In this document: positions 1 to 32,785 of the stretch, piece after piece | How positions within the stretch are numbered: position 1 is the first letter of the stretch | Layout: every line of letters begins with the position of its first letter | Source: an uncultured Myxococcales bacterium | GTDB lineage: Bacteria > Myxococcota_A > Polyangia > Polyangiales > Polyangiaceae | Assembly: GCA_937902985.1 (NCBI GenBank) | Contig: CALFNG010000314.1 | Span: 1 to 32,785, forward strand | Length of the DNA stretch: 32,785 nt | Reading direction: 5' to 3' | Made by a program: the position numbers and the translations under genes | The notes under the pieces: model-generated | Seen by the model: only the letters and a program-made list of their open reading frames with translations | Told to the model about the DNA's origin: nothing | The model's database searches: none

Positions 1-940
1 GTGGCTCGTCGCCGGTGGCCACGGCGAGCGCCGCGGCGGCGTTGAGGAGCACGGCGTCGCGAGCAACGTGGCTCTCTCCGGCGAGAATGGCGCGGAGCTC
101 TCGCGCGTTGGTCGCCGCGTCGGCGCCCGCGAGGGCGGCGCGAGGGATCCGCTCGATGCCGAAGTCTTCCGGCGCGATGACGAACTCGCGCACATCGCCG
201 CTGGCCGTGAGCTCGCTCACGCGCGTCGGCGCGCAGGGGCTCACTTCGTCGAGGCCGTCTTCGCTGTGAACGACCCACGCGCGCACCCCGCCGAGGCACC
301 CGAGCGCATGGGCGAGGATCGGGCGGAGCGCGTCGTCGTAGACGCCCAGGAGCTGGTGCGTGGCGCGCGCGGGGTTGGCGATGGGACCGAGGACGTTGAA
401 GATGGTGCGCGTCCCGAGCTCGCTCCGCGCCTGCCCCGCGTGCCGCAGCGCCGGGTGATGGGCGGGCGCGAAGAGGAACGCGATCCCCGCTTCGCGGAGC
501 ACGTGGCCCTGCCGAGCTATCGGCACGTCGAGAGGGATCCCGAGAGCCTCGAAGACGTCGGCACTCCCGCAGCGGCTCGAGGCGGACCGGTTCCCGTGCT
601 TGGCCACGGGCAGCCCGCATGCGGCGACGACCACGGCCGCGCCGGTCGAGATGTTCAACGTGTGCGAGCCGTCGCCGCCCGTGCCGCAGGTGTCGACCAC
701 GAGCGGGAAGTCATGGTCCACGACCGCCATCGCGGCGCGCATCGCGCCGGCGGCCCCCGCGATCACCTCGGCGGTCTCCCCCGCCATGCGCAGCGCGACG
801 GCGAAGGCTCCGATCTGCACCGGCGTCCACGCGCCGGAGAGGATCGCGTCGAAGGCGTCGCGGACCTCCGCCGCGCCAATGGGCGCGTTCGCCTCGCGCG
901 CGAGGAGCCGCCCGAGGACGCGACCGAACTCGGCGCTCAT
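1..940 (-). CDS. trpD: Anthranilate phosphoribosyltransferase TrpD (partial, 3' end outside window)
   Basis: TrpD joins anthranilate to PRPP, the second committed step of tryptophan synthesis, in the cytoplasm. The reverse-strand frame opens with ATG at 938-940 and stays open to the window edge, giving about 313 codons; the family is usually near 340-350, so only a short C-terminal piece is missing. Diagnostic motifs are the PRPP/glycine loop CGTGGDG (about residues 85-91) and KHGNRSASS (about 114-122), followed by FNVLGPIANP. The start codon overlaps the trpG stop as ATGA, which indicates translational coupling in a trpG-trpD operon. No anomalies were seen in the visible part. Confidence 0.96.
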   Translation of the reverse strand, partial: MSAEFGRVLGRLLAREANAPIGAAEVRDAFDAILSGAWTPVQIGAFAVALRMAGETAEVIAGAAGAMRAAMAVVDHDFPLVVDTCGTGGDGSHTLNISTGAAVVVAACGLPVAKHGNRSASSRCGSADVFEALGIPLDVPIARQGHVLREAGIAFLFAPAHHPALRHAGQARSELGTRTIFNVLGPIANPARATHQLLGVYDDALRPILAHALGCLGGVRAWVVHSEDGLDEVSPCAPTRVSELTASGDVREFVIAPEDFGIERIPRAALAGADAATNARELRAILAGESHVARDAVLLNAAAALAVATGDEP

Positions 941-1611
941 GATGCGACCGGTGCGCGCGGGACTGGCGCGCGCGCGCCAGTGGAGCGACCGCGCAGGCGC
1001 GCCGTCACCCGCGCGACCCAGTTGCCGACGAGGTGCATTCCCTCGCGCGTCAGGATGCTCTCGGGGTGGAACTGCACGCCTTCGACGTCGTGCTCTCGAT
1101 GGCGGAGGCCCATGATCTCGCCCTCGACCGTCCACGCGCTCACCTCGAGAACCGCCGGCAAGGTCGAGCGCTCGACGAGGAGCGAGTGGTAGCGAGTGGC
1201 CTCGAACGGCGACGCGATCCCCTCGAAGACGCCGCGCCCGTCGTGCAAGATGGGCGACGTCTTGCCGTGCATGAGGCGACCGGCGCGCACGACCACGCCG
1301 CCGTAGGCCTGGCCAATGGCCTGATGGCCGAGGCACACGCCGAAGATGGGGAGAGCGCCGCCGAGCTCGCGAAGGAGCGCCAGCGAGACGCCTGCCTCGT
1401 TGGGCGTGCACGGGCCGGGCGAGATCAGGATGCCATCGACCTCGAGCGCGCGGATGCCGGGCACGTCGATGGCGTCGTTCTTGTGAACCTCGACGCGAGC
1501 GCCGAGCTCGCCGAGGTACTGCACGAGGTTGAAGGTGAACGAGTCGTAGTTGTCGACCACGAGCACCCGCGGCGCGGTCGAAGCGATTGGGGAGGGGTCC
1601 GGTGAGGGCAC
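937..1611 (-). CDS. trpG: Anthranilate synthase glutamine amidotransferase subunit TrpG
   Basis: Class I glutamine amidotransferase that supplies ammonia to the TrpE chorismate-binding subunit. It could also serve aminodeoxychorismate synthase (PabA), since the two are alike, but the coupled trpD favours TrpG. The catalytic triad is visible: Cys93 in GVCLGHQ, and His182 and Glu184 in GVQFHPES. The N-terminal VVDNYDSFTFNL signature is at about residues 18-29. The start is GTG at 1609-1611. The C-terminal 25 residues are Ala/Arg/Pro-rich and extend beyond the usual domain of about 190-200 residues. trpE is not in the window. It overlaps trpD by ATGA. Confidence 0.96.
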   Translation of the reverse strand: MPSPDPSPIASTAPRVLVVDNYDSFTFNLVQYLGELGARVEVHKNDAIDVPGIRALEVDGILISPGPCTPNEAGVSLALLRELGGALPIFGVCLGHQAIGQAYGGVVVRAGRLMHGKTSPILHDGRGVFEGIASPFEATRYHSLLVERSTLPAVLEVSAWTVEGEIMGLRHREHDVEGVQFHPESILTREGMHLVGNWVARVTARLRGRSTGARAPVPRAPVAS

Positions 1612-1631
1612 GGCAGGCTAGAGCATACGCC

Positions 1632-1661
1632 AGCTGCGATAAGCCGCGACAATGCGCGATA
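1632..1661. repeat. Three head-to-tail 10-bp repeats in trpG/1747 divergent region
   Basis: On the minus strand the segment reads as three adjacent decamers, TATCGCGCAT, TGTCGCGGCT and TATCGCAGCT, sharing a TRTCGC core at exactly 10-bp spacing. They lie about 20 bp upstream of the trpG start, where a promoter or operator would sit. Helical phasing suits an operator bound by a multimeric regulator, but no regulator is known from the sequence. Chance similarity in GC-rich DNA is possible. Confidence 0.35.
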
Positions 1662-1702
1662 GCGGCGCCGCGGTGCGGCAAGGGGATTGTCGCGAGAGCG
1701 CG

Positions 1703-1732
1703 TTGACATGCGAGCGCCAGGGCACGTAAGGT
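1703..1732 (+). promoter_or_regulatory. Sigma-70-like promoter for the Pro-rich membrane protein
   Basis: A perfect TTGACA (1703-1708) is followed after 18 bp by TAAGGT (1727-1732), three of six matches to the -10 consensus including T1, A2 and T6. Transcription would begin near 1739, giving a leader of only about 8 nt before the ATG at 1747. The upstream in-frame ATG at 1687 would lie outside the transcript, which supports the downstream start. Confidence 0.5.
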
Positions 1733-1746
1733 CTCGCCGATCCACG

Positions 1747-2952
1747 ATGGCGGACGATAGAAAGCCGAAAATCGATCTCAAATCCCGGTTGCAAAAGATG
1801 GGGGCGCCGCCGGGCGGGACCCCTCCGCCTCCCGCTCTGGGAAGCGTTCCGGCTCCCCAGATGCCGCCGCCCATGCGCGGGGGTCCGTCGCTGACGCCCG
1901 TGCCGCCTCCGGCCTCGTCGGTGCCGCCTCCTTCGGGGATGCCGAAGCCAATGATGCCCTCGAGCAGGGCACCCACGCTCGACCCGAACAATCCGCTCGC
2001 GGCGGTCGCGCAGCAGTTCAAGCCGGCGCCGGTCTCGACGGCCGCGCTCATCCAGCCGCAGCGAATCGAGGTCGACGAGGTTGCCGTTCACCAAGCGCGT
2101 AGCGGCGGCTTCAAGCGCGGCGTCGTTGCCGGCATCGTCGGCGGCATCGTGCTCGGCGTCCTGGGCTACTTCGGCGGCAGCGCGTCGACGCAGAGCGCTA
2201 GCCGGGCGCAGGGCGTGCGGGACGCGCACGACCTCTCGACCGATCTCGCCAAGGCGAAAGACAGCCTCGAGGCCCTGAAGGTCAAGGTCCAAGACGGCGG
2301 CAAGAGCCTCAGCGGCGACCGAAAGTTCCCCGCCGATCTGGCGCAGCAGCTCGCGGGCCTGAACATCGACTTCGGCGGCGACAAGCTGTTCGGTCGACGC
2401 TTCAGCGGCGTGCCGGCCGACACGACGCGCGGCCTCTTCGACTTCATCACGCGCGTGCAATCGCTGAACGACCGGAAAGACCTCGTCGTCGCGCTCCTCA
2501 ACAAGCTCCAGAAGCCGATCACCGAAGAGCTGAGCCGCCCTGCCGGGCAGCTTCCGATCTCGTATGTCGTCGTGCTCGACCAGAACACCGGCAGCAGCGG
2601 GGCGTTCCTCGCGCCCCTGGCGACGCCGATCGCTCCCGACGACAAGAACGGAGTTCCGAACGAGCTCACGTTCGTGAACCCGCGGGGCTCCGGCAACGTG
2701 AAGCTACCGCGGCTGGAGGGCGACAAGCTGCCCAAAGACGGAGCGGCGGCCACCGTCGTTCCCAACACCTTCGAGAAGGTCTGCCCGAGCGCGACGCGCG
2801 GACAGATCGCGCAGCTCGTGAGCTCGATGAACGCGCTGGTCGACGACATCGCCGGGCAGAAGCCCGAAGTCGGCGACGTCGTGCAGGAGTCCAAGCCCGG
2901 CCTCGAAGAGAGCGCCGCGAAGCTCGCCGACGCCCTCAGCAAAGTGGAGTGA
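1747..2952 (+). CDS. Pro-rich single-pass membrane protein of unknown function
   Basis: The 401-residue protein begins with a charged stretch (KIDLKSRLQKM), then a Pro/Met-rich disordered region (about residues 20-75), a linker, and one Gly/Val-rich transmembrane helix at about 124-145 (GVVAGIVGGIVLGVLGYFGG). A helical stretch that may form a coiled coil follows, then a large non-cytoplasmic region with a helical C-terminus. The topology suggests a cytoplasmic disordered tail and an exported domain. I do not recognise the exported domain and assign no function. The start at 1747 is preferred over 1687 because a TTGACA promoter lies between them. It is transcribed divergently from trpG. Confidence 0.8.
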   Translation: MADDRKPKIDLKSRLQKMGAPPGGTPPPPALGSVPAPQMPPPMRGGPSLTPVPPPASSVPPPSGMPKPMMPSSRAPTLDPNNPLAAVAQQFKPAPVSTAALIQPQRIEVDEVAVHQARSGGFKRGVVAGIVGGIVLGVLGYFGGSASTQSASRAQGVRDAHDLSTDLAKAKDSLEALKVKVQDGGKSLSGDRKFPADLAQQLAGLNIDFGGDKLFGRRFSGVPADTTRGLFDFITRVQSLNDRKDLVVALLNKLQKPITEELSRPAGQLPISYVVVLDQNTGSSGAFLAPLATPIAPDDKNGVPNELTFVNPRGSGNVKLPRLEGDKLPKDGAAATVVPNTFEKVCPSATRGQIAQLVSSMNALVDDIAGQKPEVGDVVQESKPGLEESAAKLADALSKVE

Positions 2953-2964
2953 GACGTTCTCTGC

Positions 2965-2994
2965 GGCTCTGGGGCCTCTCGTTCTCGTAGAGCC
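2965..2994. terminator. Weak inverted repeat between convergent genes
   Basis: GGCTCT (2965-2970) and AGAGCC (2989-2994) can pair around an 18-nt loop, just after the stop of the membrane protein and before the convergent stop at 3015. There is no T-tract, so an intrinsic terminator is only suggested by position. Confidence 0.2.
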
Positions 2995-3014
2995 CACCGC
3001 GCAGGTGGCGCTGG

Positions 3015-3401
3015 TCAGCCGGGGACGAAGCCCCACGCGAGATCGGCGCCTGTGACCTCGTCGGTCCCTGCGCCGATGTCGACGTAGCCTCTCGCGAGGA
3101 GCGCGCCGCAGCGCACGGCGCGCGGAATGGCGACGCTTCGCGAGAACCATTGCCATAGCGATCCCCCACGGGCCGCGACCCCCAGGACGATGACCTGCGT
3201 TCCCACGGGCAACTCGTATGCGCGCGGCACCTGGGTAGCCGCGAGGGCCGTGGAGTGCGCGTCGTCGCCGCGAAGGTCGAGTGAGATGCCCACGGCGCTC
3301 GCAGACGGCGACCACGCGCGGAGCCCGAACGGCGGCCTGGGTGGCCTCGCGTCTTCCGCGCGCGTCGTCAGACGAAGCGCGGGAGGTAGCGGAGGCTTCA
3401 T
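3015..3401 (-). CDS. Small unknown protein coupled to the CNNM/CorC gene
   Basis: A 128-residue protein whose ATG at 3399-3401 overlaps the stop of the upstream CNNM/CorC gene as ATGA, the same coupling used elsewhere in this window, which argues that it is translated. The N-terminus is Pro/Arg-rich. The C-terminal two thirds have a beta-like pattern, including VGTQVIVLGVAARGGSLW and a Gly/Ala-rich end (GYVDIGAGTDEVTGADLAWG). There is no signal peptide or membrane segment, and I do not recognise a family. The coupling suggests a role with the transporter, but this is inference only. Confidence 0.6.
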   Translation of the reverse strand: MKPPLPPALRLTTRAEDARPPRPPFGLRAWSPSASAVGISLDLRGDDAHSTALAATQVPRAYELPVGTQVIVLGVAARGGSLWQWFSRSVAIPRAVRCGALLARGYVDIGAGTDEVTGADLAWGFVPG

Positions 3402-4747
3402 GAGGCGTTCGGGATGGGCTGAGGGGCTCGCTCCGGGACGATCTCGACCTTCACCACGCGCGTCTCGTCGGCTTCGCGGACGATGAACTTCAAGCCGTCG
3501 ACCTGAACGGTGGCTCCGACCTTGGGAACCCGGCCTGCGCGGCTCACGATGAGGCCGCCGAGGGACTCGAACTCGCCGTCGTCGGGTAGGGGTTTGCCGA
3601 GCGCGTGAGCGAGATCGGCCAGGGGCACGGAGGCGTCGGCCACGACGCGCCCGTCGCCCATCGGCTGGATGGGCGCCTCGGGATCGTGCTCGTCGCGGAT
3701 GTCTCCGACGATCTCCTCGATGATGTCTTCGAGGGTCACGAGGCCGGCCGTCCCGCCGAACTCATCGCTCACGATCGCCAGGTGCAGCCGGCGCGACCGC
3801 ATGTCTTGCAAGATCTTCGCGGCCGGTTGGTTCTCGCTGACGAACATGACCGGCGTTCGCAGGAGATCCGCCAGCTTCGCGGTCGCGAGGCTGCCGTCGC
3901 GCAGGACCACGAACAGATCCTTGGCGTAGAGGAGGCCCACGACGTTATCGATGTTCTCGCGATACACCGGGTACCGCGCGTGCTTCTCGAACGAGACGAT
4001 CGAGACCACCTCCGGCAGCGGCATGCCGAGCTCGACGCCCAGGATGTGCCGCCGCGGGACCATGACTTCGCGCGCCGTCAGGTCCTTGAAGTCGAGCACC
4101 TTGCGGATCATCTCGGCCGGCCCGTTGGCGATCGAGCCCGCCTTCTCGCCCTCGCTGACGGCCCACTCGACCTCCGTCTCGGTGATGCGCGCGTCGACGG
4201 TGTGCACCCGGGGCACCCGCCGGCCGACGGCCCGGCCGACGACCGCGAGCGGACCGGCGAGGGGCACGAGCAACCACTCGAGCGGGCGAAGGAGCTGGAG
4301 AGCGAGGGCGCCGGCTCGCTCGCGCCGCCGCCGGGCGAGTGTTCCGACGATCTCGGCGAAGGTGCCGTAGGTGAACACGGTCCCCAGGACGCCGACAGGG
4401 AACGCGAAGCGATCGCAACCCGCCCGGCGCGCCGCGTCTCCGAGGAGCATGGTCGCCACGCTGATCGCGAGCACGCGCCCGACGAGCCAGCGCGAGAGCA
4501 CCTGCGTCGGGTCGCGCGTGAACCGGCGGAAGGCGGCGCTTGCCTCGCCCCCATCGGCCGCGCTGAGCGCCTGCATACGGCCCTCGGGGATCTCGGTCAG
4601 CGCGGCATCGCCGGCAGCGAAGAGCGAACCGAGGGCCGCTGCAAGCCCCGCCGCGAGGACCTCGACGACGACTCCCACTGGACCTGAATTCAACTCTCCC
4701 TGACTTTCGCGGCCCGCCAACGCGCGGGAGGGTGAAGAGCCATTCAA
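3398..4747 (-). CDS. CNNM/CorC-HlyC family membrane protein (DUF21, CBS pair, CorC_HlyC)
   Basis: Inner-membrane protein of the CNNM/CorC family, members of which move or sense Mg2+ or Co2+. Domain order: DUF21 membrane domain (about residues 22-200, helices at about 25-45, 88-103, 116-136 and 155-173), two CBS domains (about 225-285 and 295-350; motifs TAREVMVPR and SDEFGGTAGLVTLEDIIEEIVG), and a CorC_HlyC domain (about 365-440). The longest frame opens with TTG at 4745-4747. In-frame TTG and GTG codons about 19 and 24 codons later are also possible starts, so the start is uncertain. The stop overlaps the next gene by ATGA. Length is normal for the family. Confidence 0.9.
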   Translation of the reverse strand: MNGSSPSRALAGRESQGELNSGPVGVVVEVLAAGLAAALGSLFAAGDAALTEIPEGRMQALSAADGGEASAAFRRFTRDPTQVLSRWLVGRVLAISVATMLLGDAARRAGCDRFAFPVGVLGTVFTYGTFAEIVGTLARRRRERAGALALQLLRPLEWLLVPLAGPLAVVGRAVGRRVPRVHTVDARITETEVEWAVSEGEKAGSIANGPAEMIRKVLDFKDLTAREVMVPRRHILGVELGMPLPEVVSIVSFEKHARYPVYRENIDNVVGLLYAKDLFVVLRDGSLATAKLADLLRTPVMFVSENQPAAKILQDMRSRRLHLAIVSDEFGGTAGLVTLEDIIEEIVGDIRDEHDPEAPIQPMGDGRVVADASVPLADLAHALGKPLPDDGEFESLGGLIVSRAGRVPKVGATVQVDGLKFIVREADETRVVKVEIVPERAPQPIPNAS

Positions 4748-4815
4748 GCTAACCCACGAGCTTCACGGGTCAAGGGTCGCACAACTTCATACAGGAGCCG
4801 GCCGATGGGAGAGGT

Positions 4816-5613
4816 ATGAGCTCATTTTCGCCGCTCGCGCAGCCACCGGTCGCGCCGTTTTCCCCGTCGGCCTCCACGCCGGTACTGGCGGGCTCGTCGT
4901 GTGGGTCCGGTGCGCAGGCGCCGAGCGCCGCTTTTTCCGTGGCGATCCGTGGCGGGGCCCTTGTGGGGGCCCGGGCACGTGAGGCGCGCGCGGCCGAGGG
5001 CAAACCCGCCGTCGGGCTGGTTGGGCTCGCGGCAGGCCTCCCGGGTGCGGCCGGGCAGGTCGGCGCTCGCCGCCCGCCAGGTTCGATGCCAGGTTCGACG
5101 GCGGTTTCGCCGCCAGGCCTCTCGAGCGCGTCGTCCCGCGCACCCTCGGGTCGCCATGTCGCAGGCGACGAGCCTTCGTTGGCGCTCGACGCGGCCTCGC
5201 GGCATGCCGCTCAGCTCGCTCCTCCGCAGGCGCACGTTCCCGTGCCCATGTCGCTCGATCTCCCACCTCCGCGGGTTGCGCCACAGCTTCCACCTGGGAC
5301 GGCCGGCGGGGCCTCCCAGGTTCCGGCCTCGCTTGAAGATCTCATGCCCGGCCTCGTGCGCAAGGTGGCGTGGTCCGGAGACGGCCGTCGCGCGGCGATG
5401 CGACTCGAGCTCGGTTCGGGCGCGCTCGCGGGGGCCACGATCGTGGTTCAGGCCACGGGAAGCCGGGTCGACGTCACCGTCGTCACGCTCGCGGGGACCT
5501 CGGGCTCGTCGGAGCCGCCCCAGGCGCGCGCCGAGCTCGAAGCCTGGCGAGACCGCATCGCGGCGCGCCTCGAGGCCCGGGGCATCGACGTGGGCGCCAT
5601 CGATGTCACGTGA
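4816..5613 (+). CDS. FliK/YscP-like C-terminal domain protein, orphan
   Basis: The 265-residue protein has a long low-complexity Ala/Gly/Pro/Ser region (about residues 1-165) followed by a compact domain at about 170-265. That domain pairs two beta strands, AAMRLELGSGALAGATIVVQ and SRVDVTVVTLAG, with a helix and closing strand (AELEAWRDRIAARLEARGID, then VGAIDVT). This order matches the C-terminal domain of flagellar hook-length (FliK) and type III needle-length (YscP/HrpP) proteins, as does a long Pro-rich ruler ahead of it. No other flagellar or type III gene is in the window. A strong Shine-Dalgarno (GGGAGAGG) sits just before ATG 4816. The family call is tentative. Confidence 0.6.
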   Translation: MSSFSPLAQPPVAPFSPSASTPVLAGSSCGSGAQAPSAAFSVAIRGGALVGARAREARAAEGKPAVGLVGLAAGLPGAAGQVGARRPPGSMPGSTAVSPPGLSSASSRAPSGRHVAGDEPSLALDAASRHAAQLAPPQAHVPVPMSLDLPPPRVAPQLPPGTAGGASQVPASLEDLMPGLVRKVAWSGDGRRAAMRLELGSGALAGATIVVQATGSRVDVTVVTLAGTSGSSEPPQARAELEAWRDRIAARLEARGIDVGAIDVT

Positions 5614-5721
5614 TCTCTCGCGCGAGCTGCCGCGAGCGGGCCGTCACCAGGGACCATACCCCGGCGCGGCGCCCCGGGTGATCGCAACGATGCGCGCGCT
5701 GTTGTTCGCTCAGGCTTTCGC

Positions 5722-6735
<1,014 letters not shown>

Positions 6736-6830
6736 CGGGGAAGGGGGCGTGGTTATCGCACGGCGCAGCGGTGGAGACGAACGGCTTCGTGCTAGACGCT
6801 GTGGTAGAGAAAGCGTCCTCAGAGAAAGAC

Positions 6831-7784
6831 ATGGCCGCGACCCCCATCCTCGTGGACGACGTGCTCGAACTCGTCGGGAACACGCCGCTCATCGCGATCG
6901 CGGCGCCCGGTAGCTGGGGCGAGCGGGCTCGCGTCTGGGCGAAGATGGAGCAGTCCAACCCGGCAGGGTCGGTCAAAGATCGCATCAGCCTCGCCATGAT
7001 CGAGGAGGCCGAGCGCGACGGGCGCCTCAAACCGGGGGGGGTCGTGGTCGAGCCCACAAGCGGCAACACCGGCATCGGCCTGGCCCTCGTGTGCTCCGTT
7101 CGCGGGTACCGGTGCATCCTCGCGATGCCCGAGAGCATGAGCCTCGAGCGACGCCAGCTGCTCGAGGCTTTCGGAGCCGAGGTCGTGCTCACTCCCGAGG
7201 ATCAGCAGCTCGAAGGCGCCGTGGCCAAGGCGCGCGAGATCGCCGAGAGCACGCCCGGCGCCTTCATGCCGCAGCAGTTCGACAACGATGCGAACCCGCG
7301 CATCCATGCGGCCACCACGGCGCGCGAGATCCTCGAGGCGATGCGCGGTCTCTCGCTCGACGCCTTCGTCGCGGGCGTCGGGACCGGAGGAACCATCACC
7401 GGCGTCGGCGGCGTCTTGCGGCGGGAAGTGTCTCCGCGGCCGCGCATCGTGGCCGTCGAGCCCGACGCGTGCGCGACCATCTCGCGCGGCGAGCGCGGGC
7501 CGACGAAGATCCAGGGCCTCGCGGCCGGGTTCGTTCCGAAGAACTACCACGCCGACCTGGTCGACGAGGTTCGCACCGTGACAGACGCCGACGCGTGGAA
7601 GATGAAGACGGCGCTCGCCCGCGGCGAGGGCCTGCTCGTCGGCATCAGCGCGGGCGCCGCGGTGCACGTGGCCCTCGAGGTCGCGCGCGAGCTCGGTCCG
7701 GGCAAGAACGTCGTCACGATCCTGCCCGACACGGGCGAGCGCTACTTCAGCCTCGCGGAGTACTTCGGAGACGATACACGGTGA
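6831..7784 (+). CDS. cysK: Cysteine synthase A (O-acetylserine sulfhydrylase)
   Basis: PLP enzyme making cysteine from O-acetylserine and sulfide. PLP-lysine is Lys49 in NPAGSVKDR; the substrate loop TSGNTG is at about 76-81; the phosphate loop is GTGGTITGVGG; the C-terminal GISAG and LPDTGERYFS match the CysK subgroup. I place the start at ATG 6831 (317 residues, family-like). An in-frame ATG at 6771 would add 20 residues without family support. It is first in a run of six same-strand genes, and its stop overlaps the next GTG as GTGA. This gene serves free sulfide, whereas the cysM-type gene downstream probably serves the protein thiocarboxylate. Confidence 0.95.
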   Translation: MAATPILVDDVLELVGNTPLIAIAAPGSWGERARVWAKMEQSNPAGSVKDRISLAMIEEAERDGRLKPGGVVVEPTSGNTGIGLALVCSVRGYRCILAMPESMSLERRQLLEAFGAEVVLTPEDQQLEGAVAKAREIAESTPGAFMPQQFDNDANPRIHAATTAREILEAMRGLSLDAFVAGVGTGGTITGVGGVLRREVSPRPRIVAVEPDACATISRGERGPTKIQGLAAGFVPKNYHADLVDEVRTVTDADAWKMKTALARGEGLLVGISAGAAVHVALEVARELGPGKNVVTILPDTGERYFSLAEYFGDDTR

Positions 7785-8524
7785 AGGTCGACCGAGCGCG
7801 GGCGCGCGTTCTACTCGTCGGCGTCGGGGGGCTCGGTTGCCCGGCCGCCCTGGCGCTGGCCGCCGCGGGCGTCGGGTCGATCGGCCTGTGCGACGACGAC
7901 GAGGTGGAGCTCTCGAATCTCCATCGTCAGATTCTCTTCGGCGCCGCCGACGTGGGCTCGGCGAAGCTCGAGGCGGCGGCGCGGGCGCTGCGCGAACGGT
8001 TCGGGCCGGCGCAGTCGCTCCAGGTGCACTCGACCCGCCTCCTGCCGGACAACGCGGTGTCGCTCGTGCGCGACCACGACGTGGTCCTCGAGGGGAGCGA
8101 CAACTTCGCTACCAAGTTCCTGGCCGCCGACGCGTGCGCGCTCGCGGGCGTTCCGGTCGTTCACGCGTCTGCCGTCCGCTGGGTCGGCACCGCGCTCGCG
8201 GTCGGAGCCGCGGGGCGGCCGTGCTACCGGTGCCTCTTCGAGGACGTGCTTGGCGAGAACGCGCCGAACTGCGCCGAGGCCGGCATCCTCGGGCCCGTCG
8301 CGGGCATCGTGGCCGCCGCGCAGGTCGACCTCGCGCTGGCGCTGCTCGACGGCGAGGCCGTCGAGGGCCGGCTCGTCACCTTCGACGGGCGCACAGACGT
8401 CCTCCGTCGCCGGACCGTCTCGCGGCGCGCCGATTGCCCGTTGTGCGGGCAGCCCGCTGGCGCCCGCGCGCGCATCGATCGCATCGAACCCAACCGCTAT
8501 GTTTCGCCCGCTCTCGCGGGCTGA
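7781..8524 (+). CDS. MoeB/ThiF-type E1-like adenylating enzyme lacking the N-terminal RxxRQ segment
   Basis: It should activate the C-terminal glycine of the neighbouring sulfur carrier as an adenylate. GTG at 7781-7783 overlaps the cysK stop. The 247-residue protein opens almost directly at the nucleotide loop (GVGGLGCP, about residues 14-21), then DDDEVELSNLHRQ, the catalytic aspartate in EGSDN, CYRC and CPLC zinc pairs, and the NCAEAG cysteine. MoeB proteins normally carry about 25 residues before the loop, with RYxRQ giving the arginine finger to the partner subunit. Here they are absent, and no upstream in-frame start exists that does not lie inside cysK. There is no C-terminal rhodanese, unlike mycobacterial MoeZ. 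The missing segment appears on the product of 8814-9233. Confidence 0.93.
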   Translation: MKVDRARARVLLVGVGGLGCPAALALAAAGVGSIGLCDDDEVELSNLHRQILFGAADVGSAKLEAAARALRERFGPAQSLQVHSTRLLPDNAVSLVRDHDVVLEGSDNFATKFLAADACALAGVPVVHASAVRWVGTALAVGAAGRPCYRCLFEDVLGENAPNCAEAGILGPVAGIVAAAQVDLALALLDGEAVEGRLVTFDGRTDVLRRRTVSRRADCPLCGQPAGARARIDRIEPNRYVSPALAG

Positions 8525-8539
8525 GAGGAGAACCGTGAA

Positions 8540-8812
8540 ATGGAAACGATCGTCCGTATCCCGACCCCGCTGCGCACGCTGACCGGCGGGGCCGATGAGG
8601 TGAACGCCAGCGGGGGCACCGTCGGCGACGTCATCGAGGATCTCGAGCGCCGGCACCCCGGCATTCGCGACCGGCTTCTTGACGAGAAGGGCGTCCGTCG
8701 CTTCGTGAACATCTACGTCGGCGAAGAAGACGTCCGCTTCCTCGAGGGCCTGAAGACGGCGCTCAAGCCGGGCGACCAGATCAGCATCGTCCCGGCGATC
8801 GCCGGAGGCTGA
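8540..8812 (+). CDS. cysO: Ubiquitin-like sulfur carrier protein, ThiS/MoaD family, CysO-type
   Basis: A 90-residue beta-grasp protein ending in the diagnostic Gly-Gly (VPAIAGG). Its C-terminus would be adenylated and converted to a thiocarboxylate that donates sulfur for cysteine. Typical elements are VRIPTPLRTLTGG at the start, a DVIEDLERRHPGIRDRL helix and VRFLEGLKTALKPGDQISIVPA. The CysO assignment, rather than MoaD or ThiS, comes from context: E1-like enzyme before it, CysM-type synthase and JAMM peptidase after it, as in the mycobacterial mec-cysO-cysM cluster. A GAGAGGAG Shine-Dalgarno precedes ATG 8540. It ends one base before the next start. Confidence 0.93.
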   Translation: METIVRIPTPLRTLTGGADEVNASGGTVGDVIEDLERRHPGIRDRLLDEKGVRRFVNIYVGEEDVRFLEGLKTALKPGDQISIVPAIAGG

Positions 8813-8813
8813 G

Positions 8814-9233
8814 ATGAGCCGGCACGGTCGTCAGACCCGCCTCGCGGAGGTCGGCTCGGCGGGCCAGGCGCGCATCGCGGCGGCGACGGTCGACGTCGCC
8901 GTAGACGGACTCGCGGCCGAAGTGGCGACCCGTTACCTCGTGGGCGCCGGCGTCGGTTGCGTCCGTGTGCGAGAGCGTGGCCTCGCGGGCTCCGTCAGCC
9001 TCGCGGACATCGCGCGTTCGATCGACCCGGGCGTTCGCGTCGAGGTCGCGGTCGGCTCGGCGCGAGAGGCGGCTCCCGCGGGAGGTGCGGCACCGGGCGC
9101 CCACACCGTTCGCGATGGACTCGACGTGAGCGACTTTCGCGACCCCAGCGCGCGCGCCGTCGCGCGAGGCGCACACGAAGCGCTGCGGGCCCTCCGCACC
9201 GCGCTCGGCTCCGGGCCGGGGGGTGGATCGTGA
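8814..9233 (+). CDS. Degenerate E1-like half protein carrying the RxxRQ arginine-finger segment
   Basis: A 139-residue protein starting one base after the cysO stop, with GGAGG upstream, and overlapping the next gene as GTGA. Residues 3-7 (RHGRQ), then EVGSAGQARI and GLAAEVATRYLVGAGVGCVRV, align with the start of MoeB/ThiF proteins (RYxRQ, GxxGQxxL, the nucleotide loop, then YLxxAGVG). The glycine loop is replaced by VDGLAAE and the SNLxRQ loop is absent, so ATP binding is unlikely. SIDPGVRVEVAVGSA recalls the E1 strand NPxVxVE, and the C-terminal helix AHEALRALRTALG recalls the E1 scaffold helix. I infer a non-catalytic subunit completing the active site of the 7781-8524 enzyme. The family match is from reading only. 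Confidence 0.8.
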   Translation: MSRHGRQTRLAEVGSAGQARIAAATVDVAVDGLAAEVATRYLVGAGVGCVRVRERGLAGSVSLADIARSIDPGVRVEVAVGSAREAAPAGGAAPGAHTVRDGLDVSDFRDPSARAVARGAHEALRALRTALGSGPGGGS

Positions 9234-10183
9234 GTCGGCCCTCAGGGAACGGGGGCCGCCGCCTCGAGTCGGTCATCGACGGGGTCGGCAACACCCCTCT
9301 CGTTCGCCTCCGCAAAGTGACGAGCGACGTGCCCGACGTCGAGGTGTGGGCGAAGCTCGAGTTCGCGAACCCGGGAGGCAGCGTCAAGGACCGGCCGGCG
9401 CTCCGCATGATGCTCGACGCCCTCGCCGACGGCCGCCTGACACGCGACAAAATCCTGATCGACTCGACGAGCGGCAACACCGGGGTCGCGTACTCGATCT
9501 TCGGGGCTGCGCTCGGAATCCGCGTGCGGCTCGTCATGCCGTCGAACGTCAGCAAGGCGCGCAAGGACATCGCCAAGAGCTTCGGGACCGAGATCGTCTT
9601 CAGCGATCCGATGGAGGGCTCCGACGGGGCCATCCGCCTCGCGCGCGAGCTCGTGGCGAAGGACCGCAGCACGTACTTTTATCCCGATCAGTACTCGAAC
9701 CCGTCGAACTGGCGCGCCCACTACGACGGCACGGGGGTCGAGATCCTCGCCGCGCTGGGCGATCGGCTGACGCACTTCGTCGCCGGCCTCGGAACGACGG
9801 GCACGATGATGGGCACGACGCGGCGACTCAAGGAGCACCCTCGACCGATCGAGTGCGTCGCGATCGAGCCGGCCGACGCGCTGCACGGCCTCGAGGGGCT
9901 GAAGCACCTGGCCAGCAGCCTCGTTCCGCCCATCTACGATCCCAAGGTGCCCGATCGCATCCTGCCCATCACCACCGAAGACGGCTGGGACATGGCCGAC
10001 CGGCTCGCCCGAGAAGAAGGCTTGCACGTCGGCCACTCGTCGGGTGCCAACGTCTTCGGCGCCATGCTACTCGCGCGCGAAGCGCAGAAGAGCGGCCGCG
10101 GAGGCTGCGTGGTGGCGATCATCTGCGACCGGGGCGATCGCTACTTCGCCCCGATGAAGTGGGAGCGGCGGTACGTCTGGTGA
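9230..10183 (+). CDS. cysM: CysM-type cysteine synthase (protein-thiocarboxylate dependent)
   Basis: PLP-dependent synthase of 317 residues, GTG start at 9230 overlapping the previous stop. PLP-lysine is Lys53 in NPGGSVKDRPA; TSGNTG at about 80-85; phosphate loop GLGTTGTMMGTTRRL. VAGLGTTGT, the later VPPIYDP, and KDRPA (KDRIS in CysK) resemble mycobacterial CysM, which takes O-phosphoserine and CysO thiocarboxylate. At the position I align with the phosphoserine-reading arginine of mycobacterial CysM there is a lysine (GLKHL); this alignment is from memory. The C-terminus closes with YFAPMKWERRYVW. Adjacency to cysO and mec supports the role. Confidence 0.9.
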   Translation: MSRPSGNGGRRLESVIDGVGNTPLVRLRKVTSDVPDVEVWAKLEFANPGGSVKDRPALRMMLDALADGRLTRDKILIDSTSGNTGVAYSIFGAALGIRVRLVMPSNVSKARKDIAKSFGTEIVFSDPMEGSDGAIRLARELVAKDRSTYFYPDQYSNPSNWRAHYDGTGVEILAALGDRLTHFVAGLGTTGTMMGTTRRLKEHPRPIECVAIEPADALHGLEGLKHLASSLVPPIYDPKVPDRILPITTEDGWDMADRLAREEGLHVGHSSGANVFGAMLLAREAQKSGRGGCVVAIICDRGDRYFAPMKWERRYVW

Positions 10184-10226
10184 GCATGTGGTGAGCACGG
10201 CCTCGATCGCGCCGGCTGTCGCGCTG

Positions 10227-10241
10227 GGCCGCCCGGCGGCC
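10227..10241. other. GC-rich hairpin in the cysM-mec gap
   Basis: GGCCGC (10227-10232) and GCGGCC (10236-10241) pair perfectly around a three-base loop within the 105-bp gap between the cysM and mec genes, the only real gap in the cluster. No T-tract follows, so it may be an mRNA-stability or partial attenuation element, or chance. Confidence 0.2.
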
Positions 10242-10288
10242 TCGCGGGTCTTGCTCGATCTGACCACCTTGAGGGAGAGAACCGGTCG

Positions 10289-10810
10289 ATGCGCGACGTG
10301 AAGAAGCATCCTTGGGCAGAGGGAAATCTGGTGATCGGCCGGAGCATCCTCGAGCGGGTGAACGAAGAGGCGCGAGGGGCCTACGGATGCGACGAAGAGA
10401 GCTGCGGCTTCCTCGTCGGTCCCGCCGGCAACGCGGCCCGCGTCGACGGCATCGTGCCGATGGTCAACCGCGCGAACGCGCTGCACCGGCTCGAACCCGA
10501 GGCGTACCCCCGAACGGGGCACACGTACTTCGACATCGACTCGATGAAATTCGAGGGGGCCATCCGCCGCGGCGAGGCCGAAGGACGGCCGGTCAAGGTG
10601 CTCTATCACTCGCACCTCGACGTGGGCGCGTACTTCTCGGCGACCGACGCCGAGGTGGCCAAGATGGGGCAGGGCGAGCCGCCCTGGGACCTCGCGTACC
10701 TCGTCACGAGCGTCCGAGCGACCGGCGTCGACGATCGCAAGCTCTTCATCTGGGATCCCGCTACGAGCTCGTTCATCGAGAGCCGCCTCGAGGTCGAAGA
10801 GGGCTCCTGA
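10289..10810 (+). CDS. mec: JAMM/MPN+ metallopeptidase, Mec-type
   Basis: Zinc peptidase that in the CysO pathway releases cysteine from the CysO-Cys adduct and regenerates the carrier. The JAMM signature is exact: Glu37 in ESCGFLVG, then His107-x-His109-x7-Ser117-x2-Asp120 (YHSHLDVGAYFSATD). At 173 residues it is longer than the roughly 146-residue mycobacterial Mec, mainly by an N-terminal extension and a middle insert around residues 60-90. A Shine-Dalgarno-like GAGGGAGAG lies upstream of ATG 10289. The next gene begins two bases after its stop. Confidence 0.93.
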   Translation: MRDVKKHPWAEGNLVIGRSILERVNEEARGAYGCDEESCGFLVGPAGNAARVDGIVPMVNRANALHRLEPEAYPRTGHTYFDIDSMKFEGAIRRGEAEGRPVKVLYHSHLDVGAYFSATDAEVAKMGQGEPPWDLAYLVTSVRATGVDDRKLFIWDPATSSFIESRLEVEEGS

Positions 10811-10812
10811 CG

Positions 10813-12090
10813 ATGCGCGAGCGTGCGACGGCAGCCGCTGCGGCGTTCGCGATTCTCGCGAGCACGCGCGGCGCGGTCGCGCAGGCGCATGCGCCGATCG
10901 ACCGCCTCGCCGAGGCGTGGCGCGGCCTCGGCGCCGCCGTCGTGGTCGATCGACCTCGCTTTCTCAACGACGACGAGACCCTCGCCGTGGCCTTGCCCGA
11001 GCTGCCCGACGGGGAGTGCACGACGGTGGTCCTCCTCGGCGCGCGCGGATTGGGCTTTCACGTGCGCCTCGGAGAGGGTCGTGACGACGATCCGAACGCC
11101 CGCGTCCCCAGCGAGGCGGGCGCCCTCTCGATCGAGCGCTGCGGGGCGACGCTGCCGCGACGCCTGCTCGTGACCAGCGACTCGGGCCGGGGGGCGCTCG
11201 AGACGATTGTCGCGCGCTCGGCGCGGCCGCTCGAGCCGCTCCGGAGCATTCTGCCCGAGCGCACCGGCGGAAGCAGCCCCACCGCGCCCGAACCGGGGCT
11301 CTTGCCGGCCATGCCGCTACCGGAGAGGCGAGCGGAGCTCGCAGAGATGCGGGCGCGGCGCGACGGAGCCACGATCGCCACGCGAGCCACGTGGGCCTCG
11401 GGTGCCGACGGGAACGGCGCCGCCGAAGAGGTCCTAGACCCCGGGTGTCATTCGTTCCAGCTCTTCGCCGTCGATCCGCGCACGGCCAACCCTTCGCATA
11501 GAAACCGGCTCGACCTCGACGCCGAGATGCGCGACGCCTCGGGCGACCGTATCCTTGCCCGAGACCGCAGCGACGCGCCCGATGCGCGACTCGAGCTCTG
11601 CGTCGGCGAAACCACGCGAGTGGAGGTCGGGTTCGCCGGCTCCCCGCCCGACGCTCCGGTTCTCGTGACGCACGGGGTGTGGCCGATCCCCGATCGGTTG
11701 CCCACGGTGTGGGGGAGCGACGCGCGCGGCCGGATGGCGCACGTGCTTCTCACGCGGCATGTTCGCTCGCTACCCGGCGAGCCGGTCTTGCTTGCCCAGG
11801 GAGGCTCGGGGACGACACCGGTGCCGCTCTCCCTCGAGGCCGGCGCGTGTTACCTGGCGCTCGTCTCGGTCGTGCAAGGGGCGTCACGCGCGGTCAATCT
11901 GCGCGTTCGCATCAGCATGCACGACGCGTTCGACGATCGTGGCGTCGACGAGAACGGCGCGGTGGTCGCGTTCTGCGCCGGTGCTCGCACGAGCGCGTTC
12001 GCGGAGATCGAGGCGCGGGGGACCCCGCTCCTCGGCTGGGGCCTCGCCCTTTACCGGGTCGCGTCTGCGGTCTGGGAAGTGACGCCGTGA
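10813..12090 (+). CDS. Exported protein with three paired-cysteine repeat units
   Basis: The 425-residue protein starts with a signal peptide (RERATAAAAAFAILAS, cleavage near AVA-QA). The mature part contains three similar units, each opening with a cysteine before a beta strand (ECTTVVLL, GCHSFQLFAV, ACYLALVSVV), then a middle strand, and a second cysteine about 40-60 residues later (RCGATLP, LCVGET, FCAGAR). This looks like tandem beta domains held by disulfides. The downstream lipoprotein carries the same unit. No catalytic motif is seen, and I do not recognise a named family. Start at ATG 10813 is two bases after the mec stop; no functional link to cysteine synthesis is evident. Confidence 0.8.
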   Translation: MRERATAAAAAFAILASTRGAVAQAHAPIDRLAEAWRGLGAAVVVDRPRFLNDDETLAVALPELPDGECTTVVLLGARGLGFHVRLGEGRDDDPNARVPSEAGALSIERCGATLPRRLLVTSDSGRGALETIVARSARPLEPLRSILPERTGGSSPTAPEPGLLPAMPLPERRAELAEMRARRDGATIATRATWASGADGNGAAEEVLDPGCHSFQLFAVDPRTANPSHRNRLDLDAEMRDASGDRILARDRSDAPDARLELCVGETTRVEVGFAGSPPDAPVLVTHGVWPIPDRLPTVWGSDARGRMAHVLLTRHVRSLPGEPVLLAQGGSGTTPVPLSLEAGACYLALVSVVQGASRAVNLRVRISMHDAFDDRGVDENGAVVAFCAGARTSAFAEIEARGTPLLGWGLALYRVASAVWEVTP

Positions 12091-12147
12091 CGTCGCCCGC
12101 GCTCGACCCGTCCCGCATGCGCGGGTCGTCTGGCGCGATCGCGCTGG

Positions 12148-12180
12148 AGAGAAACCGCAAAGGCACGAAGGCACGAAATG
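12148..12180 (+). repeat. Dispersed-repeat-like sequence before the lipoprotein gene
   Basis: An A-rich stretch (core CCGCAAAGGCACGAAGGCAC) stands out from the GC-rich surroundings and contains the direct repeat GGCACGAA twice. Its core, CCGCAAAGGC, recurs in reverse at 15876-15885. It resembles a class of intergenic repeats I recall from many bacterial genomes, which cannot be confirmed here. Confidence 0.35.
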
Positions 12181-12218
12181 TTTGGTTCGGGGGCTGGTGC
12201 ATTCTCGAGTTCGTCGCA

Positions 12219-13907
12219 ATGGCCGCGTGCGCCTCGCTCGCCTTGCTCGCCTCGCTCTTGCTCGCCGGATGCGTCGGTCTTGCGCATGCCCCGGCGGGTG
12301 CGAACGCGGGGGCCGCGCTCCCGGCGCCGGGCACCGCGGCGGGCCAGCTGGACGCGCGCTTGCTCCTCGGCGACCTGACCGCGCGCGCCTCTCGGCTGGG
12401 CGCGGGGACGCCCGCGCTGGTCGCTTCGTCGCAGGCGATCGACAATGGCTGGGTCGGCGGCTTCATCGACGTGCCCGGCGATGCCTGCGTTCTCGGGTAC
12501 GCCCGAGGCTCGTCGTCGATCGACGACGTCGACGTCGCGATCTACTCCGAAGACGGGACCACGCTCGCGGTCGACGAAGGGCGCGACGTTCACCCCACGG
12601 TCCTCATCTGCGCGCCGCACCCGGACCGGATGTACCTGACCGCGCACATCGTCGAGGGCGAGGGCTTCGTTGCCGTGGGCGCGCAGCTCGTGCCCAAGGA
12701 TCGGGCGGTCATCGTGGCCCGGGCGCTGGGCGCGCGCGGCTACGCGGGGCAAGGGCCGCGCGCGGCCGAAGCGTGGCCCGGGCTCGACGACGCGGTCAGG
12801 CATCACCGTGGCGAGCTCGGCGGAGCCTGGCAAGAGTTCCGCCGTGTGGCCCTCGCCATCGACGCGCGGATGCCTACGTACGCGGCGTTCCCGCTCGACG
12901 CCGACGAGTGCGTCGACGCGGTGATCGTACCCGACGACGACGTCGGTCCGCTCGACGTCGAGGCCTACGATGACCAGGGTCGGGTCGTGGCGCGCGCCCG
13001 CGAGGGAGCCGGAACGCGGACGCTCACCGTGTGCTCGCCCGTCCCGATGGCCGGCACGCTTGCGGTCCGGCCGCACGTCGGGCGCGGGCTCGCAGCGGTG
13101 GTGCTCGCCCGGACGCCCGGCGACGCGAGCCGCGATCTCGCCGCGGCGCCCGACGTGGCCTGGGTCACGCCGTCGCTCCCGATCGACAAGGCCAAGAGCG
13201 CTCGCGACGCGCTGCTCGCGAAGAGCGGCTACGACGCCGCCGTGACCACGACCTCGGGCACCCTGAGCCTCGGGCACCGGGCCCGGGTCCCGCTCGAGCT
13301 CAAGGGCATCGCGGGGTCGTGCGCACGGATCGACGTGGTCGGCGGCGCGCCGCTGGCGCTCCTCGACGCTCGCGTATGGAGCGACACGGGCGCGCTCCTC
13401 GCCTCGGCGGAGGCGTCGTCGGCGCTCGCTCTCTTCGTGTGCGCTCGCGTGGCCGCGCACCTCGAGATCGAGACCCGCGGCCGTCCCGGTCCCTTCGTGT
13501 TGACCGTCCGATCCGAGCGGTGGCGAGACGCTAGCTTCGAAGCGCACCCCCTGGCCGCCTCGCGCATGCTCGCGCGCGCGGCGGCGGGCCCCGACATGCT
13601 TCTCGACGGCAAGGAGCAAGCGACACGCGAGCTGGTTCTCGACGGTGAGCGCATCACGTCGTGGAGCGAGACCATCGCGGCGCGCAAGTGCCTGCGAGCG
13701 ACGGTCGGCGTCCAGGGGGACGGGGCGGGGGTCGAGGCCCGCGTCTTCGAGGGGAGCGACGAGCTCGATCGCTCGGAGGCTGCGCATGCGGCGAGCGTGC
13801 GCGCGTGCGCCACGACCGAGGCGCCGCGCGCAGTGCGATTCGAAGTCCGCGCGTCTGCAGGCCACGTCGACGCCGTGCTCGGGGAGCGCACCTCGAGTCG
13901 GCCCTAA
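12219..13907 (+). CDS. Lipoprotein with four paired-cysteine beta repeats
   Basis: Start chosen at ATG 12219 because it gives a lipoprotein signal peptide ending in the lipobox LLAGC (cysteine at residue 18). An in-frame GTG at 12087, overlapping the previous stop, would place about 44 residues with no signal character ahead of it. The 562-residue protein holds four units, each with a first cysteine near the strand start (DACVLGY, DECVDAV, SCARIDV, KCLRATV) and a second 40-50 residues on (LICAP, TVCSP, LFVCARV, VRACATT). The unit between them follows D-V-x-V-x-x-D-x-G-x-x-LA. The fold resembles prepeptidase C-terminal-like beta sandwiches, a guess. Probably anchored in the envelope. Confidence 0.8.
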   Translation: MAACASLALLASLLLAGCVGLAHAPAGANAGAALPAPGTAAGQLDARLLLGDLTARASRLGAGTPALVASSQAIDNGWVGGFIDVPGDACVLGYARGSSSIDDVDVAIYSEDGTTLAVDEGRDVHPTVLICAPHPDRMYLTAHIVEGEGFVAVGAQLVPKDRAVIVARALGARGYAGQGPRAAEAWPGLDDAVRHHRGELGGAWQEFRRVALAIDARMPTYAAFPLDADECVDAVIVPDDDVGPLDVEAYDDQGRVVARAREGAGTRTLTVCSPVPMAGTLAVRPHVGRGLAAVVLARTPGDASRDLAAAPDVAWVTPSLPIDKAKSARDALLAKSGYDAAVTTTSGTLSLGHRARVPLELKGIAGSCARIDVVGGAPLALLDARVWSDTGALLASAEASSALALFVCARVAAHLEIETRGRPGPFVLTVRSERWRDASFEAHPLAASRMLARAAAGPDMLLDGKEQATRELVLDGERITSWSETIAARKCLRATVGVQGDGAGVEARVFEGSDELDRSEAAHAASVRACATTEAPRAVRFEVRASAGHVDAVLGERTSSRP

Positions 13908-14041
13908 CGAGTCTCGTCGTCGGCGTCGCGGATGATGTCCCTGACCGGGGCGTCCGCTCGAGAAAGGTGCCGTACGACGCGATTCCAGGGCGCCGCCGGT
14001 GGGGCGGGCAGCGGGGTGGGTCCAGTGAGTGATACGGTCTA

Positions 14042-14072
14042 GGGGGCGCTTTCCACATAGAGAAGCGCCCCT
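14042..14072 (+). promoter_or_regulatory. Strong hairpin directly before the GT-C-like start codon
   Basis: GGGGCGCTT (14043-14051) and AAGCGCCCC (14063-14071) form a perfect 9-bp stem with an 11-nt loop, extendable by a G-T pair at 14042/14072. The stem ends three bases before ATG 14075, where the ribosome binding site should lie, and no Shine-Dalgarno is visible. It could be a terminator for the upstream gene (without a T-tract) or an element that masks initiation. Confidence 0.5.
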
Positions 14073-14074
14073 CG

Positions 14075-15862
14075 ATGACCTCTCTCGGCGAACCCCTACC
14101 TTCCCGCGCGACCTCCGGCTCCCGTGCCGCGACCCGACTCGAACTGGCCCCCCGTTTGCGGCGTGCGCTGCTCATCGCGACCGCCGCCGTCGCGGTCCTC
14201 ATTCACATTCCGGGCCTGCGTACGCCGCTCCTGCTCGACGACTACACGCAGCGCGCGATGGCCGAGGGGCGATACCCGTCACCGCCCGGGCCTTTTCAGC
14301 TCTACGACTTCATCGACGACGCCAACCGCGCGATCCTGTTGGATCGGGGCATCCTCCCGTGGTGGTCGCACCCGAAGGTGGTGATGCGCTTCTTGCGCCC
14401 CCTTTCGAGCGCGCTCCTCTGGGTGGACTATCGAATCGTCGGCGGGAACCCGTTCTGGGGTCACCTGCACTCGTTCTTGTGGTGGGCGGCGGCCTGCTTC
14501 GCGGTGCACGCCCTGCTGCGCCGTCTCTTCACGTCGCGTGTCGCGTGGCTCGGCGTCGCGGTCTTCGCCCTGGCGCCATGCCACGCGCTTCCGCTCTCGT
14601 GGATGGCGAACCGCGAAGAGATCGTGTCGACGGCGCTGGGAACGGTCGCGCTCACGGTCTACCTGCGCTGGCGTGAGGAGCGCCGCGCCCGCGACGGCAT
14701 CCTGAGTCTGGCGCTCTTCTCGGTGGCCGCGCTCGCGGGCGAGTACACGCTCTGCTTCGCCGGGTATGCCGTCGCGGCCGAGCTGGTGATTCGACGCGAG
14801 TCGATTCCTCGAAGGCTGGTCGGGCTCGCGTGCTTCGCGCTGCCTCTCGTCGGCTACGCGGCGATCCATCAGGCGCTGCGTTACGGCGCCTTCGGGATCG
14901 GGTACTACCACGACCCGATCGGCGACCTGGGCGCGTACGCGGCGAGCGCTCCGCGCCGCCTGGGCGTGCTCTTCGCCACGGCGTGGCTCGGCGTGAATGA
15001 CGTCGCGTGGCTCAACGAGTCGGATTGGAAGATCGCCCTCTTGACCCTCGGGGCCGCCGCTTTTCTCGTCGTACCCGTCGCGCGAATGCTCCGCGAACTC
15101 GACGCGCCCCTGCGCGGGCGCGCGGTGACGATGCTCATGGGTTCGGTTCTGTCGATGGCCCCGGTGATGGCCGTGGATGCGTCGGCGCGCCTGCTGCAGG
15201 TCCCCATGATCGGCGTGAGCGCCGTGGTCGCGCTGCTCGTCGACCATGCCTGGTTTCCGGCGACCCCGCGACCACGCCGCGGGGCCGCCGAGCTCACGGA
15301 GCTCGTGGTCCTCGGGCTCGCGTTCATTCACTTCTTCCGGGCGCCGCTGGATACGTTCCTTGCTCAGAGCGCGACGCGGACCTGGGCCTCGGCCTTCGCG
15401 GCGCGGCTCGGCTCGCTGTCGGAGCGGGCCGACGGCAAGTCGAGGGTGACCATCCTTCGCGCCAACATCTCGCAAGCGATCTTCTTCGCGCCGCTCGTGA
15501 TCGAAGGGCCCGACGGCTCCGAAGCCCGCGTTCGAACGCTCACGCTGCGTTCGGGGCGCTGCCTCCTCCGGCGGACCTCGGCCCGCGCCTTCGAGCTGAT
15601 CGGCGGGGCAGGGGGGCTCTTCCCGGTCGGACCGGACGACCTGCTCCGCGACGTGCCGATCCATCAGGGAGAGCGAATGGAGCTCGATGGCATGCGCGTG
15701 ACGCTGCTCGAACTGCACGACGACGGTTCGGCGCATCGCGCGCGGTTCGAGTTCGATCGCGACCTCGACGATCCGTCGATGCTCTGGCTCGTGGACGGAA
15801 CGTATGGCTTCCACGAGCAAAAGTTGCCGGCGGTAGGCTACGGCGAACTCCTGGACCCCTAG
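14075..15862 (+). CDS. Polytopic membrane protein, GT-C glycosyltransferase-like
   Basis: A 595-residue inner-membrane protein with roughly ten to twelve hydrophobic segments between residues 30 and 430. The first helix is followed by RTPLLLDDYTQ (Asp55, Asp56), an acidic pair in the first loop as in GT-C enzymes that use lipid-linked sugars. The loop RFLRPLSSALLWVDYRI and helix-rich pattern also fit O-mannosyltransferase/TMTC-like proteins. The last 130 residues form a soluble, beta-rich domain (VTILRANISQAIFFAPLVIEG onward). Donor and acceptor are unknown. The start codon follows a strong hairpin; a TTG about 27 codons downstream is the only other early start noted. The next gene downstream, an acyltransferase, is convergent. 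Confidence 0.72.
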   Translation: MTSLGEPLPSRATSGSRAATRLELAPRLRRALLIATAAVAVLIHIPGLRTPLLLDDYTQRAMAEGRYPSPPGPFQLYDFIDDANRAILLDRGILPWWSHPKVVMRFLRPLSSALLWVDYRIVGGNPFWGHLHSFLWWAAACFAVHALLRRLFTSRVAWLGVAVFALAPCHALPLSWMANREEIVSTALGTVALTVYLRWREERRARDGILSLALFSVAALAGEYTLCFAGYAVAAELVIRRESIPRRLVGLACFALPLVGYAAIHQALRYGAFGIGYYHDPIGDLGAYAASAPRRLGVLFATAWLGVNDVAWLNESDWKIALLTLGAAAFLVVPVARMLRELDAPLRGRAVTMLMGSVLSMAPVMAVDASARLLQVPMIGVSAVVALLVDHAWFPATPRPRRGAAELTELVVLGLAFIHFFRAPLDTFLAQSATRTWASAFAARLGSLSERADGKSRVTILRANISQAIFFAPLVIEGPDGSEARVRTLTLRSGRCLLRRTSARAFELIGGAGGLFPVGPDDLLRDVPIHQGERMELDGMRVTLLELHDDGSAHRARFEFDRDLDDPSMLWLVDGTYGFHEQKLPAVGYGELLDP

Positions 15863-15865
15863 CTC

Positions 15866-15890
15866 TCTGCTCTGCGCCTTTGCGGCCAAT
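15866..15890 (-). repeat. Second copy of the CCGCAAAGGC-type repeat core
   Basis: The 38-bp gap between two convergent genes holds GCGCCTTTGCGG (15874-15885), the reverse complement of CCGCAAAGGCGC, preceded by CTCTCTGCTCT. It matches the core of the element at 12148-12180 and lies in another intergenic gap. Confidence 0.3.
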
Positions 15891-15900
15891 CTCGCGCTCG

Positions 15901-17109
15901 TCAGCGGGCCAGGCGGTCGCGCAGCTTGAGCGATGGTTTCTCGACGAGGACGTGCAAGACGTACGAGAACGCGAGAGACGCGAGCACGAGGACGGCGACC
16001 GAGAGCGGCCAGACGGCGGTCATCGACCAGCCGCCGCGGTCGACGAGGTCGCGCGCCCGCGGCGTGATGAGCGCGTAGCAGACGGGGATGTGCACGAGGT
16101 AGACGCCGTAGCCGAGCGTGGCGATCCTGCGGAAGATCGGGGCCGAGAGCGCGCGGCGCACCCACCCGTCGCCCCCGTGCAGAATGAGGAGCACCCAGCC
16201 GAAGTACATGATGCTCGTGAGCGTTCCCCACGAAAAGACCTCGACCAGGCGGCCTGCGCGTTCGCCGAACATGGTCGGCTGGAGGAGAATCCATAGGCAG
16301 GCGAGCGACGGGAGCGCGAGGGCAGCCCGCGCGCGAGGGCTCTCGAGCCATGCCGTGATGGGCGCCCGCCAGCGATAGTGCACGTAGGCCAGGATGATGC
16401 CGGCGACGAGCGTGTCGCAGCGCGTGTGCGTGCGAATGTACATGTCGACGAACTCCGTGCCCGAGCCCCAGCCGAACGGGTGCAGGTAGAGGAGCAGACG
16501 CGTGAAGAACGTGGAGCTCCAGAGACCAACGAGCATGGTGAGGCGGCCGACGTCGCCCACGATCTTCCGCAGCGCGAAGAAGAGAAACGGCACGACGAGA
16601 TAGAACTGCTCTTCGAGCGCGAGCGACCAACCCCAGGGCATCACGACGTTGTCGCGATGGTTCGACATGTAGTTGGTGACGTACGTGTACTCGAACGGCA
16701 GGTTGTGCCGCTGGTTGGCCGTCAGGGCCGTCGTCACCACGAGGAAGGTGAGCACGAGGTAGTAAGACGGGAACGTGCGGAACACGCGGCGCAGGTAAAA
16801 GCGCTTCACGTGCTGCGAGCCCGACGTCTCGATCGAGCGCAAGAGGATCGATCCGATGAGAAAGCCGCTCAGCACGAAGAACATGTCCATCCCGAAGAAG
16901 ACGGACATCGATGTCGTGGCCCACGCCTGGCTCATCGGCAGGTTGTTGTAGATCTTGAAAATCTGCGTCACGTGCCACTGCACGACGGACACGATCCCGA
17001 GCACGCGCATCCCGTGCAAGGCCGGGTAACGGTTGTCGAGCAGGTCGAGCTCGAGGAAGCTTCGAAGCGAATCGGTCTGCGTTGCGGCGACGGGTACGGA
17101 GGTCGTCAT
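15901..17109 (-). CDS. Acyltransferase 3 family membrane protein (OafA-like)
   Basis: Integral membrane O-acyltransferase family, which acetylates or acylates surface polysaccharides, lipids or antibiotics. The 402-residue protein has about ten membrane segments. Family landmarks are the N-terminal LHGMRVLGIVSVVQWHVTQ with the conserved histidine (His46), FFVLSGFLIG at about 77-86, the basic loop RFYLRRVFRTFPSYY, WSLALEEQFYL at about 161-171, and a last helix ending in EKPSLKLRDRLAR. The substrate cannot be read. A decayed second copy lies directly upstream on the same strand, so this is the surviving member of a tandem duplication. Convergent with the GT-C-like gene. Confidence 0.92.
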   Translation of the reverse strand: MTTSVPVAATQTDSLRSFLELDLLDNRYPALHGMRVLGIVSVVQWHVTQIFKIYNNLPMSQAWATTSMSVFFGMDMFFVLSGFLIGSILLRSIETSGSQHVKRFYLRRVFRTFPSYYLVLTFLVVTTALTANQRHNLPFEYTYVTNYMSNHRDNVVMPWGWSLALEEQFYLVVPFLFFALRKIVGDVGRLTMLVGLWSSTFFTRLLLYLHPFGWGSGTEFVDMYIRTHTRCDTLVAGIILAYVHYRWRAPITAWLESPRARAALALPSLACLWILLQPTMFGERAGRLVEVFSWGTLTSIMYFGWVLLILHGGDGWVRRALSAPIFRRIATLGYGVYLVHIPVCYALITPRARDLVDRGGWSMTAVWPLSVAVLVLASLAFSYVLHVLVEKPSLKLRDRLAR

Positions 17110-17191
17110 TGCGAGGCTGCGTGCTGCGGGTGCTGCGGATTCGTTTGGCTGTCTCGTGCGGCCCGTTCGGCTCGCGGGGGCGACGCGCGCA

Positions 17192-17525
17192 TCAGCCGGC
17201 GACTCGATCGCGGACGCGCAGCGACGGCTTCTCGATGACGATGTGCATCACATAAGCCAAGACGAGAGACCCGCCGATGAGCGCCACGAGCGAGAGGGGC
17301 CAGACGGCCGCCATCGACCAGCCGCAGCGCTCCACGAGCGCGCTGGCTCCCTGGTTGATGAAGACGAGCACGAGGGACTGGGTGACATGATACTGGAGCA
17401 CGAGCACGATCCCGATGACCCGCAGGCCGTGCAAGGGCCGGGTAGCGGTTGTCGAGGAGCTCGAGCTCGAGGGCTTCTCGCAAGGACGTGCGTTCCGAGC
17501 GACCGAGCGGAGCCGAGATCGCCAT
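17192..17525 (-). pseudogene. Internally deleted, frameshifted copy of the acyltransferase 3 gene
   Basis: Reading from ATG 17523-17525, residues MAISAPLG through LELLDNRYPAL match the start of the intact neighbour. A one-base insertion (GGG at 17435-17437 where the intact copy has GG) shifts the frame. The next frame then gives HGLRVIGIVLVLQYHVTQ, and soon afterwards the far C-terminus: ALVERCGWSMAAVWPLS through EKPSLRVRDRVAG. The two ends match intact residues about 19-49 and 345-402. Some 290 codons between them, including all the catalytic landmarks after the first helix, are missing. The remnant cannot be a working enzyme. It lies immediately upstream of the intact gene in the same orientation. 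Confidence 0.85.
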
Positions 17526-17599
17526 GCTGCGCACACGAGAATACGCTGGGAAGGGCGGCGAGCGAGGGATTGTCGGATTGCGCCGTCGCCGGAAGATTC

Positions 17600-17795
17600 A
17601 TGAGGCGCGTCGTCGCGGCGCTCGGCGTCGCTTCCTGCGTTTGCGTTCGGGGTCACGTGCCGCCCGAGGCCCCGATCCCCGGGAGCGTCTTCGCCGCCGA
17701 CTACGACGATCCGAACATGTGGCGCGCAGGGAGACCTCGTCGACCTCGTGCGACGCAAAGCCGCGGTCGCGGCGAAGCGAGACGAAGGGCCCTGA
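17600..17795 (+). pseudogene. Small exported protein with a probable frameshift
   Basis: ATG 17600 follows a CCGGAAG ribosome site and encodes MRRVVAALGVASCVCV, a short signal-like segment with cysteines, then PPEAPIPGSVFAADYDDPNMW. In the given frame it then runs into Arg-rich sequence antisense to the next gene. Removing one G from the GGG near 17729-17731 instead gives AGDLVDLVRRKAAVAAKRDEG and a stop at 17793-17795, making a 64-residue protein of natural composition. Either a decayed gene or an assembly error. It shares no clear family; the PxxSVFAADY stretch loosely resembles the start of the 25279 lipoprotein. Confidence 0.5.
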
Positions 17796-17836
17796 CGGCG
17801 TCTCGACCGTTGGCGTCGGGAGTCAGCGGAGCACGG

Positions 17837-18883
17837 TCACTCTTGCGCCAAGCTCCCGAGGAAAGCGTCGGCGCGAGCCTTGTCGATCTCACCGACACAG
17901 AGCGCAGGACCCCGGCGCGGCAGAAGCAGCATCCGGCAATGACCGCGCGCACCGGGCAGAGCGCAGGAGAAGACGAAGTCGAGGCCGAGGCCAAGGGCAA
18001 CGATGGCCAGGCCCGAAGCGAGCAGCGCCGGCGACGCCGCGCGTGCGCCGTCGACGAAGGCAGAGACCCCCACGTAGGTTCCGATCGCCAGGGACAGGAG
18101 CGCCACGTAGAGCGCCGCGCCCGAGAAGCGCACTTCGCGCGTCGCCCTCGCCAGAGATGCGCGTGGAACGAACACGTCGCGGTCCCGCAGCGTCCGCCCG
18201 AGGAGCTCGACGCGCCAGCGCACCCGGACCCCGCCGTCTTCAGCGACGGCAATCTCCGCAGGGGTCTTGTAGGAGAGAGCCCATCGGCCGAAGAGCCGCG
18301 CCGACTGCGAGACGAGCAGCAGGCCCGAGAGTCCGAGAAGGGTGGTGGCCACGGGACCGCGAGGCCGGGCGGCGATCTGACCGCGGAGCGGCTCCGAGGG
18401 CGCACGGACCCGCCGGGATACGCGGCTCAGCACTCCGCCGAGGCCGCCGCGAACGATGGCCGTCAGGGCGTCCACCATGTCGGGCGCGCGTTCGCCGAGC
18501 GCCGGGCCGAGCAACGTCAGCGCGTCGAAGGGCGTGTGCGCGGCGAGCCAGATCCACTGCGACGCGGCAACGCTGGCCGAAGGGGAGTCGGGCGGAGGGT
18601 TCGCGGCGAGCGCGTGCGCGGCCAGGGCCCTCGCGAGAATTCGCTCGTCGGCCGTGGCGGGCCCGCGACCGAGGACGTCGAGCGCGTTCCCGAGATCGGT
18701 TGCGGCGTCGTCTCGGGAAAGACTACGCTCGGCGGAGAGCTGCGCGAGCCCTTCGCCAAAAGCCTCGGGACGCCGCGCTTCGGCGGCCGACTTCGACAGC
18801 GCGTGGGTGATCGCGGCGAGGTCGACGATGCGCGGATGCCTGGAGAGCGCATCGTAAGCGCGCACGTCGCCGTCGACTTCCAT
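17837..18883 (-). CDS. Membrane protein of unknown function
   Basis: A 348-residue protein. The first 165 residues are soluble and helical, rich in Ala and Asp, with no recognised motif. Three hydrophobic segments follow: about 176-198 (TTLLGLSGLLLVSQSARLF), 253-276 (GAALYVALLSLAIGTYVGV) and 283-306 (LLASGLAIVALGLGLDFVF). Between the first two lies a beta-like stretch (EDGGVRVRWRVELLGRTLRD) resembling a small membrane-proximal domain. The C-terminus (RRGPALCVGEIDKARADAFLGSLAQ) has a PH-like look. No function is assigned. It diverges from the small gene at 19003 over 119 bp. Codon usage is typical of the window. Confidence 0.75.
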   Translation of the reverse strand: MEVDGDVRAYDALSRHPRIVDLAAITHALSKSAAEARRPEAFGEGLAQLSAERSLSRDDAATDLGNALDVLGRGPATADERILARALAAHALAANPPPDSPSASVAASQWIWLAAHTPFDALTLLGPALGERAPDMVDALTAIVRGGLGGVLSRVSRRVRAPSEPLRGQIAARPRGPVATTLLGLSGLLLVSQSARLFGRWALSYKTPAEIAVAEDGGVRVRWRVELLGRTLRDRDVFVPRASLARATREVRFSGAALYVALLSLAIGTYVGVSAFVDGARAASPALLASGLAIVALGLGLDFVFSCALPGARGHCRMLLLPRRGPALCVGEIDKARADAFLGSLAQE

Positions 18884-19002
18884 CTCTCCCTGTCCCCGTC
18901 TACCCGACCGGCGCCCGGAGCGCCACTGCTCGACGCCGGGGGGATCGCCGGTGCGGCCCGAAAGTTGGCCGTCCGGCGCGCCGTCGTTTACAAGAAAATC
19001 GT

Positions 19003-19260
19003 ATGCGGACCCGCGCCGAAGTACTCGCTGACCTCAAGACCATGCTCCAAGATATGCTGACCGCGACCGCCGCCGGAGCCGGGGGCGCGCGCCTGGCGCG
19101 GGCCCACGGTTACGTCGACGGCTACATGCGGGCGCTGCTCGATCTCGGCGTCGCGACCAGGAGCGAGCTCCTCGAAGTTGTCGCCATCGAGCGCGAACGC
19201 GTCAACGGTCCGGCGATTCGCGTCCTCGATCACGCAACGGACAGCGAAGTCGCCGCGTAG
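19003..19260 (+). CDS. Small unknown helical protein
   Basis: An 85-residue, mostly helical protein starting MRTRAEVLADLKTMLQDML and continuing through ARLARAHGYVDGYMRALLDLGVATRSELLEVVAIERER. There is no membrane segment or cysteine. The pattern of two or three amphipathic helices suggests a small regulatory or structural protein; I do not recognise the family. GC content of third positions matches real genes here. Between it and the divergent gene, TTGGCC and TTACAA are 17 bp apart (18965-18993), a weak possible promoter. Confidence 0.6.
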   Translation: MRTRAEVLADLKTMLQDMLTATAAGAGGARLARAHGYVDGYMRALLDLGVATRSELLEVVAIERERVNGPAIRVLDHATDSEVAA

Positions 19261-19316
19261 AGCACTCTTCCTCGTCGTTCCCTGGACGAAAAGCGCGCTA
19301 CATCGAGGCGGGAGAT

Positions 19317-20258
19317 TCATACGGGGAGCGTCAGGTCTCCGCCATGCTCGACCAGGCTAGCGAACGACGCGATTCGCACGGCCAGGTCAGCGCGGGTGAC
19401 GGCGAGCAGGCGGGAGGGTCCGATTCCTTCGACGCAGAAGCTCCCGAGCGCCGCGGCGAAGAACATCGCCTTGCGGATGATCCCTGGGGATATCTCGCCA
19501 CGCGCAGCCAGGTAGCCCATGAGACCTCCGGCGAACGAGTCTCCCGCGCCGGTGGGATCGAGCACCTCTTCGAGCGGGTAGGCAGGAACGAAGAACGCAC
19601 CCGCGTCATCGAACATCAGCGACCCGAACTCGCCGCGCTTGATGACCAGCATCTTCGGGCCGCGCTTGCGGATGTCCGCGGCGGCGCGCACGAGGTTGTG
19701 GATCCCCGAGAGCTCGCGGGCCTCCTCGTCGTTGATGATGAGCAGGTCGATCCGCCGGAGCACCTCGGCGAGCGCGGCCGGTTCTCCGCTGATCCAGAAG
19801 TTCATCGTGTCGGCCGCGACCAGCTTGGGCCGCTGGACCTGCTCGACGACGTCGACCTGGAGCTTCGGGTGGATGTTCCCGAGCAAGACGAGAGAGCTGG
19901 TCTTGTGCGCGGCCGGAATCTTCGGGGAGAAGTCGGCGAAGACGTTGAGCTGCGTGTCCAGCGTGGTGCGGCTTCCGAGGTCGGACGAGTATCGACCATG
20001 CCAGCGGAAGGTCTGGCCCTGCGCGCGCTCGACCCCGGTCGTGTCGACGCCGCGGCTGCGAAGGCTCGCGAGGTGCGCCTCGGGAAAGTCGGCACCGACG
20101 ACGCCGACCACGCGCGTCCCTGGGCCGGCGACGAGCGACGACGCGAGGGCGGCATAGGTCGCGGCGCCACCGAGCACGTCGCGGTGCTCGCCGGTCGGCA
20201 TGTCGAGGTCGTCGAAGGCGATCGAGCCGACGATGAGGAGGGGATCGGAGCTTTTCAC
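19317..20258 (-). CDS. PfkB-family sugar or nucleoside kinase
   Basis: Ribokinase-fold kinase of 313 residues. The anion-hole/catalytic signature DPTGAGDSFAGG is at about 234-245 with the base Asp240. The N-terminal GSIAFDDLDMPTGEHRDVLGGAATYAAL carries the Gly-Gly substrate motif. The central NDEEARELSG is typical of PfkB members near adenosine kinase and ribokinase. It starts 10 bp after the MTA phosphorylase stop, so they are co-transcribed. This context suggests a purine nucleoside or ribose-derived substrate from methylthioadenosine or adenosine salvage, but the substrate is not shown by sequence. Last gene of the minus-strand run. Confidence 0.9.
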   Translation of the reverse strand: MKSSDPLLIVGSIAFDDLDMPTGEHRDVLGGAATYAALASSLVAGPGTRVVGVVGADFPEAHLASLRSRGVDTTGVERAQGQTFRWHGRYSSDLGSRTTLDTQLNVFADFSPKIPAAHKTSSLVLLGNIHPKLQVDVVEQVQRPKLVAADTMNFWISGEPAALAEVLRRIDLLIINDEEARELSGIHNLVRAAADIRKRGPKMLVIKRGEFGSLMFDDAGAFFVPAYPLEEVLDPTGAGDSFAGGLMGYLAARGEISPGIIRKAMFFAAALGSFCVEGIGPSRLLAVTRADLAVRIASFASLVEHGGDLTLPV

Positions 20259-20268
20259 GGGAGGGGCC

Positions 20269-21141
20269 TCACACGGATGGGATGTACTTGGCGACTAGCC
20301 AGTCGAGCCGGGCGAGGGCCTCCGGCGGAATGCGTTCGCGCGAGGTCACGAGGGCTGCCGAGAGCGCTCCCGTCGCGTGGCTCGTCGACGGATCGGGGAG
20401 CGCGGCGACGAGCTCCCCCACGGTGCGGCGCGCCCTGGCGACATTCTCGCCGAGGACCTTGAGCACGGCCTCGAGGGATACGTCGGCCTCGGCTTCGTGC
20501 CAGCAATCGTAGTCGGTCGAGAGCGCCAGGAGGGCGTAGGGCAGCTCGGCTTCGCGTGCGAGCTTGGCCTCGGGCATCGCGGTCATTCCGATGACCGACA
20601 CGCCCCACGTCCGGTAGAGCCGGCTCTCGGCGCGCGTGGAGAACTGAGGTCCCTCGATGCAGACATACGTTCCGCCGCGGTGCACCCGGGCGCCGGTGCG
20701 CTCCGCGGCCCCGGCGAGGGCGCTCGAAAGGTCGCCGCATACAGGGTCGGCGAAGCCCACGTGAGCGACGATGCCGTTGTCGAAGAACGTCGACGTGCGC
20801 CCCTTCGTCAGGTCGATGAACTGGTCGACGATGACGAAGTCGCCTGGCGCGATGCCCTCTTTCATCGATCCTACGGCGCTCACGCTGACGAGGTGCGTCG
20901 CGCCGAGCTTCTTCAGCGCGCAGACGTTCGCCCGGGAGTCGATGCGGTGCGGGGCGATCCGGTGCCCGCGCCCGTGGCGGGGCAGGAACAGAAGACGGGT
21001 CTCGCCGAGCCGGCCCTCGACGACCTCGTCGCTGGGCGGTCCGTAGGGGGTCTCGACGCGTGTTGCCTTCACGTCGGTGAGGCCGGGAATCTCGTAAAGC
21101 CCACTTCCGCCGATCACCGCGAGCACGTCTTGCGAACCCAT
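20269..21141 (-). CDS. mtnP: S-methyl-5'-thioadenosine phosphorylase
   Basis: Trimeric nucleoside phosphorylase that splits 5'-methylthioadenosine with phosphate into adenine and 5-methylthioribose 1-phosphate, for methionine and purine salvage. Key motifs: GGSGLY at 11-16, the phosphate-binding PRHGRGH at 54-60 followed by PHRIDSRAN, and the substrate motifs CIEGPQFSTRAESR (about 161-174), IGMTAMPEA (about 184-192) and STDYDCW (about 208-214). STDYDCW points to MTA rather than guanosine or inosine substrates. At 290 residues it is normal length. It sits between gmk and the PfkB kinase with gaps of about 10 bp, indicating one operon. Confidence 0.94.
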   Translation of the reverse strand: MGSQDVLAVIGGSGLYEIPGLTDVKATRVETPYGPPSDEVVEGRLGETRLLFLPRHGRGHRIAPHRIDSRANVCALKKLGATHLVSVSAVGSMKEGIAPGDFVIVDQFIDLTKGRTSTFFDNGIVAHVGFADPVCGDLSSALAGAAERTGARVHRGGTYVCIEGPQFSTRAESRLYRTWGVSVIGMTAMPEAKLAREAELPYALLALSTDYDCWHEAEADVSLEAVLKVLGENVARARRTVGELVAALPDPSTSHATGALSAALVTSRERIPPEALARLDWLVAKYIPSV

Positions 21142-21151
21142 CCGAAACCCC

Positions 21152-21784
21152 TTACGCTAGGCGTCCGACGCGGAGAAGCGATTCCGCCAGCGGGGCGCGC
21201 CTCTCGCGGCAAGCCCGCTCGGCGACCACGATCGACCTGAGCTCGTCGAACGCGCGCTGCACCTCTTCGTTCACGACGATGTAGTCGAAGAGCGCGTAGT
21301 GCTCGATCTCGAGCTGGGCCATCGCGAAGCGGCGCTGAACGGCGTCTTCGGTCTCGCTCGCGCGGCCGCGGAGGCGTCGCTCGAGCTCATGCATCGAGGG
21401 GGGCAAGACGAAGACCGCGACGACGTCGGAGACCTTGGATTTGATCTGCCGGGCTCCCTGGTAGTCGATGTCGAAAATCATCCCGCTGCACCCCGGCATC
21501 GCGCGCGCGCGGTCGATCTCGGCGGTCGACGTGCCATAGAGGTTCCCGTGCACCTCGGCCCACTCGAGGAAGGCGCCAGCCGCGACCAGCTCCACGAAGC
21601 GGGCGCGATCGACGAAGTGGTAATCGCGACCGTCGACCTCGTTCGAGCGTGGGGGACGGGTGGTGTGCGAGACGCTGAACAGGAGCTCGGGACAGCGGTC
21701 GAGCAAGAGGCGCGTGAGCGTTGTCTTCCCGGCGCCGCTCGGCGAAGAGAGAATCAGGAGGAGGAAGTCGTCGTACGGGTTCAT
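21152..21784 (-). CDS. gmk: Guanylate kinase
   Basis: Cytoplasmic kinase converting GMP to GDP. The P-loop is SSPSGAGKTT (13-22). Next come the GMP-binding stretch SHTTRPPRSNEVDGRDYHFV (39-58), EWAEVHGNLYGT, the FDIDYQGARQIK motif and the lid RRLRGRASETEDAVQRR. 210 residues is the usual length. Its ATG overlaps the yicC stop as ATGA, a gene order (yicC-gmk) common in many bacteria. In enterics rpoZ and spoT follow gmk; here MTA phosphorylase does, while a RelA/SpoT-like gene lies three genes upstream in the same direction. Confidence 0.96.
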   Translation of the reverse strand: MNPYDDFLLLILSSPSGAGKTTLTRLLLDRCPELLFSVSHTTRPPRSNEVDGRDYHFVDRARFVELVAAGAFLEWAEVHGNLYGTSTAEIDRARAMPGCSGMIFDIDYQGARQIKSKVSDVVAVFVLPPSMHELERRLRGRASETEDAVQRRFAMAQLEIEHYALFDYIVVNEEVQRAFDELRSIVVAERACRERRAPLAESLLRVGRLA

Positions 21785-22653
21785 TCGACGTTTTGAACCT
21801 GTTCTCGCATCCGCTCGATCTCCGCCTTGACCTCGACGATCGCGTGCGAGATGTGCGCGTCCGGGCTCTTGGCGCCCACGGTGTTTGCCTCGCGTGCCAT
21901 CTCTTGCAAGAGAAAATCGAGCCGGCGCCCGATCGCTTCGTCGGTCGCGAGTAACGATCCGAGCTGCGAGCAGTGGCTCTCGAGGCGCGTCAGCTCTTCG
22001 GAGATGTCGCAGCGCTCTGCGAACATCGCGATCTCTTGCTCGAGGCGGTACAGATCGACGTCGAGCTCGGCAGTCACGCGCAGCCGGTCGGCGCGCTCGC
22101 GAAGGCGCTTGCGGTGGGCCTCGAGGACGTCGGGGGATCGACGCTCGATGTCCCGAGCCAGCTGGCGGATGCGCTCGAGCCGGCGCACGAGGTCGCCACC
22201 AAGGGTCAAGCCTTCGCGCGAGCGCATGCCGTCGAGCGCGGAAGTCGCCGCCTCGAAGGCACCGCGCGTGGCTTCGCGAACGAGCTCGATCTCGCGATCG
22301 ACGGACGAGACGAAGAGGTCCGGAATGGCCGCGAGGAGCCCGAGCGGGACCTCGCTCCCGGGGGCAAGCTCGTCACGGAGTTCGGTGAGCGCCTTGAACG
22401 CCGCCCGCGCACGAGCGCGGTCCAGAACGGGGACGCCGAGCGCTGCGCCCTCGACCCGTACCACCACTTCGTAACGGCCGCGGGTGAGCTTTTCCCGGGC
22501 CACTTGCTCGACGAATCCCGCGAGCTCGGCGAGCTCGCGGGGCACGCGCACGCGCACATCGAGGAAGCGGTGGTTGACTCCCCGGATCTCGACGCCGAGC
22601 CTGCCGCTCCCGAGCGGCGCCTCGCCGAGCCCGAAGCCCGTCATGCTTCGCAT
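21781..22653 (-). CDS. yicC: YicC-family endoribonuclease
   Basis: YicC/YloC family protein of 290 residues, a type described as an endoribonuclease acting on RNA. It starts with the hallmark MRSMTGFG and LGVEIRGVNHRFLDVRVRVP. The C-terminal DUF1732 region is also typical, with ELDVDLYRLEQEIAMFAERCDISEELTRLESH and RRLDFLLQEMAREANTVGAKSPD. Overlaps gmk by ATGA, so the two are translationally coupled. About 150 bp separates it from the upstream DUF507 gene, with a strong hairpin in that gap, so it may have its own promoter or respond to attenuation. Confidence 0.95.
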   Translation of the reverse strand: MRSMTGFGLGEAPLGSGRLGVEIRGVNHRFLDVRVRVPRELAELAGFVEQVAREKLTRGRYEVVVRVEGAALGVPVLDRARARAAFKALTELRDELAPGSEVPLGLLAAIPDLFVSSVDREIELVREATRGAFEAATSALDGMRSREGLTLGGDLVRRLERIRQLARDIERRSPDVLEAHRKRLRERADRLRVTAELDVDLYRLEQEIAMFAERCDISEELTRLESHCSQLGSLLATDEAIGRRLDFLLQEMAREANTVGAKSPDAHISHAIVEVKAEIERMREQVQNVE

Positions 22654-22747
22654 GCGGCTTCTGACGGTACGGGAAGTGCCCTGTTCATGCTAGAGCGGTC
22701 CTTGTTACCGGAACGGGGGCGTCCTGTCCCAGATTTGCGACCGGACC

Positions 22748-22768
22748 CGGCGAGCCGTGGGCTCGCCG
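22748..22768 (-). terminator. Perfect 9-bp hairpin between DUF507 and yicC
   Basis: CGGCGAGCC (22748-22756) and GGCTCGCCG (22760-22768) pair fully around a GTG loop, about 37 bp downstream of the DUF507 stop on the minus strand. No T-tract follows in the reading direction, so strong termination is not supported; partial termination, attenuation or mRNA end protection are possible. Confidence 0.35.
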
Positions 22769-22804
22769 TTCGGCGGCGTCAGCCCCGGCCCGAGCGCCGT
22801 TACA

Positions 22805-23314
22805 TCAGAGGCCCTTGCGACGCTTCACTTGTTCGAGCACCCGCGCGTGCTCGATTTCCCACTCCCGCGTCCCCTCGCGTACGTGTTTGAGCTGGGCTCG
22901 CACGTCGGCGTCGAGCGCCGAGTCGGCCGCCATGTGCTTTTTGAACACGACCGCCATTTTGCGGCGGAGCTCGATGTCTTCGACGTAAACTTCATCGACG
23001 TTGCCCGAGTGCATGAGCATTTCGACCACTTGATCGAGCAGGTGGTCGAGGGCGTCGTCGCCGACCTTGATGCCCTTTTCTTCGGCGACCAGCGACCTCA
23101 CGCGATTGAACTCGGTCTGCGGCTTGCCGGTGCGCTCGAGCACCTCTTTGGCGCGGTCGTTCACTTCGCGCTCGTCGACCAGATACTGGTTGAGGACGGC
23201 GGTGATGTCGGCCTCGACCTCTTTCGGATGCTCGGCCTCGATGTCTTTCGAGGTGAGCAAGGCTCGAACGACCTCGGTCGCGATGGCGGAGACTTTACCG
23301 CTGTACAGACGCAT
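22805..23314 (-). CDS. DUF507 family protein
   Basis: A 169-residue, highly charged helical protein starting MRLYSGKVSAIATEVVRALL, which matches the DUF507 family opening. A second region (about residues 85-169: LDHLLDQVVEMLMHSGNVDEVYVEDIELRRKMAVVFKKHM) repeats the pattern, so the protein is close to two family units long. The function of DUF507 is unknown. It lies just after the RelA/SpoT-like gene and before yicC on the same strand. Start at ATG 23312-23314; no membrane segment. Confidence 0.87.
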   Translation of the reverse strand: MRLYSGKVSAIATEVVRALLTSKDIEAEHPKEVEADITAVLNQYLVDEREVNDRAKEVLERTGKPQTEFNRVRSLVAEEKGIKVGDDALDHLLDQVVEMLMHSGNVDEVYVEDIELRRKMAVVFKKHMAADSALDADVRAQLKHVREGTREWEIEHARVLEQVKRRKGL

Positions 23315-23334
23315 GGCGCGCCACTCTTACCCCG

Positions 23335-24474
23335 TTACTTCCTTTTTCGCACGTCGGAAGCGGCAGTTATCGAACCTCCGGACTCGGTCCCCCCCTCGGC
23401 CGCCCCCGAATGGCCACCGAGCTGAAGCCGGCGCATGACGGCCTTCTTCTGCCGATCCTTGTACCGGGCGTGCGACGCGTCGCCGAGCTCGTTGTGGGTG
23501 TCGGTGTCCCGGTCGACGATCTGGAACTCGCAGATGACGAAGATGACGTCGCCGAGCGCAGCCGCGCTGGGCGGGGCATTGTCGAGAATGCGCTTCGGCA
23601 GCCGGACCGGCATGTCGACCACGAGATGGATGATCTTGTAGGACTCGGCCGAGAACAGGTTCCCGCTGGGGGTGAAGCCCTCGGAATCCCGGTCGTCACC
23701 GCCGTGACCTTGCAGGTGGTCGAGCAGGGGGTTGAGAGCGGTCTTCTCGATGTACGAACGGAACCCGAGCACCGAATTGATGCTCTGCCCGGGGACGACG
23801 TAGTTGAAGGGGAAGAGCCGCTTCGACAGGTACTGGAGGATCGGGAAGATGTCGTCGCGGGTGCGGGTGACGACGCGAAACCGCAGTTTGTCGAAGATCT
23901 GGGCCGCGATCGTTTCTTGTTTCGAGAGGAGCTTGGTGACGAGCGAGTCCTTGTTCTTCCTGCCACCCACGAACTCGACGACCGGAAACCCCGCCGCGAG
24001 CATGGCGCCGATGACGCGATAGACCTTCTCTTCGACGATGTGGAAGACCTCCTGGTCAGACATCGGCAAGACGAAGAGCAGCTCTCGCCCGTCGAGGTGA
24101 TGAATGATGTGCATGCACTTCAGGATCGTGCAGGCGCACATCGCACGGTGCCCGCGGCCCGCGGCGACCATCAATAGCTCGGGGACGGTGGCCTTCTCGA
24201 TGGGTCGCGGGATCGGGTAGTTGAACTGCCGCCGCAGGTACGCGATGGCCTCGGTCTTCACGTGCTCCATCCGCTCGCAATCGCTCGGCTCTTCGAGCCG
24301 CAGCTCTTGCGAGAAGAGAAACTCCCGTATCTCGGCGTCGGTGGCGAAGTCGAGCCGGCGCCAGTCGATCACCGAATCGCCGCGCAAGATGAGTCGTATC
24401 GACTGGAGGTCCGCGAGCGTGAACTCGCTCAGCGGCTTCAAACGCTCGGCCCGTGGCTGTTTGACCTCGTTCAT
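23335..24474 (-). CDS. TIGR04552-like protein with RelA/SpoT synthetase motifs
   Basis: I recall this as a myxobacterial family (TIGR04552) of unknown function. The C-terminal 210 residues read like a RelA/SpoT nucleotidyltransferase, motif by motif: GGRKNKDSLVTKLLSK (170-185) for GRxKxxxSxxxK; DKLRFRVV (195-202) for the DxxGxRvv strand; SYKIIHLVV (278-286) for gYrsxHxxv; CEFQIVDRDTDTHNE (315-329) for the catalytic ExQIRTxxMHxxxE; HARYKD (335-340) for the AAHWxYK end. The helical N-terminal 165 residues lack an evident HD hydrolase motif. Start is ATG 24472-24474; an in-frame TTG at 24519 would add 15 residues. The C-terminus is a disordered, basic tail. Enzyme activity is inferred only. Confidence 0.85.
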   Translation of the reverse strand: MNEVKQPRAERLKPLSEFTLADLQSIRLILRGDSVIDWRRLDFATDAEIREFLFSQELRLEEPSDCERMEHVKTEAIAYLRRQFNYPIPRPIEKATVPELLMVAAGRGHRAMCACTILKCMHIIHHLDGRELLFVLPMSDQEVFHIVEEKVYRVIGAMLAAGFPVVEFVGGRKNKDSLVTKLLSKQETIAAQIFDKLRFRVVTRTRDDIFPILQYLSKRLFPFNYVVPGQSINSVLGFRSYIEKTALNPLLDHLQGHGGDDRDSEGFTPSGNLFSAESYKIIHLVVDMPVRLPKRILDNAPPSAAALGDVIFVICEFQIVDRDTDTHNELGDASHARYKDRQKKAVMRRLQLGGHSGAAEGGTESGGSITAASDVRKRK

Positions 24475-24580
24475 CGCGGCCGGGTTCCACGAGCGATGGT
24501 CCGAGATACCGGCGCTCAACGCAAGGTGGCGCTACGACGGGAAGCGTTGCTGCGAGGGCGAGGGCACGGGCCCGGCGCTC

Positions 24581-24766
24581 TCAGCCTTCGGTGATGTCGG
24601 TCGCGTCGGTCGGGCTGGGGACCGGGGCGTGCCGGCCGAGCGTCAACGTTCCCACGAAGATGCAAAGCGTGACCGCCAGAACGGCGCATTGACCGAGAAA
24701 GGCGCCCGAACAGCCGGCAACGGCGATGGGGGCCACGGCCACGATGTACCAGGGGGTCAGCTTCAT
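24581..24766 (-). CDS. Small membrane protein
   Basis: A 61-residue protein with two hydrophobic stretches (WYIVAVAPIAVAGCSGAF and QCAVLAVTLCIFVGTLTL) and a short polar C-terminus. ATG at 24764-24766, 106 bp ahead of the RelA/SpoT-like start on the same strand, so it could lead that transcript. It may be a two-helix inner-membrane peptide. No family was recognised. Small size makes the call uncertain. Confidence 0.5.
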   Translation of the reverse strand: MKLTPWYIVAVAPIAVAGCSGAFLGQCAVLAVTLCIFVGTLTLGRHAPVPSPTDATDITEG

Positions 24767-24779
24767 TGCGTGAACGTCT

Positions 24780-25278
24780 CCGCGAGGATGCCGGCTGAGT
24801 CACCGGGCGAACGGCAGCGAGATCCGACCGCAAGAGCGTATCGGTATCGAGCGTCTGCCCGACAAACTACATGTAAGCGAAGTTACGACATCCATCTGCG
24901 GCTAGGCCAATTTCTATCGATGTGGCGAGGGTCGGCGCAAGACAAACCGTTTCGCATCCGCCGGTGGTCCACGAAGCACGGAGCGTTCCACGGAGCGTTC
25001 CATGAGACGTTCCGGCGGCTAGTCGTTGAGCGACGCGAGTTGACTACACGCGACCACGACGGCCGATCGAATTCGAAACACCGGTGGATGCCGCGTGTGA
25101 AGCGAGAGGCCGGCGAGCGCGGCGAGCCGCGTCGCTGCGAACGGGCACGCGGCGCGCGCCGAAGGCGTGACGACACACGGTAAGAGCTTGCTGTGGTCAC
25201 GAAGACACGTGCTTGCGGGTCCGTTCACACACGCATGAACGTTGCGAGCGCAGACCGCACGGGTTTATCGTCGTAAAG
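24780..25278. other. Non-coding stretch of about 500 bp
   Basis: Between divergent genes. No frame here has protein-like composition. The part around 24840-24960 is less GC-rich than its surroundings and is the likely promoter area for both directions. A short tandem repeat lies at 24977-25012. No tRNA, riboswitch or other RNA structure was recognised. Confidence 0.6.
24977..25012 (+). repeat. 12-bp tandem repeat, three copies
   Basis: CACGGAGCGTTC occurs twice in perfect tandem (24977-24988 and 24989-25000), then a third copy with two changes (CATGAGACGTTC, 25001-25012). It lies in the non-coding stretch between divergent genes. It may be slippage-generated or a set of binding sites. Confidence 0.7.
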
Positions 25279-25746
25279 GTGGCCGGTTCGACGACGATCT
25301 GGCGCGGCGCGCGGCTCGCGCTGCTCCTCCCTGCGATCGCCTGCACGACCATCGACCCTGGGTCCGACTTCGTCGTACCCCAGGAGGTGTTCGACGCGAA
25401 CTACTACTATTGCCACGTCGAACCGAAGTTCATCGGCGCGAAGAAGTGCGGGCCCGGCGAGGCCTCGGACAACGGCAGCTGCCACTTCAGCTCTTCGGTC
25501 AGCGGAATGTCGCTGCTCGATCATCCTGCGATCGATTGCGGCGGCGGCGATCGCCCGCTCGACATGACGTCGACGGCGGGCGCGGCGCAAAGCAACTTCC
25601 AGGCGGTCTCGTTCGAGATGAGCCACGTCTACATGACCGCGCCGCTGTTCGTGCGGCCGAGCAACGGCGCCAATCACCCCCGGGTCGTCTTCAGCGCGAC
25701 GGATGCCGTCGTGAACCAGCTGCTCAGCACGTGGGCGTCGAAGTGA
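25279..25746 (+). CDS. Cys/His-containing lipoprotein, distantly cytochrome-like
   Basis: From GTG 25279 the protein has a basic start, a hydrophobic stretch and the lipobox PAIAC (ARLALLLPAIAC), followed by TTIDPGSDF. The 155-residue product contains FDANYYYCHVEP, KKCGPG and GSCHFSSSVSGM, a spacing of Cys-His and Gly-Met elements that recalls reduced cytochrome c-like domains, but no true CxxCH is present. It ends VVNQLLSTWAS. An in-frame ATG at 25213 would place 22 residues ahead of the signal peptide and is less likely. The stop overlaps the next start as GTGA. Probably the first gene of an envelope operon. Confidence 0.7.
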   Translation: MAGSTTIWRGARLALLLPAIACTTIDPGSDFVVPQEVFDANYYYCHVEPKFIGAKKCGPGEASDNGSCHFSSSVSGMSLLDHPAIDCGGGDRPLDMTSTAGAAQSNFQAVSFEMSHVYMTAPLFVRPSNGANHPRVVFSATDAVVNQLLSTWASK

Positions 25747-26612
25747 TACGGCTCCTCGAAGCCGCGCGAACCTCGTTCGTCGCGCATCGAGGCTTCCTCG
25801 CCGTGGCCGGCGCCGTCGTCATCTCCGCGCCGCGCCTCGCGCGCGCCGAAGACTCGAAGGCCCCAACGAGCGCGTCCTCCGCGCCGGCCGACGAGATCGA
25901 GCCTCAGGCCTTCGCGCGCGTCGTCGTCGATTCGGCCGAGCTTCGGACGGGTCCCGGGGTCAGCCATCGCGTGCTCTACGACGCTCACCGGGGAGAGACC
26001 TTCGCGCTCGACGGCCGGCCGGGATCCGGCTTCTGGCTTCGTGTGCTCCTACCCGACGGCCGGATCGCGTATGCCCTGGGAGACGAGGTGCAGCCGTTCG
26101 CTGTGACGCCCGGCGAAGAAGGCGCGCCCTCGCGACCGGGGTTCCTCGCGCCGCCGCCCCTCGCAGGCACGCGCGCCGGCTTCGCGCTCCTCGGCGGGAT
26201 CCTGAGTATCCCCGTCGTCGGAGGGGGCGTTCAGCGGTTCGGGTACATCGAGGCGCGCCCGTCGCTGGTCCTGCACAAGACCGTCAGCCTCGAGGGATTC
26301 GTCGGCGACGGTCTCACCTCCGCTGGCGCGCAGCTCCTCTACGGCGCGGGCGTCGCCATCTATCTCGCGCCCGACTGGCCGATCTGCCCCTTCGTCGGCA
26401 TGTTCGCCGGAGGCTTGAGTCTGCGGGGAAACCCGAGCTCGTTCGTCGCGCAACAGGCCGACTATTATGTCGCGCGCGCGGGCGGGGGCGTGCTCTTCGC
26501 GCTCCGAAACCGCATCCTCGTACGCCTCGAGGCCACGAACCTCTCGGTCTTCTCGGCCGACTCGTACAAGAACGCGCAGACGTACTCGGGCGGCCTCGGC
26601 GTCTATTTCTGA
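25743..26612 (+). CDS. Exported SH3-like protein with a C-terminal beta-barrel-like region
   Basis: GTG 25743 overlaps the previous stop. A signal peptide (GFLAVAGAVVISAPRLARA, cleavage near residue 35) leads into a bacterial SH3 domain at about 46-105 (VVVDSAELRTGPGVSHRVLY and GSGFWLRVLLPDGRIAY). After a Pro-rich linker, residues about 140-289 alternate in short amphipathic strands (YIEARPSLVLHKTVSLEGFVG, LLYGAGVAIYL and others) and end in a terminal phenylalanine (GGLGVYF), as outer-membrane barrels do. A cell-wall or metal/peptide-binding role for the SH3 part is possible. Followed after 17 bp by the DUF4266 gene. Confidence 0.83.
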   Translation: MIRLLEAARTSFVAHRGFLAVAGAVVISAPRLARAEDSKAPTSASSAPADEIEPQAFARVVVDSAELRTGPGVSHRVLYDAHRGETFALDGRPGSGFWLRVLLPDGRIAYALGDEVQPFAVTPGEEGAPSRPGFLAPPPLAGTRAGFALLGGILSIPVVGGGVQRFGYIEARPSLVLHKTVSLEGFVGDGLTSAGAQLLYGAGVAIYLAPDWPICPFVGMFAGGLSLRGNPSSFVAQQADYYVARAGGGVLFALRNRILVRLEATNLSVFSADSYKNAQTYSGGLGVYF

Positions 26613-26629
26613 GAGCGAAGAGAGTCCCT

Positions 26630-26899
26630 ATGGAGAAGAAGAACAGGAGATCGGAGACCGGGGCGGTGCCGCGGCCTCGTCGGCTCGTCTTCGCCTCGCT
26701 CGTCTTCGTCGGGCTCGCACTCTCGGCGGTCTCCGGGTGCGCCACGCTCGCGCCTCAGCAGCGCGCGATCCTCGCTGACCCCACCATGCAGTTCGACGCG
26801 GAAGCGAAGCACGAGGCCGCGCTTCATCACGCCATCGACAACCGCGAGGGGTCGATGGGAGGCACCGGCGTCTCCGGAGGAGGGTGCGGGTGCAACTGA
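26630..26899 (+). CDS. DUF4266 lipoprotein
   Basis: An 89-residue lipoprotein: basic start, hydrophobic helix, lipobox LSAVSGC (cysteine at about residue 37), then ATLAPQQRAILADPTMQF and the diagnostic C-terminus REGSMGGTGVSGGGCGCN. These match DUF4266, small lipoproteins usually encoded beside DUF3570, as here. I recall an association of this pair with periplasmic flavinylation (ApbE) and thioredoxin genes; none of those is in the window. The vicinal cysteines of GGGCGC could bind metal or take part in redox chemistry. It overlaps the next gene by 16 bp. Confidence 0.9.
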   Translation: MEKKNRRSETGAVPRPRRLVFASLVFVGLALSAVSGCATLAPQQRAILADPTMQFDAEAKHEAALHHAIDNREGSMGGTGVSGGGCGCN

Positions 26900-28167
26900 C
26901 GCTCGCGTCACGCTCCGTCCGTCGCGCCGGCCTCGCGATCCACGTGGCGTGGGCATGGGCGTGCGTGCTCGTAACGACGTCTCCGGCGCGAGCCCAGGTC
27001 GCCGAGTTCGACACGTCGCACACGGTCTTCTACGAGGCGCCGACCCGAACGCACATGTTCGTGTACTCGCCGTCGGGCGACGTTCAGGTCTCGCCCTTCT
27101 CGTGGCTCGACGTGCGCGGCGGCTGGGAGGCCGACGTCGTGTCGGGCGCCAGCGTGGCGACAAAGGCGGGCGCCGCCTACGAGACGAACCACGGCGCCGA
27201 CGTCATCACGACCGCGAGCGTCCACGACTTCCGCAACCTCGCGAAGGGCGAGTTCGCCTTGAAGGGCGACGCCACGTCGCTCACCGCGGGATACGCGTAC
27301 TCGACGGAGCACGACTACCGCTCCAACTCGATCCACGTGAACGCGCGCACCGACGCGCTCCAGCACAACACGCAGTTCGAGCTGTCTTATGCGCGCAATT
27401 TCGACAGGGTGTGCGACCGGGTCCAGCCGGCGAGCGAGTCCAACCCGACGCGGTCCATAGCTCTCGAGACCTCGGTCGGATGCTTCACCGACGATCCGAC
27501 ACGCATGACCCAGTCGATCGACATCGACACCTACGAGGCGAGCTGGGCGCAGTCCTGGACGCCGATCCTCGAGACTCAGCTCACGTACACCGGCCAGCTC
27601 CTCGAAGGTCTGCAGAGCGACCCGTACCGAAGCCTCGTTCTGGGCGACGGCGTGAAGGCGCAAGAACACGAGCCGACCCAGCGCGCACGCGAGGCCGTCA
27701 CTGCAAAGCTCGCCTGGTACCTGCGGCCGATCCGTGCGGCGCTCCGGTTCTCGGTCCGCGGTTATTACGACACCTGGGCCGTCAAGAGCGGGGCGGTCGA
27801 GGCCGAGTTCGAGAAGTCCCTGGGCGAATCGCTGCGAGTCATGGCCCGAGGCCGGTTCTACAAGCAGACTGGCGCCGTATTCTGGAGCGACGACTACACG
27901 GGGGGAGCCCCGCCCCTCGGACCGAGGGGTCAATACTGGACCGGAGACCGCGAGCTCTCGCCGTTCTGGAGCTGGCTGGTCGGGGCTCGGCTCGTCTGGA
28001 CCTTGGCGCCGACGCAGGGGCGATTGTTCGGAATCATGCAGAGCCTCAAGCTCGCGGGGTCCGCCAACCTCAGTCAATTCAGATACGAGGAGTACACGCT
28101 GGGCGGCACCCCCGTGACGAACGCGCGCGCCTACGTGGCGACGATCAGCCTCACGGCCGCGTTCTAG
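26884..28167 (+). CDS. DUF3570 outer-membrane beta-barrel protein
   Basis: GTG 26884 (or in-frame GTG 26890) starts a 427-residue protein. It opens with a signal peptide (HVAWAWACVLVTTSPARA, cleavage before QVAEFDTS) and continues with amphipathic strands typical of a barrel: THMFVYSPSGDVQVSPFSWL, SLTAGYAYSTEHDYRSNSIH, THRQ-type turns and paired aromatic residues. The last residue is Phe in ISLTAAF, the outer-membrane assembly signal. Two cysteines (VCDRV and GCFTDD) may form a loop disulfide. The DUF4266-DUF3570 order supports the call. Probably a channel or secretion pore for the system; its cargo is unknown. Confidence 0.9.
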   Translation: MRVQLTLASRSVRRAGLAIHVAWAWACVLVTTSPARAQVAEFDTSHTVFYEAPTRTHMFVYSPSGDVQVSPFSWLDVRGGWEADVVSGASVATKAGAAYETNHGADVITTASVHDFRNLAKGEFALKGDATSLTAGYAYSTEHDYRSNSIHVNARTDALQHNTQFELSYARNFDRVCDRVQPASESNPTRSIALETSVGCFTDDPTRMTQSIDIDTYEASWAQSWTPILETQLTYTGQLLEGLQSDPYRSLVLGDGVKAQEHEPTQRAREAVTAKLAWYLRPIRAALRFSVRGYYDTWAVKSGAVEAEFEKSLGESLRVMARGRFYKQTGAVFWSDDYTGGAPPLGPRGQYWTGDRELSPFWSWLVGARLVWTLAPTQGRLFGIMQSLKLAGSANLSQFRYEEYTLGGTPVTNARAYVATISLTAAF

Positions 28168-28243
28168 AGCGCTTCTCGAGCCGGCGCCGGAAGCGACGCT
28201 TCTTCTCGTCCGAGATTGGCGTCGCCCGCCGGTCAGCGGCACG

Positions 28244-28375
28244 TCAACGGCGCTCGTACTGAGATTTGCCGAAGAGGACCTCGCGCGCCTTGTCGTCGGG
28301 GGGAGCCTCGTTGCGCGGCGGAATCGCGAGGCCGCGTTGTGTCGATCGATGCCCGTATGGCTCACGCGGTAGCGG
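28244..28375 (-). other. In-frame protein-like extension beyond the TGA of the sigma-54 activator gene
   Basis: Directly after the TGA at 28376-28378 the same frame stays open for 43 codons to a TGA at 28244-28246. The second half reads NEAPPDDKAREVLFGKSQYE with ordinary codon use and charge pattern; the first half is less coding-like. No ATG or GTG exists in it, so it is not an independent gene in the usual sense. The stop context is TGA-C. It may be a lost C-terminus, a readthrough tail, or chance. Confidence 0.4.
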
Positions 28376-29758
28376 TCAATCGTCGTCCGGGTCCGCGCCG
28401 CGCAGGCCATGCTTCTTGGCCATGTCGTGCAGGTGTTTGCGGTCCATCTTGGCGTCCCGGGAGGCCGCGCTCACGTTGCCGCCGTGCCGCCCGAGCAGCC
28501 ACTTCACGTAGCGTCGCTCGAACTCGCCGTCGTATTTGGCGCGAGTCTCCCGGTACGTCTTGCCCTGCTCGAACTGAAAGACGTCGCCGCCACCCGCGCC
28601 GGACGTCGGGAGGGATACGAGGCTCAGCTCGGCCTGGCCCGTCGCCTGGGCCATGTAAAGCGCGCGGTCGAGCACGTTCCTCAGCTCGCGCACGTTCCCC
28701 GGCCAGTCGTGCGCGAGCAGACCCTGCATGCTCTCGTCGCTCACCTGAACGGGTACGGCCCCCGTCGAGCCTGCCTTGAGGATGTACTCCACCAGTGCAG
28801 GAATGTCTTCACGCCGCCCCCGCAGCGGTGGCACTGTGATGGGGACCACGGCCAACCGAAAGTACAGGTCTTCCCGGAACTTGCCGGCCTGAACTTCACG
28901 TTGCAGGTTGCGTTTCGTGGCCGCCAGCACGCGCACGTTGGTCTTGAGGGTTCGATTGCCGCCAACCCGGCGAAACTCTTTGGTCTCGAGCACCCTGAGC
29001 AGCTTCGGTTGTACGTCGAGCGGCAGCTCGCCGATCTCGTCGAGGAACACGGTGCCGCCGTCGGCCATCTCGAAGGCGCCCTGCCGGGCAGCGACCGCCC
29101 CCGTGAACGCCCCCCGCTCGTGCCCGAATAGCTCGCTCTCGAGGAGCGAGTAGCTCACCGCGCCGCAATCGACGACCACGAAGGGGCCCTGCGCGCGGGG
29201 GCTCTCGGTCCAGATCGCTCGGGCGAGCACGTCTTTGCCGGTGCCGGTCTCGCCTTCGAGCAAGACGGTCGCATCGGTCGGAGCGATGCGCTCGAGGATT
29301 CCGAAGATGCTGCGCATCGCGAGGCTCTGACCAATGGCGCCGCCGAACCAGGTCTTGTCGCTGGGCATCACCTCGACGCTGCGTACCGCCAGACGGACGG
29401 CGATCTCGATCTCGCCGACCTTGAGCACGACGCCCGGCTGAACGACGGCCTCGGTCACGCGTGCGCCCTGGAGCTTCGTGCCGTTGGTGGAGCCGAGATC
29501 TCGAACGTGCACGCCGTCGGCCGCGCGCGTGAGCTCGCAGTGATGACGCGAGACGGTGTCATCGGGAAGCACGAGGTCGTTGTCGGGCGCCTTGCCGATA
29601 CGAAGCCGATCGCCGATGCGACGGCTGGTGCCCTTGGCGCTGCCGGACATGACGACGATCTGGATGCCGACGCTCGACTCCCTCGCCTGGAGGGCGCGCG
29701 TGGCGACCTCCGGTCTCTCGACTTCCATGTCCGAGCTGTCGTCGTCCGGCTGCGTCAT
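28376..29758 (-). CDS. Sigma-54 activator with N-terminal FHA domain
   Basis: Cytoplasmic transcription activator of a type abundant in myxobacteria. Domains: FHA at about 48-120 ([28 protein letters not shown]), binding phosphothreonine and so linking to Ser/Thr kinases; AAA+ at about 138-380 with Walker A GETGTGKD (169-176), GAFTGA (216-221, contacts sigma-54), Walker [12 protein letters not shown], and [17 protein letters not shown]; Fis-type helix-turn-helix near the end ([21 protein letters not shown]). The longest frame starts far upstream, but ATG 29756-29758 (460 residues) is where protein-like sequence begins. Reading continues in frame beyond its stop. Target promoters are not apparent. 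Confidence 0.94.
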
Positions 29759-29886
29759 GCGCTCCCTCGGCCAGCTGTGGAGCTTACCTCGGCCGCTGGG
29801 CCTTCGCTCTTTTCCTCGTGCATGGGGTCCGAGCTCGCCGGGGTCGTTCCGGCGACATCTTCGACGTCGGCACGCGTCATGCCGCG

Positions 29887-30411
29887 TCAACGGGCCTTCA
29901 GTGTGCGAATTCGCGAGACCAGGCCCGCGACGACGGGATCCGGAAGGTTGAAGGCGGGCATGCGGTTTCTGCCCATCTTGATGACCGTGGCCATCTCGCC
30001 GTTGGTGGTCTTTCCCTGCCAGTCGGCGAGGGTCAGGTCCGGAGCCTGCACCATGGGCCCCATCTGGCCGTCGCCACGCCCCGTCGGGCCGTGGCAGGTC
30101 GTGCACTGCTGGCGCCACGTCAGCTCGACGAGCTGTTTCACCTCGGCCGCCGCCGCCCCTCCGCTCGGGTCTCGTTCGCGCTGCACGCCGTTCGGAGCCG
30201 TTGCCGGAGCCTGCGCGCCCATCGCGAGGCGGTTGTCGTCATTCGAGTGATGATCCGACTGCGTCCACTCCGGCAGCGAGTCGGCCGACGGCGGTCGGTC
30301 GCACGCGGCCGCCGCAGTAACGATGAACGCAAGAGCGACACTGCGGCCGATCGACGCGAGAGGCGTTGTCGCGAGCGAGCGAGGCGAAAGCGAAGAAAGA
30401 CCTGCGTTCAT
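29887..30411 (-). CDS. Lipoprotein c-type cytochrome
   Basis: A 174-residue lipoprotein: signal peptide [14 protein letters not shown] with the lipobox cysteine at residue 37, a polar linker to about 90, then a single cytochrome c domain with CTTCH (Cys103, Cys106, His107) and the probable distal methionine Met151 in GRNRMPAFN. It resembles class I mono-haem domains of electron-transfer lipoproteins or oxidase partners. Start is ATG 30409-30411, chosen because it gives the signal peptide; the longer frame extends into upstream DNA without family support. Divergent from panB; 128 bp ahead of the activator gene on the same strand. Confidence 0.9.
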
Positions 30412-30577
30412 CGAGTTCGGCGGCAAGGTACAGGGCCGGCTGGGCGATGGCCATTCCTCGCGCCATCCTTGCCGCAGAGGCGCCGTGGCGCTACATCGAG
30501 GGTAGGCGTGGATCGGCGCTTTCCTGGGCTCGTTCGGCCCGCGAGAAGGCACCTGCCGACCGCGACCTGGAGGCGTC

Positions 30578-31459
30578 ATGTACAGCAGCGGGAATGGTCG
30601 GGGCAGTGCTCCGCCGGCGAAGAAGATGACCGTGCCGGACCTTCGGTCGCGGAAGGGCGTGGGCCCTTCGATCGCGATGGTCACGGCTTACGATTACACG
30701 ATGGCGCGGCTGATGGACGAGGCCGGGGTCGACGTCGTCCTCGTTGGAGACTCGCTGGGCATGGTGTTCCAGGGACTCACAACGACGTTGCCCGTGACCG
30801 TCGACGAGATTTGTTACCACGGGCGGGCCGTGGCGCGCGGCGCGCCGCGCGCGCACCTGGTCGGCGACCTGCCGTTCATGAGTTACCAGGTGTCGCCCGC
30901 GCAGGCCGTCGAGAGCTCGGGGAGGCTCGTGAAAGAGGGCGCCTTCGAGGCGGTCAAGCTCGAGGGAGGCGAAGAGATCGCCGAACACGTGCGGCGTATC
31001 GTTCGCGCGGGCGTTCCGGTGATGGGCCATGTAGGGCTCCAGCCGCAGAGCGTCCACGCGCTGGGCGGTTTCAAGATGCAAGGGCGGGGCGTCGACGCCG
31101 CGGCCAAGCTCGTTGCTGACGCAAAGGCCCTCGAGGACGCCGGAGCCTACGCGATCGTGCTCGAGGCGATCCCTCCGGATGTGGCCAGGCAAGTCACGGC
31201 AGCAGTAGGTGTGCCCACGATCGGCATCGGGGCGGGCCCGGCCTGCGACGGGCAAGTGCTCGTGTGCACGGACCTTCTCGGGATGTCGCGGGGCCATGCC
31301 CCAAAGTTCGCCAAGCGCTTCGCCGAACTCGGCGACGCGGTGGTGAAGGCGGCCGCCGACTACGTAGCCGAGGTCCGTTCCGGGGCGTTTCCTTCGGCCG
31401 AACACTCGTTCAAACCGAACCGCGCGGAAGAAGCGGGCGTCGATCTCACCAAGAATTGA
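30578..31459 (+). CDS. panB: 3-methyl-2-oxobutanoate hydroxymethyltransferase
   Basis: PanB transfers a hydroxymethyl group from methylene-tetrahydrofolate to 2-oxoisovalerate, the first step of pantothenate synthesis. Motifs: [20 protein letters not shown], the metal/substrate motif [28 protein letters not shown], and [20 protein letters not shown]. Catalytic-site elements [21 protein letters not shown] are complete. The ATG at 30578 has TGGAGG upstream; M17 is an alternative start. At 293 residues it is slightly longer than usual, from the Ser/Gly-rich N-terminus. panC is not adjacent. Confidence 0.96.
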
Positions 31460-31465
31460 AGCGCC

Positions 31466-31500
31466 GGCCGCACCCGCGGCCCCGTCCCATTCGGGGGCAG
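31466..31500. terminator. GC-rich inverted repeats between convergent genes
   Basis: GGCCGC (31466-31471) and GCGGCC (31476-31481) pair around ACCC; an overlapping alternative pairs the GCCCC at about 31480 with GGGGC near 31494-31499. It lies 6 bp after the panB stop and before the convergent lipoprotein stop at 31516, so it may serve both as a terminator, although no T-tract is present. Confidence 0.35.
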
Positions 31501-31515
31501 CGCGGGTGACGACTC

Positions 31516-32559
31516 TTACAGGCAGTAGCCGTTGACACACGCCTTCGGGCTGACGCAGTAGCGGCCGACCGCGGGGTCGCAGTCGCTCCCGAGGTTGGCG
31601 TTGGCGCCGCATACGGCGAACGTGCCCTTGGCGATCGTCACGGCCTTGCACGACTCGCCCGTCGCGGCGCATCCGCCGCCTTCGGCGTCGCATCCGGGAT
31701 AGCAGTCGCCGTGGAGGCAAACGCTGTCGGGATCGCACGAGTTCGCGAGCGAGCCCTGGTTGCCGTCGTTCCGGCAGGCGAACCGCGCCTGCTGGTCGGG
31801 GATACAACCGCCATTGACGCAGACCTGCCCGGCGACACATTGGGAGCCGGCGTCGGCCGACGAGCAGGGGGCGACGCAATGCGTATCGACGCAGACCGCG
31901 CCGCCCTGGCAGTCCCCGGTCGAGGCGCACACTCCGGGGTTCACGCTGCAAGCGCTCCGGTTGAAGTCGCACTGGTATCCGGTCGGGCAGAAGGGCGCCG
32001 CGTGGCTGCACGGTGGGACGCACGTTCCGTCGACGCACGAGTCGCCGGCGACGAGGCATTGCGTGCCGTCGGAGCAGAGCTGGCTCTGCGCCGCGCATAG
32101 CCCGTCGATGCACTTGGCGCCGACGGTGGTCGCACACTGCGCGTCGGAGTTGCAGGTGGCACCGCCGCCGGCCTCGGCCACGAAACCACCGTCTTCCGGC
32201 GTTGCGTCAAGCGTGAACGCCGCGTCGAACAAGCTCGCATCGAACGACGAACTTGCGTCTCGGATGTCGATGCTCGCATCGGTCTCGGGCAGGAGGGGGG
32301 GAAGACACTGCAGCGTCTGGTTCGCGAGCGTGCACACCGTTCCCGTGGGGCAGAATCCACACTCGCCGCTCGGCGATGCGTCGTCGGCGTAATAGGGAGC
32401 CGAGGGCACGCACTCGCCTCGCGACGCGCAGGCGTATCCGGGGCCGCAGTCGTAGGCCGTCTGGCATTGAACGTAGGAGTTATTGTCGGGATAAATCGGA
32501 CAGCCTCCGAGCAGGGCGGCCCCGCCGACGACCATCATGCCAAGCAAGAGACGCTTCAT
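31516..32559 (-). CDS. Cys-rich repeat lipoprotein
   Basis: A 347-residue lipoprotein: MKRLLLGMMVVGGAALLGGC with the lipobox cysteine at residue 20. The mature part contains many units of the form C-x(5-8)-C-x(5-7)-C-x-x-x-x-C (for example DCGPGYACASRGEC, AKCIDGLC, DSCVDGTC, AVCVDTHC, QVCVNGGC, SVCLHGDC), a Dickkopf/EB-like pattern common in myxobacterial surface proteins. A linker rich in Asp, Ala and Ser (about 88-130) precedes the second block of units. Disulfide-stapled surface adhesin or recognition modules are likely; no enzyme motif. ATG at 32557-32559. The 32560-32785 stretch upstream is probably its promoter region. Confidence 0.88.
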   Translation of the reverse strand: MKRLLLGMMVVGGAALLGGCPIYPDNNSYVQCQTAYDCGPGYACASRGECVPSAPYYADDASPSGECGFCPTGTVCTLANQTLQCLPPLLPETDASIDIRDASSSFDASLFDAAFTLDATPEDGGFVAEAGGGATCNSDAQCATTVGAKCIDGLCAAQSQLCSDGTQCLVAGDSCVDGTCVPPCSHAAPFCPTGYQCDFNRSACSVNPGVCASTGDCQGGAVCVDTHCVAPCSSADAGSQCVAGQVCVNGGCIPDQQARFACRNDGNQGSLANSCDPDSVCLHGDCYPGCDAEGGGCAATGESCKAVTIAKGTFAVCGANANLGSDCDPAVGRYCVSPKACVNGYCL

Positions 32560-32785
32560 GATCTCACCGCTTTCTTCGCCTTCTTTGCCGGGCGCGCGCT
32601 CGGTCGAGCGGGGAAGCAGTCTAGCAACGCATGTGCCTCGGGGCGAGGAGCTTCGGGAGGCGCGCCGGCGTCGCGTCGAACGGCGCGTTGTGAGGCTCCT
32701 TTGCCTCCGCGCGGCTTCGGTGACCGAAACGGCCTGCGGCGGTCTGTGCCCGCTCGTTCACGGGCGCCCTGTCAGCGTCTGTCAT

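Follow-up and report, generated by a model that had tools for sequence, protein, structure and literature searches.

The two genes considered here lie side by side on the + strand of the window, that is, the whole stretch of 32,785 nucleotides that was analysed, and they are found where the original prediction had placed two adjacent genes of exported proteins: gene A (10813..12090) is an open reading frame for a secreted protein of 425 amino acids with three units, and gene B (12219..13907) one for a lipoprotein of 562 amino acids with four. Judged by eye, A carries a signal peptide and B a hydrophobic stretch together with the lipobox LLAGC, whose cysteine is Cys18 (codon 12270..12272, + strand); with signal peptide and lipobox cysteine present, B classifies as a bacterial lipoprotein. 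This Cys is aligned in 40 of 41 rows, the remaining row having a gap, it is preceded by G, A or S in 36 of 36 rows, and D or E follows it in none of the 36. The lipid anchor probably places B in the outer membrane, and A would be exported without an anchor.

Gene A starts 2 bp past the stop codon of a gene for a Mec-like JAMM peptidase (10289..10810; Pfam PF14464), and this gene belongs to a cysteine-synthesis cluster, likewise on the + strand. The linked cluster starts with a cysK-type cysteine synthase (6771..7784; NCBIfam TIGR01139, above cut-off), followed by a ThiF/MoeB-type E1 (7781..8524, start approximate; Pfam PF00899), a ThiS/MoaD-type, CysO-like sulfur carrier with a GG end (8540..8812; Pfam PF02597, the MoaD and SAMP1 models scoring just below cut-off) and a CysM-type cysteine synthase (9227..10183; best NCBIfam model TIGR01138, below its equivalog cut-off). 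The GG-ended carrier, E1, CysM and JAMM peptidase are thus co-located as in the CysO-CysM-Mec gene set, a pathway assignment which we take over from mycobacteria; the JAMM protein is presumably of the cytosolic type.

The units of A are A1 (10936..11226, Cys69/Cys110), delimited by the AlphaFold2 model and profiles and the weakest of the seven, A2 (11374..11688, Cys212/Cys263) and A3 (11782..12069, Cys346/Cys388), the latter two recognised by profile pairs, model and structure matches. Those of B, all likewise on the + strand and recognised by profile pairs and the AlphaFold2 model, are B1 (12408..12704, Cys90/Cys131), B2 (12825..13121, Cys231/Cys272), B3 (13239..13520, Cys368/Cys408) and B4 (13608..13901, Cys491/Cys530), with additional structure matches for the last three. 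Apart from the lipid cysteine, every cysteine of the mature proteins belongs to a unit pair, the two further cysteines of B (Cys4 and Cys18) both lying in the signal region. A spacing of 40-60 residues had been claimed for the pairs; in the window it is 39-51 (39-42 in six units and 51 in A2). The literal turn motif D-x-V-x-x-x-D-x-G-x-x-L-A had to be given up as a signature of the units, since a regular expression found no exact match in A or B; by eye, B1, B2, B3 and A2 carry a relaxed form of it, D-[VA]...G..[LV]A, of which B4 has a degraded version and A1 and A3 have none.

That three units in A and four in B are repeats of one another is borne out in the main by profile comparison. Alignment of unit profiles with hhalign gave probabilities of 96.8 (B1-B2), 96.4 (A2-B3), 96.3 (B2-B4) and 92.2 (A3-B4), compared with a best value of 19.7 among 42 reversed and 3.3 among 126 column-permuted controls; 14 of the 21 unit pairs exceed the best control and the remaining seven do not. 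With one unit left out, the profiles still recover each family of units by way of its top-scoring orthologs (E 4e-11 to 5e-4), the window's own copies scoring worse (B1 0.15, A1 2.8, A3 0.065, A2 0.02), and A1 is the weakest member also here, with E 5e-4 for its best held-out ortholog. One might argue that the units are not homologous at all and that their common layout arose by chance or convergence in sequence rich in beta strands and in GC, given an identity to B1 of only 8-21% in the other units, the seven pairs below the best control and the missing literal motif. Against this, two thirds of the profile pairs beat all 168 controls, the leave-one-out profiles find the unit families, and the fold predicted by AlphaFold2 is common to the units; a chance repeat was therefore rejected, and as a reading of the whole it is extremely improbable. 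For six units non-homology is already very unlikely, with A1 set apart as being weakly joined by sequence. Judging from the profile alignment, in which A1-A3 align to B2-B4 with 97.8% probability, A and B are paralogs. In other families, assignment of units to B1-B4 individually is ambiguous, except that B1 is mostly the best-scoring counterpart of the unit that comes first in the four-unit gene.

Structure prediction, which had been proposed as a check of a shared fold, yielded jelly-roll sandwiches for both proteins (pLDDT 89 and 85): each unit is modelled as an eight-strand sandwich, A1 having one extra short strand, and in all seven the cysteines occupy equal positions relative to the strands. 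The best solved matches of B2, B3, B4, A2 and A3 are Tk-SP, subtilase, collagen-binding/PPC and GOLD jelly rolls; A1 has weak matches of its own and nothing strong, and the structure comparison returned no row for B1 itself. The top score overall is that of B2 with a protease accessory domain (9ues; Z 10.6, rmsd 2.2 over 103 residues, 16% identity), and A2 reaches Z 9.7 with the accessory domain of the same system. The 50 Foldseek matches listed per model (insecticidal toxins, among others) had TM-scores of at most 0.34 and were set aside, and the sole match of the unit profile among PDB sequences was a Cas12 chain (E 4.6).

With the PPC and clostridial collagen-binding domains, the units of A and B share the eight-strand jelly roll. 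B matches 3jqw, 5sv5, 4hpk, 1nqd and 1nqj with Z 8.2-9.9 over aligned ranges that span B1 into B2, and the PPC structure 5sv5 is matched with Z 8.7 over 90 residues. Unlike these domains, A and B have paired cysteines in every unit and form stand-alone tandems of three and four units without a peptidase, B being lipid-anchored besides. PPC domains usually, although not universally, are C-terminal to a secreted peptidase; Pfam and NCBIfam found no peptidase domain in A or B, which hence lack this usual context. Membership in PF04151 proper was rejected: the Pfam search gave no match to PPC in A or B, nor in any of 36 family B proteins, and as they remain below the gathering cut-off we call A and B PPC-like. 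L182, a four-unit relative from a different family of the order with its eight cysteines in pairs, scores 37.6 bits with PPC against a gathering cut-off of 25.9; it is the one to pass among ten relatives, L178 (23.8), L194, L193, L192 and L185 being below the cut-off and four giving no row. NCBIfam was uninformative on A, B, L182 and L178, as was Pfam on L102 (a weak Talin row only), two L100 proteins, L093 and L098. A and B are named by neither Pfam nor NCBIfam models.

Likeness also extends to the GOLD-type sandwich of p24/TMED proteins, found with Z 9.7 for B2 (7rrm), 9.4 for B4 (5gu5) and 9.2 for B3 (5azx), while the p24/GOLD Pfam profile matched neither A nor B up to E 10. The p24/TMED proteins are eukaryotic membrane proteins with a single GOLD domain, in contrast to the bacterial tandems of A and B, and the second cysteine of p24 GOLD probably sits one strand later. 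The two conserved cysteines of p24 GOLD are presumed to form a disulfide (PMC3918385). Binding roles have been reported for a PPC domain (PMC8799719), and the accessory domain represented by 9ues, like B2 and A2 in fold but there part of a protease, is said to bind two Ca2+ ions (PMC3599501). Similar by description rather than by alignment is an archaeal protease domain, a single domain on a protease and not a tandem, with eight predicted strands modelled as jelly-roll-like; it binds collagen, and mutation showed a disulfide between Cys 303 and 338 that guards against autocleavage (PMC3158780). In the same source the cysteines of halolysins are located in loops that vary, and its description of the domain does not use the name PPC (PMC3158780).

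None of the seven cysteine pairs varies across the 39-41 aligned rows. Among 339 non-redundant units from the fetched loci, 336 have both cysteines, three neither and none a single one; the training of the unit profile on Cys-bearing units and the many orthologs of training units in the count leave Cys-free relatives under-sampled here, although single-Cys units, expected to be penalised less than double losses, were seen in 0 of 339. As the cysteines are lost only together, the reading of a fixed disulfide is supported, and each unit is very probably pinned by a bond of its own. Taken with the fold, the matches to PPC-type structures and the PPC match of L182, this supports the earlier guess that the units are prepeptidase-C-like sandwiches of divergent sequence held by a fixed disulfide, the bond itself being predicted.

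At E 1e-3, A was matched in 56 and B in 85 of 116 genomes searched, the own genome included. The pair occurs in much of the myxobacterial order, and single units or short tandems in fewer genomes elsewhere in the phylum; the unit searches scored 150 of 412 first-look candidates in one case and 35 per genome in another. Of 31 family loci, picked for having A and B on one contig, 30 have A on the same strand as B and upstream of it, and at L073 the two lie apart in opposite orientation. By assigned starts, 16 of 22 named loci show an ATGA-type overlap, the final sense base of A doubling as the first of B. Among the matches listed, no literature on these proteins was found by title and abstract start.

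Adjacency to the cysteine cluster had been considered a possible coincidence, which is not borne out and was rejected: of the 57 relatives that have both genes, 44 have B no more than 11 kb from CysM (CysM at E 1e-100), compared with 5 of 75 genomes for MTAP within 20 kb of B. MTAP (E 1e-60) was the sole control gene, lies 6.4 kb from B in the window as compared with 2.0 kb for CysM, and had its coordinates recorded just for genomes also having B. Among the window neighbours tested against the fetched loci, which were selected by A/B matches and sufficiently long contigs, those retained are the cysteine-cluster genes.

We consider it rather likely that A and B are a tandem-duplicated, non-catalytic and disulfide-braced envelope binding pair made beside the cysteine locus. 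One structural disulfide, from the start of the third strand to the end of the sixth, would lock each PPC/GOLD-like jelly-roll module and lend it durability outside the cytoplasm; the lipid-anchored B, probably in the outer membrane, and the unanchored A may join into one complex. Its seven specialised jelly rolls would bind a protein or glycan ligand in the envelope or outside the cell, in the manner of PPC and collagen-binding domains. The two genes may belong to the sulfur-carrier cysteine-synthesis locus or adjoin it, an arrangement that probably serves co-expression.

The linkage could also reflect old synteny in a slowly rearranging region, without co-expression or functional tie, which we regard as less probable while giving it appreciable weight. 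B occurs without CysM at threshold in 27 of the 85 genomes with B and CysM without B in 19 of 77, so neither requires the other, and the pair and the cysteine gene are divergent in all eight other-family loci having one nearby, so a single operon cannot be the general rule. Mere synteny, however, fits poorly with the low linkage of the control gene, with the persistence of the CysM linkage in other families, where 14 of 21 genomes have it, and with the absence of the two genes immediately downstream of B in the window from all 40 fetched loci. The strict conservation of the pairs and the linkage to CysM would also suit redox-active cysteines, by which A and B sense or buffer the thiol/disulfide state of the envelope, reporting on or acting with the cysteine cluster; yet some 40 residues separate the partners, which lie on two strands and form no CxxC, Pfam and NCBIfam gave no redox-enzyme family match for A or B, A-B is present where CysM matches are only distant (for example G028, G067, which is 81% complete, G032 and G018), and single-unit relatives elsewhere in the genome retain the pair, making such a role quite improbable.

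Slightly better placed, though unlikely as well, is the idea that A and B, in the usual manner of PPC domains, are accessory modules, here acting in trans, of a secreted protease or another enzyme with its gene elsewhere, and help in its secretion or in docking its substrate: the fold matches to subtilase and collagenase accessory domains speak for it, and the lack of a peptidase domain in both proteins, together with a conserved neighbourhood of cysteine genes whose JAMM member we assume to be cytosolic, against it. With a similarly small chance, the A-B pair, disulfide-clasped and PPC-like, may serve the carrier-protein cysteine-synthesis locus as its envelope arm, binding a sulfur-containing ligand or tuned to cysteine supply; if true, a cytosolic cysteine pathway and cysteine-dependent exported proteins would be one functional unit kept through the order.

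What the analysis defines is a cysteine-clasped PPC-like module, unnamed by Pfam and NCBIfam in these proteins, which gives many hypothetical proteins a fold and a profile and indicates where their disulfides are likely to lie; and the long-lived linkage to the cluster poses the testable question whether cytosolic cysteine supply is coupled to exported disulfide proteins.

Judged by sequence profiles, the repeat relationship among the units of the secreted protein (A1-A3) and the lipoprotein (B1-B4) is real. Profiles built from ortholog alignments (up to 41 rows) gave profile-profile probabilities of 96.8 (B1-B2), 96.4 (A2-B3), 96.3 (B2-B4), 92.2 (A3-B4), 88.6 (B2-B3) and 85.0 (B3-B4), and 14 of the 21 unit pairs scored above 19.7, the best value among reversed control profiles (n=42), permuted profiles (n=126) reaching 3.3 at best. 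Seven pairs stayed below 19.7: A2-A3 (14.9), B1-B4 (11.8), A1-A2 (5.1), A2-B4 (3.8), A1-A3 (1.8), A3-B1 (1.4) and A1-B1 (0.2). In a leave-one-family-out test, with E-values computed for a nominal database size of 8000 and the best reversed sequence at 0.014, the best orthologs reached 1e-10 (B1), 6e-8 (B2), 4e-11 (B3), 2e-9 (B4), 5e-4 (A1), 9e-6 (A2) and 2e-7 (A3); the window copies were weaker (B1 0.15, B2 0.003, B3 4e-8, B4 3e-5; A1 2.8, A2 0.02, A3 0.065). Searching the window's own genome (563 contigs, 8.3 Mb) with the unit profile recovered the seven units, one single-unit protein on contig C48, itself a member of the profile's training set, and one further place each on C446 (E 5e-4) and C89 (0.03), a lower bound since 150 of 412 first-look candidates were scored. 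The C48 paralog (L102:1396-1941, minus strand; open frame of 181 aa) keeps the cysteine pair and shows a clear DLDL...G turn.

The cysteine pair is strictly co-conserved. Gene A (10813-12090), starting 2 bp past the end of the JAMM gene, encodes six cysteines behind a signal peptide, and gene B (12219-13907), following after 128 bp, the lipobox cysteine and eight more in the mature part (signal regions judged by eye). In the 41-row alignments, window included, both cysteines are kept in every row aligned at both columns (40, 40 and 40 rows for A1-A3; 40, 41, 39 and 39 for B1-B4), and they are the sole invariant columns of a 76-unit alignment. The 1061 unit matches over all fetched loci collapse to 480 distinct sequences, of which 471 carry both cysteines, three carry neither and six are unaligned at one end; among 339 representatives below 60% identity, 336 have both, three neither and none a single one. 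The three cysteine-free units, all found in other classes of the phylum, have Pfam PPC matches that fall short of its cut-off. Spacing between the cysteines is 40-42 residues in 346 of the 471 units.

Neither A nor B has a match above cut-off in Pfam or NCBIfam, B yielding one sub-threshold DUF7712 row (E 0.15), and PPC was matched by none of 36 family B proteins. A protein of another family of the order (L182; 589 aa, four units, eight paired cysteines and a further one at a lipobox-like position) does match PPC (37.6 bits, cut-off 25.9), in a region also matched by the B profile (E 1.2e-8). Nine other relatives gave five sub-cut-off PPC matches (at most 23.8 bits, L178) and four without a match; no PPC row was obtained in Pfam for L093, L098, two L100 proteins and L102. 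AlphaFold2 models from 23-sequence alignments (A: mean pLDDT 89.2, pTM 0.62; B: 85.0, 0.67) predict an eight-strand sandwich for each unit, with one additional short strand in A1, and helical linkers in between. Counting A1's two short initial strands as one, the first cysteine sits at the beginning of strand three, either no more than a residue from its start or as one of its two opening residues, and the second cysteine no more than a residue from where strand six ends. Structure comparison, in which Z-scores no more than 1 apart are tied and top values between 7 and 8 are often seen, placed B2 on the jelly roll of Tk-SP (Z 10.6; 103 residues at rmsd 2.2), B on the ColH CBD (9.9) and the PPC structure 5sv5 (8.7), B2, B4 and B3 on p24 GOLD domains (9.7, 9.4, 9.2), A2 on 9ues (9.7) and A3 on SubHal 5fax (8.0); matches limited to A1 reached 7.0 and 6.6 at most, and none limited to B1 was among those listed for B.

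With respect to origin, A1-A3 align with B2-B4 over the full-length profiles (97.8%) and the closest unit to B1 is B2; therefore, a three-unit ancestor was probably duplicated in tandem, one copy acquiring a unit. The order A then B on the same strand is found in 30 of 31 family loci (picked for both genes on one contig), the two being separated and oppositely oriented in L073; B is split into two pieces in L091, and L078, L082, L088 and L090 have just two A units above threshold. The 22 named related loci, all from MAGs labelled mostly Myxococcales, Polyangiaceae or Labilithrix sp., show an ATGA-type A/B overlap in 16 cases, with start codons assigned by us. Among nine other-family loci, five (L092, L093, L096, L098, L100) have a four-unit gene with a three-unit gene immediately upstream; three plus three units are detectable in L099 and in L097, which ends with its contig, and L094 and L095 carry at least three unit genes. 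Across the phylum, the B profile (E 1e-6) matched 23 of 188 genomes, all except one in the same order, and the unit profile (E 1e-3; 35 first-look candidates scored per genome) at least 28 of 143, 11 of them outside the order. Contig C12 of G098 (L184 and neighbours) bears at least four unit-bearing open frames at about 7.4-12.3 kb, a local family expansion, together with CysM at 2.7 kb; in G060, a two-unit protein (L065:17154-17786, plus strand) lies beyond the cysteine cluster.

The pair is also linked to the cysteine cluster. A cysK, thiF, cysM or JAMM gene lies inside the fetched stretch in 26 of 31 family and 8 of 9 other-family loci; other window neighbours recur in the same 31 loci less frequently (peptidase gene at 5722, seven; gene at 17837, eight; pfkB, six), and the non-cysteine neighbours were found in none of the nine. 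By whole-genome coordinates (CysM threshold E 1e-100), B and CysM are at most 11 kb apart in 44 of 57 relatives with both (family 30/36, outside 14/21), the remaining 13 comprising one pair 386 kb apart and twelve on separate contigs. The control gene MTAP, which in the window is 6.4 kb away from B, lies within 20 kb of it in 5 of 48 family genomes and 0 of 27 outside. Pair and cysteine gene are divergent in all eight other-family loci having one, and the linkage has therefore outlasted rearrangement. It should also be noted that four genomes with B and distant CysM matches only (G028, G067, G032, G018; 33-45% identity) and two with the cluster and no A-B (G011, G051) count against a strict tie; at threshold, B occurs without CysM in 27 of 85 genomes and CysM without B in 19 of 77.

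Some further observations concern the surroundings. In L113, L117, L121, L122 and L124, thiF is still upstream of A-B, with no cysK, cysM or JAMM match in the fetched stretch. A small ORF at 8814-9233 (plus strand), between the sulfur carrier and CysM, has no Pfam match and an N-terminus resembling ThiF/E1 (RQ..L.EVG..GQ.R), and is possibly a degenerate E1; the motif occurs in 14 of 66 scanned loci (11 genomes), is kept in G028 and L121 without CysM and JAMM nearby, and in G028 its frame continues into A. Two genes that follow B immediately in the window were found in none of the 40 fetched loci: one for a glycosyltransferase-like membrane protein (14075-15862, plus strand; slightly under the Pfam PMT_2 cut-off) and, adjoining it, one for an acyltransferase-like membrane protein (15901-17109, minus strand; named by eye). 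At 31516-32559 (minus strand), the ORF list shows a putative lipoprotein that is very rich in cysteine and in which segments of the C-x(5)-C type recur.

Regarding function, VhaC is reported to bind collagen through its PPC domain (PMC8799719), and halolysin SptA to have a jelly-roll-like extension protected by a disulfide mapped through mutation (PMC3158780). Residues other than cysteine are invariant in individual units (R96, R137, R284, R370 and R449 in 36 rows of B; R150 and R173 in 39 rows of A), and such per-unit arginines suggest unit-specific contacts. The data fit a predicted role of A and B as non-catalytic binding modules with structural disulfides.

Follow-up and report, generated by a model that had tools for sequence, protein, structure and literature searches.

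RelA/SpoT enzymes make ppGpp, the molecule with which bacteria signal starvation. Other proteins related to these enzymes include the toxSAS, whose genes are located in toxin-antitoxin modules, and CapRel and FaRel2, which pyrophosphorylate the 3'-CCA ends of tRNAs. A survey of RelA/SpoT proteins from 2011 distinguished 12 groups of small synthetases and named neither TIGR04552 nor TIGR04562 (PMC3153485), two unnamed and uncharacterized NCBIfam families without a stated function. The ligand contacts of the small synthetase SaRelP provide a reference for the active site: K80, S84 and K88 bind the ATP phosphates, D107 and E174 the Mg ion, R112 stacks on the adenine, H190 contacts the ribose and Y151 the acceptor base (PMC5794853).

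The literature that we searched contains no functional description of either family, and an account in a subscription-only journal or a preprint is possible. TIGR04562 is not named there at all, and TIGR04552 is named only in a study in which the gene DOE51_RS08710 of Bdellovibrio sp. NC01 had acquired a one-base deletion (a frameshift) at a frequency above 75% in line B, one of six predator lines that had been evolved (PMC9888234). This suggests that the TIGR04552 gene can be dispensable in that Bdellovibrio, the mechanism not being addressed by the deletion, and it hints that the gene was selected against in coculture.

Here, we report on a member of these families encoded by an uncultured Myxococcales bacterium on a stretch of DNA of 32,785 nucleotides (contig CALFNG010000314.1; hereafter the window). 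The features of the locus are as follows.

23335..24474, minus strand: TIGR04552/TIGR04562 family gene encoding a SYNTH-fold protein of 379 amino acids; both NCBIfam scores far over the cut-off
24061..24438, minus strand: N-terminal all-helical domain, residues 13-138; helices predicted, no HD match
23428..24060, minus strand: RelA/SpoT-like SYNTH (pyrophosphokinase) domain, residues 139-349, supported by the model, structure matches and hhalign
23932..23958, minus strand: ATP-phosphate motif K173xxxS177xxxK181 (149/149), equivalent to SaRelP K80, S84 and K88
23875..23892, minus strand: DKLRFR, with D195 (Mg) and R200 (adenine-stacking Arg), 149/149; spacing of 5 as in Rel
23641..23814, minus strand: segment of the enlarged acceptor loop (residues 221-278); N233 invariant, N272 nearly so
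23638..23640, minus strand: Y279, position of the acceptor-base-stacking Tyr; Tyr or Phe in 148/149
23512..23529, minus strand: E316xQ318xxD321; catalytic Glu kept, IRT Arg lost, Thr replaced by Asp; 149/149 for E, Q and D
23458..23472, minus strand: H335xxY338K339, ribose-contact His and YK; E-to-H spacing of 19
22805..23314, minus strand: DUF507 gene, next downstream after a gap of 20 bases; a conserved neighbour in Polyangiales only
19317..22653, minus strand: YicC, guanylate kinase, MTA phosphorylase and PfkB genes; order conserved in about half of the loci

Homology to RelA/SpoT synthetases

The original prediction, made from the DNA letters, had called the protein TIGR04552-like and had seen in it the motif series of RelA/SpoT synthetases. 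Both statements hold. The protein scores 338.1 bits against TIGR04552 (cut-off 125) and 328.2 bits against TIGR04562 (cut-off 140), and the quoted motifs (GGRKNKDSLVTK, DKLRFRVV, SYKIIHLVV, CEFQIVDRDTDTHNE and HARYK) are all found in its translation. Scanned alone against Pfam RelA_SpoT, it reaches 26.7 bits (E 7e-6), which is 0.3 bits short of the gathering score of 27. Its homologues, each likewise scanned alone, match this Pfam family in 77 of 79 cases among close relatives (54-79% identity) and in 28 of 30 among diverse relatives (down to 21% identity); the best E-value of any member is 9.9e-9, and several members exceed the cut-off over profile positions 4-112. Pfam scans would nevertheless miss the family, because most of its members score near or below that cut-off.

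When the family profile was compared with all PDB sequences, the Rel protein of S. equisimilis (1vj7; E 4e-4) and YwaC (6fgk) came out on top. An hhalign comparison with a 361-column profile of the catalytic half of Rel from myxobacteria gave a score of 63.2 over residues 152-341 with all motifs in register, whereas 60 column-shuffled profiles scored at most 23.5 and the reversed profile 21.4. Undisputed small synthetases of related genomes score 65.4 against the same Rel profile, and the family is thus about as close to Rel as these accepted enzymes are.

An AlphaFold2 model built from a 79-member alignment (pLDDT 78.9, pTM 0.77; loops 190-194 and 257-274 poorly predicted) leads to the same fold. 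Foldseek searches of the PDB with this model list RelP (6ex0; E 3e-5), RelQ and Rel first. On realignment with VIA-align, every one of the first 28 PDB entries is a RelA/SpoT synthetase domain (Z from 9.6 down to 5.7) that matches model residues of about 139-345; these are followed, at Z 5.7 and below, by Pol lambda/beta, representatives of the wider nucleotidyltransferase fold. The best structural match is a moderate one (Z 9.6, rmsd 3.4 Å). Profile and structure comparison, the check proposed with the original prediction, hence both return the SYNTH fold and no other. Fold, homology and invariance of the core are, in this sense, computationally established for this SYNTH-like protein.

The family shares with the long Rel/RelA/SpoT enzymes the fold (24io, Z 9.6; 1vj7, Z 9.5), the KxxxSxxxK motif, the D-5-R spacing, the acceptor Tyr, the ExQ motif, and the E-19-H and GxxxHxxYK spacing. 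It differs from them in having an N-domain of its own instead of HD, TGS and ACT domains, for none of which a Pfam match was obtained among the family members scanned. RelP/SAS2 and RelQ/SAS1 are the best Foldseek matches, and they have the ATP/Mg ligands and the absence of a hydrolase domain in common with the family; in contrast to them, it has an E-to-H spacing of 19 rather than 16 and an extra N-domain of about 135 residues.

The N-terminal domain contains the invariant C115 and the nearly invariant D37, H122 and H126. This part of the protein has no Pfam match in the window protein or in the 79 close relatives scanned. Modelled alone (pLDDT 70, pTM 0.58), it finds no significant counterpart in the PDB (best Foldseek E 2.0, best VIA Z 4.7). 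An origin from an HD domain was considered and set aside, as no HD protein was among the PDB matches listed, a result still compatible with very distant kinship. We infer that the helical domain senses or regulates.

The catalytic core and the acceptor site

Conservation was counted over 149 family members, down to about 21% identity, and positions were related to those of SaRelP by motif order, spacing and profile alignment. Fourteen residues are invariant in 149/149: K173, S177, K181, D195, R200, N233, E316, Q318, D321, Y338, Q342, R349, C115 and L118. The retention of the catalytic aspartate and glutamate in homologues, named beforehand as decisive for the original prediction, is accordingly complete (D195 and E316). 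Position 335 is His in 143/149 members, and position 279 is Tyr in 130 and Phe in 18. The spacings are constant or nearly so, with K-D 22, D-R 5 and E-H 19 in the family and 21, 5 and 19 in Rel, whereas five SAS of related genomes have an E-to-H spacing of 16. The first adenine-stacking Arg (SaRelP R78, at K-2) is out of register; 128/149 members have an Arg at K-1. The original prediction had also drawn attention to a histidine and a glutamate after ExQI ('THNE'). Only the glutamate stands up to comparison: E329, kept in 126/149 members, occupies the E+13 position of Rel, and G331 that of E+15, whereas H327 is not conserved and is not the counterpart of the Rel His.

The acceptor side of the active site departs from the known enzymes. 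The arginine of ExQIRT, noted beforehand to be a valine in the window protein, has been lost family-wide, position 320 being hydrophobic or aromatic in at least 148/149 members, and the threonine that follows it is replaced by the invariant D321. The distance from R200 to Y279 amounts to 67-95 residues in the family versus 38-41 in Rel and SAS, so that the acceptor-loop segment is longer by 28-55 residues; between Y279 and E316, too, the family usually has more residues.

The exchange of Gly for Arg in DxxGxR, which the original prediction had likewise taken as a sign of a changed substrate, is found in the 129 TIGR04552-type members only; the other 20 keep Gly at this position (198), where the long Rel encoded by the window's genome has Ala. 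In a motif-block tree the R198 and G198 sets each form one clade, and the exchange is therefore a subfamily trait, which makes it a weak argument for a changed substrate because the other subfamily retains Gly. The family as a whole is one clade in this tree, modestly supported (0.82) and separate from SAS; the tree, which is based on 73 columns and includes few outgroups, does not resolve the position of the family relative to Rel and SAS.

Guanosine-dependent enzymes carry AVR/SxH/IR and the adenosine-type Apk2 carries RYT, GxN and YH in their signature motifs, and swaps of these syn motifs failed to turn Apk2 into a (p)ppGpp synthetase (PMC12226406); substitutions in such motifs are therefore poor predictors of the acceptor. 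The window protein has RFR, IxH and IV and thus departs from the guanosine signature (syn2 A/G-x-R, syn3 SxH, syn4 IR), which is retained in parts only, and this among the TIGR04562-type members. An Arg in the syn2 position is shared with the RYT of Apk2 (PMC12226406). These signatures fit neither the guanosine nor the adenosine type cleanly. The lost arginine and the enlarged loop agree with a substrate other than GTP/GDP, as had been suspected, and they fall short of proof.

Distribution and gene neighbourhood

The gene is present in 181 of the 192 genomes of the class, nearly always in a single copy; in the phylum as a whole, 119 of 189 genomes have it. Searches outside the Myxococcota covered 14 control genomes, plasmids, phages and viral contigs; the family was not found in the 14 control genomes at the thresholds used, and the plasmids and viral contigs searched yielded no relatives. 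This distribution and the literature search support the earlier view of a family typical of Myxococcota without an assigned function. The sole 'phage' match is a protein of 24% identity (L143) in the record MW495066.1, 'Microcystis phage MaAM05' (274 kb; 116976-129861), where the neighbouring genes secDF, secF, glyS, mtgA and gatD look bacterial-chromosomal; the record may be mislabelled. A role as a defence or phage protein was rejected in view of the lack of PADLOC and PHROGs matches, the lack of relatives in the plasmids and viral contigs searched, and the resemblance of this one record to a piece of a bacterial chromosome.

The family shares the SYNTH fold and altered specificity motifs with toxSAS, CapRel, Tas1/Apk1, Apk2 and the exported alarmone synthetases. 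Unlike these, it is a single-copy core gene for which no toxin-antitoxin, secretion or phage context was seen. The patchy, mobile distribution of the toxSAS type is not what is found here, and the gene does not look like a component of a toxin-antitoxin system.

Downstream of the gene in the window lies a nucleotide-flavoured run of genes for the YicC endoribonuclease, guanylate kinase, MTA phosphorylase and PfkB kinase, preceded by DUF507. DUF507 is found at 46/80 loci and guanylate kinase at 43/80, mainly in Polyangiales; at 41 divergent loci, whose flanks were covered over up to 3 kb (for one locus, 5 kb), the genes downstream in the window did not turn up. The DUF507-YicC-Gmk-MTAP-PfkB order was dismissed as a universal operon partner, and because it holds only in Polyangiales, it is no functional proof. 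Crude gene calling in the G+C-rich loci produced shadow ORFs, and its result was set aside. Elsewhere in the window, a ThiF-family gene is positioned between two PLP-dependent (PALP) enzymes (6771-10183, plus strand); the ThiF part of the ORF 7091-8524 is at residues 237-450, which probably puts the actual start of the gene near 7800. An FHA-domain sigma-54 activator, of a type common in myxobacterial signalling, is encoded at 28376-30118 (minus strand).

The genome of the window also contains a complete Rel in a frame of 886 codons, which carries the only HD_4 hydrolase domain of the genome, and a SAS-like frame. The latter (L032; G000:C438:12995-13396; 46 bits) has no obvious in-frame KxxxSxxxK and may be divergent or frameshifted. 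Three genomes of the Polyangiaceae family (G196, G199 and G112) encode second long RSHs (L190, L191 and L192, respectively) with an intact HD motif (LLHDVVEDT) and damaged synthetase motifs, e.g., DLMSFQV, DLVAFHV and DITSFTV, and LEIRIRT; these proteins look, from their motifs, like hydrolase-only long RSHs.

Function and biological meaning

We infer catalytic activity, acceptor and biological role of the family from these data, and the most economical reading, in our view, is that the family forms a new subgroup within the RelA/SpoT superfamily, a predicted ATP:nucleotide 3'-pyrophosphokinase with a private regulatory domain. At a probability of about 0.68, we are dealing with a catalytically active, Mg-dependent 3'-pyrophosphokinase with SYNTH fold and changed acceptor recognition that operates beside Rel and is not a toxin of a toxin-antitoxin system. 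ATP would be bound by K173, S177, K181, R200 and H335, Mg would be placed by D195 and E316, and the acceptor, its base stacked on Y279, would receive the beta-gamma pyrophosphate of ATP at its 3'-hydroxyl. The lost IRT arginine, the invariant D321 and the long loop with its invariant N233 would direct the enzyme to a different acceptor, most likely another purine nucleotide, either in place of GDP/GTP or alongside them. Such a protein would be a housekeeping signalling enzyme of the Myxococcota, working beside a normal Rel. Its product is probably a pyrophosphate-tagged nucleotide or RNA, because the SYNTH fold and the catalytic residues are retained, yet the acceptor site is rebuilt and the N-domain is its own.

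The main competing explanation, which we consider unlikely, is a second (p)ppGpp synthetase, a divergent SAS with GDP/GTP as the acceptor in which the changes only retune regulation. The conserved core and stacking Tyr/Phe would suit such an enzyme, as would the DxxGxR motif of the TIGR04562-type members, which often also keep the Ser of the guanosine-recognizing SxH signature, and the guanylate kinase nearby in Polyangiales. It is at odds with the family-wide loss of the IRT arginine, the invariant Asp in place of Thr, the 28-55 additional loop residues, and the Rel and SAS-like genes that the genome already possesses.

Two further explanations are less likely than a plain (p)ppGpp synthetase. 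The protein might be a pseudoenzyme that retains the SYNTH fold as a sensor binding ATP or an alarmone, with the strongly conserved N-domain as a potential output part and with the equivalents of R78 and the IRT arginine gone; a pure binder, however, would not need both metal ligands and the Lys/Ser/Lys contacts that are invariant in 149 members, which makes this improbable. Pyrophosphorylation of RNA, e.g., of tRNA 3'-CCA ends, with the N-domain and the long loop holding the RNA, is quite improbable as well: the enlarged acceptor side, the extra domain and the presence of CapRel among the structural matches (weak, Z 5.8-5.9) speak for it, whereas the single-copy core status of the gene, for which no family-wide partner was found and no PADLOC match obtained, and a residue spacing that is Rel-like rather than SAS-like speak against it. 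A chance resemblance of motifs in an unrelated fold can be dismissed for practical purposes, since the Pfam matches of the homologues, the PDB profile search, the structure comparisons and hhalign with its shuffled controls all indicate SYNTH, although the window protein alone scores slightly under the Pfam cut-off.

If the 3'-pyrophosphokinase reading is correct and the enzyme active, an alarmone-type synthetase that has so far gone uncounted would be present in almost all members of an entire myxobacterial class. We put forward only tentatively, as a possible rather than a probable extension, that this core signalling enzyme of Myxococcota (and, by annotation, of Bdellovibrio) has a sensory N-domain of its own, forms a pyrophosphorylated compound distinct from (p)ppGpp and constitutes a second alarmone system beside Rel. 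The family also offers a set of naturally varied acceptor sites built on an unchanging catalytic core, which would be of use in working out how such enzymes choose between G, A or RNA. The starvation response of myxobacteria governs predation and multicellular development, and the tentative proposal, if true, would mean that these predatory and multicellular bacteria possess a second, unrecognized alarmone system.
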